A program made the translations under genes and the position numbers. Positions 1 through 64,000 of a stretch of 64,000 nt of DNA are shown here, piece by piece (within the stretch, counting starts at the first letter, position 1; each line of letters opens with the position of its first letter). The notes under the pieces are model-generated. The model did not search any database, was not told the DNA's origin, and saw only the letters and a list, made by a program, of their open reading frames with translations. The DNA comes from Hyphomicrobiaceae bacterium (GTDB lineage: Bacteria > Pseudomonadota > Alphaproteobacteria > Rhizobiales > Hyphomicrobiaceae): assembly GCA_025351355.1 (NCBI GenBank), contig JANXWC010000058.1, positions 1 through 64,000 on the forward strand, written 5' to 3'.

Positions 1-1
1 A

Positions 2-1279
2 GCCAACGACGTTACCCACGCATTGGCGGATGCCGGATTGCTGCCCAAGTACGCCACCGCAGGCACTGAACTGGTGCAGCTCATGATCGCCAACAACTTA
101 GCGCCGGCAGAAATTGCCGGCGTCATGACCCCACCAGGACCCGCGCTGAACCTGGGCTCGCTGCGGTGGTCGATCACCAAAGCTGCCGAAACGCTTTATC
201 TTGCACGGAGGGTGTCAGCCACTATAGCCAGTACGGCCACCCGCACAGCCGTCGGCTTCGTGCCACCGCCCCCGCCATCCAACCCCTATCTCTCGCGCGC
301 GTCGTTTTCGGGCACCACCATCAGCGTCGCGTTCGCGCCTGATCGGGATGCCAACGCCGTGATTTCGGCTGCCGGCTATAGTTTTAACCCAGAGGCCAAA
401 GCCTTCACAAGAGAGATCAAGCCGGCGGATCGGACGCGCGAGCTGGCGGTGCTGCTGCGGGCGCGCTTCGAGATCAACACGATCTTGGCGACCAATGACA
501 AAGCGCGCGCCCATGCGAAAGAGGTGGCGAAGGCATTGCGCCGTGAGATTTATGAGCTGGGCATTTCCACCAAGGAGGCGCACATTGCCGTTGCCGACCC
601 GAAAGACTTAGCGTCTCGAGATGCGCTCGTGGACGCCGGTGGTAAAGAGGTGCAGACGAAGTCAGGCGCGTACTATGCGTTCGCAACTCCGGACACAGCC
701 GGCGGCATCGTCCAATTGATCAGTCAGCTGCGGGGCATAGAATGCGGTATTCCATTGGCGGCAAGCGGGCCGGCGCAGGTATTGCCGAGCCGTGTTGGTT
801 ATCGGCTGACGGCGCGTGGCATGATATTGACGATCGAGACGGCGCCGCTCCCTCAGACCGATGCCATTCTTGAACGTATTCAAGCACGGCGCAAACCGTC
901 AGGTGCGCTGGAAGTACGCATGGACATGCAGGATCCCCTTGTTGTCAAAAAAACCCTTCAAGAACTGAATGCATATCACCAGAGCATTCTGATCCCACCA
1001 CATTCGCGGTCCACAGGCATCGACCTGCCACAGGGTACGGTTGACGCGGTGTTGGCGCTGACGGCGGATCAATTGTTGCACGACCGTGGTCGTGCGATTG
1101 CAGGGCCGGTGACACGAATGATCGAAGCTCATGTTAAATCGCTGGATGCTGCATCAAATGCGCCAGACCTCCATGCGGCCGCTGTACTAGCAACGGTAGC
1201 CCGGCATATAGAGGGAATGCATCGTGTGCTGGCACCCGGACTTGGGTCTGTTCCACATGAGACTTATTTTAGCCGCTGA
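2..1279 (+). CDS. Unrecognised protein, 5' end cut by window edge
   Basis: The reading frame is open from base 2 with no stop, so the true start probably lies before the window; a TTG at 23 is only an internal possibility. The visible part is about 425 residues. I recognise no family. It is soluble-looking, has a proline run near residue 85 of the part read from 23 and no obvious signal peptide or membrane segment. A basic Lys/Arg/Ala-rich stretch (KARAHAKEVAKALRRE) suggests a helix that could bind nucleic acid, but this is only an impression. Codon use is less GC3-biased than in the housekeeping genes further right, and the gene lies beside a tRNA, which would fit an integrated element. The coding call rests on length and on a better frame than its antisense alternatives. 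Confidence 0.6.
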   Translation, partial: ANDVTHALADAGLLPKYATAGTELVQLMIANNLAPAEIAGVMTPPGPALNLGSLRWSITKAAETLYLARRVSATIASTATRTAVGFVPPPPPSNPYLSRASFSGTTISVAFAPDRDANAVISAAGYSFNPEAKAFTREIKPADRTRELAVLLRARFEINTILATNDKARAHAKEVAKALRREIYELGISTKEAHIAVADPKDLASRDALVDAGGKEVQTKSGAYYAFATPDTAGGIVQLISQLRGIECGIPLAASGPAQVLPSRVGYRLTARGMILTIETAPLPQTDAILERIQARRKPSGALEVRMDMQDPLVVKKTLQELNAYHQSILIPPHSRSTGIDLPQGTVDAVLALTADQLLHDRGRAIAGPVTRMIEAHVKSLDAASNAPDLHAAAVLATVARHIEGMHRVLAPGLGSVPHETYFSR

Positions 1280-1748
1280 CTATTCATCAAACGCAGACCA
1301 CATCATCAAGAAACCGGTCAGCACTTTGCGCCACGCATAATCACTCGGCGAAATCGTGTTCCACAGCCAGATCAGCAATGATCGCGTCGTTGGGCACCTA
1401 TGCAATGCGAAGCCGGGCTTCGCACGACCACTGCGACGCGGGTTTGATGCCTTTTTCTCGACAGTGTGCAACGACAATTACGATGTTTGGTCGGCGACAA
1501 TTAGGTTGAGCGGTTGACGTGCTCAGGTCGCGGCTTTGTCGGTCGTTTTCTTAGATGGTGTTTTTGGCTCCGACCGACCGTTACGGGAGGCGGCGTTTTC
1601 GGCGGCGGCGCGGCGTCGGTGCGTTGGCTTAGGCTGTGACGCCGGAACTGACAGGGGTTCGGGCCTCGAAGCTCGCCTACTGGGACACCAGCGGGACACG
1701 GCTGATAATCCGTGGTCGATGTAAATCTTTTAAGTCGTTGAAAACAAT
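1280..1748. other. Gene-poor stretch between the edge gene and the tRNA
   Basis: No convincing gene is seen. A 65-residue frame on the minus strand (1280-1477) and a 62-residue plus frame (1536-1724) lack ribosome binding sites and family resemblance. The stretch abuts the 3' end of the tRNA, the usual target of tyrosine-recombinase integration. I looked for a second copy of the tRNA 3' end (attachment-site duplication) inside the window and found none, so an element, if present, would have its other end outside the window. Confidence 0.3.
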
Positions 1749-1824
1749 GGTAGCGAGACCCAGACTTGAACTGGGGACCTACGGATTATGATTCCGCCGC
1801 TCTAACCAGCTGAGCTATCCCGCC
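1749..1824 (-). tRNA. tRNA with CAU anticodon (probably elongator tRNA-Met)
   Basis: Read on the minus strand the 76 bases fold as a cloverleaf: acceptor arm GGCGGGA pairing with TCTCGCT (including G-U pairs), D arm GCTC/GAGC with the loop AGCTGGTTA, anticodon stem GCGGA/TCCGT around the loop ATCATAA, T arm CCCAG-TTCAAGT-CTGGG, and an encoded CCA end. The anticodon is CAT. The D-loop and the pairable 1-72 position argue against initiator tRNA; elongator Met is favoured over the lysidine-modified Ile tRNA by overall similarity to rhizobial tRNA-Met, but I cannot separate the two with certainty. Confidence 0.93.
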
Positions 1825-2006
1825 TTCCATTGTGGAGAGGGTATAGGGAAAAGGCCGCGCAGGTGTCAAGGACGCCGGTGAATTGCCAGAAATCGCTGTG
1901 ACTCGCGACCTTTTCCGGATGTCAGCCCCAATCTTGCCTGCATCCGATCGATGCGGCATGGTGGTGGACAGGGATAAAAAAGTCAGCCGTTCGGAGGTGT
2001 TTCGCG

Positions 2007-3278
2007 ATGCAATCCCACGGTCCGCCTACCGCGACCCGGCCGCCGGTTCGCTTTGACGCCGACACGGGTGCCGCTGTCGCCAAATCCTTCGACTTGAAAC
2101 AGTTGCCGGCGCAATTCTACGACAACCCCTATCCCTATTTTCATGCTCTGCGCGAAGCCTCGCCGGTGCGGCAGACGGGGCCGGACAGTTACCTGCTGAC
2201 GCGGCACGCCGATCTGATGGCGGTTTACAAGGACTCCCGCACCTTTTCGTCGGACAAGAAGGCCGAATTCCTGCCAAAGTTCGGCAACGGCCTCTTGTAC
2301 CAGCACCACACCACCAGCCTCATCTTCAACGATCCGCCGTTGCATACGCGCGTCCGGCGGATCATCGCCGGCGCGCTCAATCCACGCGCTGTTGCCGATC
2401 TCGAGCCGCCGATGATCGCCATGGTCGACGGCCTGCTCGACGCAATGGCGGCCAAGGGGCAGGCCGATGTCATCGCCGATCTCGCGGCATCCGTTCCAAT
2501 CGAGGTGATCGGTAATCTGCTGGCCATTCCGCACGACCGGCGCGGGCCGTTGCGTGACTGGTCGCTGGCCATCCTCGGCGCGCTGGAGCCGCAACCGACG
2601 GCGGGCATGCTGGAGACCGGCGAAATCGCCGTGCGCGATTTTCTCGACTACCTCCGCGAACTGGTCGCGGACCGGCGCTTGCAGCCCGGCAACCCCGAGC
2701 GCGACGTGCTCACCCGGCTCATTCAAGGTGAGCAGGACGGCGAAAAGTTGTCCGAAATTGAACTTCTGCAGAACTGCATCTTCATCCTCAACGCTGGCCA
2801 CGAGACGACCACTAATCTGATCGGCAACGGCCTCTATGGCCTGCTCGAATGGCCCGAAGAAAAAGCGCGATTGATGGCCGATCCGCGGCTGATCGACAGT
2901 GCCGTGGAGGAGTTCCTGCGCTACGATAGTCCAGTGCAACTTGGCAACCGCGTGACGACAGCGACCGCCACACTGGGCGGCGTCGAAATGCCTGCCGGCA
3001 CCTTCGTAACTTTGGCCATCGCCGCAGCCAATCGCGACCCGGCAGCCTTCACCGATCCCGACCGGCTCGACGTTGGGCGGTCAGCCAATCGCCACGTCGC
3101 GTTTGCTTCCGGCGTCCACGTCTGCGTCGGCCTCTCCATCGCCCGCATGGAAGGTCGCGTCGCGATCCAGCGCTTCCTCAAGCGCTTTCCGAACTACCGC
3201 CTCGCCGGTCCAGCAGTCCGCGGCAATCGCGCCCGCTTCCGCGGTTTTTTGACGATGCCGGTGGATCTGGGAGTGTGA
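2007..3278 (+). CDS. Cytochrome P450 monooxygenase
   Basis: A 423-residue soluble class I-type bacterial P450 of normal length. The I-helix oxygen-activation motif AGHETT is at residues 263-268, the K-helix ExxR at Glu302-Arg305, and the heme loop FASGVHVCVG places the proximal cysteine at Cys373. There is no membrane anchor, as expected for bacterial CYPs that take electrons from a ferredoxin and reductase. Neither partner is nearby, so redox partners must be encoded elsewhere. ATG 2007 has a GGAGG ribosome site about 9 bases upstream. The substrate cannot be told from sequence; the family hydroxylates terpenoids, fatty acids or xenobiotics. It stands alone between a tRNA and the Abi island. 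Confidence 0.95.
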   Translation: MQSHGPPTATRPPVRFDADTGAAVAKSFDLKQLPAQFYDNPYPYFHALREASPVRQTGPDSYLLTRHADLMAVYKDSRTFSSDKKAEFLPKFGNGLLYQHHTTSLIFNDPPLHTRVRRIIAGALNPRAVADLEPPMIAMVDGLLDAMAAKGQADVIADLAASVPIEVIGNLLAIPHDRRGPLRDWSLAILGALEPQPTAGMLETGEIAVRDFLDYLRELVADRRLQPGNPERDVLTRLIQGEQDGEKLSEIELLQNCIFILNAGHETTTNLIGNGLYGLLEWPEEKARLMADPRLIDSAVEEFLRYDSPVQLGNRVTTATATLGGVEMPAGTFVTLAIAAANRDPAAFTDPDRLDVGRSANRHVAFASGVHVCVGLSIARMEGRVAIQRFLKRFPNYRLAGPAVRGNRARFRGFLTMPVDLGV

Positions 3279-3402
3279 CGGATACACGTGGTCTTGTACG
3301 TGCGGTTCCATTCTCAATTTCGAGATGTGGGAACGTGGGTAAGAATCTCACCCAGCCAACTTGTTGACTGCCAAAGAACGCGTTAACAAAGTTCGGTAAA
3401 TC

Positions 3403-3417
3403 TTAAAATTTCTTTAA
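3403..3417. promoter_or_regulatory. TTAA-N7-TTAA, possible CtrA-type site / promoter region
   Basis: TTAA at 3403-3406 and 3414-3417 are separated by exactly seven bases, the spacing of the CtrA recognition sequence in alphaproteobacteria. It lies in a markedly AT-rich tract (about 3380-3450) directly ahead of the three hairpins, where a promoter for the hairpin RNA and the Abi gene would be expected. In AT-rich sequence such a match can easily be accidental, so this is weak. Confidence 0.25.
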
Positions 3418-3436
3418 CAATTAACAAGCCTAATTG

Positions 3437-3524
3437 CGCTTAAAAAAAGCGAAACCCCGGGAGGAGCTTACGCCTGTCCCGGGGTCCTAACCGTCCGACG
3501 CCGTATGCAAACGCAGTGACGGTT
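3437..3524 (+). ncRNA. Three tandem hairpins upstream of the Abi gene: candidate structured RNA
   Basis: Three inverted repeats follow one another with only 2 and 3 bases between them. Hairpin 1: CGCTT (3437-3441) with AAGCG (3447-3451). Hairpin 2: ACCCCGGGA (3454-3462) with TCCCGGGGT (3477-3485), nine perfect pairs. Hairpin 3: AACCGTC (3489-3495) with GACGGTT (3518-3524), and a small inner TGC-AAAC-GCA hairpin (3506-3515). The AT-rich flank upstream and compact pairing look like an RNA rather than a protein-coding leader. Structured RNAs are known upstream of Abi_2/AbiF genes. On the minus strand hairpin 2 is followed by a T-rich run, so it could alternatively be a terminator for leftward transcription. 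Ends and transcription are inferred. Confidence 0.6.
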
Positions 3525-3551
3525 GTCGGCTCACAAGCGATACTTAATCCG

Positions 3552-4217
3552 ATGGTGTCAACAAATCAACAACCGATAAGCTCCACAGCAAAGATAGCTG
3601 TTGTTCGTGTCTTGTCCAACTCACGTTTCGGAACTTACTTAAATGCTGCGGGGCATGACTGGGACCGCGCATGGCGGCTGTACCTATACAATGCCAAGCT
3701 TGGCGACGCGTTCCATCTTCCTATTCAAACCGTTGAAGTTGGTATTCGCAACTGCATCGACCTCGTTCTTAGCAAACATTTCGGGCCCCAATGGGGCACC
3801 TCTCCGACGTTTGCAAAGCAGTTGGAAAAAAAGCAAATTAACGATCTCGATGTGGTTATCACCAGGATAAACAAACGCCGGATAACGCTGGAGAACACGC
3901 AAATTGTCGCAGGTTTGTCATTTGGCTTTTGGGTGGCGATGCTGCATCGCCGATACGGACCACAAATTTGGAGCCGTGACCTTTCCCTTGCCTTTCCGCA
4001 TCTGCCTAACACGGTTGACCTGAAGGCTTTGTCGCTTCGATTGGGTGAAATCTCCAGCCTTCGCAATCGAATTTCCCATCACGAACCCATTTTCAAGATG
4101 AATACCTCGCATGATTTCAAAAACATGATTGAAGCGATAGAATGGATATGTCCGACTACTTGTTCATTGGTCAAAACGCACTGCCGCGTTTTATCCGTGA
4201 TGAGGGAGCGCCCTTGA
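3552..4217 (+). CDS. Abi_2/AbiF-like family protein with HEPN ribonuclease motif
   Basis: A 221-residue protein from ATG 3552; an in-frame GTG at 3516 would lie inside hairpin 3 of the upstream element, so I reject it. Family features of Abi-like proteins (PF07751) are present in order: an N-terminal RFGTYL segment, VEVGIRNCIDLVL with Arg66-Asn67, FGFWVAML in the middle, and LRNRISHHEPIF near the C-terminus. The last contains R171-N-x-x-x-H176, the RNxxxH signature of HEPN RNases. Members act in phage abortive infection or as RNase toxins. Base composition is visibly more AT-rich than the flanking P450 and murQ, which suggests horizontal transfer. No clear Shine-Dalgarno precedes the ATG. The family call is strong; the immune role in this organism is inferred. 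Confidence 0.85.
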   Translation: MVSTNQQPISSTAKIAVVRVLSNSRFGTYLNAAGHDWDRAWRLYLYNAKLGDAFHLPIQTVEVGIRNCIDLVLSKHFGPQWGTSPTFAKQLEKKQINDLDVVITRINKRRITLENTQIVAGLSFGFWVAMLHRRYGPQIWSRDLSLAFPHLPNTVDLKALSLRLGEISSLRNRISHHEPIFKMNTSHDFKNMIEAIEWICPTTCSLVKTHCRVLSVMRERP

Positions 4218-4328
4218 TTGGACGAGCAAAATCTGGGGACCGTTTGGAAATCACGTAAGTGGTTGAGAAAAACCTGTGATGCCGATCAGAAATATTTTAC
4301 GACCGTCGCGACGACACCGAGGTCCCGC

Positions 4329-5225
4329 ATGCTCGAAACCGAATTCGCCAGCCCCCGATACCTGGATCTCGACGCCTGGCCCACTGCCGACGTCGTCGCC
4401 GCGATGTTCGAAGGCCAGACTTCCGCGGTCGCAGCCGTGCGCCCCGCACTGTCGGCCATTGCCGCAGCCATCGATCAGGCCGCCGCACGCATCGGCTCGT
4501 CGGGCCGGCTCGTCTATGCCGGCGCAGGCACCTCAGGGCGCATCTCGGTCCAGGACGGCGCCGAACTGCCGCCGACCTTCAACTGGCCGCGCCAACGGCT
4601 GGTATTCGCCATGGCCGGCGGCTTCGACGCGCTGACACGCAGCATCGAAGGCGCCGAGGACGACCGGGACGCCGCCGAACGGCAAATCCGCGCCGCAGGA
4701 ATTGGCACTGCCGACGTCGTGATCGGTGTAGCGGCTAGCGGCACCACGCCTTTTACGATCGCCGCCGTGGCGACCGCACGCGCGCTCGGCGCCGTCACCA
4801 TTGGCATTGCCAGCAACCCCGGCACACCTTTGCTGGCGGCAGTGGAACACCCGATCCTCATCGCCACCGGCGCCGAAGTCGTGGCCGGCTCGACGCGCAT
4901 GAAGGCCGGCACCGCCCAAAAAATCGTGTTAAATCTGTTTTCCACCGGGCTCATGATCAAGCTGGGCCGCGTCTACAAGGGCCGCATGGTCGATATGGCC
5001 GCGCGCAACCTCAAGCTCGACAAACGCGCCATTGCGATAGTCGCCGATCTCGCTGGCTGCGATGCTACCCGCGCCGAACTAGCCCTTGCCGAGGCCAACG
5101 GCGACCTTAAGCTCGCCATCCTCATCGCCAGCGGGCACCCCTTGGCCGCAGCCCAGGCGCTCCTCTCACGCCATACCGGCAATCTCCGAAAAGCGCTGCA
5201 ACATCCCCTTACGCCACCGCTTTGA
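4329..5225 (+). CDS. murQ: N-acetylmuramic acid 6-phosphate etherase
   Basis: MurQ cleaves the lactyl ether of MurNAc-6-phosphate to give GlcNAc-6-phosphate and D-lactate in cell-wall recycling. From ATG 4329 (GAGG six bases upstream) the product is 298 residues, the same length as the E. coli enzyme. The SIS-domain signature GAGTSGR is at residues 65-71. Glu79 (DGAELPPT) and Glu110 (EGAEDDRD) line up with the two catalytic glutamates of E. coli MurQ, and GSTRMKAGTAQK is typical of the family. The frame extends upstream to 4218 but that part is not family-like. The 3' end overlaps the convergent transaminase by 17 bases. No other recycling genes (anmK, nagZ) are visible nearby. Confidence 0.95.
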   Translation: MLETEFASPRYLDLDAWPTADVVAAMFEGQTSAVAAVRPALSAIAAAIDQAAARIGSSGRLVYAGAGTSGRISVQDGAELPPTFNWPRQRLVFAMAGGFDALTRSIEGAEDDRDAAERQIRAAGIGTADVVIGVAASGTTPFTIAAVATARALGAVTIGIASNPGTPLLAAVEHPILIATGAEVVAGSTRMKAGTAQKIVLNLFSTGLMIKLGRVYKGRMVDMAARNLKLDKRAIAIVADLAGCDATRAELALAEANGDLKLAILIASGHPLAAAQALLSRHTGNLRKALQHPLTPPL

Positions 5226-6537
5226 TCACCTTGGTCAGCTTGTCGACGATTTCCCCGACTTGCGCGTCACTGACGACGAGCGGTGGCGAGACGATGATGG
5301 TATCCCCCGTGACGCGGACGTAGAGATCGTGCTCGTGATACATGCTCTCAATGGCGTTGTAACCGCGTAGACCGCCTTTGCCGGCGATCGGATCGAGATC
5401 GATGCCGCACATCATGCCGATCGGCCGGATATCGGCGACATGGGGCAGGCCCTTAAGGCTCATCATGGCATCGGCGAACTTCGGTTCCATCGCGCGAGAA
5501 CGCTCGAACAATCCATCATCCTTATAGACTTCGAGCGTGGCGAGACCGGCCGCAGCCGCCAGAGGGTGGCCCGAATAAGTGTAGCCGTGAAACAGCTCGA
5601 CCATGTATTCCGGCCCTGACATGTGCGTTTCGTACACGCCCTTGCGCACCATCACGCCCGACATCGGCACAGCGCCATTGGTGATGCCCTTGGCGAAGGT
5701 GATCATATCCGGCACGACGCCATAGCGCTCGGCGGCGAAGGCATAACCAAGGCGGCCGAAGCCGGTGATCACTTCGTCGAAAATCAGCAGAATGCCGTGC
5801 TTTTCAGTGATTTCACGCAACTTCTGGAGATACCCCTGGGGCGGCGGGATGCAGCCGGTGGAGCCGGCGACGGGCTCGACGATCACGGCGGCGATGGTGG
5901 ATGCATCATGCAGGCCGATCATCCGGTTGAGCTCTTCGAGCGTCTCGATGCCCCATTCCGGTTCGCCCTTGGTGAACGCCTGCTTGGCCTTGTTGTAGGT
6001 TGTCGGCAGGTGGTCGACGCCGGTCAGCATGGTGCCGAACGCCTTGCGATTATTCACCATGCCTCCGACGGAGATGCCGCCGAAGCCGACGCCGTGATAG
6101 CCGCGCTCGCGACCGATGAAGCGCGTGCGTCCACCCTCGCCGCGCGCCTTGTGGTAAGCCAGCGCCACCTTCAGCGCCGTGTCGACAGCTTCCGAACCCG
6201 AATTGGCAAACAGCGCGTAGTCGAGATCGCCGGGCGCCATCAGTGCGAGCTTGGATGCCAACTCGAACACCTTTGGGTGCGAATACTGGAACGGCGGCGC
6301 GAAATCGAGTTGGCCTGCCATCTGCTGGATGGCCTTGGTGATCTTGTCGCGGCCGTGGCCGGCGTTGACGCAGAACAAGCCCGCCGACGCGTCCAGTACC
6401 TTGCGGCCATCCGGCGTCAGGTAGTGCATGTCCTTGGCGCCGGAGAACATGCGCGGCTTTTTCTTGAAGCTGCGGTTCGGCGTAAACGGCAGCCAATACG
6501 ATTCGAGCTCGTTGGGCTTCATGTCGAGCGGGGCCAT
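5209..6537 (-). CDS. Class III omega-amino acid--pyruvate aminotransferase
   Basis: A 442-residue PLP enzyme related to beta-alanine--pyruvate transaminase. Class III features include the substrate-side WLPFTPNR near the N-terminus, the NSGSEAVDTALK phosphate-binding region, the Asp of LLIFDEVITGFGR that contacts the pyridine nitrogen, and Lys283 in TFAKGITNGAVP as the Schiff-base lysine. ATG 6537 is chosen because AAGGAG lies seven bases upstream; the frame stays open further upstream but is not conserved. It probably transfers amino groups from beta-alanine or similar amines to pyruvate. It is a single gene with its own leader, convergent with murQ. Confidence 0.93.
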   Translation of the reverse strand: MAPLDMKPNELESYWLPFTPNRSFKKKPRMFSGAKDMHYLTPDGRKVLDASAGLFCVNAGHGRDKITKAIQQMAGQLDFAPPFQYSHPKVFELASKLALMAPGDLDYALFANSGSEAVDTALKVALAYHKARGEGGRTRFIGRERGYHGVGFGGISVGGMVNNRKAFGTMLTGVDHLPTTYNKAKQAFTKGEPEWGIETLEELNRMIGLHDASTIAAVIVEPVAGSTGCIPPPQGYLQKLREITEKHGILLIFDEVITGFGRLGYAFAAERYGVVPDMITFAKGITNGAVPMSGVMVRKGVYETHMSGPEYMVELFHGYTYSGHPLAAAAGLATLEVYKDDGLFERSRAMEPKFADAMMSLKGLPHVADIRPIGMMCGIDLDPIAGKGGLRGYNAIESMYHEHDLYVRVTGDTIIVSPPLVVSDAQVGEIVDKLTKVIKAVA

Positions 6538-6810
6538 GGGTCGTCTCCTTCGGGGGCGCGAGCGGCATTGTGGTGGCCGGGGGCAGTGACCTGCCACGGC
6601 ATAGAATTGCGCGGCAATGTCTCTCGTTATGCGCAACCTGACAAGGCGGAAAAGGTCGCGATTGGGGCAGAAAGAACTGCCAAATCGTCCGCGTTGCCCG
6701 GAAATGGCTGGAAATGAGCTGAATCGTTCGTATTCCCGCCAAATTGGCACGGCACAACTTGGCAAAGTGAAATCGCGTGGCGGCTTCCCCCGGCCGGAGA
6801 TATCGATGAG

Positions 6811-7233
6811 ATGACGGACACCTCCTACACATCCGGCGGCGACGACGACATGCCGCGTACCGTCCGCCAGCAAAAGGAAGCCCGCGCCCGTGACCAGATG
6901 GCGCGCGAGATTTTGGGCACGCCGCGGTCGTCCCCGTCCGGTGCGCGGGCCTCGGCGAGTTCGTCGTTCGTCGGCCAAGGCGATGCCGGTCGTCGCAGCG
7001 ATTTTGCGACGAGCCAATCACCGCCAGGAGAGGTTCCGCCGGCAACCGTCACGCGGCTGGAACTGCCGTTTCTGCACCTGGCAGGGTTTTTTCTGAAAGC
7101 CGTACTGGCCGCAATTCCGGCGTTGCTGCTGTTGACGGCGATCCTGTGGGGAGGCGGTCAACTTGCCAAGACGTACTTTCCGTCGCTCGTGCAAATGAAG
7201 ATCGACATTACGTTTCCGCAAAAGACGCGATAG
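6811..7233 (+). CDS. Hypothetical single-pass membrane protein
   Basis: A 140-residue protein. The first 85 residues are polar, with charged and Ser/Gly-rich low-complexity sequence, and are probably cytoplasmic and disordered. Residues about 92-115 form one strongly hydrophobic segment (AVLAAIPALLLLTAILWG), followed by a short tail. A GGAG precedes ATG 6811 by about 11 bases. I do not recognise a family. It ends 24 bases before the convergent hemF. Codon use agrees with the neighbours, which supports a real gene. Confidence 0.65.
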   Translation: MTDTSYTSGGDDDMPRTVRQQKEARARDQMAREILGTPRSSPSGARASASSSFVGQGDAGRRSDFATSQSPPGEVPPATVTRLELPFLHLAGFFLKAVLAAIPALLLLTAILWGGGQLAKTYFPSLVQMKIDITFPQKTR

Positions 7234-7257
7234 TTGGCAGCAAGAGTGCGGTGGCGA

Positions 7258-8148
7258 TCAGGGCCATTTCACCATGGGGGGCATGGAAGACAGAATGCTG
7301 TCGACGTTGCCGCCGGTCTTGAGACCGAACATCGTGCCGCGATCGTAAAGCAGGTTGAATTCCACGTAGCGGCCGCGGCGGACAAGCTGCTCGTCGCGCT
7401 CGGCGTTGCCGAAGGGCGTCGCCCAGTTGGCCCGCACGAGTGTTGGGTAGATCGTCTTAAAGGCACGGCCAACGTCGACAGTGAAGGCGAAGCCTGCGTC
7501 CCAGCCGCCGTGTTCGGGCGGCGGAGTCAAGTGATCGTAAAAAATGCCGCCGATACCGCGCATCTCTTTGCGGTGCGGCAGGTAGAAGTAGTCGTCACAC
7601 CACTTTTTGAAGCGGGGATAGTCGGCGACTTGGTGCGGTGTACATGCCGCGGCCATCGCCGCATGAAAAGAATGGGTGTCCGGGTCGGTTTGATTTCGCC
7701 GCTTATCAAGCACCGGCGTCAGATCGGCCCCGCCGCCAAACCACCATGTCGTCGTCGCCACCATGCGGGTGTTCATATGCACGGCGGGAACGTTGGGGTT
7801 GTGCGGATGGGCGATCAGCGAAATGCCGGATGCCCAGAAGCGCGGATCGACTTCCGCGCCTTGGATCTGCTTGCGGAACTCCGGCGCAAATTCGCCATGG
7901 ACGGTGGAGGTGTGCACGCCGACTTTTTCGAACACACGACCGGCCATCATGCTCATGACACCGCCGCCGCCCTCCGGGCGCGACCAGGGCGTGCGAACGA
8001 AGGTGCCAGCGGGCCTGTCGCCGAGAGGCGCTGCGGCGGGGAGGTCTCGCTCAAGCGCTTCGAACGCCGCGCAAGTCTCGTCGCGCAACGTCTCGAACCA
8101 GGCGCGGGCTCTGGCTTTATGCGTTTCAATGCTTATGTTATCTGCCAC
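7258..8148 (-). CDS. hemF: Oxygen-dependent coproporphyrinogen III oxidase
   Basis: HemF converts coproporphyrinogen III to protoporphyrinogen IX by oxidative decarboxylation of two propionates, in the cytoplasm and dependent on O2. From GTG 8148 (GAGG eight bases upstream) the product is 296 residues, close to the 299 of E. coli. Family landmarks are GGGGVMSMM near the N-terminus, [12 protein letters not shown], the [11 protein letters not shown] stretch and the C-terminal [18 protein letters not shown]. An upstream in-frame extension to 8265 is not conserved and would overlap the divergent promoter of the ABC exporter gene at 8289. Confidence 0.97.
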
Positions 8149-8288
8149 CGTTCGGTCCTCGCTTTGCAGTTGGCACAAAAGACCTTTATTGCACGGGGGC
8201 GCATCCCGCCATCCCGATCGAAACTTCCCGGCACAGCGCAGTTGTTTTGCGACGGGAGACGCCACCCGATCCCAATTAGGTTCTGTCG

Positions 8289-10166
8289 ATGCTGAATGCC
8301 ATCTATCATTGGTTTGAGACGCGGATCACGGTGTTCCGCGAGGAAGAACCGATCGCGCCACCAGGCACGCTGCTCCCTTACTATCGCCATTTCCTCGACC
8401 CGTTGTGGCCGGTGTTCGCGGTGTTGCTGGTGATGGGATTGGTCGGCTCGCTGATCGAGGTGGGCTTGACCGGATTCGTGGGCAATCTCGTCGATCAGAT
8501 GCGCGCGGCCGAAACGCCGGAGAATTTCCTCTCCGTGCATCGCTGGGAACTGCTCGGCATGGCGTTGGTCGCGCTGTTGCTGCGTCCGCTGGTTTCGACG
8601 CTGCACGACCTGACGAAAAATCAGATGATCAGCGCCGCGGTGACGACGCGCATTCGGTGGGACACGCATCGCTACGTGCTGCGGCAAAGCATGGGATTTT
8701 TTCAGAATGATTTTGCGGGTCGGGTCGCCAACAAGATCATGCAGAACGCACCAGCCTTGCGCGAATCGATCGTCAATCTGATCGATTCGCTCTGGTATGC
8801 GACGGTACATTTTCTCGGCACGATGTTCCTGTTTGGTCGGGCTGACTGGCGGCTGACGTTGCCGCTGCTGGTATGGCTCGGAGCCTACTATGTGGCATTG
8901 CGCCACTTCGTGCCGAAGATCCAGAAGCTTTCCACCGAGAGTGCGGAGGCGCGCTCGATGCTCGTCGGCCGCATCGTCGACAGCTATACCAATATCTCGA
9001 CGGTCAAACTGTTTTCCCACACCGACCGCGAAGATGCTTTCGCGCAGGCCGCGTTGCGCGAGCAGATGGGCAAGTGGAATGCGGCCAACCGCAATCTGAC
9101 GACCATGGAGCTGGTCATTTTCGGTCTCAACGGCGTGTTGATGGTGGCGGCGACGGGATTGGCGATCTGGCTATGGAGCGCCGGCCAGATTTCGCTCGGT
9201 GCGATCGCCGTGGTGACGGGGCTGGTGTTGCGGCTGGTCGCCATGTCGGGTTGGATTTTCTGGGTCGTCGCGGGCATTTTTGAAAATGTCGGCACAGTGC
9301 AGGAGGGCATGGAGACGATCAGCCGTCCGCACAGCGTGCTCGATATTCCCGGCGCGAAGTCATTGGTCGCCGACAAAGGGGAGATCAGGTTCGACGCCAT
9401 TCATTTCGATTACGGCAAGGTGCGGGGCATACCGGGTGCCGATCCGGCGCGCGTCATCGACAACCTCTCGCTGGTGATCAAGCCGGGCGAGCGCGTTGGT
9501 CTCGTTGGCCGCTCGGGCGCCGGCAAGTCGACGCTGGTCAACCTGCTGTTGCGTTTCTACGACCTCGAAGGGGGGCGCATCGCGATCGATGGGCAGAATA
9601 TCGCGGAGGTGCGGCAGGACACGCTGCGTTCCGCCATCGGCATGGTGACGCAAGACACGTCGCTGCTGCATCGTTCGGTGGCGGACAATATTCTTTACGG
9701 CCGTCCGGATGCAGGCGAAGAGGCGATGATCTCGGCGGCCAAGCGGGCGCAGGCGCATGACTTTATTTTACGGCTGGAGGACGGCAAGGGGCGCAAGGGA
9801 TATGCGGCTCATGTGGGCGAACGCGGCGTCAAATTGTCCGGTGGTCAACGCCAGCGCATCGCGATCGCGCGGGTGTTGTTGAAGGACGCGCCGATCCTCA
9901 TTCTCGACGAGGCAACCAGCGCGCTCGATAGCGAGGTCGAGGCGGCGATTCAGGATCAACTCGACAACCTTATGAAGGGTAAAACGGTGATCGCCATTGC
10001 GCATCGGCTGTCGACCATTGCCGCCATGGACCGACTGATCATCATGGACGAGGGGCGCGTGGTGGAAACGGGGGGCCACGAGGAGCTTCTCCGTCGTGGG
10101 GGTCTTTATGCGGCTCTATGGGCCCGGCAGAGCGGCGGGTTCCTGGCCAAGGAGGCAGCCGAGTAA
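8289..10166 (+). CDS. ABC transporter, fused membrane and ATPase domains (exporter type)
   Basis: A 625-residue half-transporter of the MsbA/MDR-like class. An N-terminal six-helix membrane domain (roughly residues 35-340) is followed by a nucleotide-binding domain with Walker [10 protein letters not shown] (407-415), the signature LSGGQ (516-520), Walker B ILILDEAT (Asp540-Glu541 at its core) and the H-loop AHRLST. It should work as a homodimer exporting a lipid or hydrophobic compound from the inner membrane; the substrate is unknown. The gene is divergent from hemF with 140 bases between the starts. The N-terminal 35 residues before helix 1 are unusual only in being charged. Confidence 0.95.
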
Positions 10167-10277
10167 GCCGATGTCGGCTCATCACGAAGCGGTGAGCGGA
10201 GTTGATTGGCAAACGGCATGACTTCCCGGCAAGAGCATCGGGCAAGTTATGCTAATAAACGCCCTTGGGAGAGTTGA

Positions 10278-10673
10278 ATGTCCTTTACCCGTCGATCTGC
10301 GCTCGTAGCGTTCGTTGGCCTTGGCTTCGTTGCGTCAGTGCCCGCGCTGGCGCTGCAAATATCGAAGTTCTCGGCCGGTGCCCTCGCCGAGGCGCAGAAA
10401 GCCGGCAAGCCTGTGCTGGTTGAAATTACGGCGCCGTGGTGCCCAACATGCAAAGTACAAAAGCCGATCCTCGATCGCTTGTTGTCGTCGGACAAGTTCA
10501 AGTCGTTCGTCACCTTGGACATGGACTTTGATAGTCAGAAGGATGACCTGAAAGCGCTAAAGGCGCAGATGCAGAGCACGCTGATCGTCTTCAAGGGTGA
10601 TAAGGAAGTTGGCCGCTCAGCTGGCGATACGAATGCCGCGACGATCGAAGCGTTGCTCGCCAAAGCGCTGTAA
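10278..10673 (+). CDS. Exported thioredoxin-fold protein
   Basis: A 131-residue precursor. Residues 1-25 are a signal peptide with a twin arginine (FTRRSA) and the cleavage-like PALA, so export to the periplasm is expected, by Tat or Sec. The mature part is a short thioredoxin fold with the active site APWCPTC (Cys55, Cys58). The cis-proline region of normal thioredoxins is replaced by MQSTLIVF, in which a serine stands where proline is usual, a departure worth noting. The CcdA-like gene follows after about 120 bases, and the pair probably forms a periplasmic reductant relay. Confidence 0.88.
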   Translation: MSFTRRSALVAFVGLGFVASVPALALQISKFSAGALAEAQKAGKPVLVEITAPWCPTCKVQKPILDRLLSSDKFKSFVTLDMDFDSQKDDLKALKAQMQSTLIVFKGDKEVGRSAGDTNAATIEALLAKAL

Positions 10674-10792
10674 AATTTGAGATTTTGCGGGGCAGCGTGT
10701 TCCTGCCGCGCCGGCATTTCGGCTGTTGCATCGCGCCGGGTGCTGGTTGCCGATGACGCGATGGTCTGTCTGCGTTGAAGGCCCTGTCGACT

Positions 10793-11515
10793 ATGTCAAT
10801 TGCCACTCAGGGTCTGGCGTTTCTCGCCGGCCTGCTCTCTACACTGTCGCCTTGCGTGCTGCCGATCCTGCCGATTGTCATCGGCACGGCGGCCGCACAG
10901 CATCGTTATGGTCCCGCGGCTTTAGCTGGCGGGCTGGCAGTGAGCTTTGTCGCGATCGGCTTGTTCGTCGCGACCGTCGGATTTACGATTGGGCTGGACG
11001 GCGCGGTGTTTCGCCAGTTCTCGGCGTTACTGCTGATCGCCAGCGGTGTCGTTTTGTTGTCCTCGCATTTGCAGCAAGCTGTGGCGGTGGCGGCATCACC
11101 GCTGGCGAATATGGTCAGCGAACGTTTCGGTGGTGGGCCTGGAAATGGACTGTGGGGACAAGCCGGTGTCGGCGTGTTGCTTGGCGCCGTATGGAGCCCT
11201 TGCGTCGGCCCGACGTTGGGGGCGGCTTCAGTGCTCGCCTCGCAGGGACAGAACCTCGGTGAGGTCGCATTGACGATGCTCCTGTTCGGCATCGGCGCAG
11301 CGCTGCCGTTGCTCATTCTCGGCATGGTGTCCAGAGAGGTCGTGCTCAGGGCGCGGGGTAGCATGATGTCGGCGGGCGCGGCGGCGAAGACCGCGCTCGG
11401 TCTGATTCTGTTGGCAATCGGATTTCTGGTGCTATCGGGTTACGATAAGTCGGCCGAAGCGGCGTTGGTGCAGGTCATGCCGGACTGGCTGACGCAGTTG
11501 ACGACGCGTTATTGA
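10793..11515 (+). CDS. CcdA/DsbD-type cytochrome c biogenesis transmembrane protein
   Basis: A 240-residue polytopic protein with about six hydrophobic segments. The two conserved cysteines of the CcdA/DsbD-beta family are present: Cys21 in LSPCVLP and Cys137 in WSPCVGP, each in a pseudo-symmetric proline-flanked motif. The protein should pass electrons from cytoplasmic thioredoxin to periplasmic thioredoxin-like proteins; the exported WCPTC protein just upstream is the obvious partner. ATG 10793 is preferred over TTG 10775: GAAGG lies about 11 bases ahead and the family starts with the first membrane helix. Confidence 0.9.
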   Translation: MSIATQGLAFLAGLLSTLSPCVLPILPIVIGTAAAQHRYGPAALAGGLAVSFVAIGLFVATVGFTIGLDGAVFRQFSALLLIASGVVLLSSHLQQAVAVAASPLANMVSERFGGGPGNGLWGQAGVGVLLGAVWSPCVGPTLGAASVLASQGQNLGEVALTMLLFGIGAALPLLILGMVSREVVLRARGSMMSAGAAAKTALGLILLAIGFLVLSGYDKSAEAALVQVMPDWLTQLTTRY

Positions 11516-11535
11516 TCGCCCGTTATCAATTTCCG

Positions 11536-12003
11536 TCAATTTTCCGATGCTGGGTAACCGCGCGTCTGCCGCAGCGCCTCGCCGAGGATGATAGCGCCGG
11601 CGACGGCGATATTGAGCGATCTCAGCCCCGCCATGAGCGGAATGCGCACGCGCACATCTGCGGCCTGGTGCACCTGTTCCGGTACGCCGGCACTTTCGCG
11701 GCCCAGTAAAAGTACATCGGTGGGCTCGAAAACGGCCGCCGTGTGGACCACGGAGCCCCGTGTCGTGGCGAGCACGAGGCGTGCCCTGGTGGCCACCCGA
11801 TGCGCCGCGAAAGCTGCCCAATCGGCGTGGCGGACGAGATCGACGTGGTCGAGATAATCGAGCCCGGCCCGCCGGAGCGATCGGTCGGTCATATCAAAGC
11901 CGGCTGGTGCGATCACGTCGACGCCGACGCCAAGGCAGGCCGCCATGCGCAGGATTGTTCCGGCGTTCTGTGGAATATCAGGCTGATAGAGGGCCAGTCG
12001 CAT
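11536..12003 (-). CDS. trmL: tRNA (cytidine(34)-2'-O)-methyltransferase
   Basis: A 155-residue SPOUT-fold enzyme that methylates the 2'-OH of the wobble base in certain Leu tRNAs. The protein starts with the family's typical MRLALYQPDIPQNAGTILR, fixing the start at ATG 12003, and has the knot motifs LLLGRESAGVP and SLNIAVAGAIILGEALR. Length matches E. coli TrmL (157). It is divergent from the petABC operon; the intergenic region must hold promoters in both directions. Confidence 0.95.
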   Translation of the reverse strand: MRLALYQPDIPQNAGTILRMAACLGVGVDVIAPAGFDMTDRSLRRAGLDYLDHVDLVRHADWAAFAAHRVATRARLVLATTRGSVVHTAAVFEPTDVLLLGRESAGVPEQVHQAADVRVRIPLMAGLRSLNIAVAGAIILGEALRQTRGYPASEN

Positions 12004-12338
12004 TTTTGTCGTCGCTTTCGTGCGGCACTGCCGGCCCGTCGCGGTGGGTCGGCATGCGCCAAATTGCCTCAAACGGTTACCCCGTTGAAACGGTGTGCAA
12101 TCTTGTCACCCCGGGCAAAGGATGCCAAAACATCGCGCGGCGAAACGCCTAGCGTCGGGGGACGCGATGTTGCCGTAGCGTAGCGGTCTGCGTGGCTTTG
12201 AAGCTAGGCAGTATGCAGCGTGAAGGGCCTGTTCTCCCATATTTGCGTTGCGTAGGCGCCACGACAACGTTGGTTGACGAAGTCGGACGGCTTGGTGGCC
12301 GTGGCGCGGCATCGGATCGAATTTTTGAGGAGGCCGTC
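12004..12338. promoter_or_regulatory. Intergenic region between trmL and petA
   Basis: 335 bases without a supported gene. An open frame continues petA upstream to 12192 but is not Rieske-like, so I treat it as leader. The region should carry the petABC promoter and the divergent trmL promoter; I see no convincing -35/-10 pair. Short direct and inverted AACGG/CCGTT elements occur near 12070-12092. Confidence 0.4.
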
Positions 12339-12944
12339 TTGGCACCTGAAGCGAAAACGGGCACTGCGCTACCGCCAATTGGTCACGGTGAACCGACACG
12401 GCGTGATTTTCTGACGACTGCGGCGCTCGGCTGGGCTGCCGTTGGCGGTGCCATCTCGCTGTGGCCGTTTATCCAACAAATGAACCCGGATGCATCGACG
12501 CAGGCGCTGTCATCGACCGAGGTCGATCTGGCGCCGATCAAGGAAGGCCAAGCGATCACCGTGCTGTGGCGCGGCAAACCTGTCTTCATCCGTAATCGCA
12601 CCAAAGACGAAGTTGAGAAGGCCGCGAACGTTCCGGTCGGCGACTTGCCCGACAAGGGCGCGCAGAACGAAGCACTGGCCGATCGCGCACCGGCCACCGA
12701 TCAAAATCGGACCAAGAAGGGTCATGAGAATTGGATGGTCGTCGTCGGGATCTGCACGCATCTCGGTTGCATACCCAAAGGTCAGGGTTTGAGCGATCAG
12801 CGCGGCGAATACGGCGGTTGGTTCTGCCCATGTCACGGGTCGACCTATGATACGTCGGGTCGTATCAGAAAGGGACCCGCACCGCGCAATCTTGAAGTTC
12901 CGCCGTACGAATTCGTTTCCGCTACCAAGATCAAGATCGGTTGA
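12339..12944 (+). CDS. petA: Ubiquinol-cytochrome c reductase, Rieske iron-sulfur subunit
   Basis: A 201-residue Rieske protein of the bc1 complex. A twin-arginine TRRDFLT motif precedes the single N-terminal membrane helix, as is usual for Tat-inserted Rieske proteins. Cluster ligands are Cys139 and His141 (CTHLGC) and Cys163 and His166 (CPCHGS); Cys144 and Cys165 form the expected disulfide. The start is TTG 12339, because a very strong GAGGAGG lies five bases ahead and no ATG fits the family length. It is the first gene of petABC; petB follows ten bases after the stop. Confidence 0.96.
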
Positions 12945-12954
12945 GGATCCCCCT

Positions 12955-14229
12955 ATGAGCGATCACGAACCAAGCTACCATCCGTCTAACCCGTTTTCGA
13001 AATGGATGGATAGTCGCCTGCCTATCATGCGCATGATGCACGGGCAATTCGTCGATTTTCCGACGCCGCGCAATCTCAACTACATGTGGACGTTCGGCGG
13101 AATCCTGACGTTCATGCTGGTGGTGCAAATCGTCTCCGGGCTTGTGCTATCGATGCACTATCAGCCGAGCGATGCGGAGGCTTTCAATTCCGTCGAATTG
13201 ATACGACGCGATGTGAACTATGGTTGGCTACTGCGCAACATTCACGCGGTCGGCGCGTCAATGTTCTTTTTCGCGGTCTACTTGCACATGGCGCGCGGTA
13301 TTTATTATGGGTCTTACAAAGCGCCGCGCGAGATCCTGTGGATTCTCGGAGTGATCATTTTCCTACTGATGATGGCCGCCGGTTTCTTGGGTTACGCGTT
13401 GGTCTGGGGCCAGATGAGCTTCTGGGGCGTCACCGTCATAACCAACCTGTTCAGCGCCTTGCCATTAGTCGGCACGGGAATAACGAAATGGCTGTGGGGC
13501 GGTTACGCCGTGTCGGGTGTAACTCTCAATCGCTTTTTCTCACTGCACTTCCTGTTGCCGTTCGTGATCTTCGGCGTGGTCATCCTGCACATCTGGGCGC
13601 TGCATGTCGTCGGCCAAAACAATCCGACCGGCCTTGACATCAAGACCAAGTCCGACAGCGTGCCGATGCTGCCGTTTGCCATCATGAAGGATGCGTTCGC
13701 CCTCGCCATGTTTGCGCTGGTGTACGCGTGGTTCGTGTTCTTCGTGCCGAACTACCTGGGCGATGCCGATAACTTCATCGAGGCCAATCCGCTTTCGACA
13801 CCGCCGCACATTGTGCCGGAATGGTATTTCCTGCCGTTTTACGCGATCTTGCGCAGCATCCCGTCGAAGCTTGGCGGGGTGTTGATGATGTTCGGATCGA
13901 TTGCCTTGCTGGCTTTCCTGCCGTGGCTCGATACCTCCAATGTGCGTTCGACCAAGTATCGACCGATCTTTAAATGGTTCCTGTGGGCGTTCTTCTTTTC
14001 GGTGGTCGCCTTGGGCTATCTCGGAGGAAAACCTGCCGAGGGAAGCTATGTGATGTGGTCGCGGGTCTTCACTCTCTACTACTTTGCCTTCTTCCTGATC
14101 ATCATGCCGGTGGTCGGCTTGCTCGAGACGCCGAGGAAGTTGCCGAGCAGCATCATGGACGCTGTGCTCGGTGGTGGCGGCGGGCCGACGGCCGCAAACG
14201 CTGCGACAGCGGCTGCCGAGAAGCGTTGA
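12955..14229 (+). CDS. petB: Cytochrome b of the bc1 complex
   Basis: A 424-residue, eight-helix cytochrome b. Recognisable elements are the first bis-heme helix pair ([12 protein letters not shown] with the heme His and [13 protein letters not shown]), the Qo-site region [15 protein letters not shown] and the [13 protein letters not shown] motif whose Pro-Glu-Trp-Tyr is diagnostic of bc1. ATG 12955 follows petA by ten bases. The C-terminus ends in an Ala/Gly-rich tail. In several related bacteria cytochromes b and c1 are one fused gene (fbcH); here they are separate, with a 56-base spacer. Confidence 0.98.
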
Positions 14230-14231
14230 TC

Positions 14232-14272
14232 CGAGACACTTTGTTGCGAGACACTTTGATACGAGACAGTTG
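14232..14272 (+). repeat. Three 15-base tandem repeat units between petB and petC
   Basis: CGAGACACTTTG occurs at 14232-14243 and 14247-14258, and a third, diverged unit CGAGACAGTTG at 14262-14272; the period is 15 bases. The array fills most of the spacer between the petB stop and the petC start. Being a multiple of three, it would read RDTL-RDTL-RDS if translated, but petB stops before it. Confidence 0.8.
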
Positions 14273-14285
14273 GGGCCTATCGATC

Positions 14286-15263
14286 ATGACACATACATAC
14301 TTGAAGGGGCTTGCCTGTCTCGGCGTTGCGCTCTCGCTGGTGGGTGCTGCTGCTGCGCCGGTCTTGGCGTCAGGCGGCGGCGACGCTATCGAACCGCAGC
14401 ACTGGAGCTTTGGCGGCATTCGAGGTCACTTCGATCGTCCGCAATTGCAACGCGGCTTCCAGGTTTATAAGGAAGTCTGCTCGACCTGCCACGGCATCAA
14501 GCGGCTGTCGTTCCGCAATCTGTCTGAAAAGGGTGGGCCGGAATTCCCCGAGGAAGGTGCCAAGGGGTTGGCGGAAACCTACAAGGTCAACGACGGACCG
14601 AATGATCAGGGCAAAATGTTCAAGCGCCCTGGCCGTTTGTCTGATCGCATCCCAAGCCCGTTCGACAACGAGCAGCAGGCGCGTTCGGCCAACAATGGAG
14701 CGCTGCCGCCGGATCTGTCGTTGATCGCGTTGGCACGCAAAGTGGAAGCCGAGCACCCTTTTTACGCGTTGCCCTATTTCATGGCGAAGGACATCGTCAC
14801 TGGCTATCAGGAGGGTGGCTCCGACTATCTGCATGCCCTGCTGACCAGCTATCGTGATGCGCCGCCGGCGTACAAGATGGATCACGGGCATATGGTGGCG
14901 ATGACGGAGGCCGACGCCAAGGCAAATCCATCGCTGCCACGCTGCGCGTCCATCACGTCGGAGGCCGGCGCCGATGATGTCTGCAACAAGATGGCCGAAG
15001 GTATGCAGTACAACGTTGCCTACCCCGGTCATCAGATCGCGATGCCACCGCCGCTGCGCGATGGTGTCGTCAAGTATGCTGACGGAACGCCGGGAACTCT
15101 CGAAAACTATTCCCGCGACGTGACGGCATTCTTGGCTTGGGCCGCCGATCCCAAGCTTGAGGAACGCAAGCGGCTGGGATTGATGTCGATGCTCTATCTG
15201 CTCGTCGTCGCGGGTCTGCTGTATGGCGCGAAGCGGCGGATCTGGTCGAAGATCCCGCACTGA
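14286..15263 (+). CDS. petC: Cytochrome c1 of the bc1 complex
   Basis: A 325-residue precursor: signal peptide to about residue 28 (ending VLASGGG), covalent heme motif CSTCH at Cys65-Cys68-His69, and a C-terminal anchor helix (SMLYLLVVAGLLYGAKRR). AMPPPL near residue 255 contains the region of the axial methionine ligand. An insertion of the alphaproteobacterial type with paired cysteines (LPRCASIT... DDVCNK) is present. It is the last gene of petABC, followed by an intrinsic terminator. Confidence 0.97.
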   Translation: MTHTYLKGLACLGVALSLVGAAAAPVLASGGGDAIEPQHWSFGGIRGHFDRPQLQRGFQVYKEVCSTCHGIKRLSFRNLSEKGGPEFPEEGAKGLAETYKVNDGPNDQGKMFKRPGRLSDRIPSPFDNEQQARSANNGALPPDLSLIALARKVEAEHPFYALPYFMAKDIVTGYQEGGSDYLHALLTSYRDAPPAYKMDHGHMVAMTEADAKANPSLPRCASITSEAGADDVCNKMAEGMQYNVAYPGHQIAMPPPLRDGVVKYADGTPGTLENYSRDVTAFLAWAADPKLEERKRLGLMSMLYLLVVAGLLYGAKRRIWSKIPH

Positions 15264-15291
15264 GACAGATAAATTGGCAGGCGTTTTGAAG

Positions 15292-15314
15292 AGGCTCCGC
15301 TTGCGGGGCCTTTT
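15292..15314 (+). terminator. Intrinsic terminator of petABC
   Basis: AGGCTCCGC (15292-15300) pairs with GCGGGGCCT (15303-15311) through nine positions including one G-U, and is followed by TTTTCTGTT. It sits 28 bases after the petC stop and before mtnP. Confidence 0.85.
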
Positions 15315-15370
15315 CTGTTATCGCGTCACCTGTCAAGCTCGGCCCGATCGCCCTTATTGAGATTGTCACA

Positions 15371-16249
15371 ATGGCCCAATCAGTGCTCGGTATTCTCGGC
15401 GGCAGCGGCCTTTACGATCTGCCGGGCCTTACCAATCCGCGCTGGACGTCGGTGTCGTCGCCTTGGGGTGAACCCTCCGACGCCATCCTGTTCGCCGAGA
15501 TCGACGGCTTGCCTGTGCGATTTTTGCCGCGCCACGGACGCGGCCACCGGCTATCGCCGTCGGGCATCAATTATCGGGCCAATATCGACGCGCTCAAGCG
15601 GGCCGGCGTCACTGATCTGATTTCATTGTCCGCGTGCGGCTCGCTGAAGGAAGAATTGGCGCCGGGCGATTTCGTAATCGTCGACCAGTTCATCGACCGC
15701 ACGTTCGCGCGCGAGAAATCTTTTTTCGGCAATGGCCTGGTGGCGCACGTGTCATTGGCCGATCCGGTCTCGCCGCTGCTCGTGGAGGCCCTCGCGGGTG
15801 CTGCCAGCGCAGAAGCGATCAGCTGCACACGCGGCGGCACTTACCTAGTCATGGAAGGCCCGCAATTTTCCACACGCGCTGAGTCGAACCTGTATCGGTC
15901 CTGGGGCGCCAGCGTCATCGGCATGACGAATATGCCCGAGGCCAAACTCGCGCGCGAAGCCGAGATTTGTTACGCCACCGTGGCAATGGTCACCGACTAT
16001 GATTGCTGGCATGACAGTCATGGCGCCGTCGACGTGGCGATGGTGATCAAGGTGCTGGGCGACAATGCAGCCAAAGCGCAGCGGCTGGTCGCGCGGCTGG
16101 CGCGCGAATTTCCCCGCGAGCATCAGGTCTGCCCGATCGGTTCCGATCGTGCGCTCGATGTGGCGCTGATTACGGCGCCGGAGAAATACGACCCGGCGCT
16201 GCTCGCCAAGCTCGACGCTGTCGCCGGTCGGGTGCTGCGTCGCGCGTGA
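15371..16249 (+). CDS. mtnP: S-methyl-5'-thioadenosine phosphorylase
   Basis: A 292-residue trimeric-type phosphorylase that splits methylthioadenosine into adenine and methylthioribose-1-phosphate. Family motifs are ILGGSGLYDLPGL at the start, the phosphate-binding LPRHGRGHRLSPSGINYRAN, the YLVMEGPQFSTRAE substrate region, and IGMTNMPEAKLAREAE. The length is normal. It follows the petABC terminator and is followed 18 bases later by the potassium-channel gene. No other methionine-salvage gene is clearly present, though a HisC-like aminotransferase lies two genes on. Confidence 0.96.
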   Translation: MAQSVLGILGGSGLYDLPGLTNPRWTSVSSPWGEPSDAILFAEIDGLPVRFLPRHGRGHRLSPSGINYRANIDALKRAGVTDLISLSACGSLKEELAPGDFVIVDQFIDRTFAREKSFFGNGLVAHVSLADPVSPLLVEALAGAASAEAISCTRGGTYLVMEGPQFSTRAESNLYRSWGASVIGMTNMPEAKLAREAEICYATVAMVTDYDCWHDSHGAVDVAMVIKVLGDNAAKAQRLVARLAREFPREHQVCPIGSDRALDVALITAPEKYDPALLAKLDAVAGRVLRRA

Positions 16250-16267
16250 ACCAAAGATCAGGTTGAT

Positions 16268-17215
16268 ATGAGTACGAAACAGCCAGCTGCCACCGACGAC
16301 CAGCAGACCGTCACGCCACGTTCGGCTGCGCCGCCTTCGGCGAAAACACGGCGCGCGAAGCGCCGTCGCACGCTTCGCTTCGGTGACCGGCAGGTCGAGC
16401 GCATCGGCATGCCGCGTGCGCCGTTCGGTGACGCTTTCCACTATCTCATGCGTGCGTCCTGGCCGATTTTCTGCCTGGCTTTCTCCGCCTACTATCTGCT
16501 GGTCAACCTGATCTTCGCTGCGATTTATTTCTGGGATTTGAAGGGCATCGAGAATGCCGCGCCAGACTCATTCGGCGATGCCTTCATGTTCTCGGTCCAA
16601 ACCATTGCGACGATCGGGTATGGCCACCTGCTGCCGAAGTCCGCGTTCGTCAACGCGATCGTGGTGTTTGAATCGATGGCGTCGTTTCTGGGATTGTCGC
16701 TGTGGACAGGCTTGGCGTTTTCGCGCTTTTCGCGGCCGACGGCGCGCGTGCTGTTCAGCGATGTCGCCGTGATCACGAAGGACAATGGTGTGCCGACGCT
16801 GATGTTCCGCGTCGCCAACGGGCGCGGCAATCGCATTGTCGATGCGTCGATCTCCGTTACTTTGCTGCGCAACGAGACCAATGCCGAAGGCATCGAGTGG
16901 CGGCGTCAGGTCGATCTGAAACTCGTTCGGGCGCGGTCGGCGGTGTTTGCGCTGACCTGGACAGTGCAGCACCAGATCGACGCCACCAGTCCGCTCGCCG
17001 CGCTTGGCGATCTGGCCCAGTCCGAAGCCGAACCGCAGTTGGTCGTATCGCTGATCGGCGTCGACGATACGTTCGGGCAGCCGATCCATGCCATGCAGTA
17101 TTACGACGCCGCCCGCATCCATCGGGACTTTCATCTGGCCGATATTGCGACATCTACACCGGACGGTCATGCGGTGATCGATTTCACGCGCTTCCACGAG
17201 ATCCTGCCTGATTGA
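16268..17215 (+). CDS. KirBac-like inwardly rectifying potassium channel
   Basis: A 315-residue protein. The N-terminal 50 residues are basic and disordered. Two membrane helices (about 64-90 and 125-150) flank a pore helix and the selectivity filter TIGYG (Thr115-Gly119). The C-terminal half is a beta-rich cytoplasmic domain with the immunoglobulin-like features of KirBac channels (LMFRVANGRGNRIVDASI, and a final DFTRFHEI). Tetrameric K+ conduction across the inner membrane is expected. An 18-base gap on each side suggests co-transcription with mtnP and the aminotransferase, though a functional link is not obvious. Confidence 0.92.
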   Translation: MSTKQPAATDDQQTVTPRSAAPPSAKTRRAKRRRTLRFGDRQVERIGMPRAPFGDAFHYLMRASWPIFCLAFSAYYLLVNLIFAAIYFWDLKGIENAAPDSFGDAFMFSVQTIATIGYGHLLPKSAFVNAIVVFESMASFLGLSLWTGLAFSRFSRPTARVLFSDVAVITKDNGVPTLMFRVANGRGNRIVDASISVTLLRNETNAEGIEWRRQVDLKLVRARSAVFALTWTVQHQIDATSPLAALGDLAQSEAEPQLVVSLIGVDDTFGQPIHAMQYYDAARIHRDFHLADIATSTPDGHAVIDFTRFHEILPD

Positions 17216-17233
17216 ACGAATGGACGCTTTGCC

Positions 17234-18337
17234 ATGACTGCACTCCCGTTCACGCCGCTCGTCGCAAGTTTGCCCGCGACCGTTCCGTTCGTCGGACCGG
17301 AAACGCAGGAGCGCACGCGGGGCGCGAAGTTTCGCGTTCGTCTCGGCGCGAATGAAAACGTGTTCGGCCCGTCGCCCAAGGCGGTTGCGGCCATGCGGGC
17401 GGCGGCTGCCGAGTGCTGGATGTATTGCGATCCCGAGAATTATGAGCTGAAGGCGGCGCTGGCGGCGCACCTAGGTGTCAAGCCGGACAACATCGCGGTC
17501 GGCGAGGGCATCGACAGCTTGTTCGGTTATACGGCGCGCATGTTTCTCGAACCTGGCGATGCCGTGGTGACGTCACTCGGGGCGTATCCGACATTCAACT
17601 TTCACGTCGCCGGATTTGGCGGGCGGCTGGTGACTGTGCCTTATGTGGCGGACCGCGAAGACCCCGCCAGCCTGCTCGCCGCGGCCGCGCGGGACAATCC
17701 GAAGCTGATCTATTTCGCCAATCCAGATAATCCGATGGCGTCGTGGTCGGATGCGACCGTCGTGCAGCGCTTCATGACCGCCATTCCGGAGGATTGCGTG
17801 CTGTGTCTCGACGAGGCCTACCACGAGTTCGCGCCCACCGGAGCCACGCCGGCGCTCGACGTCACAATTCCCAACGTGCTGCGCTTTCGTACCTTCTCCA
17901 AGGCTTACGGCATGGCGGGCGCGCGCATCGCCTATGTGATCGGCGAAGCGTCCCTAATCAAGGCGTTCGACAAGATCCGCAATCATTTCTCGGTCAACCG
18001 CATCGCGCAGGCCGGTGCGCTCGCGGCGCTTGCCGATCAAGCCTACCTTGGCGAGGTGGTGGCGAAGGTTGATCGCGCCCGCCGCCGGATCGGGGAAATC
18101 GCGCGCGCCAGTGGGCTCGAGCCGCTGCCATCGGCGGCCAATTTCGTCGCTATCGACTGCAAGAGCGACGGTGCCCTCGCCAAGCGCGTGCTTGATGGCC
18201 TGATCCAACGTGGCGTATTCGTCCGCATGCCCGGTGTGGCACCGCTCAACCGCTGCATCCGGATATCAGCCGGGACCGACGCCGATCTCGAGGTGTTCGC
18301 CGCCGAATTGCCCGCTGCCCTGGCGGCAGCGCGTTAA
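17234..18337 (+). CDS. HisC-like aminotransferase (histidinol-phosphate/aromatic type)
   Basis: A 367-residue fold-type I PLP enzyme. The motif RLGANENVFGPSP, the tyrosine-containing SLGAYPTFNFH, DEAYHEFAP and FRTFSKAYGMAGARIAY with Schiff-base Lys223 place it in the HisC family. It is the divergent branch often called HisC2 in rhizobia, which may act on aromatic amino acids or in methionine salvage rather than on histidinol phosphate; no his operon genes are nearby. ATG 17234 is 18 bases after the channel gene. A RidA protein, which removes reactive imines from PLP enzymes, follows 87 bases later. Confidence 0.88.
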   Translation: MTALPFTPLVASLPATVPFVGPETQERTRGAKFRVRLGANENVFGPSPKAVAAMRAAAAECWMYCDPENYELKAALAAHLGVKPDNIAVGEGIDSLFGYTARMFLEPGDAVVTSLGAYPTFNFHVAGFGGRLVTVPYVADREDPASLLAAAARDNPKLIYFANPDNPMASWSDATVVQRFMTAIPEDCVLCLDEAYHEFAPTGATPALDVTIPNVLRFRTFSKAYGMAGARIAYVIGEASLIKAFDKIRNHFSVNRIAQAGALAALADQAYLGEVVAKVDRARRRIGEIARASGLEPLPSAANFVAIDCKSDGALAKRVLDGLIQRGVFVRMPGVAPLNRCIRISAGTDADLEVFAAELPAALAAAR

Positions 18338-18424
18338 TCAAGTCCCTATGTCCAATGGACTCAGGCGGATGGACATGCGACCGGAGCTTCCGAACTTGAG
18401 ACAGATCTGCAGGACCACGAGACG

Positions 18425-18808
18425 ATGAAAATTCGCGCCATCACCGCCACCGACGGCAACCAGCCAGTCAGCCGCTACGCCGAAGCCATGGAAGTGACAG
18501 ACGCCAAGCGCTGGCTGTTCCTCTCAGGCCAGACGCCGATGCGGCCGGATGGCTCCATACCCGACGATTTCCGCGAGCAGGCGCGACAGGTGTGGGCCAA
18601 CATCCAGGCGCAATTGCGCGCCTCAGAAATGACGCTCGACAATCTCGTCAAGGTAACGGTGTTTTTGTCCGACCGCCGCTATGGCCCGATCCACCGCGCC
18701 ATCCGCGAGGAAATTCTCGGCGAGCGCGTGTTGGGCCTCACCGTCATCATCGTCGGCGCATTGGATGAACGCTGGCTGCTCGAAGTCGAAGTGATCGCGG
18801 CGGCGTAG
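18425..18808 (+). CDS. RidA family protein
   Basis: A 127-residue YjgF/YER057c/UK114 fold. LFLSGQTPMRPDG and the closing LLEVEVIAAA are typical. In the true RidA branch the catalytic arginine sits in a motif near residue 105 of the form RxxxPxGxxVEI; here the corresponding VGALDERWLLEVEV is different, so it is probably another subfamily (Rid1-7) whose substrate is unknown. It may be paired with the PLP aminotransferase upstream. ATG 18425 is used. Confidence 0.85.
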   Translation: MKIRAITATDGNQPVSRYAEAMEVTDAKRWLFLSGQTPMRPDGSIPDDFREQARQVWANIQAQLRASEMTLDNLVKVTVFLSDRRYGPIHRAIREEILGERVLGLTVIIVGALDERWLLEVEVIAAA

Positions 18809-18813
18809 GCGAG

Positions 18814-18843
18814 GGGTTGGGTTACGCTTCGCTAACCCAACCC
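18814..18843. terminator. 11-bp palindrome between convergent genes
   Basis: GGGTTGGGTTA (18814-18824) and TAACCCAACCC (18833-18843) are perfectly complementary around an eight-base loop. It lies five bases after the RidA gene stop and 12 before the end of the opposing oxidoreductase gene. There is no T run on either side, so it may be a dispersed palindromic repeat serving as a weak bidirectional terminator. Confidence 0.6.
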
Positions 18844-18855
18844 ACATGTCACACA

Positions 18856-19830
18856 TCACGGCTTGATGATCACCTTACCGGTCGACGCCCGACGGTCCAA
18901 CTCGCGGATCGCGTCAGCAGTTTGGGCCAGCGGGAAGATCTTGTGAATGTGCGGCTTGAGTTTGCCCTCGGCCACCCAACCGATCAGCTGGCGCAGATTG
19001 GCGCGGTTTTCTTCGGGATCACGCGCGGCGTGGGCGCCCCAGAACACGCCGACAAGGGACGAATTTTTCAGCAGCAAGAGGTTGAGCGGAATTTTCGGAA
19101 TCTGGCCCCCCGCAAAGCCCACGACCAGGAAACGACCGTCCCAGTTGAGCGCGCGAATGGCCGGCTCGGCATATTTGTCACCGACGCAGTCATAGACGAT
19201 GTCGGCGCCGTTGCCGCCGGTGTGCTTGCGGATATCGTCCTTGAGATCACCGGAGCTGTAGTTAATCAGTCCGTCCGCGCCGCGCTCCTTGCAAACAGCG
19301 AGCTTCTCCTCGGTCGAGGCACAGGCGATGACGCGGCCACCCATCAGTTTGGCGAGTTCGACGGCGGCCAATCCCGCACCGCCGGAGGCACCGAGGATGA
19401 CGACGTTCTCGCCCTTTTTGAGTTTACCGCGATCCTTGAGGCCGTGCAGCGCCGTGCCATAGGTCACGGTAACGCCGGCTGCGACTTCATCGCTGACACC
19501 GGCGGGTATGATGATGAGATTTTCGGTTTTGACGGCCATCTTTTCGCGCGCGGCACCATGCCCTGCCGACCCGAACACGCGGTCGCCGACCTTGACGTTG
19601 GTGACGCCTGCGCCGACGCTCTCGATGACGCCTGCAAATTCGCTGGCCGGCGAGAACGGCATGGGCGGCTTGAACTGGTATTTGCCACGTACGGCCAGCG
19701 TGTCGAGGAAGTTCAGCGCGGCTGCCTTGACGCGGATGACCGCTTCGCCCGGCCCGGCGACGGGTTCGGCGATGTCTTCAATCACGATGTCGTCAGGACC
19801 AGTGAGAGTTTTGCAAAGTGCGGCTTTCAT
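18856..19830 (-). CDS. NADPH:quinone oxidoreductase (MDR superfamily)
   Basis: A 324-residue zinc-free medium-chain reductase. Landmarks are ALNFLDTLAVRGKYQ, the nucleotide-binding VVILGASGGAGLAAVELAK and the AADAIRE-like C-terminal region. No structural-zinc cysteine cluster is present, consistent with quinone reductases (ZTA1/Qor class). ATG 19830 begins the conserved MKAALCK; an upstream extension is not conserved. Together with the next two leftward genes it may form a small detoxification operon. Confidence 0.92.
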   Translation of the reverse strand: MKAALCKTLTGPDDIVIEDIAEPVAGPGEAVIRVKAAALNFLDTLAVRGKYQFKPPMPFSPASEFAGVIESVGAGVTNVKVGDRVFGSAGHGAAREKMAVKTENLIIIPAGVSDEVAAGVTVTYGTALHGLKDRGKLKKGENVVILGASGGAGLAAVELAKLMGGRVIACASTEEKLAVCKERGADGLINYSSGDLKDDIRKHTGGNGADIVYDCVGDKYAEPAIRALNWDGRFLVVGFAGGQIPKIPLNLLLLKNSSLVGVFWGAHAARDPEENRANLRQLIGWVAEGKLKPHIHKIFPLAQTADAIRELDRRASTGKVIIKP

Positions 19831-19870
19831 GAGAATTGGCCTTTCATCGTCATCAGATTGGAATTTTAGC

Positions 19871-20470
19871 TTATACGCCAAGGGCGCGGGCGAGGAATTC
19901 GAGGCGGTCCTGACCCCAGAAAATCTCACCGCCGGGCAACACATATGCGGGTGCGCCGAACACACCGCGGGCGAGGCCTTCCTCGGTGTTTTTATCCCAG
20001 ATCTTGTCGAGCTCGGCGTCAGGCGGCGCCGCAGTGCGCACCGCTGCGAGATCTAGTTGTGCGCGTTGAGCGGCTGCAACGATATCATCCGGATCGGATA
20101 GAGTCTTTTCCAGCTCCCACAAATTGCGACCCAGTTCCATCGCGAATGCGAGTGCATCGCGCCCTTGCAGCGCGGCGGCGATCACCAGTCGGGTTGCGGC
20201 AACCTCATCGGACGGAAAACCCTTGGGTGCCAGCACGATCGGAATGCCGAGATGGTCGCGCCAGCGCTGCAGTTCCATTTTGCGGTAGGCCTGCCGCTGG
20301 GGCGATCGTTTCGGCAGCGGCAAGCCGCCTGTCTGCGCGAATATCGGACCGTAACGCGCTGGCTTCACGAGCACGCTGGCGTTGGCCGCCTTGGTCATGG
20401 CGATGAAACGCTGCGACCCCAGATAGCTCCATGGGCTATTCAGCGTGAAATAGTATTCGACCGTCGTCAT
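19871..20470 (-). CDS. 2-hydroxychromene-2-carboxylate isomerase-like DsbA-fold protein
   Basis: A 199-residue thioredoxin/glutathione-transferase kappa-fold protein. The N-terminal EYYFTLNSPWSYLG contains serine where DsbA has CxxC, as in isomerases of this family (NahD), which use glutathione to isomerise a ring-cleavage product. The C-terminal FGAPAYVL is the cis-proline loop. No naphthalene-degradation genes surround it, so the natural substrate may differ. It lies 40 bases upstream of the quinone oxidoreductase on the same strand. Confidence 0.88.
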   Translation of the reverse strand: MTTVEYYFTLNSPWSYLGSQRFIAMTKAANASVLVKPARYGPIFAQTGGLPLPKRSPQRQAYRKMELQRWRDHLGIPIVLAPKGFPSDEVAATRLVIAAALQGRDALAFAMELGRNLWELEKTLSDPDDIVAAAQRAQLDLAAVRTAAPPDAELDKIWDKNTEEGLARGVFGAPAYVLPGGEIFWGQDRLEFLARALGV

Positions 20471-20532
20471 ATGCTGTGGCTCGCTTCGCTCGATGGGTAC
20501 TTGCTGACGATCTTGGCAGTGGGCTAGAGCAC

Positions 20533-21198
20533 TCAGTCAGCATCAACGAGTGCAGTCAAGTCGCGGACAATGCGGTCTGCGGGCATGTCCGGATATTCGT
20601 CGGGCGCACCCGATCGATTGATCCAGACGGTGCGGAAGCCAAACACTTCGGCGCCCGCGATGTCCCAGCGGTTCGACGACTGGAACGAAACGTCGTCGGC
20701 CGTGCCGCCGAAGCGGTCGAGCACCAGGCGATAGACGGCCATATCCGGTTTGAATACGCCGGCGTCGCGCACCGAGAGCACCGCATCGAATACTCCGCTC
20801 AAGCCGGCCGAGTTGACCGCATCGGCGAGCATATCGGGATCGCCATTGGAGAGAATGGCCACACGCGCGCCACGCGCTTTCAACGCCGCCAGCACAGACG
20901 GCACTTCAGGGAACGCCTGCATGGTTCGGTACGCCGCCAAAAGCTTTTCGCGCACACCGGCTGGCACGCCGCCGACGCTGGCGATTGCAAAATCCAGGCT
21001 GCGCTCCGTCAGCGACCAGAAATTTGCATCGCGCCCGGTAAGGGCATGGATCCAGGAGTACTCCAGATGCTTGCTGCGCCAAGTCTGCGACAGCTTCTCC
21101 CACTGAGCGCCGATCGTTGCCCGATGCGCGGCGGTGGCTGAATGCACGTCGAACAACGTACCGTAGGCGTCGAAAACGTAGAGACCCGGCAGCGGCAT
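20533..21198 (-). CDS. Haloacid dehalogenase, type II
   Basis: A 221-residue HAD enzyme. The nucleophile is Asp10 in FDAYGTLFD, ILSNGDPDML carries the motif II Ser-Asn, and FKPDMAVYRL (Lys) and SSNRWDIAGAEVFGFRTVWINR complete the pattern of L-2-haloacid dehalogenases, including the family's characteristic SSN and WDI sequence. ATG 21198 starts the conserved sequence; the frame is open further upstream without conservation. Hydrolytic removal of halide from short 2-haloalkanoates is the known activity. Confidence 0.93.
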   Translation of the reverse strand: MPLPGLYVFDAYGTLFDVHSATAAHRATIGAQWEKLSQTWRSKHLEYSWIHALTGRDANFWSLTERSLDFAIASVGGVPAGVREKLLAAYRTMQAFPEVPSVLAALKARGARVAILSNGDPDMLADAVNSAGLSGVFDAVLSVRDAGVFKPDMAVYRLVLDRFGGTADDVSFQSSNRWDIAGAEVFGFRTVWINRSGAPDEYPDMPADRIVRDLTALVDAD

Positions 21199-21378
21199 GG
21201 AGCGTCCCTTAATAGTGATGCGGCGATGGTACCACACTGTTACGGCCAGGTCACAGCCCAGAGCTTGAGGGTAGTGACTCAGTTTGAAAGCCATCGACGT
21301 TTCTCCCTCCCACTTGAGGGCTACCGCATGCACCCAAGCGGGTCGTTATCCGGTTCGCGACCTCTCTCCCGACGCTGT

Positions 21379-21419
21379 CCCGGAATTTGGGCGGCGCCCT
21401 TTGCGCTGGCCAAATATCC
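21379..21419 (+). repeat. Dispersed repeat, module 1, copy A
   Basis: This 41-base palindromic module begins CCCGGAATTTGG and ends TGGCCAAATATCC, with GCGCCCTTTGCGC in the middle. The reverse complement of 32695-32737 matches it over nearly the whole length with a few substitutions. It can fold as a hairpin through the CCAAAT/ATTTGG arms. Confidence 0.75.
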
Positions 21420-21470
21420 TTGCCAGCCGGATTAATGTGCAACTGGCCAATTATTCCTTCCTACTACCCG

Positions 21471-21538
21471 GTAAAGATCCCGGCTCTCCGCGCCCTCGAT
21501 GCGGAGCATTGCTCCGCGATGTGGGCGCTGCGGCCGGG
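21471..21538 (+). repeat. Dispersed repeat, module 2, copy A
   Basis: This module begins GTAAAGATCCCGGCTCTCCG and ends GCGCTGCGGCCGGG. It is nearly identical to the reverse complement of 32569-32638, and has an inner hairpin GCGGAGCA/TGCTCCGC. It is separated from module 1 by about 50 bases of unrelated sequence, a similar spacing to that in the other copy. Confidence 0.8.
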
Positions 21539-21704
21539 AAAACGGCGGTGGGGGATGGCGATCAAAGATGTGTGCATCCCGTAACCATTGAGGGGGAGGT
21601 CGGCAGCGGCACGATTTTTATGTCTTCAAAAAATTGTTGGCCATGCCGAATGGGGGTGGGCTTGGGCTCAGTGCACGCTGTTGGACACCCTCACCCCAAA
21701 CGCC

Positions 21705-21763
21705 AGCGGCTTAGACCGGCTTTGTGCGAGGGCTGTCCGTGCATTGACTGGTCTAAACCGGTG
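21705..21763. repeat. Long imperfect hairpin
   Basis: GCCAGCGGCTTAGACC on the left pairs with GGTCTAAACCGGTGGC on the right, 14 of 16 positions, around a 32-base loop (21718-21749). The core TTAGACC (21711-21717) and GGTCTAA (21750-21756) is perfect. It has no T run and is not placed as a terminator, so a palindromic mobile repeat is likely. Confidence 0.55.
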
Positions 21764-21928
21764 GCGCTCGGCCCGCCCCCCTCGAAAGGGGAAGGAAGGA
21801 GGAAAGAGTCGGTCGATCTGGTTTTCAAAATGAGACACGACCAGCTCGCGGTTTCAGCGGCTCGCTACTAGCGATCAAAGCGCCGCGGTGCCATATGTGC
21901 CGCCCACTCTTGCTTTCGAGATCCGCCC

Positions 21929-23077
21929 ATGACCGCCGTTCCGCCGTTGCCTGCCGAAATCCAAACGCCCGCTTACGTGCTCGATGCCGAGGCGCTGGCG
22001 CGCAATATGGCGGTCGCATCGCGTGTGCGGCGTGAGGCAGGCTGCAAAGTTTTGTTGGCGACCAAGGCGTTCGCTTTTCCGGCGGCTTTTCCCCTGATGC
22101 GGGACCATCTCGATGGCACAACCGCGAGCGGCGAATATGAGGCGCGACTCGGTCGCGAGGAGTTCGGCAAGGAGGTTCATGTTTATGCGCCGGCCTACGG
22201 TCCGGGTGAAGTCGAGCGACTGGCCACGCTGGCCGATCATATCTATTTCAATTCGCCCGACCAGGTCGCCCGCCAGCTCGCCGTCGCCCGCACGAATCCG
22301 GCGGTCAAAATAGGCGCGCGGATCAATCCCGGTTATTCCAATGCGACGCTCGGTGGTGCGCTTTACGATCCGTGCGCGCCCAATTCGCGCTTCGGCACGA
22401 CGGTCTCTGAAATTGATCAGTTGCCATGGGATCAAATCGATATTTTCCATGTGCACACATTGTGCGAAAGCCTGCACGACGGCTCGGTGGGACTGATCGA
22501 GCACGTGGCGAAGAATTTCGGCGATTATGTGCGACGCGTGAAGGCGGTGAATTTCGGCGGCGGCCATTTCATCAACAAGCCCGGCTACGATGTGGCGAAA
22601 TTGATCGCCGCCATCACCGCGTTCCGCGCGGCCTTCGGGGTGGAGGTCATCCTGGAACCGGGCGCCGGGCTGGTTGTCGATGCCGGCTATCTGGTGGCGT
22701 CCGTGATCGGCTTTCACACCAATGGCCGACGCATCGCCATCCTCGACGCATCGGCTTCGACGCACATGCCGGACGTGCTGGAAGTGCCTTACAAGCCGCC
22801 ACTGTTGGGAGCCGGCGAACCGGGCACATTTGCGAACGACTACATGCTTGGCGGCAAGACCTGCATGACGGGCGACATCATCGGCGAATACTCATTTCCG
22901 CTGCCGCTCAAGGTTGGAGATCGGCTGGTATTCGGCGACATGATGCAATACTCGTTTGTGAAGAATACCACGTTTAACGGTACGCCGCTGCCCGACATGG
23001 CCGTGCTCGACCGTGACGGCAGCTATCGCGTTGTCAAACGGTTCGGCTACGCGGAGTTCCGTAACCGCGTCGGATGA
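21929..23077 (+). CDS. nspC: Carboxynorspermidine decarboxylase-like PLP enzyme
   Basis: A 382-residue fold-type III (alanine racemase-like) decarboxylase. The Schiff-base lysine is Lys46 in VLLATKAFAF; downstream come HVHTLCE, NFGGGHFINKPGYD (phosphate binding), LEPGAG and GKTCMTGDIIGEY with the cysteine that reaches the partner active site. In polyamine synthesis NspC makes norspermidine or spermidine from the carboxy forms. The usual partner, carboxy(nor)spermidine dehydrogenase, is not in the window, so either it is unlinked or the enzyme has another diamine-related role. ATG 21929 is used; the gene is alone. Confidence 0.9.
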   Translation: MTAVPPLPAEIQTPAYVLDAEALARNMAVASRVRREAGCKVLLATKAFAFPAAFPLMRDHLDGTTASGEYEARLGREEFGKEVHVYAPAYGPGEVERLATLADHIYFNSPDQVARQLAVARTNPAVKIGARINPGYSNATLGGALYDPCAPNSRFGTTVSEIDQLPWDQIDIFHVHTLCESLHDGSVGLIEHVAKNFGDYVRRVKAVNFGGGHFINKPGYDVAKLIAAITAFRAAFGVEVILEPGAGLVVDAGYLVASVIGFHTNGRRIAILDASASTHMPDVLEVPYKPPLLGAGEPGTFANDYMLGGKTCMTGDIIGEYSFPLPLKVGDRLVFGDMMQYSFVKNTTFNGTPLPDMAVLDRDGSYRVVKRFGYAEFRNRVG

Positions 23078-23165
23078 GTAAACCAGGCTGAGTAAACTTA
23101 GTTGACGCCCGGTTAAGACTCGCGAAATACACTTACCTGTGAATGGCCAGCGAGGGTTGCTCGGA

Positions 23166-24227
23166 ATGAATTTGGCAATGGAGCGGCTCAGGGCGATCGC
23201 GCGAACGGCGACGGCACCGGGAACCCTGCTGGAACAGCGCATACTCGAGCTGACCGGGCTTCCGGTCGTATTCCGTGCAGCCCCGGACCGGCTCAGTGCG
23301 GGCGTCGAAGCGCGGTTGCAGCCGATGCGCGAGGCCGACGATTTCGCAGGACTGGCGATCGCGTTCGACCGGCTCTTTGCGCGACGGACCTTCGGCGGCA
23401 ACGGCTGCCGCACGTATCGCATTGCCGAGAATATGCTGCTGACGCCAGGGGATGAAGCCATCAGCATGGGCGAGCCGAGTGCGTCCGGCGAAGCGCTTGA
23501 TCGCTACCGCCGATGGTGGCTGCAGGACCGGGCCAATCCGGTTGCTGCCGCGATTCTCGCGCGAGCCTTGCTGACGACCGGCGAAGCACTGGACGCCCAT
23601 CGATTTGACAGTGGCGTGTGTGATGATGAATTTCTGCGCGATGCGTGTGGCGAAGCACGCGGCGTGCTCGCCCGCGCCGGTCCCAATGGCCGGCGGCATT
23701 GGCTGTGGCGGCAAGCCGATTTCACGTTAGCGTTTTGCGCATGGTCGTGTGGCGCTGAGGACGAGGAACTGTTGGCTGTCACGTTCGAAGCGCTGCAGAA
23801 GCTCGATCCACACGAGTTCGGGATCTACGATGACCGGACGGAACACCTCCTGCCGGAATGGGCCGGCAGCGTCGCCGCCATCGATGTTTTTGCGCGCGCT
23901 GCTGCGGCGCGCACGGCGGGACGATTCGGCGAGTTGATGTATGCACGCACATATGATCGCGCATTGCGCTTTATTGATGCGGACCAGACCGGCGTTGACC
24001 AGGATCGGCTGTTGCGCGGTTTCGCCGATTGGCACGCACGCTTTCCGACGCAAGCGGTTGCCAATCGATATGCAGCGCATGCGCACGCATTTGGTGCCGA
24101 TGCCATCGTGCGCGGATTGTTTCGCGATACCTTGCAGGAAATTCAGCCCGCGCATTGGTTCGACGCAGACCAGCCGCTGGAAGCGTGGTACGCGATTTGT
24201 TCTCACGGCAAACGCCTCGGGATTTAA
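23166..24227 (+). CDS. Hypothetical protein, DUF4034-like C-terminal region
   Basis: A 353-residue soluble protein with no signal peptide or membrane segment. The C-terminal third, with YARTYDRAL, LLRGFADWHARFPTQAVANRYAA and AWYAICSHGKRLGI, resembles DUF4034-type helical-repeat sequences; this is from memory and is uncertain. ATG 23166 has GAGGG upstream and is preferred over GTG 23139, which has no ribosome site. The gene overlaps the convergent patatin gene by four bases. Function unknown. Confidence 0.75.
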   Translation: MNLAMERLRAIARTATAPGTLLEQRILELTGLPVVFRAAPDRLSAGVEARLQPMREADDFAGLAIAFDRLFARRTFGGNGCRTYRIAENMLLTPGDEAISMGEPSASGEALDRYRRWWLQDRANPVAAAILARALLTTGEALDAHRFDSGVCDDEFLRDACGEARGVLARAGPNGRRHWLWRQADFTLAFCAWSCGAEDEELLAVTFEALQKLDPHEFGIYDDRTEHLLPEWAGSVAAIDVFARAAAARTAGRFGELMYARTYDRALRFIDADQTGVDQDRLLRGFADWHARFPTQAVANRYAAHAHAFGADAIVRGLFRDTLQEIQPAHWFDADQPLEAWYAICSHGKRLGI

Positions 24228-25282
24228 GCGTCTTTCATGGTGTCGCGTACGCCAATATCGTCGAAGCAGGCGGTGAGCCAAGTGTTGGCTTCGGCGCGTC
24301 CCTGCTCGAACAGATGCCGCAGAAATTCCCAGCTGGCGCTCATTTTGGACGCCGCCGTCCAGCCTTCCGCCACCGCGCCGCCGCCGATGCGATGCATGAA
24401 GACTTCGCGATAGCCGGCACCTTTCAGGCCACCATTCCGCAGGTGCCAATTGACGAACTGAATGGCCTCGATCTCGCGCACCAGCGAGGCGTTGAAGGTG
24501 ATCTCGTTAAGCCGATCGAGGATCTGCTGAGACGATTGCGGAGTGCCGTTGCGATGCTGCGGATTGATCTGCACGATCAGCAAGTCTTGCGATGCGCACT
24601 CGGTGAGAAACGGCGTCAGCACGGGGTTGCCGACGTAGCCACCGTCCCAGTAGGGGACGCCGTCGATTTCGACAGCCTTGTACAACGTGGGCAAACACGC
24701 CGATGCCATCACGCTATCGAGCGTGATGCGCTTGTCGGTGAAGACTTCGACGTGGCCGGAGATAACATTGGTGGCGGCGATGAATAGCTTCATCGATTTG
24801 CAGGAGTGTACGCGGTCGAAATCGACCTCGGCGCTGACGATATCACGCAGCGGGTTATAGTTCAGCGGATTGAACTGATAGGGCGATGCCGTCGATGACA
24901 TGGCCTGGTAGGCCTGCAGAGCTGGGTTCATGTCCGTCACCCAGTTGGGAAAGAATCCCGCCCACGGATTGGAGAACGACGAAGCCTGGGCGAGCGCGTC
25001 GGCGACGGCCTTCCAAAATTCGCCGAGTTGCGCGCGCGCGCGCGTGCGTCCGCCCTCAACCAAACCTTCGGCCGCGACAACGGCATTCATCGCACCGGCT
25101 GAGGTTCCGGAGATGGCTTCGATTTCGATGCGCTCGTCTTCGAGCAGGCGATCGAGCACGCCCCACGAGAACGCGCCGTGTGCGCCGCCGCCTTGCAGCG
25201 CCACGTTGATGCGCTTGATGCCGGGCTTGGGCGCTTCGAGCGGTGCGGTTACTGCCGGCTGCGCCGACTTTGTGCGCGTCAT
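24224..25282 (-). CDS. Patatin-like phospholipase
   Basis: A 352-residue acyl hydrolase. The oxyanion hole GGGAHGAF, the nucleophile elbow GTSAG with Ser61, and the catalytic Asp213 of the DGG motif form the complete Ser-Asp dyad of patatins. No signal peptide, so cytoplasmic or granule-associated. The ATG overlaps the stop of the upstream 3-hydroxybutyrate dehydrogenase gene (TGATG), so the two are translationally coupled. In rhizobia such patatin genes often pair with bdhA, which suggests polyhydroxybutyrate or membrane-lipid turnover; the lipid substrate is inferred. Confidence 0.92.
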   Translation of the reverse strand: MTRTKSAQPAVTAPLEAPKPGIKRINVALQGGGAHGAFSWGVLDRLLEDERIEIEAISGTSAGAMNAVVAAEGLVEGGRTRARAQLGEFWKAVADALAQASSFSNPWAGFFPNWVTDMNPALQAYQAMSSTASPYQFNPLNYNPLRDIVSAEVDFDRVHSCKSMKLFIAATNVISGHVEVFTDKRITLDSVMASACLPTLYKAVEIDGVPYWDGGYVGNPVLTPFLTECASQDLLIVQINPQHRNGTPQSSQQILDRLNEITFNASLVREIEAIQFVNWHLRNGGLKGAGYREVFMHRIGGGAVAEGWTAASKMSASWEFLRHLFEQGRAEANTWLTACFDDIGVRDTMKDA

Positions 25283-26070
25283 CACTCGGCGGTCCAGCCG
25301 CCGTCGATCGAATAATTCGAGCCGGTAATGGCCACCGCCGCATCGCTCGCCAGAAATACCGCGAGTGCGCCGATCTGGTCGACAGTACCGAAACGTTTGG
25401 AGGGCTGCTTGGTGAGCAGGAAGCGTTTGGCGGCGTCCTCAGTTATGTTTTGAGTCTTGGCGATGTCGGGGATCTGCTTCTCCACCAGCGGCGTCCAGAC
25501 GAAGCCCGGTGAAATGCAATTGGCCGTGATCTGCAGTTCGGCGAGTTCCAGCGCCACGGTCTTGGTCAGCCCGTCGAGGCCATGCTTTGCGGCCACGTAG
25601 GCCGCCTTGAACGGCGAGGCGCGCAGGGAGTGTGCCGAGGCAATGTTGATGATGCGGCCGAAGTTGCGCTTCTTCATGCCCGGCACGGCGGCACGGATGG
25701 AATGGAAGGCGCTGGTCAGGTTGATGGCGATAATAGCGTCCCACTTTTCGATCGGAAAACTCTCGATCGGGGATACATGCTGGATGCCGGCGTTGTTGAC
25801 GAGAATGTCGAGCCCGCCGAAATCCTTCTCGGCCTTGGCGACCATCGCGGCGATTTCCTCGGGCTTGGTCATGTTGGCGGTATCGAACGTCACCTTCGTT
25901 CCGAGTTTGCTGACCTGCTCGATGGCGGCGGCGTTGTCCGTGGCGCTGCCAAGTCCGTTCATGACGACATTGACGCCCTCGGTGGCGAAGGCGATGGCAA
26001 TGCCGAGCCCGATACCCGAGGTTGATCCGGTGACGATGGCGGTCTTGCCCTTGAGCGATGGGGTGGCCAT
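25282..26070 (-). CDS. bdhA: D-3-hydroxybutyrate dehydrogenase
   Basis: A 262-residue short-chain dehydrogenase that oxidises D-3-hydroxybutyrate to acetoacetate with NAD+. The cofactor motif TGSTSGIG is at residues 14-21, and the catalytic set is Asn117, Ser145 (IASAHS), Tyr158 and Lys162. The C-terminus SNYSIDGGWTAE is the family's closing sequence. The step belongs to polyhydroxybutyrate degradation. It is the first gene of a two-gene unit with the patatin gene. Confidence 0.95.
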   Translation of the reverse strand: MATPSLKGKTAIVTGSTSGIGLGIAIAFATEGVNVVMNGLGSATDNAAAIEQVSKLGTKVTFDTANMTKPEEIAAMVAKAEKDFGGLDILVNNAGIQHVSPIESFPIEKWDAIIAINLTSAFHSIRAAVPGMKKRNFGRIINIASAHSLRASPFKAAYVAAKHGLDGLTKTVALELAELQITANCISPGFVWTPLVEKQIPDIAKTQNITEDAAKRFLLTKQPSKRFGTVDQIGALAVFLASDAAVAITGSNYSIDGGWTAE

Positions 26071-26245
26071 GGGGGAGGTCTCCGTTTGCAGTGGCTGTTG
26101 GCCTGCTTATGCCGCACCGCACACAAAATGGATAGTGACGTGTTGGTGAGGTTGGACAGGCATTCGTGGGCGGTAAGCAATGCAGTGGCGCATTTCTGGC
26201 TACAGAATCTTGCGGACGGCGCACTGTCTGCCAGAGTGTATCGGT

Positions 26246-26644
26246 CTAGGCATCAATACGCTGCGACAAATTCTTCAATTCAAAGCGAAGCCCCGCCGCA
26301 TCGCCTAGCAAAATGACCGGAAAGGTGCCCAGCAGCATTCCGGCGTCGGCGTGCTCTGATGCTAGGATGATCAGCGGTTTTCGCAATGCGATCGTAATCC
26401 CGGTTTCTATCAGGACGTTTTGGGTTCGCCCGGTCAGGACCGCGATCACTGCATCACATCGCCCGATGGTGGTCTGGACGTGCTCGACGACGTGCCGGAT
26501 CTCACACAGATGACAATGGACCGGCGTCAAATCGAAAGTGGCGAGCGCCGGTGCGACGACATTTGCGAATATGCGGTTCCCCATGCTGTCAAAAGGCCGG
26601 GCAACAAAAACCTTACCTGTAATGGCGCGTGAAGAATGGTACAT
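26246..26644 (-). CDS. TIR-like / nucleoside deoxyribosyltransferase-like nucleotide-binding protein
   Basis: From ATG 26644 a 132-residue protein forming a single small alpha/beta domain. It starts KVFVARPFD, has a mid-domain CDAVIAVLTGR and then NVLIETGITIALRKPLIIL, with Asn76, Glu80 and Gly82. This pattern (PF at the first strand, TGRNxNVxxExGxA with KPxI) defines the TIR-like/nucleoside 2-deoxyribosyltransferase-like families, in which the Glu is catalytic and the substrate is a nucleotide such as NAD+. Such domains are common effectors in phage defence. It lies 20 bases downstream of the pentapeptide-repeat gene and is probably co-transcribed. Function as an effector is inferred. Confidence 0.72.
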   Translation of the reverse strand: MYHSSRAITGKVFVARPFDSMGNRIFANVVAPALATFDLTPVHCHLCEIRHVVEHVQTTIGRCDAVIAVLTGRTQNVLIETGITIALRKPLIILASEHADAGMLLGTFPVILLGDAAGLRFELKNLSQRIDA

Positions 26645-26664
26645 TGCCCCTCGACTACCCACGT

Positions 26665-27555
26665 TCAACTCACGGACGTGACGGCCGCGATCTTCGGCTC
26701 GCGTGAGTTCACATCGGCCGATCGGGCCGGCTCGAACCCCTGGGGCCATATCGTATCCCCGTCGTAGGTGGCCTGTGCGAGGTCGACGCCGTCCAGCTTT
26801 GCGGCTGACAGATTGGCGCCGTGGAGTTTTATCCCGGCAAGTTGCGTCGGTATCGCTTTCTGAGTGCGGTCACAGGCGCGAAGATCGGCCCCGCTGAGAT
26901 CGGCGCCCCTGAAATCAGCGTTGCGCAAGTCGGCGCCGCACAGCACCGCACCTTTGAGTGATGAGCGGTTCAGGATGGATCCCGCAAGATTGGCCCGCCG
27001 CAACGATGCACGGTCGAGATTGGATCCGTAAAGGTCGAGTTCGCGGGCGTCGACGTCCTTCCAGTCGGCATTGGTGAGTCGAACCTGCTGCCAGTAGAAA
27101 TCGCTCAGCGGACTCGTTGGTCGCGTCGCAACGCGCTTGGCGCCCAGGATGTCAACCAAGCTGTCGGCAATGTATTTGCATAGGTCGGCAGACGCCGGCA
27201 GTTTTTCACTTGTGCGGCTGTCGTCGATGGTGGCGGCAAGCAGGGCCTGAAGAATGGCTACTCGCTCGGATTTGTTGCGTCCACGCCGGTCTGTGGTCCG
27301 TGCGCGGTCGACGAGCAACGCAGCGGCTGCAAGCTGCAGCGACTGCTTGTTATCGCTCAGCGCCTTGCAGAGATTGAGAACGTGGTGGTCGCTGGAGGCC
27401 TGTTGGTCAAGAGACAGGCGCGCCATCGTGCGCTTGCCAACCTCACGATTGATCCACCATGTCGCAAGCCCGGCGATGCTTCCAAGAGCTGTAAAAACGA
27501 TCGCATTATCTTTTGCAAACTCAATGAATTCAGCTGGGCTGGCGAACCAAGGCAT
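26665..27555 (-). CDS. Membrane-anchored pentapeptide-repeat protein
   Basis: A 296-residue protein. Residues about 18-34 form one hydrophobic anchor (IVFTALGSIAGLATWWI). Residues about 45-150 are helical and charged. Residues about 158-265 are tandem A(D/N)LxX pentapeptides (GADLRNADFRGADLSGADL and similar), which fold as a right-handed quadrilateral beta-helix. ATG 27555 has AAGGAG about seven bases ahead. The gene is followed at 20 bases by the TIR-like gene, so the repeat protein may be a sensor, scaffold or inhibitor for it; this is inference. Other roles of pentapeptide proteins include gyrase mimicry, for which there is no specific evidence here. Confidence 0.85.
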   Translation of the reverse strand: MPWFASPAEFIEFAKDNAIVFTALGSIAGLATWWINREVGKRTMARLSLDQQASSDHHVLNLCKALSDNKQSLQLAAAALLVDRARTTDRRGRNKSERVAILQALLAATIDDSRTSEKLPASADLCKYIADSLVDILGAKRVATRPTSPLSDFYWQQVRLTNADWKDVDARELDLYGSNLDRASLRRANLAGSILNRSSLKGAVLCGADLRNADFRGADLSGADLRACDRTQKAIPTQLAGIKLHGANLSAAKLDGVDLAQATYDGDTIWPQGFEPARSADVNSREPKIAAVTSVS

Positions 27556-27673
27556 TGTCGCTCTCCTTGATGGGATCACTCAAATCAGTCGAGAAAATAC
27601 CGTCCGGGGGCGTTCGCTTCGACGCGGATTTTTCGGGTCGCCTGCAGCGAATGTCATCGCAATCGTGCGGCGC

Positions 27674-28924
27674 TCACGCGTACGTCCGCTCATCGGCGAT
27701 GATTTTGCCGTCATTAGGTAGTGTGCCGGGTGCTGTCAACACGACGATGCCCTTGAGCTTCGTCAATGCCTGCAACGATGCCGCGACTGCGCCGCTCAAG
27801 GCGTCGGATGGGGCTGTCGTCTCTGCCTTGAATGTCATCGTGTCCTGCTCGCCGTCGCGCCCGACGACCAAGCGTACGCGGCCAAGTTCCGGATGGCGCT
27901 TGGTGAGTTCGGCGATTTGTTCGGGGTGCACGAACATGCCCTTGACCTTGGTCGTCTGATCGGCGCGGCCGAGCCAACCGCGAATGCGCATATTGGTGCG
28001 ACCACACGGCGACACGCCCGGCAAGACTGCCGATAAGTCGCCGGTCGCCAGCCGGAGCATCGGATAGTCGCGGTTGAAGGTGGTGACGACCATCTCGCCG
28101 ACTTCGCCGGGGGGCACGGGATCGCCAGTGCCGGGACGAACGATTTCGACGATAGCGCCCTCGTCGACGATCATGCCGTCAAGTATGCCTTCCGGCCCGG
28201 TGCTCTCGTAAGCAATGATGCCCAGATCGGCAGTCGCGTAGCACTGTGCCATGGCCACGCCACGGGCCTTGTATTCGGCCCTCAGTGAGGGGAACAGCGC
28301 GCCACCCGAAACCAATGCGCGCTTGATCGACGAGGCGTCCTTGCCGGTCTCCTTGGCCTTGTCGAGCAGGATTTTCAGGTAGTCGGGAACGCCGACGTAG
28401 ATATTGGGCTTCAGATGCGCGATCGCTTCCAGCTGCTGCTCGGTGTTGCCGGGACCCGCGGCGATGACGGCGCAGCCCAAGGCGCGGGCGCCCGCATCAA
28501 GGATCCAGCCGCCCGGCGTAAGATGGTAGGCGAAAGTGTTGTGGACGATATCGCCGCGTCGGACTCCGGCAGCAAACAACGCGCGCGCCGAGCGCCACCA
28601 ATCTTCACCGCGACCTTCGGGTTCGAAGATCGGTCCCGGAGACATCATGATGCGGCCCATTACGCCTGCGGTATCGGTCGCAAACCCGCCGAAGGGCGGT
28701 CGCTTTGCCTGCAGGTCCTTCAATGCTGATTTTTTCAACAGCGGCAGCGACGCCAGCGCCGCGCGACTATTGATCGTGGCGAGATCGATGCCTTTGAGAT
28801 GTTCCGCCCAGCCCGGTGCCAGCGACACTGCACGCGCCAGCAATCCCGGCAGCAGATTGAATAACGCACGTTCGCGTGCAATAGGCTCGCGCGTTTCCAG
28901 CTGGTCGAAATGGCTATCGGACAT
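27674..28924 (-). CDS. Phenylacetate-CoA ligase-like AMP-forming enzyme
   Basis: A 416-residue adenylate-forming enzyme of the PaaK-like subclass. Signs are ALVSGGALFPSLRAEY, the adenine-contact QCYATADLGIIAYE, VPPGEVGEMVVTTFNRDYPMLRLATGDLS and the hinge MRIRGWLGRADQTTKVKGMFVHPEQI. The phosphate loop is less obvious than in typical acyl-CoA synthetases, and the ending GKIIADER carries the C-terminal lysine. It should activate an aromatic or branched carboxylate; the acid is unknown. Alone in its strand between the pentapeptide gene and yceI. Confidence 0.88.
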   Translation of the reverse strand: MSDSHFDQLETREPIARERALFNLLPGLLARAVSLAPGWAEHLKGIDLATINSRAALASLPLLKKSALKDLQAKRPPFGGFATDTAGVMGRIMMSPGPIFEPEGRGEDWWRSARALFAAGVRRGDIVHNTFAYHLTPGGWILDAGARALGCAVIAAGPGNTEQQLEAIAHLKPNIYVGVPDYLKILLDKAKETGKDASSIKRALVSGGALFPSLRAEYKARGVAMAQCYATADLGIIAYESTGPEGILDGMIVDEGAIVEIVRPGTGDPVPPGEVGEMVVTTFNRDYPMLRLATGDLSAVLPGVSPCGRTNMRIRGWLGRADQTTKVKGMFVHPEQIAELTKRHPELGRVRLVVGRDGEQDTMTFKAETTAPSDALSGAVAASLQALTKLKGIVVLTAPGTLPNDGKIIADERTYA

Positions 28925-29009
28925 CGGGCGCGACTTTCCGTTCGGGTGTCGCGAGTAGATAGGGGGGTGGCCACGACGCGGTCAAGCCTTGGGGAAAGCC
29001 GTGCCGTGG

Positions 29010-29621
29010 TCACTCGTTGCTGACGAGTTCGGTTTCGATAGTAATGTCGATTTCGTCCGACACGAGGGGGGTGCCGCGGCTCATACCCCAGGCGCTGCGC
29101 AAGACCTGCGTCCGGGCGGAAAACGATGCGACTTTCTTGCCGGCGTAGGTTGGATTGGCCGCGCCCGACGGATGCTCGCCAAAAACGTTCAGCGTCGCGT
29201 GCAGCGTGACCGGCTTTGACTGCCCGAGGATTTCAAGTTCGCCGTCGATGTCCGCGGTCTTTTCACCGGTGCGCGTGACGGAAATGCTGCGGAACATTAT
29301 TGTCGGATAGGTGGTGGCGTTGAAATAATCGGGTCCGCGCAAGATGCGATCGAAGGTGTCGACGCCGGATTGCACCGTGTTGCTGCGAAGTGTCACGGTT
29401 ATTGTGCTGGCTTCCGGTCGTTCAGGATCGATGGATGCGGTGCCATCAATGCCAGTGAAGCGGGCGGTTTGCCGGCTCAAGCCGAGGTGTGACCATGAGA
29501 ACAGAACCGCGGTATAGCCCTTGTCGAGCGCGAACGTTTCGGCGCGTGCGCTGACGGAGCCAAGCAGGCCTGACGTGACGACTGCCACAACAGCGACTGC
29601 ACTAGTCGATCCAATCGTCAT
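29010..29621 (-). CDS. YceI family periplasmic protein
   Basis: A 203-residue precursor with a signal peptide (SAVAVVAVVTSGLLGSVSARA) and a mature lipocalin-like YceI domain that normally binds polyisoprenoids such as quinones. Typical segments are ALDKGYTAVLFSWSHLG, DTFDRILRGPDYFNATTYPTIMFRS and GELEILGQSKPVTL. ATG 29621 is selected because the signal peptide follows directly. No cytochrome b561 neighbour, the common partner, is seen. Confidence 0.92.
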   Translation of the reverse strand: MTIGSTSAVAVVAVVTSGLLGSVSARAETFALDKGYTAVLFSWSHLGLSRQTARFTGIDGTASIDPERPEASTITVTLRSNTVQSGVDTFDRILRGPDYFNATTYPTIMFRSISVTRTGEKTADIDGELEILGQSKPVTLHATLNVFGEHPSGAANPTYAGKKVASFSARTQVLRSAWGMSRGTPLVSDEIDITIETELVSNE

Positions 29622-29759
29622 GGAAGTCCCGTCTAAAATTTCCAGCGTTGCGGAGAGCGCATTGGACAAGGTTCGCTAATGAGGTGAAGCTGTGCGCAAT
29701 TATGGCGTGCGTGTCGCCGCGCACGATGCCGCAGCCGCGGGACATGGTGATCGCGCGCA

Positions 29760-30665
29760 TTATAGCGTTTGTTTCGGCGCGGCGAGCAGACTTTTGCCGA
29801 AAACCCGCCCGTCGATCACCAGCAGCGATACCGCGATAATGGCGGCTCCAGCAAACTGATGCGGCTGCAAGCGTTCGCCGAAATGGTACGCACCAAACGC
29901 GATCGCGCTGACTGGCACCAGCAGCGTGACGAGCATGGCGTTGTTCGATCCGGCTTCTGCCATTATCCGGAAAAACAGAATATAGGCCAGCGCCGTCGAT
30001 AACAGGCCGAAAGCTATGATTTCCCACACAATCGTGGCACTTGGTACCGGCAACAGCCAAAATTGATCGGTCCACGCAGCGATTGGCACCAGCAGGATTG
30101 TCGATGCAGTCAATTGCATGGCTGAGGTGACGATCGGAGGTGTGTTTTTGAAGCGGCGACCCCACAACCCCGAAAAGCCGTAGGACAGCGCGCCGCCGGT
30201 CACCAACAGCATGCCGAGAACACTGGCACGATCACCGGCCAGCGCGGAGTGACCGACTAGAACGGCAACGCCGGCCAAGCCTAGCAGCACGCCGATGACT
30301 TTGTTCCGGGTCAGCCGCTCGCCGGCCAGCACGCGGGCGACCAGCAGCGTCATCAAGGGCGTGGTGGCATTTGCGATCGACGCAAGGCCACTCGGGATCA
30401 GGGTTTGGCCCCAGAAAATCAGCGTGAAGGGAATAATGTTGTTCAATAGTGACATGACGGCGAAATCCCACCGCTGCCGCCAACCGCGCGGCAAAGCGAG
30501 TCCGAGTAGAAGTGCGGCGGCCAGCAAAACGGTGGCGGCGATGGCGCAACGCACCAGCGTCAACGTCAACGGCGGCACTACGGCAAGCGCATCTTTGGAC
30601 AGGATGAATCCCAACCCCCAGAGAACGGACAGGATGAGCAGCAACACCCAATGTTTCGCAGTCAT
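29760..30665 (-). CDS. EamA/DMT family transporter
   Basis: A 301-residue inner-membrane protein with about ten helices in two homologous five-helix EamA halves (first half with LWGLGFILSKDAL, second half beginning GALSYGFSGLWGRR). These DMT proteins usually export amino acids or metabolites. ATG 30665 starts the first helix directly; the frame extends to 30833 but would then overlap the divergent GMC oxidoreductase gene. Substrate unknown. Confidence 0.93.
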   Translation of the reverse strand: MTAKHWVLLLILSVLWGLGFILSKDALAVVPPLTLTLVRCAIAATVLLAAALLLGLALPRGWRQRWDFAVMSLLNNIIPFTLIFWGQTLIPSGLASIANATTPLMTLLVARVLAGERLTRNKVIGVLLGLAGVAVLVGHSALAGDRASVLGMLLVTGGALSYGFSGLWGRRFKNTPPIVTSAMQLTASTILLVPIAAWTDQFWLLPVPSATIVWEIIAFGLLSTALAYILFFRIMAEAGSNNAMLVTLLVPVSAIAFGAYHFGERLQPHQFAGAAIIAVSLLVIDGRVFGKSLLAAPKQTL

Positions 30666-30831
30666 CGAACAGCGTCTCCAGACGGTGAAATAATTAGGTC
30701 GGGGTTTAATGGTCGGCACCCATGGCGACCACCCGAAAACGGTGGTCTCACTGTGCGCCGTAGTCGCAGCTGTTGGCAGTCGCGCGAACCCTACGTAAGG
30801 TGCAGGCGACGAAGCGATGGGACCGTGTGGC

Positions 30832-32448
30832 ATGACAGACGAAATATTTGACTACGTGATCGTCGGCGCGGGATCGGCGGGATGTGTGCTGGCCAACCGC
30901 CTTAGCGCGGACCCCACCGTGTCAGTCGCGTTGCTGGAGGCCGGTGGTCGTGACACCAACCCATGGATCCACGTGCCTGCAGGTTACTATCGCAATATCG
31001 TCAACCCGGCGATCACCTGGCAGTTCGGCTCTGGCCCGGAGCCCGAATTGGGCGGTCGAATCGTCAATATGCCGCGCGGTCGGGTGCTAGGCGGTACCAG
31101 TGCCATCAACGGTTTGCTCTACGTGCGTGGTCAGGCCGAAGATTTCAACGTGTGGCGGCAGCTCGGCAATCCCGGCTGGTCGTTCGGCGACGTGCTGCCA
31201 TATTTCAAGCGCGCGGAAAACCAATCGCGCGGTGCCGATGACCTGCACGGCGCAGGCGGCCCGCTGTCGGTCGAGGATGTGCGCATGGAAAATCCGCTCT
31301 GCGAGGCCTTCATCAAGGCGGCAGTCGCGGCGGGTATTCCGTTCACGCGCGACTTCAACGGACCGAGCCAGGAGGGTGTCGGCTATTATCAGCTGACCAA
31401 CCGCAATGGTCGCCGTTGCTCGACGGCGGTGGGCTATCTCAATCCCGTCAAGTCGCGACCCAATCTGCGTATCATGACGCACGCTGTGGTCTCGACGCTG
31501 ACGTTCGAAGGGCGCCGCGTGACCGGCGTTCGCGGCACATTCGGCGGAGCAGCGGGGCAAGTCTCGGCGCGGCGCGAAGTACTGCTGGCTGCCGGCGCCG
31601 TCGGCAGCCCACAGATCCTGCAAGTGTCCGGCGTCGGTCCGGGCGCGGTGTTGAAGGCCGCAGGTGTCGAGGTGCGCCATGAACTTGCCGGTGTCGGCGC
31701 CAATCTGCAGGACCACTACCAGGCCCGCTTTATCTATCACTGCCGCGCCGATGGCAGTCTGAATGAAGTCTGGCACAGTTCATGGAAGCAACTGAAGGCC
31801 GGGATCGAATACGCGCTGACCCGGCGGGGCTTGTTGACGATCGGTGCCGGGGTCGTCGGCATTTTCGCCAAGTCGCGGCCGGAACTGGAAACGCCAGATG
31901 TGCAATTCCATTTCATGCCGTTGTCAGCAGAAGGCGCGGGACAGGGTTTGCATAAATTCCCAGGCGTCATTTCTTCGGTGACCCAGTTGCGCCCGGAAAG
32001 TCGCGGCACCCTACGTATCACTTCGCCCGATCCGCAGGCGAAACCGGCCATCGTATCGAACTATCTAGCGGCCGACATCGACCGCCGCGTGCTGCTCGAC
32101 GCCATGCGGCTGAACCGTCGCATCGTCGCCACCCAGCCATTCGCCGATATCGTCGTGCGCGAACACGCGCCGGGCTTCGATGTCACCGGCGACGACGAGC
32201 TGATGGCCTTTGCGCGCGCCAAGGGCACGACGATTTTTCATCCGTGCGGCACGGCGAAGATGGGCAACGACGCCAACGCGGTCGTCGACGCGCGGTTGCG
32301 TGTGCATGGACTTTCGGGTGTGCGGGTGGTCGACGCGTCGATCATGCCGACGATGACGTCAGGCAACACCAACGCGCCGACGATCATGATCGCGGAGAAG
32401 GCGGCCGATATGATCGCCGAAGATGCCAAGGCGCGGGTGTCGGCGTGA
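30832..32448 (+). CDS. GMC family FAD-dependent oxidoreductase (choline/alcohol dehydrogenase-like)
   Basis: A 538-residue flavoprotein. The FAD-binding motif [16 protein letters not shown] is at the N-terminus, the second GMC signature is [21 protein letters not shown], and the C-terminal block [10 protein letters not shown]...[18 protein letters not shown] contains the catalytic His and Asn positions. It should oxidise a primary alcohol with electrons going to a carrier. ATG 30832 is preferred over ATG 30817 because of conservation of [12 protein letters not shown]; both lack a good ribosome site. Aldehyde dehydrogenase encoded next (opposite strand) could use its product. Confidence 0.93.
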
Positions 32449-32568
32449 ATCGTTCTATCACCGAGCGAAGTATCGACCTGCGAATACACACCCCTCACCT
32501 GCCCCCGTCTTTTGGCGCGTGCGCGTCAGGCTGGCATCCCTCGTTCACCGCACCTCTCTCAAGCGCGT

Positions 32569-32638
32569 CCCCGGCCGCAGCGCCACACATCGTGGAGCGA
32601 TGCTCCGCATCGAGGCGCGGAGAGCCGGGGTCTTTACC
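32569..32638 (-). repeat. Dispersed repeat, module 2, copy B
   Basis: The minus strand of this stretch begins GGTAAAGACCCCGGCTCTCC and ends GCGCTGCGGCCGGGG, matching 21471-21538 with few changes and small indels. The inner hairpin TGCGGAGCA/TGCTCC is partly retained. Confidence 0.8.
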
Positions 32639-32694
32639 TGTCAAATAAAATGGAGACGTTCGCCCATTTCCAATAAAAATGGAGTGGTAAAGAT

Positions 32695-32737
32695 CCCGGA
32701 TATTTGGCCAACGCGAAGGGCGCTGTCCAAATCCGGG
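32695..32737 (-). repeat. Dispersed repeat, module 1, copy B
   Basis: A 43-base palindrome: CCCGGATATTTGG at the left pairs with CCAAATCCGGG at the right. The reverse complement matches 21379-21419. It lies 56 bases from module 2, giving the same order and relative orientation as copy A when the whole element is inverted. Confidence 0.78.
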
Positions 32738-32900
32738 AAAGCGGCGCGGAGACGGTTGTGATTTTCAGACGTAAAGCAAAATCCCGACTCGCTTGTGTGT
32801 ATGCAATGAGGATGTCCGAAGGAAAGGTGAGGGGTTATTACCAGCGGTCGGAAATTTTGCTCAAAGGTATCAGGTGATTTGAATATCAATCCCGGGGTAA

Positions 32901-34352
32901 TCAGATCAGTTTCCGCATGATTTTTTCCAGTTTGGCGAAGCGGGCACCGTAGGGCGGCCGCAGCTTGTTGCCGCCGGCCCACTTCGACTGGAAGAAGATC
33001 GGCTTTTCCTTGCTGAAGGTGCGGAAGCCGTATTCGCCATGATAACTGCCGGTGCCGCTCGCCCCGACACCGCCGAAGGGGCTATCCAGCTGCGAAATAT
33101 GCATCACGCAGTCGTTGATGGTGACGCCGCCGGAGATTGTTTCCGTCAGCACGCGATCCTGGCTGCGCTTGTTATCGCCGAACCAGTAGAGCGCCAGCGG
33201 GCGCTCATGCGCGTTGATGTAGTCGAGTGCTTCATCGAGTTGGCGGTACGTCTTGACCGGCAGGATGGGTCCAAAGATTTCTTCCTGCATAAGCCGCATG
33301 GTGTCGTCGACGCCGAACACCAACGATGGCACCATGGCGCGCCGGTTGCCCGTTTGCGTGTCTGTATCCGCGCCAAGTTTTACGATCCGCGCGCCACGGG
33401 CCTCCGCATCTTTCAAGAGTTCGGTCAGCCGCGCAAAATGACGGTCGGTGACGATGCTGGTGTAATCCGGATTGGGCATGAATGACGGATACATCTTCCC
33501 AGTCGCGGCGCGCACTTCACCTTCGAACGCCGCCACGTGGCTCTCGTGCAAGAGGACATAATCGGGGGCAACGCAGGTCTGTCCGGCATTGAAAAGCTTG
33601 GATCGCATCAGGCGGGGCACGCCGAGTTTCAGGTTGGCGGTCTCATCGATGATCGCAGGCGACTTGCCGCCCAGTTCGAGCGTCACGGGCGTGAGATTTT
33701 TCGCCGCCGCCTGCGCCACCAAGCGGCCTACCTGGGTCGAGCCCGTATAGAGCAAATGGTCGAACGGCAGCTCCGAGAATGCGCGCCCAGCGTCGGGGCC
33801 ACCGGTGACAACGGCGAACTCTTCGGGCGAAAATTTCTGCGCCACAATCTCGGCCAGGAGCTGGGAGAAGCGCGGGGTGATTTCAGATGGTTTCACCATA
33901 ACGCGATTGCCCGCCGCGAGCGCGCCGATCGCCGGTGTCATGGCCAGGAAGTAAGGATAATTCCATGGGCTGACGATGCCGACCACGCCGAGGGGCTGGC
34001 GCAGCAAACGGTTGTAGCTCGGGCGGAAAACCAGGTGCGTAGGAAGGCTGCGCGGCGCCATCCAGGCCTTGAGGTGCCGGCGCGTGTGTTTGACGTCTGC
34101 AATCACGCCGAAGAGATCGCCGAGGATAGTCTCGTGCGCCGAGCGGCCGCCGAAGTCCGCACTGATCGCGTCGATCAATGCCGTGCGATGTTGCTCGGTT
34201 ATGTCCAGGATGCGCGTGATACGGTCCAGCCGCTCTTCCAGTGACGGCAGCATGTCGTGCGCAAACGCCGCGCGCTGGCGGTCCAGCAAGGTGCGCAGGC
34301 CGTCAGCGGGCGAAACATCAGCAACTGCCGTCAATGCAAGACTGTCAGCCAT
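32901..34352 (-). CDS. calB: Coniferyl aldehyde dehydrogenase
   Basis: A 483-residue member of the ALDH class 3-like branch. The catalytic cysteine is Cys260 in FNAGQTCVAPDYV, the general base Glu226 in LELGGKSP, and the oxyanion Asn131 in SPWNYPYF. Closest remembered group is coniferyl aldehyde dehydrogenase, which makes ferulate from coniferaldehyde; medium-chain aldehydes are an alternative. ATG 34352 begins the conserved sequence. No phenylpropanoid genes adjoin, but the GMC alcohol oxidase-like enzyme is the next gene and could supply aldehyde. Confidence 0.88.
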   Translation of the reverse strand: MADSLALTAVADVSPADGLRTLLDRQRAAFAHDMLPSLEERLDRITRILDITEQHRTALIDAISADFGGRSAHETILGDLFGVIADVKHTRRHLKAWMAPRSLPTHLVFRPSYNRLLRQPLGVVGIVSPWNYPYFLAMTPAIGALAAGNRVMVKPSEITPRFSQLLAEIVAQKFSPEEFAVVTGGPDAGRAFSELPFDHLLYTGSTQVGRLVAQAAAKNLTPVTLELGGKSPAIIDETANLKLGVPRLMRSKLFNAGQTCVAPDYVLLHESHVAAFEGEVRAATGKMYPSFMPNPDYTSIVTDRHFARLTELLKDAEARGARIVKLGADTDTQTGNRRAMVPSLVFGVDDTMRLMQEEIFGPILPVKTYRQLDEALDYINAHERPLALYWFGDNKRSQDRVLTETISGGVTINDCVMHISQLDSPFGGVGASGTGSYHGEYGFRTFSKEKPIFFQSKWAGGNKLRPPYGARFAKLEKIMRKLI

Positions 34353-34543
34353 AGCTATCGTCCTCAGTTCGATCGTGACAAGGGTTCGGCTGCACCCATA
34401 CAATGATGCACGACCACTTTCCAACAGAGACATGCGCGATGATCAGCGTTGTGCAGCAGATAGGGTATATACGGGCACGAAACGGTAGGGCACGCTGCGT
34501 CGGCGCGCTTACGGCGTAAGTCTCCGGTCGCAAGGGAAATGCC

Positions 34544-35533
34544 ATGCTGATCCGATTTTCTACCGCTGCATTGATCGCTGGCATGGCGTTCTGTTTGACC
34601 GCTTTGATGCCGCTGTCGGTTAGAGCGCAAGCCAGCTACCCCGACCGCCGGATATCCGTCATCCTGCCTTATCCTGGCGGCGGCATTGTCGATATCGTCA
34701 CGCGTATCGTGATGGATAAGCTTGCCGAGAACTGGCAGCAGACAATAACCGTTGAACCAAAGCCAGGTGCTAACGGAAATATTGCCTGGGATCAGGTCTC
34801 ACGCGCTGAACCAGACGGTTATACCTGGACGTTTTTCAGTCCCGGCACGATTGCCAATCCGCGCATGCAACCGGGGCTGAGGTGGAACGAAAAAAGTTTC
34901 GTGCCGATCGGCGCTGTGGTCTGGGCACCGTCGGTCGTCGTCGTGCATCCAAGCGTGCCGGCGCGTACGATGCGCGAGTTCATCGATTATGCGCAAAGGA
35001 ACCCGGGGGTGCTCAACTGGGCAAACCCCGGCGTCGGCACCTCGCAACATCTCAACACGGCCATCCTACTGCATGCCACCAAGCTGCAGATGGTCGAGGT
35101 GGCCTACAAGGGGCAGCCCCCCGGTATCGGCGACCTGATGGCCAATCGGGTGCAGATGACGCTCGCGTCCATCGGCCTCGTTACCGAGCACATCAAGGCC
35201 GGATCGCTGAAGCCGCTCGCCGTGCTGGGCAAGAGACGTTCGCCGCAATTGCCTGACGTGCCAACCATGGCAGAAGCCGGATATCCCGATGTCAACGTTG
35301 TCGCCTGGTACGGCTATGCAGCTCCGAAGGGGACACCGCAAGCTTTCGTCGACAAGATTGTCGCCGGTCTCAATGAGGCGTTGAAAGACGCCAAAGTGCG
35401 CGCCTCACTCGAAAGCCAGGGTTTGCAAATCGTCGATCCCATGACGCCGGCGGAACTGGTTGCGCTAGTGGAGGCGGACACCGCCAAATATGCCGAAGTC
35501 ATCAATCAGGCGAATATCAAAATCGGCAATTGA
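34544..35533 (+). CDS. Bug/TctC family tripartite tricarboxylate transporter substrate-binding protein
   Basis: A 329-residue precursor: signal peptide to about residue 28 (ending SVRAQA), then the Bug fold beginning SYPDRRISVILPYPGGGIVDIVTR, the pattern that opens nearly all Bug proteins. GTSQHLNTAILLHATKLQ and ENGYPDVNVVAWYG-like AGYPDVNVVAWYG are family sites around the ligand. The membrane components TctA/TctB are absent, as is common for these expanded proteins. Ligand is probably a small carboxylate. Confidence 0.93.
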   Translation: MLIRFSTAALIAGMAFCLTALMPLSVRAQASYPDRRISVILPYPGGGIVDIVTRIVMDKLAENWQQTITVEPKPGANGNIAWDQVSRAEPDGYTWTFFSPGTIANPRMQPGLRWNEKSFVPIGAVVWAPSVVVVHPSVPARTMREFIDYAQRNPGVLNWANPGVGTSQHLNTAILLHATKLQMVEVAYKGQPPGIGDLMANRVQMTLASIGLVTEHIKAGSLKPLAVLGKRRSPQLPDVPTMAEAGYPDVNVVAWYGYAAPKGTPQAFVDKIVAGLNEALKDAKVRASLESQGLQIVDPMTPAELVALVEADTAKYAEVINQANIKIGN

Positions 35534-35609
35534 GTGCCGATGGTAACGAAGCTGGGCTTTTATTCGGTCGCGCGGCATGCCTGCGGAGCGCAGCAATTAT
35601 GCAGTTTGA

Positions 35610-35659
35610 CCGCCGTCAACTGCCAAAAAATTAATGGTATTAAGGTTTTGCGACGGCGG
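35610..35659. promoter_or_regulatory. Spaced inverted repeat upstream of the CFA-synthase-like gene
   Basis: CCGCCGTC (35610-35617) and GACGGCGG (35652-35659) are perfectly complementary with 34 AT-rich bases between. It lies about 115 bases before the next gene, in an otherwise empty 240-base spacer, and could be an operator or leader hairpin. Confidence 0.35.
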
Positions 35660-35773
35660 GTAAAATTTTTACTCGTGTACGAACTAAATCACACCGTTCG
35701 GCGTTGCACCGACACTTGCATCCAGGATCCGTAACTGTGGTGCCGCGTTGCCGAACACGCCAAGGAGCATTCC

Positions 35774-37036
35774 ATGCGCGGAATTCTTCAGAGTTTTTTG
35801 GGCCAGATATTCCGTACGGGCAAGTTGGAATTGACGACCGCGGCGGGGCAAATCCTGCGCGTCGGCGATGGGTCCGGCAATCCGGTACGCTTGAAGTTGG
35901 CAGATTTTGCGGCTGAGCGCGAATTGCTGCTCAATCCGGAGCTGGCACTGGGCGAGCTATTTACCGACGGTCGACTTGTGATGGTGGAAGGATCGATTTA
36001 CGACCTTTTGACACTGGGAGCGTCCAACATTGCTCACGGGGCGTTGCCAGGCGCCGCGCGGGGGCATCAGATCCGCAGGCGTATTCTTCGGCTTCTGCAT
36101 CAATGGAATTCCCCGCTGCGCGCGACGCGTAACGTCGCCCATCATTATGACCTCAGCGGTCGGCTATACGACCTATTCCTGGATGCGGACAAGCAATATT
36201 CATGCGCGTATTTCGAAGCCGCCAATGCGACGCTTGACGAGGCGCAGTTGGCCAAAAAACGCCATATCGCGGCGAAGCTGCTGATCGAACCAAATATGCG
36301 TGTGTTGGATATCGGGTGCGGGTGGGGTGGGCTCGGCATTTATCTCGCGGAGATGTGCTCCGCGGACGTCACAGGCATCACCTTGTCGCAGGAACAATTG
36401 CGTATTGCGCGACGTCGCGCGGCCGCTTCGCCTGTCTCTCGTCACGTGTCATTTAAATTGCAAGACTACCGGTTCATCGCCGAACGATACGACCGCGTCG
36501 TATCAGTGGGCATGTTCGAGCATGTCGGCGTCGGTTACTACGATACCTTCTTCAGCAAAGTGCATGATTTGCTGCGTGACGATGGCGTCATGTTGCTGCA
36601 TTCGATCGGGCGCATGGATGGTCCGGGCGCGACCAATCCATGGATCGACAAGTACATATTCCCAGGGGGGTATGCTCCGGCGCTTTCTGAAGTATTGCTC
36701 GCCATCGAACGCTGCGGCCTCATCGTCACCGATATTGAGATACTGCGCTTGCACTATGCAGAAACGCTGCGCAATTGGCGTCAGCGATTTATGATCCGTC
36801 GCGCGGAGGCAGCTGCGATCTATGACGAGCGGTTTTGCCGGATGTGGGAATTTTATCTCGCCACCAGCGAAGTGTCGTTCCGCTACAGCGGCCTCATGGT
36901 GTTCCAAATCCAACTTTCCAAGCGCCAGGACGCCGTGCCGCTGACCAGAGACTACATCACGAGCGCAGAAGAAATTCTGCGGACGAGGGAACGGGCTGCG
37001 TCGAACGAAACGCGGTTTACGGAGGCTGCCGAATAG
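35774..37036 (+). CDS. Cyclopropane-fatty-acyl-phospholipid synthase family methyltransferase
   Basis: A 420-residue enzyme that transfers a methylene from SAM to unsaturated phospholipid acyl chains at the membrane. An N-terminal lipid-binding region (1-115) precedes the SAM-dependent domain: VAHHYDLSGRLYDLFLD, QYSCAYF (141-147), motif I LDIGCGWGGLG (178-188) and VGMFEHVG. The length is that of the longer CfaS type, about 40 residues more than E. coli Cfa. ATG 35774 has AAGGAG upstream. Some relatives make other modified lipids, so the exact reaction is uncertain. Confidence 0.93.
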   Translation: MRGILQSFLGQIFRTGKLELTTAAGQILRVGDGSGNPVRLKLADFAAERELLLNPELALGELFTDGRLVMVEGSIYDLLTLGASNIAHGALPGAARGHQIRRRILRLLHQWNSPLRATRNVAHHYDLSGRLYDLFLDADKQYSCAYFEAANATLDEAQLAKKRHIAAKLLIEPNMRVLDIGCGWGGLGIYLAEMCSADVTGITLSQEQLRIARRRAAASPVSRHVSFKLQDYRFIAERYDRVVSVGMFEHVGVGYYDTFFSKVHDLLRDDGVMLLHSIGRMDGPGATNPWIDKYIFPGGYAPALSEVLLAIERCGLIVTDIEILRLHYAETLRNWRQRFMIRRAEAAAIYDERFCRMWEFYLATSEVSFRYSGLMVFQIQLSKRQDAVPLTRDYITSAEEILRTRERAASNETRFTEAAE

Positions 37037-37110
37037 CGGGCAGCACTGAGCGCTGAGCCAAGCAAGCAAATACTTGAGCCTTTTAACTCATCAGGCATTT
37101 GGCGCCGTGC

Positions 37111-37130
37111 GGGTCCAGTAGGGTCCAGTA
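37111..37130 (+). repeat. Perfect 10-base tandem duplication
   Basis: GGGTCCAGTA occurs twice in direct contact, at 37111-37120 and 37121-37130, in the spacer before the serine hydrolase gene. Too short to be more than a slippage product. Confidence 0.7.
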
Positions 37131-37194
37131 GGCCTTGCACGGCGGCGCATTGTGAGGGCAGATAGTGCGGAGTAATCCGTAGGAGGCCCTTGCA

Positions 37195-38418
37195 ATGACC
37201 GATGTGATGCGAGTTCGACCTGAAGACGTGGGGATATCCAGTGCGCGACTTACGCGCGTGGAGCACTGGATGCGCAGCCAGATTGTCGGCGGTCGGCTCG
37301 CCGGTATCGAGGTGATGATCAACCGTAAAGGTCGGACAGCCTTTCACCATTGCGAAGGCAAGCGCGACTTGGCGCGCGAAGCGCCGGCGACGCCCGACAC
37401 CATTTATCGCATCTACTCCATGACCAAGGCGATGACGTCGGTCGCGATCATGATGCTTTACGAGGAAGGGCTGTTTCAGCTCGATGATCCCGTCAGCCGC
37501 TTTATGCCTGCGTTTGCGGGCCAGCGTGTCTATGTGGGTGGCGGTTACGGCGCCGTGCAAAGCGAGCCGGCCACGCGGGACATAACTTTTCGCGATCTGC
37601 TGACTCACACCTCCGGGCTTACCTACGGCTTCATGCAAGCCAATCCGGTCGATGCGATGTATCGCGCGCAGAAACTTGAACTCCCGGGCAGTGAAATGAC
37701 GTTGGCGGAATTCGCCGACAAAGTGGCCCGCATGCCGCTCATAGCGCAACCAGGGAAGGAGTGGAACTACTCGGTTTCAACCGACATTCTCGGCCATCTG
37801 GTGGCAGTTTTATCCGGCCATTCGTTCGATCATTTTTTGCGCGAGCGGATCATCAAACCGTTGGGGATGACGGATACCGATTTCCACGTGCCCGAGCGGA
37901 AAATCGGGCGCTTCGCCGCCTGCTACATTCGCGGGCCTGACGGGTGGCCTGCGCTGCAGGATGACCCGGAGAAAAGCCGCTTCCTGAGGGTTCCTTCGGC
38001 ACCGTCCGGCGGTGGGGGACTTGTGTCGACGGCGCGCGACTATATGCGGTTCTGTCAGATGTTGCTGGGCGACGGGCTGTTCGGCAATGTGCGACTGCTC
38101 GGGCGCAAGACCGTCGAATTGATGACACTCAACCATCTCGACGGCGACATGGCTGCGATGGGGCAGCCGCGATTCGGCGAGTCGAACTTCCATGGAATCG
38201 GCTTCGGCCTGGGGTTCTCAGTGACACTGGATCCAGCCAAGGCGCAGATCGCTGGTTCGTCGGGCGAGTATGCCTGGGGCGGCATGGCCAGCACCGCTTT
38301 CTGGATCGACCCGAAGGAAGATCTTTCCGTCGTCATGATGACGCAGCTCATCCCATCGTCGACGTATCCCATCCGGCGCGAACTGCGGGTGCTCACCTAT
38401 CAGGCATTGATTGACTGA
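37195..38418 (+). CDS. Serine hydrolase (class C beta-lactamase/esterase EstB type)
   Basis: A 407-residue member of the beta-lactamase-related serine hydrolases. The SxxK motif is Ser75-Met-Thr-Lys78, the second-site tyrosine is Tyr192 in WNYSVSTD, and RDLLTHTSGLTYG is typical. The C-terminal KTG-like triad is replaced by WGGMAST, as in esterases of this family. No signal peptide is visible, so the enzyme is probably cytoplasmic and an esterase rather than a resistance enzyme. GGAGG precedes ATG 37195 by about nine bases. Confidence 0.93.
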   Translation: MTDVMRVRPEDVGISSARLTRVEHWMRSQIVGGRLAGIEVMINRKGRTAFHHCEGKRDLAREAPATPDTIYRIYSMTKAMTSVAIMMLYEEGLFQLDDPVSRFMPAFAGQRVYVGGGYGAVQSEPATRDITFRDLLTHTSGLTYGFMQANPVDAMYRAQKLELPGSEMTLAEFADKVARMPLIAQPGKEWNYSVSTDILGHLVAVLSGHSFDHFLRERIIKPLGMTDTDFHVPERKIGRFAACYIRGPDGWPALQDDPEKSRFLRVPSAPSGGGGLVSTARDYMRFCQMLLGDGLFGNVRLLGRKTVELMTLNHLDGDMAAMGQPRFGESNFHGIGFGLGFSVTLDPAKAQIAGSSGEYAWGGMASTAFWIDPKEDLSVVMMTQLIPSSTYPIRRELRVLTYQALID

Positions 38419-38457
38419 GGTGTTGGAAAAAAACGCCGCGTTCGTGGTCGGTGTGAG

Positions 38458-38697
38458 CTATCTGGACATCAGCGGGTCGTCGAGATGGCGGGCTTCGTCC
38501 GCTACCATGACAGCGATACCGTCGCGGATCGGATAGGCCAGTCGTGCGGGTTTGCTGATCAGCTCTTGACGGGCGGCGTCGTATTGCAAGGGCGCCCGCG
38601 TCAACGGGCAAACCAGAAACTCGAGCATGCGCGGGTCCGCGATCGCTCGACGCGGTGCACTTGTTGTCGGATTTTGAGGTGCCGGGTCCCCCGTCAT
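38458..38697 (-). CDS. UPF0434/Trm112-like small protein
   Basis: A 79-residue protein. The core [18 protein letters not shown] and [26 protein letters not shown] is the YcaR/UPF0434 pattern, a Trm112-like fold. Only one cysteine of the usual zinc knuckle remains (VCPLTRAPL), so zinc is unlikely to be bound. ATG 38697 is preferred to TTG 38733. It follows the LON-N gene by 45 bases on the same strand. Confidence 0.9.
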
Positions 38698-38742
38698 GTT
38701 CGTTCCAAATGGCGTTGCAGTGGTCGCCGTCAATGCTTGCAG

Positions 38743-39456
38743 CTATTGCAGCGTCGAGCCGGGATTGCCGCCGCTGGCGGCCAATTCCATCTCGGCGAGC
38801 GCGATCAACATTTCGGCGCGCGCTTTGAGCGTCGCGGCCTCGAGCAGCGCCTGTTTTTCCTCGGGGCCATAGGGCGACATAACCGACAATGAGTTGACCA
38901 GCGTTTCGCTGCCGGAACGGCTGATGGACGCCCAATCGGCTTTCAGCTGCCGTGCTTCGAGAAAGCGCTTCAATGTTTCCAGCAAATGTTCGCGCGGAAT
39001 TTGTTGCTCACCGGACCCCGGAGAGAGATCGCCGGAGAACCGCTCCACGCTTAGGCGATACGTGCGAAAAGGTGTGTCGCTGAAGATTTCTTCGGTGAGG
39101 TCGCAACGTGCTACGCCCGTCAACGACGTGATCAGGCGGCCATCGTCAAGTTCCTGGAACGCAGATATGCGCCCGATGCATCCGACATTTCGCAACGCAA
39201 CTGTTGACGATTGCGGGCTGTCACGCTCTCCGTCTTCGTCGCCGTCGTCGTTGGCCGCCATCGCAACTCGCTGCGGCTGCACGATGGTAATCAAGCGGTC
39301 GCCCTTAAGTGCTGCGTCGAACATCGTCAGATAACGCGGCTCAAAGATGTTCAGCGGCAATCCGCTGCGCGGCAACAGGATGCAGCCCCGCAATGGAAAA
39401 ACCGGCAGTGTGGTGGGAATATCGCGGATGCTTTTGTAACGCTCATGTAGTTTCAT
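38743..39456 (-). CDS. LON peptidase substrate-binding domain protein
   Basis: A 237-residue stand-alone N-terminal domain of Lon without ATPase or protease. It starts with the characteristic LPVFPLRGCILLPRSGLPLNIFEPRYL, continues with GCIGRISAFQELDDGRL, and ends in a helical region. Such proteins are thought to bind unfolded polypeptides. It lies 29 bases downstream of the thioredoxin/TPR gene and forms a likely three-gene unit with it and the UPF0434 gene, an arrangement seen in other alphaproteobacteria. Confidence 0.92.
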   Translation of the reverse strand: MKLHERYKSIRDIPTTLPVFPLRGCILLPRSGLPLNIFEPRYLTMFDAALKGDRLITIVQPQRVAMAANDDGDEDGERDSPQSSTVALRNVGCIGRISAFQELDDGRLITSLTGVARCDLTEEIFSDTPFRTYRLSVERFSGDLSPGSGEQQIPREHLLETLKRFLEARQLKADWASISRSGSETLVNSLSVMSPYGPEEKQALLEAATLKARAEMLIALAEMELAASGGNPGSTLQ

Positions 39457-39485
39457 GGGGCAACTCGCGCTCGCTTCACAGATGA

Positions 39486-40415
39486 TCAGGAAAACAACAC
39501 GCTGGACAGCCGCCGTCGCCCATCAAGCGTGGCCGGATCTTTCGGCCCCCAGGCTTCGAAGAATTTGACCAGCTGCTTCCGCGCTGCCTCGTCTTCCCAT
39601 TTGCGGTCGAGACGGATGGCATCGAGCAAGTGAGTCGCCGCATCCTCCTTGCGACCGCGCGCTGCCAGGGCCACGGCGAGATCGATGCGTGCGCGATGGT
39701 TTTTCGGGTCTGCAGCGATCGCAGCCTCCAGTGGCTCCAATTCACCGGCATTGGTGGCCTGCTTAGCAAGATCGAGTGCGGCCTGAACGCTGGAAACGGC
39801 TGCCGTTGTGCGCTTGTCCGGTGCGACGAGTGCTAAAGTTTGTTCGGCACGTTCGAGGTCGTTGCTCTTGAGATAGCATTTTGCCAACCCTGCCAGTGCG
39901 TTGGGATTTTGCGGGTCTTCCTGTAGCAAGGCCGCAAATATTTCCGCCGCTCCTTGCAGATCGTTCGCTTCTAATGCCTGGATCCCGGCATCCAGGGCTG
40001 CCTGCAGGTCGTCTGCCGCATCATCGCCCAAGGCCCTGTCGATGAACTCCTTGACGGCAGTTTCAGGTTGCGCACCCTCAAATCCGTCTAGCGGGCGGCC
40101 GTCGCGAAAGGCGTAGACGGTCGGCAAAGTCTTTACGCGCAACTGACCGGCAATGGCCGGATGTGCGTCGGTATCCATTTTGACAAGCCGCACTTTGCCT
40201 GCATAGCCGCGGACGAGTTTTTCCAAAATCGGGGTTAGTTGCTTTGACGCAGCGCTGCGGGGTGAACGAAAGTCGACCAGTACCAGCGCCGACTTGGAGC
40301 TCTCCAGCACATCCTTGGAAAATGCCGCCGTCGTTGTATCTTTGATGACGTCGCCGACGTTGCCGGCGGTGGGCGATGCACTGGGCGCGGTCGAAGGTGG
40401 GCGTCCGAAAGTCAT
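39486..40415 (-). CDS. Thioredoxin-like/TPR protein (CnoX/YbbN type) without CxxC
   Basis: A 309-residue protein: N-terminal thioredoxin fold (about 25-130) and C-terminal tetratricopeptide-like helices (130-300). CnoX/YbbN proteins guard unfolded clients and pass them to GroEL or DnaK. In this copy the redox site that is normally WCxPC is FRSPRSAASK (residues 49-58), so both cysteines are missing and it cannot act as a thiol reductase; cis-Pro is retained in VKTLPTVYAF. The protein is therefore probably a pure holdase. It heads the operon with the LON-N gene. Confidence 0.92.
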   Translation of the reverse strand: MTFGRPPSTAPSASPTAGNVGDVIKDTTTAAFSKDVLESSKSALVLVDFRSPRSAASKQLTPILEKLVRGYAGKVRLVKMDTDAHPAIAGQLRVKTLPTVYAFRDGRPLDGFEGAQPETAVKEFIDRALGDDAADDLQAALDAGIQALEANDLQGAAEIFAALLQEDPQNPNALAGLAKCYLKSNDLERAEQTLALVAPDKRTTAAVSSVQAALDLAKQATNAGELEPLEAAIAADPKNHRARIDLAVALAARGRKEDAATHLLDAIRLDRKWEDEAARKQLVKFFEAWGPKDPATLDGRRRLSSVLFS

Positions 40416-40604
40416 ATTTGATCCTCAGGTGGCCAGCGGCGCTAAACTTGGCGCCGCTAAGCATGGTGATATCGGCTGCAATAATCCTGCATCTGCTAAG
40501 CTATCGAAGGCGCACGCGATCCGCGCTTTGGAAGGTGCGATGCACAAATGTGGCCGCCCCGGCCATCGGTCAAGTCCGATCAATGCATCTAACCGACAAT
40601 GAGC

Positions 40605-41144
40605 TTATCCGCCAGTCAGACTGGTTGATGACGTGGTCAGATCGACAATCAGCGGATCGTGGCCAGTGGCGCACAAAAATCGCAAGAGGTCGTCGCGGGC
40701 GATGGCTGACGTGGCCGAATTGACGAGGGGGTGACAGTTGATAATGTCGAAATGCATCAACGCCTTGTCGATGACGACGGTGACTTGGTTCGCCCGGTCA
40801 TTGAGCACGGCGAGGGCGGTTACCGATCCCGGCGCGATGCCAAGGGTAGCCAGCAGCAGATCGGCATTACCAAACGACAATCGTTTGCAATTCAAGGTTT
40901 TATGCAGCGACTTGAGATCGACCGTTGTGTGTGCTTCCGCGACGATGAGAAACAGCTGCCCTTTCGCATCCTTTAGAAACAGATTTTTGGTGTGCCCGCC
41001 CGGCATATGGCGCTCCAGCGCGTCACTCTCGGCAACGGTAAATACCGGAAGGTGTTCTTGCGATGTGATTGCAATTTTTAGTTGTTTCAAATAAACCATC
41101 AAATCCTGACGTGTTGCGGGTGCTTTCGGCACGGAACTGCGCAT
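40605..41144 (-). CDS. Prolyl-tRNA editing protein (ProXp-ala/YbaK family)
   Basis: A 179-residue free-standing editing domain that deacylates mischarged Ala-tRNA(Pro). The hallmark GGHTKNLFLKD holds the conserved lysine (Lys53), and GNADLLLATLGIAPGSVTALAVLND with DIINCHPLVNSATSAI completes the fold. ATG 41144 gives the usual length; an upstream extension to 41216 is not conserved. Confidence 0.93.
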   Translation of the reverse strand: MRSSVPKAPATRQDLMVYLKQLKIAITSQEHLPVFTVAESDALERHMPGGHTKNLFLKDAKGQLFLIVAEAHTTVDLKSLHKTLNCKRLSFGNADLLLATLGIAPGSVTALAVLNDRANQVTVVIDKALMHFDIINCHPLVNSATSAIARDDLLRFLCATGHDPLIVDLTTSSTSLTGG

Positions 41145-41394
41145 CTCTTCGCCCCAAAATATCCGACGTTTTGGTAACACAATCCAAACGAAAACAACGT
41201 GTTGTGTCACTGTCACCTTTGGTTAACAAGTACCTGTTAAAGACTTTAAGCCGTCGACGACGCTGGAACAACTGCCGCCGAGGCGCGTTCTGACGCAGCT
41301 GTGCGCCGACGCACTTCCGAGTTGTCAGTTGAAACTGATTGGACAGACACACGGTGCACAAATTTCGGTCATCGCCGTGCCACGCGATGCCCCT

Positions 41395-41619
41395 ATGTCG
41401 AGACAAAACATACTGAGGTCGCCAGTGATACAGTCTGCCGATAGTGTGCAACAGCCCATTCGTCCAGCGGCCCATTTGCGGTCCGGTGGGTGGGTTATCC
41501 GACGCGCCTTGATCGGCCTCTTTGCGCTGTCGGTATTTGTGCTGACCGGGGCATGTCTGATGTATGCCAGCATCGAACCGGATGGTTCGACAGTGGCTGA
41601 CCAGTCGCAGTCTGAGTAG
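41395..41619 (+). CDS. Small hypothetical membrane protein
   Basis: A 74-residue protein from ATG 41395, with one hydrophobic segment (ALIGLFALSVFVLTGACLM) after a basic stretch and a short acidic tail. The cysteine in TGAC resembles a lipobox but lies too far from the start for certainty. No family is recognised and the ribosome site is weak. The coding call rests on the well-formed positive-inside membrane segment. Confidence 0.45.
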   Translation: MSRQNILRSPVIQSADSVQQPIRPAAHLRSGGWVIRRALIGLFALSVFVLTGACLMYASIEPDGSTVADQSQSE

Positions 41620-41710
41620 CGCTCGCTGGCGTGCCTCACTCGCGCCGCAGCGCGCGATTAAGGCTTCGTCTGACGGTCGCATGATGGCCGGCGGGGGCTA
41701 GGTGAGAGAT

Positions 41711-42865
41711 ATGGGTGCACTTGCCAACCAGTCGAGTGCAAAAAGTTTGAGACGACGGCGTGCGCGCGCCAGCTTTCTAGTATGCGGCCTTTTTTTATTC
41801 GGCTTTTGTAGTAGCCGGCCAATTGCCCAGGCCGCGGGTTTGCCGGCAAACACAGTGCTGCCACCACCACCGACTCCCCGACCAGCTGTGCGTCCGACGC
41901 CGCGGCCCCCGGCAGCGGCAAATGCGATCTCACCAACCAGCCCGCCTAGCAGTGCCGCCGCCGCCGAAGTCGAGCGCCTTACACGCATCAATGCAGCCAA
42001 AAGCTGGGGCTATCAACTCGAAGGCATCAAGTTAGAGGAACTCCAGCGTTCGCCATATGATCTGCTCGTTGTCGACGCCACCACCGGCCTGTCCAGCGGT
42101 CGACCCTTCAACGCCAGCGAGGTCAGCGCGCTGAAGAAGAAGCCCGATGGCACGCCCCGCACCATCGTATCGTATCTGTCCATCGGCGAAGCCGAAGACT
42201 ATCGCCCCGAGTATTTTTCGCCGGAGTATATGGAGGAAGATGCGCCGGACTGGTTGATGCACGAAAACAAGGATTGGAAGGGCAATCGCATCATCAAGTT
42301 CTGCTCGGACGGCTGGCAGAAAACCATTTTAGGTGATGAAAACGGCAAAAGCGTCTACAACAGCATCGAGTCCTCGCCGCTTTATCGCCTGATCGATCTT
42401 GGCTTCGACGGCGTCTATCTCGATCGCGTCGACGTTTATGAGGAAGTCAACAAGCAGTGCCCCAACGCCGAACAACGCATGATCGATTTCGTCGTTAAGC
42501 TGGCGGCACACGCGCGCAGGCGTAACCCGCATTTCATGGTCATTTTGCAGAACGCCGAGGATCTGTTGCAGCATCCGCGGATGGTCAAGGCTCTCGATGC
42601 GGTGGCCAAGGAATCGCTGTTCCACGGTTGGGGCGGCGGTGACGGTTCGAACAGCCGGGCGATCAATGCGGCCAAAGACATAAGTTGGTCGACAGAACGG
42701 CTGGACATCGCCAGGAAATCCGGTCGGCCGGTGTTCGTCGTCGACTACTGCGCCGATCGCCCGCGCGCCGACCTGTCCGTCAAACGCATTCGCGAACGGG
42801 GTTATATCCCCTACATTGCAAAAAAGAGCCTCAATACGCTGTATCTCCCAGGACAGGATTTTTAA
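41711..42865 (+). CDS. GH114/TM1410-like (endo-alpha-1,4-polygalactosaminidase family) secreted protein
   Basis: About 384 residues. A basic N-terminus and hydrophobic segment (FLVCGLFLFGFCSSRPIAQA) form a signal peptide, followed by a Pro/Ala-rich linker and a TIM-barrel domain from about residue 95. SWGYQLEG, YDLLVVDA, IVSYLSIGEAEDYR and GFDGVYLDRVDVYE fit the GH114 family, which includes a galactosaminogalactan hydrolase. GTG 41702 is an alternative start. Activity on an exopolysaccharide is possible but not demonstrated. It leads into the collinear block that includes a glycosyltransferase. Confidence 0.87.
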   Translation: MGALANQSSAKSLRRRRARASFLVCGLFLFGFCSSRPIAQAAGLPANTVLPPPPTPRPAVRPTPRPPAAANAISPTSPPSSAAAAEVERLTRINAAKSWGYQLEGIKLEELQRSPYDLLVVDATTGLSSGRPFNASEVSALKKKPDGTPRTIVSYLSIGEAEDYRPEYFSPEYMEEDAPDWLMHENKDWKGNRIIKFCSDGWQKTILGDENGKSVYNSIESSPLYRLIDLGFDGVYLDRVDVYEEVNKQCPNAEQRMIDFVVKLAAHARRRNPHFMVILQNAEDLLQHPRMVKALDAVAKESLFHGWGGGDGSNSRAINAAKDISWSTERLDIARKSGRPVFVVDYCADRPRADLSVKRIRERGYIPYIAKKSLNTLYLPGQDF

Positions 42866-42964
42866 ATCGGCCCGAGCCGCTCGCGGTGCGCTGAAAAGGG
42901 GGCTAAATAGCAACCGTCGGCGGCGACAACAGCGCTGAACTTTTACAACGAGGACGGTGTGCTG

Positions 42965-43969
42965 ATGGCCCCAACTGAACGCCGATCGACCGGGACGAAG
43001 AAGATCGCCAGGGCGTTGTGGTACGTGGCCCCAGGCCAAGTGGAACTGCGTCCGCAACCGGTCGCGGCACCAGTGGCCGGCGAAGCGCAAGTGCAGACGC
43101 TTTATTCCGGCATCAGCAGAGGTACGGAGCGTCTGGTGCTCGCGGGCAAGGTCGGTCAAAGCGAGTGGCAGCGCATGCGCGCGCCGTTGCAGGCGGGCAA
43201 CTTTCCGTTCCCCGTAAAATACGGTTATTGCGCCGTTGGAACTGTGACGGCGGGGCCGGAAAGCCTGCGTGGCAAAACGGTGTTCTGTCTGCATCCGCAT
43301 CAGGACTGGTTCAACGTACCTGTGGACCGACTGACCGTGGTGCCAACGTCGGTACCGGCGCGTCGCGCCACGCTGGCGGCCAATATGGAAACCGCACTCA
43401 ACGGCTTGTGGGATTCCGGCGCGGGGCCTGGTGACCGGATTGCCGTAGTGGGCGGCGGCATTGTCGGGCTGCTCATCGCGCGCCTGGCCGCCCGGTTGCC
43501 GGGCGCGACCGTGACGCTTGTCGACGTCGACAATACCCGCGCGCTTGTGGCGGACCACCTCGGCGCCAAATTCGCGATACCTGCCGAGGCCCCCCGTGAA
43601 GCGGATATCGTGTTTCACACCAGCGCTTCGGCTGCGGGCCTCAATACTGCGATCGGCCTGGCAGGAGAGGAGGCAACGGTCGTGGAAATGAGCTGGTATG
43701 GCGAACAGGCGACGTCGGTTGAGCTTGGGGGGCCATTCCACAGCCGTCGTCTGAAACTTTTGTCCTCGCAGGTCGGCAAGGTATCGGCCTCGCGGCGGAT
43801 CCGTTGGGATTTCGCCCGTCGCCTTGAAGCGGCCTTGAAACTGCTGGACGACCCGGCGTTGGATGCTTTGGTGACCGAGGCGATCCCGTTTGCTGATGCG
43901 GCAAAACTGCTGCCCGAACGGTTGGGATCGTCGGCGAGTGGCATCGCGCCGGTTATCGACTATCGATAA
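42965..43969 (+). CDS. Zinc-binding alcohol dehydrogenase-like oxidoreductase (MDR)
   Basis: About 334 residues of medium-chain dehydrogenase. The Rossmann motif is VVGGGIVGLLIARLAAR, and KYGYCAVGTVTAGPE is in the catalytic domain. The GHE zinc motif of classical alcohol dehydrogenases is not seen, so the catalytic metal may be lost. GAGG precedes both GTG 42959 and ATG 42965; I choose the ATG. Members of this branch often lie beside a PTPS-like gene in Rhizobiales, as here, and may be oxidoreductases of a pterin-related pathway. Confidence 0.85.
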   Translation: MAPTERRSTGTKKIARALWYVAPGQVELRPQPVAAPVAGEAQVQTLYSGISRGTERLVLAGKVGQSEWQRMRAPLQAGNFPFPVKYGYCAVGTVTAGPESLRGKTVFCLHPHQDWFNVPVDRLTVVPTSVPARRATLAANMETALNGLWDSGAGPGDRIAVVGGGIVGLLIARLAARLPGATVTLVDVDNTRALVADHLGAKFAIPAEAPREADIVFHTSASAAGLNTAIGLAGEEATVVEMSWYGEQATSVELGGPFHSRRLKLLSSQVGKVSASRRIRWDFARRLEAALKLLDDPALDALVTEAIPFADAAKLLPERLGSSASGIAPVIDYR

Positions 43970-43995
43970 GTCGTAAAAAGTGGGTTTTTAAAGCA

Positions 43996-44904
43996 ATGCG
44001 GCGGGCAGCGATAGATAGCGCGAAGCACACCCTTGGCTTGGTGCTGAAAGCCCTCGGGCTGGCGGTGCTCGCATGCGGTCTTGCGTCTGCTGTGATACCT
44101 GTGGGCGCTCACGCCCAGAACGACGATGCCGGTCAGTTGCAGGCCGGCAAATTTACTTGGGATTCGCCGACGCCGGGTTTTGATGTGGCGGAACTTCCCG
44201 TCCTCGAGCGCGGCCGCGAGGTCGAACGCATCCATCTCGTCAGGATAACCCCGCCAAAATTCAAGTTCGAGGTGCTCACGGCTCCCGATGGCGCGCGCGA
44301 GCTTGCCGATTGGATGAAGGTCACAGGCGCGGCCATGATCGTCAACGGCAGCTATTTCGATCGTGCAGGAAAGCCCGCCACGCCGGTGGTGTCGCGCGGA
44401 CGTGCGCTCGGACCGACGGCCTACGGCACCAAGCATGGCGCTTTCATAGTTTCGGCGTCCGGGCCGGTAGTGTATGATCTTGCTCGTACGCGTTGGCAGC
44501 AGGCGTTTCGTGGCGCAACGGACGCCATGGTCAGTTTTCCCATGCTGATCGGCGCCGATGGCCGCAGTCGGGCGCGCAATTCCAATCCATTGTTGATTGC
44601 CAATCGCAGCTTCATCGGCCAGGACAGTGCCGGCCGCATCATTGTCGGCACCACTAAATCAGCTTATTTCTCGCTCGATATTTTTGCCGATTTCCTGGCC
44701 GACGCCGGTTTGGACCTGAAGCGCGCACTCAATCTCGATGGTGGCCCGCCGGCGTGCCAAGCCGTCGCTGTCGGAACATTTGCGCGCAGCGTCTGCAGCA
44801 ACTCCGACACGTCGAGCGATGCTGGACAACTGCGCATTCTGGGGCAGCTTTTTGGGCAACGACCCTGGGGATTGCCGATTGTGCTCGCCGTCTTCCCGAA
44901 ATAG
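43996..44904 (+). CDS. Phosphodiester glycosidase family (NAGPA/DUF2233) exported protein
   Basis: A 302-residue precursor. A basic N-terminus and hydrophobic stretch (LGLAVLACGLASAVIPVGAHA) form the signal peptide. The mature domain resembles the catalytic domain of N-acetylglucosamine-1-phosphodiester alpha-N-acetylglucosaminidase: AAMIVNGSYFDRAGKPATPVVSRG, FPMLIG and ALNLDGGPPACQAV. Such enzymes remove a sugar from a phosphodiester-linked glycan. It is 26 bases after the dehydrogenase gene, in the same strand and block. Confidence 0.87.
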   Translation: MRRAAIDSAKHTLGLVLKALGLAVLACGLASAVIPVGAHAQNDDAGQLQAGKFTWDSPTPGFDVAELPVLERGREVERIHLVRITPPKFKFEVLTAPDGARELADWMKVTGAAMIVNGSYFDRAGKPATPVVSRGRALGPTAYGTKHGAFIVSASGPVVYDLARTRWQQAFRGATDAMVSFPMLIGADGRSRARNSNPLLIANRSFIGQDSAGRIIVGTTKSAYFSLDIFADFLADAGLDLKRALNLDGGPPACQAVAVGTFARSVCSNSDTSSDAGQLRILGQLFGQRPWGLPIVLAVFPK

Positions 44905-44970
44905 ATGTTGGTCCCGAATTCGCGCGCTTTCGTCGATTGAGGCGATGCGTCCATCGTTTGGAGAATAGCC

Positions 44971-45375
44971 ATGTTTGCTGTTGAAGTTCGCGATCGGATC
45001 ATGATCGGCCATTCGTTGCCGGATCCGTTTTTTGGTCCGGCGCAAGGCATGCATGGGGCGACGTTTGTCGTCGACGTCGCTTTTTTTCGTGAGCAGCTGA
45101 CCAAGCAGAATGTGGTCGTCGACATCGGTGCCGCGCTCGACGTACTTGGTGAAACCTTGAAATCGCTGAAATACAAAAACCTCGATGTTCTCCCTGAGTT
45201 CAAGGGCAAGCTGACGACCACGGAGTTCCTGTGCCGCCATATCTTCGATGCTATGGTCAAGGCTGCTAATGCCGGAGCGCTGGGTGCCGATGGCAAGGGC
45301 TTGGCCAAGATCCGCGTCACCCTGCATGAAACGGATCTGGCGCGCGCCTGGTTCGAAGGGCCGGTCGTCGCGTGA
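44971..45375 (+). CDS. 6-pyruvoyltetrahydropterin synthase/QueD-like protein, active site altered
   Basis: A 134-residue T-fold protein. The family's N-terminal strand, FVVDVAFF, the VVVDIGAALDVL helix, TTTEFLCRHI and the closing VTLHETDLARAWFEG are recognisable. Typical enzymes bind Zn with three histidines, the last two as HGH, and have a cysteine before it. Here His14 and His28 are kept, but the motif is GMHGATF, so the third ligand is Ala30, and the preceding region FFGPAQGM has no cysteine. Canonical pterin synthase or QueD chemistry is therefore doubtful. Next gene is coupled. Confidence 0.85.
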   Translation: MFAVEVRDRIMIGHSLPDPFFGPAQGMHGATFVVDVAFFREQLTKQNVVVDIGAALDVLGETLKSLKYKNLDVLPEFKGKLTTTEFLCRHIFDAMVKAANAGALGADGKGLAKIRVTLHETDLARAWFEGPVVA

Positions 45376-45392
45376 TGCGGGAGGGCCCTATT

Positions 45393-46472
45393 GTGTCCAA
45401 CGCCCCGCCAGTGCAATTGCCGCGCGCGGCGTTCGTCATTCCCGGAGATTTGTCGCTGCCAACTGGCGGTTATGGCTATGATCGGCGCGTACTGGCGCGC
45501 TTGCAGGCCTACGGGGTCAACGTAAAGCACATCGCTCTGCCCGGTTCATTTCCGTCGCCTACGGTGGAAGACCTGGCCACGACCGAGGCCATTTTGGATG
45601 AGCTCGATGCCGAGCAGGTCCTGCTGATCGATGGGTTGGCCTACGGTGCCATGGGTTTTGACCTTATTAATCGCATTCGTCAGCCGATTGTCGCTCTCTG
45701 CCATCACCCCCTCGCGCTCGAGGCTGGTCTCGACGAGGCGCGCAAAGCGCAATTGCAATTAAGCGAACACAATGCGCTCGCACGTGCCCGGCACGTGATC
45801 GTAACAAGCCCGATGACGGCGCGCATCCTGCGGGAAGATTTCGGCGTTGCCGAAGACCGTATCATGGTTGCTGAGCCCGGTACGGATCGTGCCGTGCGCG
45901 CCAAGGGCACGCTGACACCGCCGCATCTGCTTGCCGTTGGCGCCATTGTGCCGCGCAAGGGCTACGATGTGTTGATCCGTGCAATGGCTAGCTTGGCCGA
46001 CAAGCCATGGACGCTGTCGATTGTCGGACCTGCGCGCGATCCCGTTCTGCTTGAGCGGCTGCATGCGCAGATCGCCGAAGCGGGCCTCGGCGAGCGCATA
46101 AAGCTGTTGGGCGCACGTTCGGAAACGGAACTGGACGAAATCTACTCGTCAGCCGATATTTTCGTCATGCCGTCACTGTTCGAAGGTTACGGCATGGTGC
46201 TTGGGGAAGCGATGGCGCGTGGACTGCCGATCGTGTGTACGACGGGCGGCGCCGCTGCCGAAACCGCGCCCAATAATGCCGCGTTAAAAGTTCCTCCCGG
46301 TGATGCGGTGACATTCGCCAGTGCCGTGGCGCGCCTGTTGGATGATGGCGCCTTGCGGGCCGCCATGGCGGACGCTGCATGGGCCGCCGGATTGATGTTG
46401 CCGACCTGGGACGATGCGGCTAAGCGCATTGCCGCAGTATTGAAGGCTGTTGCGCGAGGAATAGAACGATGA
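45393..46472 (+). CDS. GT-B fold glycosyltransferase, family 4-like
   Basis: About 359 residues from GTG 45393, which has GGGAGGG seven bases ahead; starts at 45372/45375 overlapping the PTPS-like stop are also possible. Two Rossmann halves are seen, and the C-terminal half has LAVGAIVPRKGYDVLIRAM, the ADIFVMPSLFEGYGMVLGEAMARGLP motif with the paired glutamates of retaining GT4 enzymes, and an Ala/Gly-rich end. Probable sugar donor is a nucleotide sugar. The methyltransferase start overlaps its stop (ATGA), so the two are translationally coupled. Acceptor unknown; the PTPS-like neighbour hints at a pterin-like one. Confidence 0.88.
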   Translation: MSNAPPVQLPRAAFVIPGDLSLPTGGYGYDRRVLARLQAYGVNVKHIALPGSFPSPTVEDLATTEAILDELDAEQVLLIDGLAYGAMGFDLINRIRQPIVALCHHPLALEAGLDEARKAQLQLSEHNALARARHVIVTSPMTARILREDFGVAEDRIMVAEPGTDRAVRAKGTLTPPHLLAVGAIVPRKGYDVLIRAMASLADKPWTLSIVGPARDPVLLERLHAQIAEAGLGERIKLLGARSETELDEIYSSADIFVMPSLFEGYGMVLGEAMARGLPIVCTTGGAAAETAPNNAALKVPPGDAVTFASAVARLLDDGALRAAMADAAWAAGLMLPTWDDAAKRIAAVLKAVARGIER

Positions 46473-47305
46473 GCGGATTTTCACCGGAATGGCTGGCGCT
46501 CCGCGAGCCCGCCGATCATCGCGCGCGCGATCCATTTCTAGCCATGGCGCTCGCCGACCGGTTGCAGGCGAAGCCAATTATCCGAGTGGTCGATCTCGGT
46601 TGCGGCACGGGCTCCAATATCCGCGCCACCTACGCCGCCTTGGGACGGGAGCAACTGTGGACGCTGGTCGACTATGATGCGCGTTTGCTCGCGGCCGCCC
46701 GCACCACTCTGCGCGGCTGGGCCGACGGTGTTTCCGAGGATGGCGACAAGCTGGTGCTGCAGAAATCCGGCAAGACGTTGATCGTTGCGTTCCGGCAAGC
46801 CGATCTGGTGACGGATCTCGACACCGCGCTGGGCGGCGACTGCGATCTCGTGACGGCATCGGCGCTGTTCGACCTGTGTTCGGCTGAATTCATCGCGCGT
46901 TTTGCTGAAGCCGTTGCCGCGCGCGGCGCCGTTTTCTACACCGTGCTGACCTACAACGGCATTCAGAAGTGGACGCCACGCCACTCGCTGGATCAGCCAA
47001 TGGCCGATGCCTTCCATGAGCATCAGAAGACCGACAAGGGCTTTGGTGTATCGGCTGGTCCGAAGGCGGCAAAAGCGCTTGCGCGAGCTTTTGCGGCTGC
47101 AGGCTACAGCGTAAAGGAGGGTGACAGCCCTTGGCTTTTGACCCGTTCCGATCAGGCGCTGGTCGATGCTTTGGTGCCGGGTTTTGCCGGCGCCGTGCGT
47201 GAAACGGGGAAACTGTCTGCCGCCCAGATCGACGCCTGGTTGAGCGGAGCGCGCCATGGCTCGGAAGTTGGCCACACCGACACACTCGCTCTGCCGCCGA
47301 CATAA
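46469..47305 (+). CDS. SAM-dependent class I methyltransferase
   Basis: A 278-residue Rossmann methyltransferase. Motif I is VVDLGCGTGSNIRATYAAL, the acidic end of strand beta2 follows in WTLVDYDARLL, and CDLVTASALFDLC is motif IV. The N-terminal segment WLALREPADHRARDP is a substrate-side cap that resembles the family found in similar rhizobial clusters. ATG 46469 overlaps the glycosyltransferase stop by four bases. It is the last gene of the block; a hairpin follows 11 bases later. Confidence 0.9.
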   Translation: MSGFSPEWLALREPADHRARDPFLAMALADRLQAKPIIRVVDLGCGTGSNIRATYAALGREQLWTLVDYDARLLAAARTTLRGWADGVSEDGDKLVLQKSGKTLIVAFRQADLVTDLDTALGGDCDLVTASALFDLCSAEFIARFAEAVAARGAVFYTVLTYNGIQKWTPRHSLDQPMADAFHEHQKTDKGFGVSAGPKAAKALARAFAAAGYSVKEGDSPWLLTRSDQALVDALVPGFAGAVRETGKLSAAQIDAWLSGARHGSEVGHTDTLALPPT

Positions 47306-47315
47306 GGATGCGTAA

Positions 47316-47339
47316 CCCTTCTCCTATCGGGGAGAAGGG
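47316..47339. terminator. Hairpin between convergent genes
   Basis: CCCTTCTCC (47316-47324) pairs perfectly with GGAGAAGGG (47331-47339) around a six-base loop. It lies between the methyltransferase stop and the ndk stop. No T run follows on either strand, so it may be a weak bidirectional terminator or a palindromic repeat. Confidence 0.55.
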
Positions 47340-47350
47340 GCGCGCTCATA

Positions 47351-47773
47351 TCAACCGACGATTTCTTCGAGCCGAAAGTTCAATGCGATTTCGCGTTCGG
47401 CGGCAGCGGGGCTATCTGAACCGTGAGTGGAGTTCTCGCCTTTCGATACGGCGAACAGCTTGCGGATCGTGCCTTCCTTGGCTTCCTTCGGGTCGGTGGC
47501 GCCCATGACTTCGCGATATTTCGCGATGGCGCCTTCGCCGGCCAGGACCTGCAGCACGATCGGCCCTGATGTCATGAACGTGCAGAGTTCGCCGAAGAAG
47601 GGGCGCGCCTTGTGCTCTTCGTAGAACTTCTCGGCCTGGGCCTTGGTCCAGCGCACGCGCTTCTGCGCGATGATCGACAAGCCGGCCTTTTCGATGACGG
47701 CGTTGATGGCGCCGGTCAGGTCACGCCGCGTGGCATCCGGCTTGAGGATTGAAAACGTATGTTCGACGGCCAT
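47351..47773 (-). CDS. ndk: Nucleoside diphosphate kinase
   Basis: A 140-residue hexameric-type kinase that transfers gamma-phosphate between nucleotides. It starts [13 protein letters not shown], contains EHKARPFF, and has the active-site [18 protein letters not shown] with the phosphohistidine (STHGSD). ATG 47773 matches the family length exactly; an extension to 47839 is not conserved. Confidence 0.98.
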
Positions 47774-47866
47774 CGCGGCGCTCCAAGGGTTCAACTGAAG
47801 AAGTTGCGCGCTTATAGCGGGGGTGGAGGAGGGCGGCAAGCGTGGCAGTCCCCATCACGCGTGGCT

Positions 47867-48136
47867 TCAATGCACCGTGACCCAGGCGCGGGCTTGCTTT
47901 TGTGCTTCCATGATTTCGGCGCGGGTCATTTCGAGCGCAAGTTCGCTGCGCATCCGGCGGGCATCGAAATTGCCGCGCGAAGCTGCGATATTCAGCCACT
48001 TGTGCGCGGTTACCAAATCCAGCGGCACCTCGCGACCGGCCGCGTACATCAGGCCGAGCTGATAGAACGCATCCGGCGAACCGCCGGTGGGAGCGAAACT
48101 GCTGCCGTCAGGGAGCGGCGCTTCAAAACGAGCCAT
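47867..48136 (-). CDS. Sel1-like repeat small protein
   Basis: An 89-residue protein with a Sel1-type helical repeat: AFYQLGLMYAAGREVPLDLVTAHKWLNIAASRGN. Such repeats mediate protein-protein contact. ATG 48136 is preferred over the upstream frame to 48214. It is about 90 bases upstream of ndk on the same strand; related alphaproteobacteria have a similar small Sel1 protein. Confidence 0.85.
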   Translation of the reverse strand: MARFEAPLPDGSSFAPTGGSPDAFYQLGLMYAAGREVPLDLVTAHKWLNIAASRGNFDARRMRSELALEMTRAEIMEAQKQARAWVTVH

Positions 48137-48322
48137 GGAGGCAATCCTTAAGCCAAAGTTAAATTCGAAATCGCAACACAGAGGAATTCGGTCGGATTTG
48201 ACTAAACTTGGCATGCGGACGATCTCATTCGGTTAATGCGGGCAGGCTGCCAAAGCGCATTCGCTGAACGTGGTTGGCGAGATCCTCCGCTCTGTTTCGA
48301 AACGAAACGCCGACGTTAGTCT

Positions 48323-49657
48323 TCAGACGGCCAACTCACGGCTGCCCAGCCTGGTGCGGACGAGATCGATGTGTCCGCGCAGGTTGTAGTAGGGCTCAGA
48401 ATAGGAGCGGGGAATCTTGAGTTTTGCCACCGCCGTATCAATCGCCGCCAATTCCTGCGATTGATTGGCAATGGTCGCCGCGGTTGCACCGCGCTTGCGG
48501 ATGCCGTTTTCCAGCCGGTCGAGCCGACCGTACCAGTAGGTCAGCTTGCGTTGCACGCGCCAGCGGATGAAGGCCGGAATGCCGCGCACCAAGGGCACCG
48601 CGATCGTCGCAAGCGGGATCAGCAACACCAACATCCGCTCAAGAAAGTTCGCCATCCAGAACGGCATATAGCGCTGCAGGAAGGGCGGTCCGTTCTTGTA
48701 GAACCGTAACGCATCTGGCGACATCTGGAATTCCGGATCCGCGTTGCGCGGGAATTCCCCGGCCCTTGTAAACAGATTCGGTCCGGAATGGATTATCGAG
48801 GCAGCCTCGGCCAATTGCGCGATGAGTGCGGGATGCAAGTCATCAGACGCCACCAGGGCTGCCACGGGCGCCACCAGATCGACGTCGTGTGGAGGGATGT
48901 TCTTTTCAAGGTCGATAACGCCCTGCGGTAGCGTCAAGCGCGCCAAATACGGATAAATCCGCGACAGCGCATTGGCTTGTGAGAGGCTCATAAGTTTAAT
49001 CGAGGGATCTCTGAGCAACGATTGGACAAGTGGCGCCTCAGGCGCAAAAGTGAACACGGCAGCGTCGGCGGTGCCAGAGTTCAGCGCGTCGACGGCCGGT
49101 TGCCCGGTGATTGGCAACAGAATCGAATTCTGTTCCGAAATGTTGGCTGCTGTCAGCAGTGTCGTGGCCAACTTGCGGGTGCCGCTGCCTTCACTGCCCA
49201 CCGCGATCCGCAGGCCTTTGAGTTGCGCGATGCGATCGAACGTTTCGCTGTGCTTGTAGAAAATCCACAGCGGCTCGTAGAACATCCGACCGATCGACAC
49301 CAATCCGGCGATACTGTCTTTGTCGGCAACTCCGCCCTGCAATAGAGCGACACTCACTTTGGATTTCGGGTCGTGGAGGCGCTGAAGGTTCTGTATCGCG
49401 CCGGCCGAAGTCTGGAGCTCGACTTTTATCCCGGCGTTGTTGAGGTGTTGTTGGTAGAGTTTGCCGAACGCATGGTATCCGCCCGATTCGCCACCGGTGG
49501 AGATCACCACCACTTTTTGCGGCGGAGGTTGAATCAGCGTCGAGGCGAAGTAGAGCACGCCGACCAAAATAATAATGGCCGGTACGATCAACAGCATCAA
49601 TCTGCTGACCGATAACTCGCCACCGGCTGAGTTCGGTTCCACCTGATCTTGCGACAT
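48323..49657 (-). CDS. TAXI family TRAP transporter solute-binding subunit
   Basis: A 444-residue protein with an N-terminal hydrophobic anchor (LMLLIVPAIIILVGVLYFAS), a TAXI-type binding domain (TGGESGGYHAFGKLY... VGSEGSGTRKLATTLL) and, unusually for a solute-binding protein, a second hydrophobic segment near residues 345-365 (LERMLVLLIPLATIAVPLV) followed by a cytoplasmic-looking helical tail of about 75 residues. The tail may connect to a regulatory partner. TRAP membrane subunits are absent. Ligand unknown; TAXI proteins bind small carboxylates. Confidence 0.88.
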   Translation of the reverse strand: MSQDQVEPNSAGGELSVSRLMLLIVPAIIILVGVLYFASTLIQPPPQKVVVISTGGESGGYHAFGKLYQQHLNNAGIKVELQTSAGAIQNLQRLHDPKSKVSVALLQGGVADKDSIAGLVSIGRMFYEPLWIFYKHSETFDRIAQLKGLRIAVGSEGSGTRKLATTLLTAANISEQNSILLPITGQPAVDALNSGTADAAVFTFAPEAPLVQSLLRDPSIKLMSLSQANALSRIYPYLARLTLPQGVIDLEKNIPPHDVDLVAPVAALVASDDLHPALIAQLAEAASIIHSGPNLFTRAGEFPRNADPEFQMSPDALRFYKNGPPFLQRYMPFWMANFLERMLVLLIPLATIAVPLVRGIPAFIRWRVQRKLTYWYGRLDRLENGIRKRGATAATIANQSQELAAIDTAVAKLKIPRSYSEPYYNLRGHIDLVRTRLGSRELAV

Positions 49658-49807
49658 AGCATTTTCCCCTCAATACTTATCGTATCGCCGAAATGCTTGC
49701 GACAATTCCGACCCCGGTACGGTTTTATTGTCATGGACGCCGGTTGGCAACGCGCCGGGACGGATAGCTCCCTCGGCGCAGCGACCGACAATCGCGGCGG
49801 CGTCTGC

Positions 49808-50347
49808 TCAACGAGGCGGACGACGGCGGCGGAAATTCTCGTCTGTGGCGCTGGGTGGCGGCAGCGCGTCGATCGCGGGAGCTTGCCCCTGAGGAGACTG
49901 TGCAGACTGTTTCGAGGCTACTTGCGGTGGGCGGCCGCCAATGGCCTTGGGACCCATGCACTCGGTCAGCCAGACGTCGTAGACGGCATGCTCGACCGCA
50001 TCGAGGCCCGGACTTTCAGCAAACATCCAACCAGAGAAGAGCTTTTTCTCGCTGCCGTCCAGTTGCAATTCCTGTACTTCGACAAAGGTTGTCGTCTTCG
50101 GCGGCAGATCGGGCGGACGCGAATAGCAAAGCCGTGGCGTTACCTTCAGGGCACCGAACTTAACGGTTTCGCCGAGCTTTATTTCCAGGCGCGAAATGCG
50201 CGCCGTGACTTTGTCGAGAGCGGCAAAAACCGCCACCTGATTTTCGATGCGCTGGGCCCGAGCGGCAAGAGGCACCGTAGCCGTGAATAGCGCAGCCAGC
50301 AGCATTACCTGGAGGCGGGCCGGTAAACTTGGGCGTGGCAGCGGCAT
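49808..50347 (-). CDS. DUF2155 domain exported protein
   Basis: A 179-residue precursor with a signal peptide (LQVMLLAALFTATVPLAARA) and a DUF2155 domain: ITRLEIKLGE-like ISRLEIKLGETVKFGALKVTPRLCYSRPP and FSGWMFAESPGLDAVEHAVYDVWLTEC. The two cysteines could form a disulfide. Alphaproteobacterial genomes keep this gene beside the NDUFA12 gene, as here, so a role with respiratory complex assembly is often guessed; it is unproved. The C-terminus is Pro/Arg-rich. Confidence 0.9.
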   Translation of the reverse strand: MPLPRPSLPARLQVMLLAALFTATVPLAARAQRIENQVAVFAALDKVTARISRLEIKLGETVKFGALKVTPRLCYSRPPDLPPKTTTFVEVQELQLDGSEKKLFSGWMFAESPGLDAVEHAVYDVWLTECMGPKAIGGRPPQVASKQSAQSPQGQAPAIDALPPPSATDENFRRRRPPR

Positions 50348-50553
50348 TGACAACAGGCAAGTCCCACTAATTGCAGAAACGCCGGAGCGCCGACGCACGT
50401 CGACAGAGCATCGACACCCGTAGGTATAATCTGCCCGCACCTGTAAGTCATGCAGCTTGCAAACTCATGCACGGGCTTGTTGCCGCTCTCTACGATGCGT
50501 TCATGTGCGTCAAAAGCGGCAGCGCCATGACCGTCGTTGTCGAACCGGCGCAG

Positions 50554-50958
50554 CTATTCCGGCTTCCAGGGTTTGTAGTCGCCGGTAGCCGGACGCCGGC
50601 GACTGTCGGCATTGAGAATGGAGCCCTGTGGCCGATAGGCCATCGGCGTACCCGTCATGTTTGGCATGTGCGGTTTTTGCCAGGGTTTTGGCTGGTAGGC
50701 GTGATCCTCGGTCGGCGGCAAGTCCACGGTGTAGTGCATCCAGCCGTGCCAATCGGGAGAGATTTGCGAGGCTTCGGCCACATTTTTGTAGATAACCCAG
50801 CGGCGCGGCACGCCGAGTGGTCCGTTACCCTTGGATTGGACGTAATAGTGGTTGCCGAGTTCGTCCGTACCAATGTGACGGCCCCTGAGGCGCGTATAGA
50901 TGCGGTTGGACCAAGTGTTCCCGCCCCACCAGCTAAACAGTTCGCTTAGGATGCTCAT
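50554..50958 (-). CDS. NADH:ubiquinone oxidoreductase subunit NDUFA12 family
   Basis: A 134-residue accessory subunit of complex I, the bacterial homologue of mitochondrial NDUFA12 (B17.2), restricted to alphaproteobacteria. RGRHIGTDELGNHYY, RRWVIYKN and SPDWHGWMHYTVD are diagnostic. It is cytoplasmic and attaches to the peripheral arm. The gene lies upstream of the DUF2155 gene on the same strand. Confidence 0.96.
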   Translation of the reverse strand: MSILSELFSWWGGNTWSNRIYTRLRGRHIGTDELGNHYYVQSKGNGPLGVPRRWVIYKNVAEASQISPDWHGWMHYTVDLPPTEDHAYQPKPWQKPHMPNMTGTPMAYRPQGSILNADSRRRPATGDYKPWKPE

Positions 50959-51050
50959 TGCGACTTTTTTCCCGGGGCATTGGCGATGGCCCCAATAATT
51001 TAGCGGCTTATGCCATCGTCACCCCCGCGATGTCCAGCGGCGGCCCGTGG

Positions 51051-51920
51051 TCACATGAGCTTCGCACTTCGGAAACTGAAATGACCGTTACGACCGACAA
51101 TGACGTGATCGTGGACGGTAACGCCCAGCGGCAGGGCTGCGCTGACGATCTGCTTGGTCATGTCGATGTCCGCACGCGACGGCGAGGGATCGCCCGACGG
51201 GTGGTTGTGCACCAATACCAAGGCCGTGGCGCCCAGCTGCAGCGCGCGCTTGATGATTTCCCGCACGTAAACGGGTGTGTGATCCACTGTTCCGGATTGT
51301 TGCACCTCATCGGCGATCAGCTGATTGCGTTTGTCGAGAAACAGGATGCGAAAACGTTCAATTTCATCGTGACCTTGCGCAGCCTTGCAGTAGTCGAGAA
51401 CAGCCGACCACGTGCTCAGCATTTCACGTTTAAGCATCTGTTTCTGAAGCATGCGCAGCGCCGCAGCACGCACTAACTTGATTTCATCAACCGCGCGCTG
51501 CCCGACGCCCGCGACTTCCATCAGTCGCTCGTCGGGCGCATTGATCACCTCGCTGAAATTCTTGAATTTTGCCATCAGTGCCTTGGCGACGGGCTTGGTA
51601 TCGCCGCGCGGAAACACTCGGAATAAGATCATCTCAAGCAGTTCGTAGTCGGGCATCGCCTCGGCACCGCCGTCGCGAAAACGCTCGAGCAAACGCGTGC
51701 GATGGCCGGCTTTGTCGCCGATGGGCCTCGGCGCGCGCCCATTCTGACCCTGGGCGTCTGCACGGGCCGGCGCGGCGGTGATATTGCCTTCTGGTGGTCG
51801 CGCCTGGATCGAAGTTGTTACGTGATCAAAAAGGCCGCGCTGCGCATCGGCGTCCGGCATGTTTTGTGAGGCAGACGTGTCCCGACTTGGTGACGGGGGG
51901 GCCGATCCGGAGTGTGTCAT
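51051..51920 (-). CDS. radC: RadC family JAB/MPN-domain protein
   Basis: A 289-residue protein: a disordered N-terminal 75 residues, a helix-hairpin-helix-like region (EVAGVGQRAVDEIKLVRAA) and a JAB metalloprotease-like domain with the zinc motif HNHPSGDPSPSRADID. Its role in DNA repair is historical and not well established. It follows map on the same strand with a 54-base gap. Confidence 0.95.
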   Translation of the reverse strand: MTHSGSAPPSPSRDTSASQNMPDADAQRGLFDHVTTSIQARPPEGNITAAPARADAQGQNGRAPRPIGDKAGHRTRLLERFRDGGAEAMPDYELLEMILFRVFPRGDTKPVAKALMAKFKNFSEVINAPDERLMEVAGVGQRAVDEIKLVRAAALRMLQKQMLKREMLSTWSAVLDYCKAAQGHDEIERFRILFLDKRNQLIADEVQQSGTVDHTPVYVREIIKRALQLGATALVLVHNHPSGDPSPSRADIDMTKQIVSAALPLGVTVHDHVIVGRNGHFSFRSAKLM

Positions 51921-51974
51921 TGGCTTTCCCGTACGCGAGCGAACACGTCAATACAGCAATTCCTCGTCGAGCAT

Positions 51975-52817
51975 TCACGTCGTTGAATAAGGCGGCTTGT
52001 GCAACCCCTTCGGCGAGTATGTGAATACTTCGCAGCCATCCTTAGTCACGCCGATCGTATGCTCGAATTGTGCCGACAGTTCGCGATCTCTGGTTACCGC
52101 GGTCCAACCATCGGGCAGGATCTTAACGAACGCCTTGCCGAGATTGATCATCGGTTCGATGGTGAAAATCATGCCCGGTGCCAACACCACGCCCGGACCA
52201 GCGTCTTCGCCCGCGGTGTTGACCCGGTAGTGCAGGATATTGGGCCTGTCGTGAAACACCTGTCCCAAGCCATGGCCGCAAAAATCCTCGACTACTGAGC
52301 AGCGCTCGGCGCGCGCGTAGGCCTCGATCGCCGCCCCAATGTCGCCGGTCGTGCCGCCCGGCTTGACGGCCGCGATCCCGCGTCGCAGCGCCTCAAAGGT
52401 CACGTCGATCAATCGTTCGGCTTTCCGCGACACCGCGCCGACGGTGTACATTCGGCTGGTGTCGCCATGCCAACCGTCCACGATCAACGTCACGTCGATG
52501 TTGAGAATGTCACCTTCGCGAAGCGGCTTGGGGCCGGGAATTCCGTGGCAGACGACGTGGTTGATCGACGTACAAATCGATTTTGGAAAACCTCGATAAT
52601 AGAGCGGCGCGGGATAGGCGTGGTGATCCATGGCGAAATCATAGGCCAGCTTGTCTAATCGTTCGGTCGTCACGCCGGGCTTGACGAAAGGCACCAGCAT
52701 GTCCAGTGCCGCTGCCGCCAGCTGGCCGGCGCGCCGCATGCCGGCGAACGCCTCGGGGCCATAGAGACGGACGGCTGCATCGACCGATGCGGCTCGTGCT
52801 GTTCCGGATTTTGACAT
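51975..52817 (-). CDS. map: Methionine aminopeptidase, type I
   Basis: A 280-residue metalloprotease that removes N-terminal Met. The binuclear-metal ligands fit the type I pattern: Asp in NIDVTLIVDGWHGDTSRM (two aspartates), His in CGHGLGQVFHDRPNI, Glu in FTIEPMINLG and Glu in FEHTIGV. ATG 52817 is chosen; the frame to 52886 is not conserved. The N-terminal 20 residues are longer than in E. coli (264 residues). Confidence 0.96.
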   Translation of the reverse strand: MSKSGTARAASVDAAVRLYGPEAFAGMRRAGQLAAAALDMLVPFVKPGVTTERLDKLAYDFAMDHHAYPAPLYYRGFPKSICTSINHVVCHGIPGPKPLREGDILNIDVTLIVDGWHGDTSRMYTVGAVSRKAERLIDVTFEALRRGIAAVKPGGTTGDIGAAIEAYARAERCSVVEDFCGHGLGQVFHDRPNILHYRVNTAGEDAGPGVVLAPGMIFTIEPMINLGKAFVKILPDGWTAVTRDRELSAQFEHTIGVTKDGCEVFTYSPKGLHKPPYSTT

Positions 52818-52910
52818 GCAGAGGTTGTGTCCAGTTGCAGCGAGGCCGGCGTAGCGCGGCCTGCGGATCAGAAAAAATTCGTTCAATCTTATTTAGGATG
52901 AAATGTCTGC

Positions 52911-53051
52911 TCAGGCAACGCCGGCGAGCGCATCTTGCGCGCGCTCACGCGCCTCAATGTACTGCACGATGCGTGGCAGCACGCCCGAGCGCGACGGGCG
53001 TGCGACGGGATGATTGCCTAATGCCGTCCGGCAGGCGAAAACGTTGCTCAA
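52911..53051 (-). CDS. Possible 46-residue protein
   Basis: A short frame starting with TTG 53051, preceded at four bases by GAGG, and ending in TGA at 52911-52913. The predicted product has an amphipathic C-terminal helix (GVLPRIVQYIEARERAQD) that looks protein-like. It sits between map and the divergent 3-hydroxyisobutyrate dehydrogenase gene; its start region overlaps the latter's leader. No family is recognised. Coding is plausible, not established. Confidence 0.3.
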   Translation of the reverse strand: MSNVFACRTALGNHPVARPSRSGVLPRIVQYIEARERAQDALAGVA

Positions 53052-53080
53052 GAACCCTCACCACCTGTCCGGAGCCTCAT

Positions 53081-53965
53081 ATGGCAAAAATCGCGTTTAT
53101 CGGTCTTGGCAACATGGGCGGCCCCATGGCTGGCAACTTGGTAAAAAAGGGACACGAGGTTCGCGGCGTCGATCTGGCGAAGGCCAATCTCGATGCGGCG
53201 GCAAAGCGGGGTGTCGTAGCGGCTGCCGACATTGCCGAGGCGGCTCAGGGAGCAGACGTGGTCATAACCATGTTGCCGGCCGGCAAGGACACGATCTCTG
53301 TCTATGCGAAGTCGGGGATCTTTGAGGCTGTAGCCAAGGGCACGTTGTTCATCGACTGCTCGACGATCGATGTGGCATCGGCGCGATTGGCGCACGAACT
53401 TGCTGCTAAAGCCGGCATGCTCAGCATCGACAGTCCGGTGTCGGGTGGCGTCGGCGGGGCTGAGGCCGCGACGCTCACCCTGATGGCCGGCGGCACCAAA
53501 CAGGCCTTCGACAAGGCGCGGCCATTGCTTGAATGTGTCGGCAAGAAAGTCGTCCACTGCGGCGATGCGGGCGCCGGCCAAGCCGCCAAGATCTGCAATA
53601 ACATGATCTTGGGCGTATCGATGATTGCGGTGTCCGAGGCTTTCGTGCTGGCTGAAAAGCTTGGCCTCAGCCACGATGCCTTGTTCGAGGTTGCGTCCAC
53701 CTCGTCGGGCCAATGCTGGGCGCTAACCAGCTATTGCCCCGTGCCCGGTCCTGTTCCCGCCTCGCCCGCCAATAACGGCTACAAACCGGGCTTTGCGTCA
53801 GCTCTGATGGTCAAGGATCTCAGGCTGGCACAGGAGGCCGCCGCCGCAAGTGGCGCCATTACACCGCTTGGCGCGCTCGCGGCGCAGCTCTTCGCCATGC
53901 ATGCGAACCACGGTGCGGCGGGCGCCGATTTCTCCAGCATCATCGGCATGATCCGCGGGAAGTAG
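53081..53965 (+). CDS. mmsB: 3-hydroxyisobutyrate dehydrogenase
   Basis: A 294-residue beta-hydroxyacid dehydrogenase of valine catabolism, NAD-dependent. The cofactor site is IAFIGLGNMGGPMAGNLVK, the substrate site DSPVSGGVGGAEAATLTLM, and the catalytic lysine lies in GAGQAAKICNNM. ATG 53081 has GGAG upstream; the open frame extends to 52706 but is not conserved. It is convergent with cysN (one base apart). No other valine degradation genes are in view. Confidence 0.95.
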   Translation: MAKIAFIGLGNMGGPMAGNLVKKGHEVRGVDLAKANLDAAAKRGVVAAADIAEAAQGADVVITMLPAGKDTISVYAKSGIFEAVAKGTLFIDCSTIDVASARLAHELAAKAGMLSIDSPVSGGVGGAEAATLTLMAGGTKQAFDKARPLLECVGKKVVHCGDAGAGQAAKICNNMILGVSMIAVSEAFVLAEKLGLSHDALFEVASTSSGQCWALTSYCPVPGPVPASPANNGYKPGFASALMVKDLRLAQEAAAASGAITPLGALAAQLFAMHANHGAAGADFSSIIGMIRGK

Positions 53966-53966
53966 C

Positions 53967-55463
53967 TCAGTCGATGTCCAACCGTGCGGTGACACCGGCT
54001 GACTTAAGTAATGTGACGACTTCGTCGCCGCGGCGGCGGAGTTCGGCGTCGGCATCGCTCTTGCCGGCGAGGTCGGCGCACAGGCCGTGATTTAGCAGAG
54101 CGCGAGTCAACGTAAAGATCGTCGCGCCCGTCGCGCGCGCGTCAGTCAAGCTGGTCGCGTGAAGTGCCGCGACGACGCCACCGGCGACAGTTGCACCGCT
54201 GATCGCATCCACCAGCAGGAACGCGCCGGTTTCTTGGGTGGCTGTGAACACATCGAGCGACGTCGGCCGAACGAGATCGATGGCTACCACGGCAATGTCG
54301 TTCATGGCGCAGGACGGTGCGGAGGTCCGCTCCAACGTCTCCAAATCAAGCAGCGAGCGAATGCCCAGATGGGATACGGGCACAAGGTCGGTCGCCGTGC
54401 GCAACAGGTATCGCGCACCCGGATCGAAAGGTTGTTCGGAAACCCATACCAAACTACCTTCGATGCGGCGTGCAGCCGTCGCCGCAGCGTTCGGTGCCGA
54501 TAGCACTGCGCCGCGCGATACGTCGATATCGCGGTCGAGCACGAGTGCAATGGCCTGACCGCGCCGGGCAGATGGCAGATCACCGTCCATTGTTGCGATG
54601 CGTTTGACGCGCGCTTCGGTCTTGCCGACGGCATCGACGATCCGGTCGCCGACAGTGATGACGCCGGACGAAATAGTCCCTGCGAGGCCGCGGAAATCCT
54701 GTCCGTCACGGAGCACCGTTTGTACGGGCATGCGGAAGGCGCCGGCTTTGGGCGCCGCCTTTTCTGGAATCTGGGAGAGATAGTCAAGCAGGCTCGGACC
54801 ACGATACCAGCGCATCCGCTCGGATTGGCGCGCGATGTTGTCACCCGTCACGGCCGATACAGGAATGACCGCCGTGTCGACAAAACCGAAGCGTTTTTTC
54901 AGGGCTTCAAAATCCTTCTCGATCGAGCGGAATTTCGCTTCAGACCAATCGGCAAGGTCCATCTTGTTGATCGCCAACACCACGTGGCGAACGCCGAACA
55001 GGTCGAGGATGGCCGCATGGCGACGTGTCTGTCGCTTGATGCCGGCGCGCGCGTCGATGAGCATAACTGCGACGTCTGCCTGACTGGCGCCGCTGGCCAT
55101 ATTTCGCGTGTATTGCTCGTGGCCGGGGCTGTCGATGATAACGAAGCGCCGGTCGGCGGTATCGAAGGTGCGCCAGGCGATATCGATAGTAATGCCCTGC
55201 TCGCGCTCGGCGATGAGACCATCCACCAGCAGGCTGTAATCGAGATGCTCGCCGTTGAGCACGCGCTTGTCCGAGCGGCGCAGAGCCTCCCGCTGATCGT
55301 CGAACAGGTCGGAGGCGTCCCACAAGAGCCGCCCGATCAGCGTCGACTTGCCGTCGTCCACCGAACCGCAGGTGAGAACACGGACGATACCTGACAAGTC
55401 ACGGCGCGGAGCCGGCGGCGCAATGGCGACAACTTTCAGGGCTTGGGAAGAGCGCGCACGCAT
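53967..55463 (-). CDS. cysN: Sulfate adenylyltransferase subunit 1 (GTPase)
   Basis: A 498-residue translation-factor-like GTPase that drives APS synthesis by CysD. The P-loop GSVDDGKSTLIGRL is near residue 33, the switch II motif DSPGHEQYTRNM follows, and the NKMDLADW guanine motif is present. The protein is longer than the 475-residue E. coli CysN but ends before any APS-kinase domain, so it is CysN and not a CysNC fusion. The start overlaps the cysD stop by one base (TGATG), so the two are coupled. Confidence 0.96.
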   Translation of the reverse strand: MRARSSQALKVVAIAPPAPRRDLSGIVRVLTCGSVDDGKSTLIGRLLWDASDLFDDQREALRRSDKRVLNGEHLDYSLLVDGLIAEREQGITIDIAWRTFDTADRRFVIIDSPGHEQYTRNMASGASQADVAVMLIDARAGIKRQTRRHAAILDLFGVRHVVLAINKMDLADWSEAKFRSIEKDFEALKKRFGFVDTAVIPVSAVTGDNIARQSERMRWYRGPSLLDYLSQIPEKAAPKAGAFRMPVQTVLRDGQDFRGLAGTISSGVITVGDRIVDAVGKTEARVKRIATMDGDLPSARRGQAIALVLDRDIDVSRGAVLSAPNAAATAARRIEGSLVWVSEQPFDPGARYLLRTATDLVPVSHLGIRSLLDLETLERTSAPSCAMNDIAVVAIDLVRPTSLDVFTATQETGAFLLVDAISGATVAGGVVAALHATSLTDARATGATIFTLTRALLNHGLCADLAGKSDADAELRRRGDEVVTLLKSAGVTARLDID

Positions 55464-56368
55464 CAGAAATATCCTTCTTGCTTTTTCTTTTCCATGGCGC
55501 CGGACTGGTCGTGATCGATCAGTCGACCGATGCGTTCGCTGGTCTTGGCCGACAGTGTTTCGGTGACGACGTCCTCAACGGTCGCGGCATTCGATGCCAC
55601 CGCCGCCGTCAGCGGATAGCAGCCAAGAGTGCGGAAACGTACGCGGCGTTCCACGATATGCTCGCCGGCGCGCGGGTGCAGGCGATGATCGTCAACTACC
55701 AGCAACTGTCCGTTGCGTTCGATCGTCGGCCGAACGGCTGCGAAATAAAGCGGCACCACAGCGAGTTTTTCGCGTGCGATGTAGCGCCAGACATCTTTTT
55801 CGGTCCAGTTCGACAGCGGGAACACGCGCGCGGTTTCACCCGAACCAAGCCGACCATTGAACAAGCGCCACATCTCCGGGCGCTGCGCGCGCGGTTCCCA
55901 GCGATGATCGGCGGTTCGGAATGAAAACACGCGTTCCTTGGCACGGCTGGCTTCCTCGTCGCGGCGCGCGCCGCCGAATGCCGCATCGAAACCGTGCGCA
56001 TCGAGTGCTTGCTTCAGTGCCTGCGTCTTCATCACGTCGGTGTAGATCGACGGTGAATGATCAATCGGGTTGATCCCGCGCTTAATACCACTCTCGTTAG
56101 TGTGGACGATCAGATCGAGGCCATGTTCGGCGACTGTCGCGTCGCGAAAAGTGATCATGTCGTGGAATTTCCACGTCGTATCGACGTGCAATAGCGGAAA
56201 CGGCGGTTTTGCCGGCCAGAAGGCTTTGCGTGCCAGATGCAGCAGGACAGTGGAATCCTTGCCGATCGAGTACATCAGCACGGGCTTGCGGAACTGCGCC
56301 GCGGCCTCGCGGAAAATGTGAATGCTTTCGGCTTCCAGCAGATCGAGATGGGAGAGGGGCGCGGTCAT
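55463..56368 (-). CDS. cysD: Sulfate adenylyltransferase subunit 2
   Basis: A 301-residue PP-loop ATPase making adenosine 5'-phosphosulfate from ATP and sulfate. The motif [18 protein letters not shown] is the pyrophosphate loop, with [21 protein letters not shown] following. ATG 56368 starts the conserved [20 protein letters not shown]; the frame upstream lies inside cysH. It lies two bases downstream of the cysH stop. Confidence 0.97.
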
Positions 56369-56370
56369 GC

Positions 56371-57141
56371 CTATGCTTTCTGATGCTTGTGGCGGTTGTG
56401 CAGGCCGCACTCTTTGCCGTCGAGATTTTCCCACCACCACCGCCCCGCGCGGATGTCTTCGCCGGGAGCGACGGCGCGGGTGCACGGTTGGCAGCCGATC
56501 GACGGGAAGCCACGCGCATGCAGTGCGTTGACGGGAATGTCATGTTTGACGATGTAGGCTTCGAGCTCGGCGAGCGACCAGTCGGCGATCGGGTTAAATT
56601 TCAGCAAGCCTAAGTCATGATCATAGGCAGCGAACGGCACATCCTGGCGGCCTGCCGCTTGGTCGCGCCTGAGGCCGGTGATCCAACCTCGCGCGCCCAC
56701 GAGGGCACGACGTAGTGGCTGCACCTTGCGCACATCGCAACACGCCTTGCGCGCATCCACCGAGGCGCGAAAACCATTGATGCCATCTCGCTTGACCAGG
56801 GCTTCGAGGTCTAACGCATTGGGTGCAATGACACGGATCGGCAGGCCATAACGCTGTACGCTTGCCTCGATGGTGTCCAGGGTTTCCGGGAAATGCCGAC
56901 CAGTATCGAGGGTAAAAATGTCAACGTTGACGCCCGAGACATGGATCGCATGGAAGACAGCTTGATCTTCCAAGCCGAGGCTGGTCGAGAACGCGACAGC
57001 GCCGCCAGCGTGCGCGGCGATCAGAGCGATACGATCTTCAACTTGTTGCAGCTGGCCGAGGGCCGCAGCGAGAACGCTTGCGTGGTGGTCCCGATCTCCA
57101 ACAAAGGAGGTGACTGACGTGAAGGCGGCAAAGTTTGGCAT
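56371..57141 (-). CDS. cysH: Adenylyl-sulfate (APS) reductase
   Basis: A 256-residue reductase giving sulfite. It has both cysteine pairs of the iron-sulfur type: Cys134-Cys135 (RKACCDVRK) and Cys217/Cys220 (GCQPC), plus the catalytic Cys245 in KECGLH. The four-cysteine set binds a [4Fe-4S] cluster and marks the APS-using branch rather than the PAPS-using type. That fits the absence of an APS kinase. It heads the cysHDN operon; the sulfite reductase gene normally upstream in related clusters is replaced here by rplS. Confidence 0.95.
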
Positions 57142-57349
57142 GATGGTCCTCGGCGAGGACTGTGATGTAGAACAAAATTAATCCAGATTAAAGGCATTCA
57201 GAGAAGTAAAATTCTAATATCAGAGATTAAGCGTGTGGCGATCGATATTTTTTTTGCTTCGCGGTGCAGCAGAAATGGTTTGGCGGCAAGCGAGCAGCCC
57301 GCAGAAATTCCGCGCCAAAATAATCCGCAGGTGTCGTTGCTGAAACGGA

Positions 57350-57383
57350 AAATGGCAGCCCCGCATGCACGGGACTGCCATTT
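57350..57383 (-). terminator. Hairpin downstream of rplS
   Basis: AAATGGCAG (57350-57358) and CTGCCATTT (57375-57383) form nine pairs, continued by CCCG/CGGG around TGCATG. On the minus strand, the direction of rplS, the hairpin is followed by TCCGTTTC, a moderately T-rich tail. It lies about 30 bases after the rplS stop and is a convincing intrinsic terminator. Confidence 0.75.
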
Positions 57384-57413
57384 GTGAGCACTGATGTCGG
57401 AAGTTTGAAACGC

Positions 57414-58115
57414 TTACTTGGTCTCACCTTCGGCAGGTGCTGCAGCAGCATCGGCCGCGGTCAGTTGCTCGCGCGCCTGGGAGACCCAGTTGTTCTTTTC
57501 GATGGCGCCATTGAGGTTGAGCAGTTCGTCGACGTTGGCGATATCTTCGCCCGAGAAATTGGCGATCTGCTCGAATTTGGTAACGCCGATGCCATTGAGG
57601 CGACCGATCATCTCCGGCGACAGCCCTTTGATCGCGGCCAAGTTGTCGATTTCACCCTTCGGCTTCTTAAAGCCTTTGAACGCGGCATTCAGCTTCTTGG
57701 CGCGGACGTCGGTGCGCTCGAAGATGCGGGCGGCACGGCCACGGCGACCGCGCAGATAGTACAGTTTAGCGCGGCGAACGGCGCCACGGCGCAACACTTC
57801 GATCTCAGCGATGAAAGGCGTGTAAATCGGGAATACGCGCTCGACACCTTCGCCGTAGCTGATCTTGCGGACGGTGAAGCTCTCGTTGATGCCATGCCCC
57901 GAGCGCGCAATAACAACGCCTTCATAGGCTTGCAGCCGTTCTGCGGCCTGCTTGGGCTTTTCCTTGCCGGTATTCTTGGCTTTTGGATCAATTACAACTT
58001 CGTCGATGACGCGGACCATGACCTTAACGGTGTCGCCGGGTCCGAATTGCGGTACGTTGCGCTTAGCAAGCACGGCATCCATTTGCTCGCGCTCGAGCTG
58101 TTGAATGATGTTCAT
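57414..58115 (-). CDS. rplS: 50S ribosomal protein L19 with C-terminal extension
   Basis: A 233-residue protein, twice the usual 115-130. The L19 core is intact: [42 protein letters not shown] and [18 protein letters not shown]. There is an insertion of about 20 residues ([20 protein letters not shown]) in the first half, and from about residue 155 a helix-hairpin-helix-like domain ([20 protein letters not shown], then [20 protein letters not shown]), followed by an Ala-rich tail. The tail resembles the one on rhizobial L21. AAGGAA precedes ATG 58115. The gene is not next to trmD, its usual partner. Confidence 0.95.
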
Positions 58116-58380
58116 AATTCTTAGTTCCTTGATTGGACATCATGATTTTGCAGAGGAACTGCAGCTATTGCGCCAATGCTAAGAGATCGCCGCTTGACAA
58201 AGTTCGTGCGGCCCGTGAGGGCACCCTTTGAAGGGAAGGCCGTCCTATATCCCGGCCTCCGGCGCTTGTCGAGGGCCTGGGCGCGGGAAGTCACGCGACA
58301 TTTATTGCAAAAACTGATAAGAGAAATGAGCTGTTTCGGTCGGTTACAGCTGAAACTTTCGAAAAAGTTGGTCTTTTGAT

Positions 58381-58959
58381 ATGGCGCGAGTTCGGCAGCA
58401 ATCATATTCCGTCCATGAAGGTCCCGATCCGGCCGTCGATCGCATCGACCGCGCTGAACGTTTGGCCTTCGTCAAAGACGGATTCATCAAGTCGGCGGCG
58501 ATTTTTCCGCCTTTCTGGCTGGCCGCTCGGGGGATATGGTTGGGTGTGGCGGTTTATGCCGGGGCTGCAATTGCCATTTTTGGGATTGCATGGGTGCTGC
58601 TGTTGCCCAGCATTGTCACGCTGCTCGCATTTCTGGCGTTGCATCTGTTTTTTGCCGGCGAGGCCGACGAAATGTTGAGGGCACACCTCACGTTCCGCGG
58701 ATGGACGACCATCGGACAAGTCACGGGCGCGAGCCAACTGGATTGCGAGCGTCGTTTTTTCGACAACTGGTTGCCGACAATGCCGGTGAGCAAAACGCTG
58801 GCTCCCATTAAATCTTCGGCAGGCGACACCACACCCTCGCCCGGCGAACCTGGGTCGGTTCGGCCAAATCAAGCCGGTCAAATTGCCAAATCGCGAGCTG
58901 GTGTCGGCGCCATTATCGGAAATCTGCTGTCACCCCGTCCGCGGGATAGCACTCGCTAA
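58381..58959 (+). CDS. DUF2628-like integral membrane protein
   Basis: A 192-residue protein. The first 60 residues are polar and end in AFVKDGFIKSAAIFPPFWL, a segment typical of DUF2628 proteins; two or three hydrophobic helices follow (residues about 55-90), and the C-terminal half is Pro/Ser-rich. Function unknown. It is divergent from rplS; the intergenic region of 265 bases holds both promoters. Confidence 0.75.
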   Translation: MARVRQQSYSVHEGPDPAVDRIDRAERLAFVKDGFIKSAAIFPPFWLAARGIWLGVAVYAGAAIAIFGIAWVLLLPSIVTLLAFLALHLFFAGEADEMLRAHLTFRGWTTIGQVTGASQLDCERRFFDNWLPTMPVSKTLAPIKSSAGDTTPSPGEPGSVRPNQAGQIAKSRAGVGAIIGNLLSPRPRDSTR

Positions 58960-59049
58960 TTTAGGTGGTTTCTGTTAAGTATGCTCAACTTTGCGAGCGC
59001 CATTTCATGCTCGTAGCCATTTCACCACGCGTGAAAATGGAGCCGCACG

Positions 59050-59328
59050 ATGATAGTTCTTATCTGGTTTCTGCGCCTACTGGCTGTCGCGGTTTTCGCG
59101 TTGATGATTTTCCCCGCCGGCTTCAACACATTCTTCGGCAAGGGCGACACCGTCGCCTGGAGCGACACGTATGTTTATCTGATCGGTCTTTTGATCGCCG
59201 CTTACGGCGTAAAAATCGCCTGGTCAGACAACCCGACGCGCTGGCGTATAGCGGGTGGCTACGTGCTGGTGCTTGGAATGCTCACCGCACTTGCCGCGAT
59301 CGGTTTCCTCAATGTGCTCGATACGTGA
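59050..59328 (+). CDS. Small hypothetical integral membrane protein
   Basis: A 92-residue protein with three hydrophobic segments (LIWFLRLLAVAVFALMIFPA, YVYLIGLLIAAYGVK and VLVLGMLTALAAIGFLNV). No family is recognised. The frame is short but membrane topology and codon use are good. It ends 18 bases before the convergent grpE. Confidence 0.6.
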   Translation: MIVLIWFLRLLAVAVFALMIFPAGFNTFFGKGDTVAWSDTYVYLIGLLIAAYGVKIAWSDNPTRWRIAGGYVLVLGMLTALAAIGFLNVLDT

Positions 59329-59346
59329 GGAAACCACGGCGCAGCA

Positions 59347-60099
59347 TCAAGACGCCTCCGTTGCATCCGGGGTCGGCGGCGCACTTGCCTCTGTCGGCGA
59401 TGCGGCCCCTGCTTCGGTAGGTTTGGCCGGTTTTGGGCCGCCCTCAGCAACGGTCACCACGGCCGCTCGCAACAGCCGATCGCCGATCGTGTAGCCGTCC
59501 TGGAAGACCTGCAAAATGGTGCCGGCGGGAACATCGGGATTGGGTACTTGCATCATCGGTTGGTGATAGTGGGGGCTGAAGATTTCGCCCTTCGAGGCTA
59601 TACGCTTTACGCCATGGCGCTCGAGAACGTTGAGGTATTCGCGTTCGGTCATCTGCACGCCCTCAATGAGGCTTTTCAGAGCGGCATCGGCTTCAGCGGC
59701 GCCGGCCGGCACCGCACTCATTGCACGCTGAAAATTGTCGCCGACACTGACGATGTCGGTCGCAAAACGTGTGATCGCGTAGCGCGCCGAACTGGTCTTT
59801 TCCTCTTCCGTGCGACGGCGCAGGTTCTCCATGTCGGCCAGCAGCCGAAGGTTTTTGTCCTTGAGGTCCGACAACTCCCGCCGCAGTGCGGCAATCAGGT
59901 CGTCGTGATGCGTGCCTGGCGCTGGGCCGGCCGCGGCCCCAGCAGCTGCGGCGGCCTCGGCATTTTCGGCGCGGCGCGCTTCTTCCGACATTTGTGCAAA
60001 TGCGGAAGGCCGTGCTGCCGTGTCGCCATTGGATGCGGGCGCACCTTCGTCCTTTTTCGACGGCGAATCTGGTGAACCGGGGGTTGCCTCGGTGCTCAT
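59347..60099 (-). CDS. grpE: Nucleotide exchange factor GrpE
   Basis: A 250-residue co-chaperone that releases ADP from DnaK. Long N-terminal Ala/Gly/Glu-rich disorder (1-70) is followed by a coiled coil (DLIAALRRELSDLKDKNLRLLADMENLRRRTEEEK), and by the beta domain NPDVPAGTILQVFQDGYTIGDRLLRAAVVTV. ATG 60099 (GGA eight bases ahead) is preferred to ATG 60111. The Pro/Thr-rich C-terminal tail is longer than usual. It follows hrcA on the same strand. Confidence 0.96.
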   Translation of the reverse strand: MSTEATPGSPDSPSKKDEGAPASNGDTAARPSAFAQMSEEARRAENAEAAAAAGAAAGPAPGTHHDDLIAALRRELSDLKDKNLRLLADMENLRRRTEEEKTSSARYAITRFATDIVSVGDNFQRAMSAVPAGAAEADAALKSLIEGVQMTEREYLNVLERHGVKRIASKGEIFSPHYHQPMMQVPNPDVPAGTILQVFQDGYTIGDRLLRAAVVTVAEGGPKPAKPTEAGAASPTEASAPPTPDATEAS

Positions 60100-60171
60100 G
60101 CGTAATTCCATAATCGAGTGTTTCAGCGCGATTGACGCACCACTGCCATATCGACCGCCAGCCGTAAAAAA

Positions 60172-61314
60172 TCAAGTCAGCAGGCGGCTCACAAGCCGGG
60201 CGGTGTAGTCGACGACGGGAATGATACGGGCATAATTGAGCCGGGTGGGTCCGATGACGCCGAGAACGCCGACGATCTTGTGTTCGGCATCCTTGAAGGG
60301 TGCGACAATAAGTGACGAACCCGAGAGAGAGAACAGTTTTGTTTCCGAGCCGATAAAGATCGAAACGCCATCACCTTTTTCGGCCGATCCCAGTAGGCGG
60401 ATCAGCTCGTTTTTGGTTTCGAGGTCGTCGAACAAGCTGCGAATACGCTCCAAGTCCTCGATGGCTCCGACGTTCTGCAGCAGATTGGACTGTCCACGCA
60501 CGATCAGGCTTTTGCGGCCATCGAGTGCACCCGACCAAGTCGCCAGGCCGGCCTGGACCACCTTCTGCGTGAGTTGATCCAGCTCGGATCGGGCCGACAA
60601 TTGTTCCGCTTCGATACGCGATTTGGCGTCAGCAAGCGTCAACCCTCTGATCTGAGCGTTGAGATAGTTGGCCGCCTCGGTCAGGGCCGAGGGGGGCAAG
60701 CCGGTGGGTGTTGTAATAATGCGGTTTTCGACGCGATTATCTTCACCGACCAGCACAACAAGCGCTTTGCCCGGCTCCAACGCAACAAATTCAATGTGCT
60801 TAAGCCGCCCGACCTGAGTGTCGGTGAGCACGACGCCGGCGCAGCGCGACAGGCCCGAAACCATCTCGGTGGCGTCCGCCAACACGCCTTCCACGGAATT
60901 TTCGGTTTTCGCCCGCAACTGATTGTCGAGGGCGTTGCGTTCGACGTCAGCGAGTTTACCGACCTCAAGGATGCCGTCGACGAACATACGCAGTCCGCTT
61001 TCGGTCGGCAGTCGCCCGGCAGACGTGTGCGGCGCATAGATGAGCCCAAGGTGCTCAAGGTCGCTCATGACGTTGCGCACGGAGGCAGGCGAAAGCGCCA
61101 TCGGCAACCCGCGCGCCAAGTTGCGGGAGCCGACCGGCTCGCCGTTCGACAGGTAACTTTCGACGATCAATTTGAAAATAGTGCGCGTGCGGTCGTCAAG
61201 CTGGCCGAGCGAGGGAGCTTTGCCAAGAATGAGCGGCGGAATTGCGTGCGCCAGCCCTCCACCTTGTATCGCCTGATTGCCTGGCGTCTTAGGCGATTGC
61301 CGGTCACGTGTCAT
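60172..61314 (-). CDS. hrcA: Heat-inducible transcription repressor HrcA
   Basis: A 380-residue repressor that binds CIRCE operators of chaperone operons. The winged-helix portion contains [30 protein letters not shown] and [43 protein letters not shown], both very characteristic; the C-terminal domain ends with [26 protein letters not shown]. The N-terminal 25 residues precede the usual start. I see no CIRCE palindrome in its own upstream region, so any groE or dnaK operators lie elsewhere. Confidence 0.97.
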
Positions 61315-61459
61315 CGCTGCGCAGTTTTCCTTTGCCTAAGGCAACATCATCACTCAAACCGTTCGCGTTCGCAATGGTTTAGCTTCGCTGTATGCGCGCA
61401 GCCGGAATAGTCGCTATTATCCGTCGCGGGACAATCGACGTCGTTGTTGGCGAGGGCGC

Positions 61460-62188
61460 TTGAACACACCTGTGCAAAATCCTGAGGTGCCGACCCCTGG
61501 CAGGGGAACGCCGTGGCACGCCCGTGTGCTGACCTTGTTTCCTGAAATGTTTCCGGGGCCGCTTGGCATTTCCCTGGTCGGGACCGCGCTGGCCAGCGGT
61601 CTCTGGACACTGCAAGCGCGCCAAATACGCGACCACGGCCTCGGACGTCACCGGACGGTCGACGACACGCCCGCCGGTGGTGGCGCCGGAATGGTGATGC
61701 GCGCCGACGTCATTGCATCAGCCGTCGATGCAGCGCGAGCGGATCAACCTCATCTTGCGGCGATCTACCTAACACCACGGGGCGCGCCGTTGACGCAGGC
61801 CAGGGTGCGGAAGTTGGCACAAGGTCCAGGCGTATTGCTGTTGGCCGGTCGTTTTGAAGGTGTGGACCAGCGCGTCATCGACGGGCGCCAGTTGGAGGAA
61901 ATATCCATCGGCGACTACGTGCTGTCGGGTGGCGAGTTGGCCGCCATGGTGCTGCTGGACGCCTGCGTGCGCCTGTTGCCGGGCGTGTTGGGAGCCGCGG
62001 ATAGTCTGACTGAAGAAAGTTTTGAGGGCGGCTTGCTGGAATACCCCCAATTCACGCGTCCGCGCGAATGGGAAGGGCATTCGCTTCCGGAGGTGTTATT
62101 GAGTGGCGACCACAAGAAGATTGCGGCGTGGCGACAGTCGGAAGCAGAGCGCATCACCCGTGTGCGGCGGCCGGACCTGAAGCGCTGA
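61460..62188 (+). CDS. trmD: tRNA (guanine(37)-N1)-methyltransferase
   Basis: A 242-residue SPOUT enzyme that methylates G37 next to the anticodon. The catalytic region [28 protein letters not shown] and the knot segments [44 protein letters not shown] are complete, and the C-terminal [20 protein letters not shown] is conserved. The start is TTG 61460 with GAGGG a few bases ahead; no ATG fits. It is divergent from hrcA. rplS, the usual neighbour, is 3.3 kb away in opposite orientation. Confidence 0.97.
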
Positions 62189-62220
62189 GCGCCGGTTTTT
62201 CCACATCGGCAATTGCCCGG

Positions 62221-62892
62221 CTACATTGGGCTCTTGCCGGTTTTGCCCTCGACCGTCGGGGCTTTGTTGCAATCGAAGGTCCGGGCGCTGGTGTCGGCTA
62301 TGCTGCGCGCCAAAGCGAGCGCTTCGATGTTGGCCTCGGCGTCGATTAAAGCGACGTGACACGCTTCGGTCGGCGTCACTTTACTGACGATGAGCACTTG
62401 ACCGCGTGCGGCATCGCGTGCCGTGAACAAGCGGGCGATGACGGCGTAGGGTACCGCGGCTTGGTTGGGGACCGCTTGCGCTGCAGCCTGTACGCGCCAT
62501 TCGATCGTTGCGCGTTTGGTATTGGGAAATAGTGTATTGGGTACACGCAGGGTCTGCTGGCTAGCGCGCTGCGTTGCCGCTGATGGGCCAACGCTCAGGA
62601 ACGAGCGGTCGTCGGTCTCAACCACGTGCACGGGATAACCCGGGAGACCCGGGCAACGCCACGATTTTCCATTCGGCCCGCCGCGCAGCACACGGCAGGT
62701 GTCCAGGTCGATGGTGGTCACGACGCCGTGGGTGGCATCCTGGGCTGCGGCCTTGGGCTGCGACAAGACCAGCGCCAGCAAGGCAGCAATCGAAAAAGTT
62801 GCACGCGACAACAAAGTGGAGGCAGCAAGATGCCGCCTTTTAACCGGTTGGTTTTTATGCCAAAACCGCCACAGCAAACGGGCTTTACGCAC
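62221..62892 (-). CDS. Hypothetical exported protein
   Basis: The frame encodes a signal peptide (FSIAALLALVLSQPKAAAQ) followed by about 170 residues with four cysteines (DLDTCRVL, KSWRCPGL, TEACHVAL, RTFDCNKAP) that could make two disulfides, as in periplasmic proteins. No family is recognised. The start is uncertain: GTG 62892 and TTG 62874 give an extended basic N-region, and codons around 62819 would start at the signal peptide itself but lack a ribosome site. It is divergent from ppa. Confidence 0.7.
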   Translation of the reverse strand: MRKARLLWRFWHKNQPVKRRHLAASTLLSRATFSIAALLALVLSQPKAAAQDATHGVVTTIDLDTCRVLRGGPNGKSWRCPGLPGYPVHVVETDDRSFLSVGPSAATQRASQQTLRVPNTLFPNTKRATIEWRVQAAAQAVPNQAAVPYAVIARLFTARDAARGQVLIVSKVTPTEACHVALIDAEANIEALALARSIADTSARTFDCNKAPTVEGKTGKSPM

Positions 62893-62962
62893 GAGCGGCG
62901 TCTTCGGCGCTGTGCATCGAGTGGCCTGCCGCCCAATGATCTGATCCACCTGGAGCCTCTTG

Positions 62963-63505
62963 ATGCGAATCGAAGCCATCCCGACCGGTAAAAATCCACC
63001 CGAAGATATCAATGTACTGATTGAAGTGCCGGTCGGCGGTGAACCGATCAAGTATGAAATGGACAAGGCCTCGGGCACTCTGTTCGTCGATCGGTTTTTG
63101 TACACACCAATGCGCTATCCAGGCAACTATGGGTTTGTTCCGCATACGCTTTCGGCAGATGGCGATCCGATTGACGTGCTGGTGTGTAACACCCGAGCTA
63201 TTGTGCCCGGTGCGGTGATCAACTGCCGCCCCGTTGGCGTCCTGGTCATGGAAGACGATGGTGGCGGCGACGAAAAAATCATTGCCGTGCCGGCAACCAA
63301 AATCACCAAACGGTACGACAAGATCGTCGATGTCACCGATCTCCCCGAAATAACCACGCAGCAAATTCAACACTTTTTTCAGCACTACAAAGACCTGGAG
63401 CCCGGCAAATGGGTCAAGATCGACCACTGGGGCAACGCTGCGGAAGCCCGCAGACTGATCGTGCAGGCGATCGAACGCTACAAGGCGCATGCTACAAAAG
63501 GTTGA
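62963..63505 (+). CDS. ppa: Inorganic pyrophosphatase (family I)
   Basis: A 180-residue soluble hexameric-type pyrophosphatase. The core [33 protein letters not shown] is followed by the metal-binding DGDPIDVLV and by the lysine/aspartate-rich [27 protein letters not shown] lies ahead of ATG 62963, which is chosen over the adjoining TTG 62960. Length equals the family norm. Confidence 0.97.
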
Positions 63506-63636
63506 GCGGATCTAGCGCAAGAGAGTTGGAGCGCAGGAACCGGGATAGGATGTTGCAAACGCTGGCCCGTAGTTGCGGCAAGACGACGACACTATTTGTT
63601 GTACGCCCTGTCCGGTCGTCTTCGTTCCCGGCTCGC

Positions 63637-63993
63637 TTACGGGAAAATTTCCACGAACTCCGAAATCGAGGCTGTTACCGCTGCGCACTTTGAATCACGT
63701 TCCGGATCATGCTTCAACGGGATCGAATTTATTATTCGATCGAGGGCTGTTTGCATCTCGTTGCAGGCAGCCTCAGCATCCTTGCGTGTCAGTGTTAAAA
63801 AGCGCGTGTGAAAAAACCAGTCGTAGATTCCACATGTAATCGCGAAGTGCGCCGCGTCACCAAGGTCTTCGACGGATATACGAGCTCCGAGTTCGTGTTC
63901 GTAGTCGGCAACGAGAATGCCGCCGTCGAAACCTTTCATGCCGATCGACTGGCCGTCATCTGTTGGCGTCCAGGACATAAAGACGGGCTCCAT
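63637..63993 (-). CDS. Hypothetical protein near the window edge
   Basis: A 118-residue soluble protein (112 from the second Met, 63975) containing ADYEHELGARISVEDLG and AHFAITCGIYDWFFHTRFLT. No motif is recognised. The start lies seven bases from the end of the window, so its upstream context and the true start cannot be judged. Codon use supports coding. Confidence 0.65.
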   Translation of the reverse strand: MEPVFMSWTPTDDGQSIGMKGFDGGILVADYEHELGARISVEDLGDAAHFAITCGIYDWFFHTRFLTLTRKDAEAACNEMQTALDRIINSIPLKHDPERDSKCAAVTASISEFVEIFP

Positions 63994-64000
63994 CGCCGGG

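Follow-up and report, generated by a model that had tools for sequence, protein, structure and literature searches.

The bacterial repeats closest to the element analysed here are the CGTC REPs and the GTAG REPs associated with RAYT. CGTC REPs, which include dRS3 of Neisseria and RPE-4 and RPE-6 of Rickettsia, are short palindromes, found mostly as inverted dimers and most commonly in Alphaproteobacteria; the paper that defined them (Di Nocera et al. 2013, PMC3733652) states that they show no association with transposase genes and 'apparently lack a dedicated transposase'. No enzyme is reported for CGTC REPs in that paper, and the term 'giy-yig' does not occur in its text. In the GTAG REP/RAYT system (REPtron, REPIN) the repeats are inverted hairpins flanking the gene of a DNA-processing enzyme, a tyrosine transposase, and the tag of the repeat varies with the enzyme clade.

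We compared with these systems an inverted pair of palindromic repeats (copies A and B) found in a 64,000-nucleotide stretch of the genome of a Hyphomicrobiaceae bacterium (contig JANXWC010000058.1, positions 1 to 64,000; hereafter the window). The family to which the two copies belong is palindromic, multi-copy and consists mostly of inverted dimers, a build that is like that of the CGTC REPs. The window copies differ from CGTC REPs in lacking a terminal CGTC (or TGTC/CCTC), the ends of their tags being GACGCTGTCCCGG, GCGTCCCCGG and CCGCTTTCCCGG, and in lacking a CCA-type tail, the tail being ATCTTTACC, or TTGCC in copy A. With the GTAG REP/RAYT system the family shares inverted hairpins, repeats that flank the gene of a DNA-processing enzyme, and a tag that varies with the enzyme clade, but here the enzyme is a GIY-YIG protein and not a tyrosine transposase, and the window copies have no GTAG/GTGG 5' of the hairpin. 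Judged from these sequence features, the window family looks like neither a CGTC REP (tag, tail) nor a RAYT REP, yet it appears to be built like both. We think it probable that the window copies, as REP-like double hairpins, are non-autonomous members of a family in which the active role falls to a single-domain GIY-YIG nuclease of approximately 95-107 amino acids.

The initial annotation had described two hairpin modules in copy A, about 50 bp apart, and an inverted counterpart elsewhere in the window; both modules are present, and the counterpart was found as copy B. As delimited by sequence, genome matches and alignment, the complete two-module elements, with their tags outside and tails inside, are slightly longer than first noted: copy A occupies approximately 21371-21546 on the forward strand, copy B 32564-32746 on the reverse strand. 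The order of the parts is tag, hairpin 1 (CCCGG AATTTGG...CCAAATAT CCGGGATC), tail TTTACC, a variable spacer of about 45 bp, tail GGTAAAGATC, hairpin 2 (CCCGGCTCTCCGCGCC...GGCGCTGCGGCCGGG) and again a tag. In copy A (all parts on the forward strand) sequence and alignment place the hairpin of module 1 (CCCGGAATTTGG..CCAAATATCC) at 21379-21419 and the variable spacer at 21425-21469, whereas the hairpin of module 2 with its tail GGTAAAGATC was placed at 21470-21538 by repeat search and alignment. The tail of module 1 is 7 bp short in this copy, which appears as a 7-column gap relative to the other 12 aligned composites. In copy B (all parts on the reverse strand) module 2 lies at 32564-32638 and module 1 at 32686-32738 (repeat search, alignment), with the variable spacer at 32639-32685 (sequence, alignment). 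The repeat search of the 64-kb window returned three inverted pairs: 21380-21419/32698-32737 (85%), 21494-21523/32586-32615 (93%) and 21470-21494/32614-32638 (96%). A subset of the copies has in addition outer arms, which were identified by eye; in copy A the left arm (GGCTACCGCATGCACCCAAGC) is at 21318-21339 and the right arm, approximately its reverse complement, at 21560-21586 (both forward strand), and the outer arm of copy B is at 32786-32812 (reverse strand). An Rfam scan of the window at the gathering threshold detected only a tRNA.

Searching the organism's own genome (5.25 Mb, 98% complete) with copy A yielded 43 BLAST matches (E<=1e-3; best non-self match 2.6e-67), which is more than chance would give, and 13 two-module composites could be aligned. 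Far from being the sole copies, the two in the window are thus accompanied by 11 further composites of the same genome, and the proposal that they belong to a dispersed REP-like family is borne out by the matches and by the alignment, in which the modules are, as had also been remarked, more alike than the spacers. Single modules are dispersed too, apart from the composites. A second subfamily (L007-L011, L013, L014) combines the same module 2 with another module 1 (like CCGTCTTGCCGGGCAAGCG..CGCGACCCGGGACCTTGCCC). Five copies (L005, L007, L009, L010, L011) are close to contig ends, at a distance of about 260-420 bp, therefore the repeats there may have broken the assembly and the copy number may be underestimated. 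In five of the 13 composites the loop of module 2 contains a nested, optional mini-hairpin of 26-30 bp (like TCGATGCGGAGCATCGCTCCGCGATG), located at 21494-21521 on the forward strand in copy A and at about 32586-32613 in copy B, as if hairpin loops were landing sites of this small element. The mini-hairpin was also seen inside a different repeat (GTAGGTTGGGTC.. type) at L023:1501-1532, and there are look-alikes in the related genome G020 (L033, L040).

Pairing in hairpin 1 is maintained by compensatory changes; one pair, for example, is G-C in seven, A-T in five and G-T in one of the 13 composites. When the two hairpins were evaluated as separate structures, 94.3% of the cells of the alignment were paired, a value better than that of the shuffles, with 10 double-change cells vs 4.5 in shuffled alignments (reached by 0/500) and five double-change pairs vs 2.7 (reached by 3/500); the number of further pair types was no better than in the shuffles (310/500). 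We also considered a four-way junction formed by the complete element. Its additional helices are paired in 85.3% (tag-tag) and 90.9% (tail-tail) of the cells, but the structure was matched by 206/500 shuffles for pairs changed on both sides, by 27/500 for cells and by 34/500 for the score, and its double changes were confined to hairpin 1 and one end pair, so that nothing clear was gained. Because of these comparisons with shuffled alignments we prefer two separate hairpins.

Copy A lies between the genes of a divergent pair, encoding a HAD-like hydrolase (20533-21198, reverse strand; a neighbour also in the genomes G004 and G002) and a PLP-dependent decarboxylase (21929-23077, forward strand). 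Copy B lies between the convergent genes of a GMC oxidoreductase (30817-32448, forward strand) and an aldehyde dehydrogenase (32901-34433, reverse strand). In two species of the same genus the genes flanking copy A are adjacent and the element is missing, the intergenic distance being 149 bp (G004) and 138 bp (G002) vs 730 bp in the window; in G001 the neighbourhood of this site is different, and in G003 the decarboxylase is without a match. These orthologous sites support, for copy A, the mobility postulated in the initial annotation, and gain of the element here is a simpler reading than two losses elsewhere, a preference that does not amount to proof. The empty sites are too diverged to place element ends or a target-site duplication, and we do not claim exact ends for copy A because the extra length of about 585 bp exceeds one element. 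The enlarged intergenic region contains a further imperfect inverted repeat (CTTAGACCGGC..CTGGTCTAAACC) at 21710-21770.

The initial annotation is partly supported: its REP-like repeat family is borne out and so, for copy A, is mobility, but the link it suggested to a RAYT transposase failed because there was no PF01797 match in the own genome; the same search was positive for 5/14 control genomes. What was found linked to the repeats is, instead, a single-domain GIY-YIG nuclease. In the own genome a module-1 hairpin is located directly 5', and on this side only, of a truncated GIY-YIG gene (C105:12488-12670), whose similarity ends at residue 64 of 107. An intact gene with module-1-type hairpins on both sides is present in the related genome G012, where its neighbours are infC on one side and rpmI on the other (as named from their translations). 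The spacing between these two genes is 895 bp in G012, 148-335 bp in eight loci and 657, 1360 and 1381 bp in others (both genes could be placed in 10 of 30 loci, and in 12 on a wider pass). The own genome has three other genes of the same nuclease family (C18, C46 and C220), one with CGTC REPs on both sides, one with a CGTC REP on one side and one with none; the repeat beside one own-genome nuclease gene (L072) has only two copies. Since the cognate gene at C105:12488-12670 is truncated, the window family is probably either inactive at present or served by one of the genes on C18, C46 and C220.

Of 30 nucleases fetched from genomes of the family, 18 were aligned, and all 18 matched PF01541 (E<=0.001) as a bare GIY-YIG domain. 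Residues Y12, Y23, R33, E70 and N89 are invariant in the alignment, and we take them to have catalytic roles. The AlphaFold model of the nuclease has a mean pLDDT of 91; by Foldseek (no match at E<=0.001) the nearest fold is that of UPF0213 protein BH0048, followed by Slx1-Slx4. The extra domain and the partner of Slx1 have no counterpart in these nucleases of about 100 amino acids. UPF0213 proteins are likewise single-domain GIY-YIG proteins with a similar fold, and two of them (PDB 1zg2 and 1ywl) gave profile matches to the nuclease with E values of 9.2e-7 and 4.4e-4. The structural match to Slx1-Slx4 (6seh; branched-DNA processing according to the structure title) was weak (prob 0.98, E 0.042), and the GIY-YIG fold is what the two have in common.

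Relatives of the nuclease were sought in one genome per species (84,980 species), which gave at least 549 relatives; the best 80 were kept, two of which (L085 and L115) are loci already known as L061 and L064. Represented among them are Alpha-, Beta-, Gamma- and Deltaproteobacteria, Planctomycetota, Nitrospira, Omnitrophota, candidate-phyla bacteria and a Kordia. The genome G069, of the window's family, has the same nuclease as the Filomicrobium record of L115, which points to Hyphomicrobiaceae, the family in which NCBI puts Filomicrobium. Among the 30 family loci, the first 10 were inspected by eye; in all of them the gene is flanked on either side by palindromic hairpins, in several by two-module composites, and over the 30 loci fixed motifs found a hairpin on some side in 25/30 and on both sides in 12/30. 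When 300-bp flanks were aligned locally, 64 of 78 loci scored above the 99th percentile obtained from 624 random positions (two loci at contig ends were dropped). At a score of 40, repeated flanks were found at 48/74 nuclease loci (six were left out for short or masked flanks) vs 10/777 other ORFs of the same contigs; at 26/74 nuclease loci there was no repeated flank at this score. Many of the repeats beside GIY-YIG genes fit the published definition of CGTC REPs. Using a rule taken from the published anatomy (GTC, an 8-nt stem starting A-T/C/G with one mismatch allowed, and the tail CC), we found a CGTC REP on both sides of 30/74 nuclease genes vs 4/784 neighbouring ORFs, and on at least one side of 48/74 vs 44/784, compared with 1/80 shuffled upstream flanks.

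The same rule was applied to a second sample. A search of a plasmid collection with L072, a nuclease of the own genome, gave 32 records, of which 12, each from a different genus, were used. Eight of the 12, including that of N. gonorrhoeae, have a CGTC REP, and five have it on both sides. The Rhizobium tumorigenes record has no CGTC REP by the rule and nothing beside the nuclease gene; the Planktothrix, Novosphingobium and Spirosoma records miss the rule, and their palindromes are GTCAT- or GTCGC-like. Among 249 genomes of Pseudomonadota the CGTC pattern was present in 44/69 with the nuclease vs 29/180 without it (Fisher p 1e-12, kinship ignored). The single pattern had no match in 25 of the 69 nuclease genomes, and nine genomes have at least 10 CGTC copies, two of them 78 and 155, without a nuclease match. 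Among the papers listed from the open-licence PMC literature we found none linking GIY-YIG proteins with REPs and no later report of an enzyme for CGTC REPs, a description elsewhere being possible; one paper mentions both GIY-YIG and extragenic palindromes, in unrelated places, and none mentions both GIY-YIG and dRS3.

The repeat tag differs in one clade of the nuclease. This clade (L055-L061 and L085) has an SH-aLRT value of 93, on an open, unstarred branch of a tree built from few columns. None of its eight rows has a CGTC repeat, vs 73 of the 103 other loci, whereas an alternative tag, GC(G/A)T(T/C)CC, occurs on both sides in seven of the eight rows (6/7 distinct loci, since L061 is L085) and in 0/103 others. 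A one-sided match to the alternative tag was found at seven of the 103 other loci, four of which carry the ALT label in the tree; the truncated L054 and L067, both with a one-sided alternative match and no CGTC, were left out of the tree and of the counts. The exception in the clade is L055 of G012, where the single motif match is spurious, the tag is GGTTTCCC and the visible hairpins carry GGTTTCCCGG; the hairpin core of G012 is the one nearest to the window's. The alternative-tag repeats, whose tails are mostly such as ATCTTGCC or ATCTTTAC, resemble the window's kind. It must be noted that this result is exploratory because both the tag pattern and the clade label were set after the first loci had been seen.

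Over whole genomes, the alternative-tag pattern has at least one match in 8/9 genomes assigned to the clade (seven from their position in the tree, G030 and G000 from their truncated proteins) vs 11/94 others. Five genomes have a single match, the same level as in a reversed control, which gave single matches in six of 103 genomes, therefore at least two copies is the safer count. By this count the pattern is present in 6/9 clade genomes vs 8/94 others (p 1.4e-4), and in 4/7 vs 10/96 when tree-placed genomes alone are considered (p 0.006). Two genomes of the same genus, G001 and G002, have 6 and 17 alternative-tag copies and no nuclease match at 1e-8. Outside the window, a hybrid repeat (L205, G000:C134:83669-83717) carries a CGTC tag and a CC tail on a window-type AATTTGG hairpin, and this copy therefore ties the CGTC and window repeat classes together.

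The association of the repeats with the gene makes the GIY-YIG nuclease a strong candidate for the enzyme that would spread them. The nuclease may recognise the tag and hairpin of its own repeat type and nick or cut at the tag-hairpin, either where the DNA is extruded as a cruciform or where it is single-stranded at the replication fork; repair or re-joining after the cut would leave new repeat copies elsewhere. That hairpin and tag are conserved as a unit would be understandable if the enzyme recognises DNA in branched or hairpin form. The nuclease gene itself may travel as a REP-gene-REP unit, as the REPtron carries RAYT. In G029 the gene is located between direct repeats that are 97% identical over 185 bp, other repeat matches in this genome reaching 70% identity over 224 bp or, in short stretches, 83-92%, and direct repeat copies also occur beside the nuclease gene at L058 and L059. 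The direct copies at these three places suggest that a unit of REP and gene was joined where a REP was already present.

The same G029 arrangement, with repeats beside the gene more alike than the others, would also be produced if the nuclease were a homing-type parasite, which cuts REPs and has its own gene copied into them while the REPs spread by other means or serve the host. GIY-YIG enzymes do include homing endonucleases (PMC1564403), TIGR01453 gave weak matches in 2/18 nucleases, and tag specificity is equally expected of such a parasite. This explanation, however, leaves the spread of the repeats themselves unaccounted for in a genome that has no RAYT match, and we consider it unlikely.

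Conserved hairpins located mostly between genes could also be host-selected structures (terminators, mRNA 3' ends, protein-binding sites) accumulated by gene conversion, with the link to the nuclease being secondary. Of 21 copies examined, 16 are free of overlap with called ORFs, the other five being spanned by called ORFs of 113-412 amino acids. The neighbouring genes of the 21 copies are codirectional in 11 cases, convergent in six and divergent in two, and two copies are at contig edges; this mixture rules out a terminator role alone. As the strong association with the nuclease gene (48/74 vs 10/777 for repeated flanks, 30/74 vs 4/784 for CGTC REPs on both sides) is not predicted by host selection either, we regard this explanation as very improbable. 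A classical MITE moved by an IS transposase through outer inverted arms, such as GGCTACCGCATGCACACAAG and its reverse complement in a subset of copies, is scarcely credible, since many copies have no visible arms and single modules disperse too.

Returning to the nuclease as mobilising enzyme, we see roughly an even chance that the wider generalisation is correct, namely that REP mobilisation evolved a second time, independently, in the form of single-domain GIY-YIG nucleases, each specific for one class of tag plus hairpin, and that in many bacterial phyla these spread both CGTC-type REPs (dRS3 and its relatives) and new classes of tag, the window's among them. If so, a prokaryotic repeat would be mobilised by a GIY-YIG enzyme, and the REP life-style, tiny hairpins served by a one-domain nuclease, would have arisen twice with unrelated enzymes. 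The widespread CGTC REPs, for which the defining paper gives no enzyme, now have a candidate that is open to cloning, deletion and assay. The generalisation would also explain short 'GIY-YIG nuclease family protein' genes inside conserved operons, as between sufB and sufC in Azospirillum lipoferum.

GIY-YIG genes were seen within apparently conserved housekeeping operons at L055 (infC|rpmI), at L111 and L209 (sufB|sufC), at L153 (between mdh-like and sucD-like genes) and at L049 (after rplT); the neighbours were named from translations save at L209, the A. lipoferum locus, which is annotated so. Insertion between sufB and sufC is seen in Pararhizobium as well as in Azospirillum. On a Planktothrix plasmid (L215) the annotated neighbours of the GIY-YIG gene are an MmeI-type restriction enzyme on one side and the DISARM gene drmA on the other.
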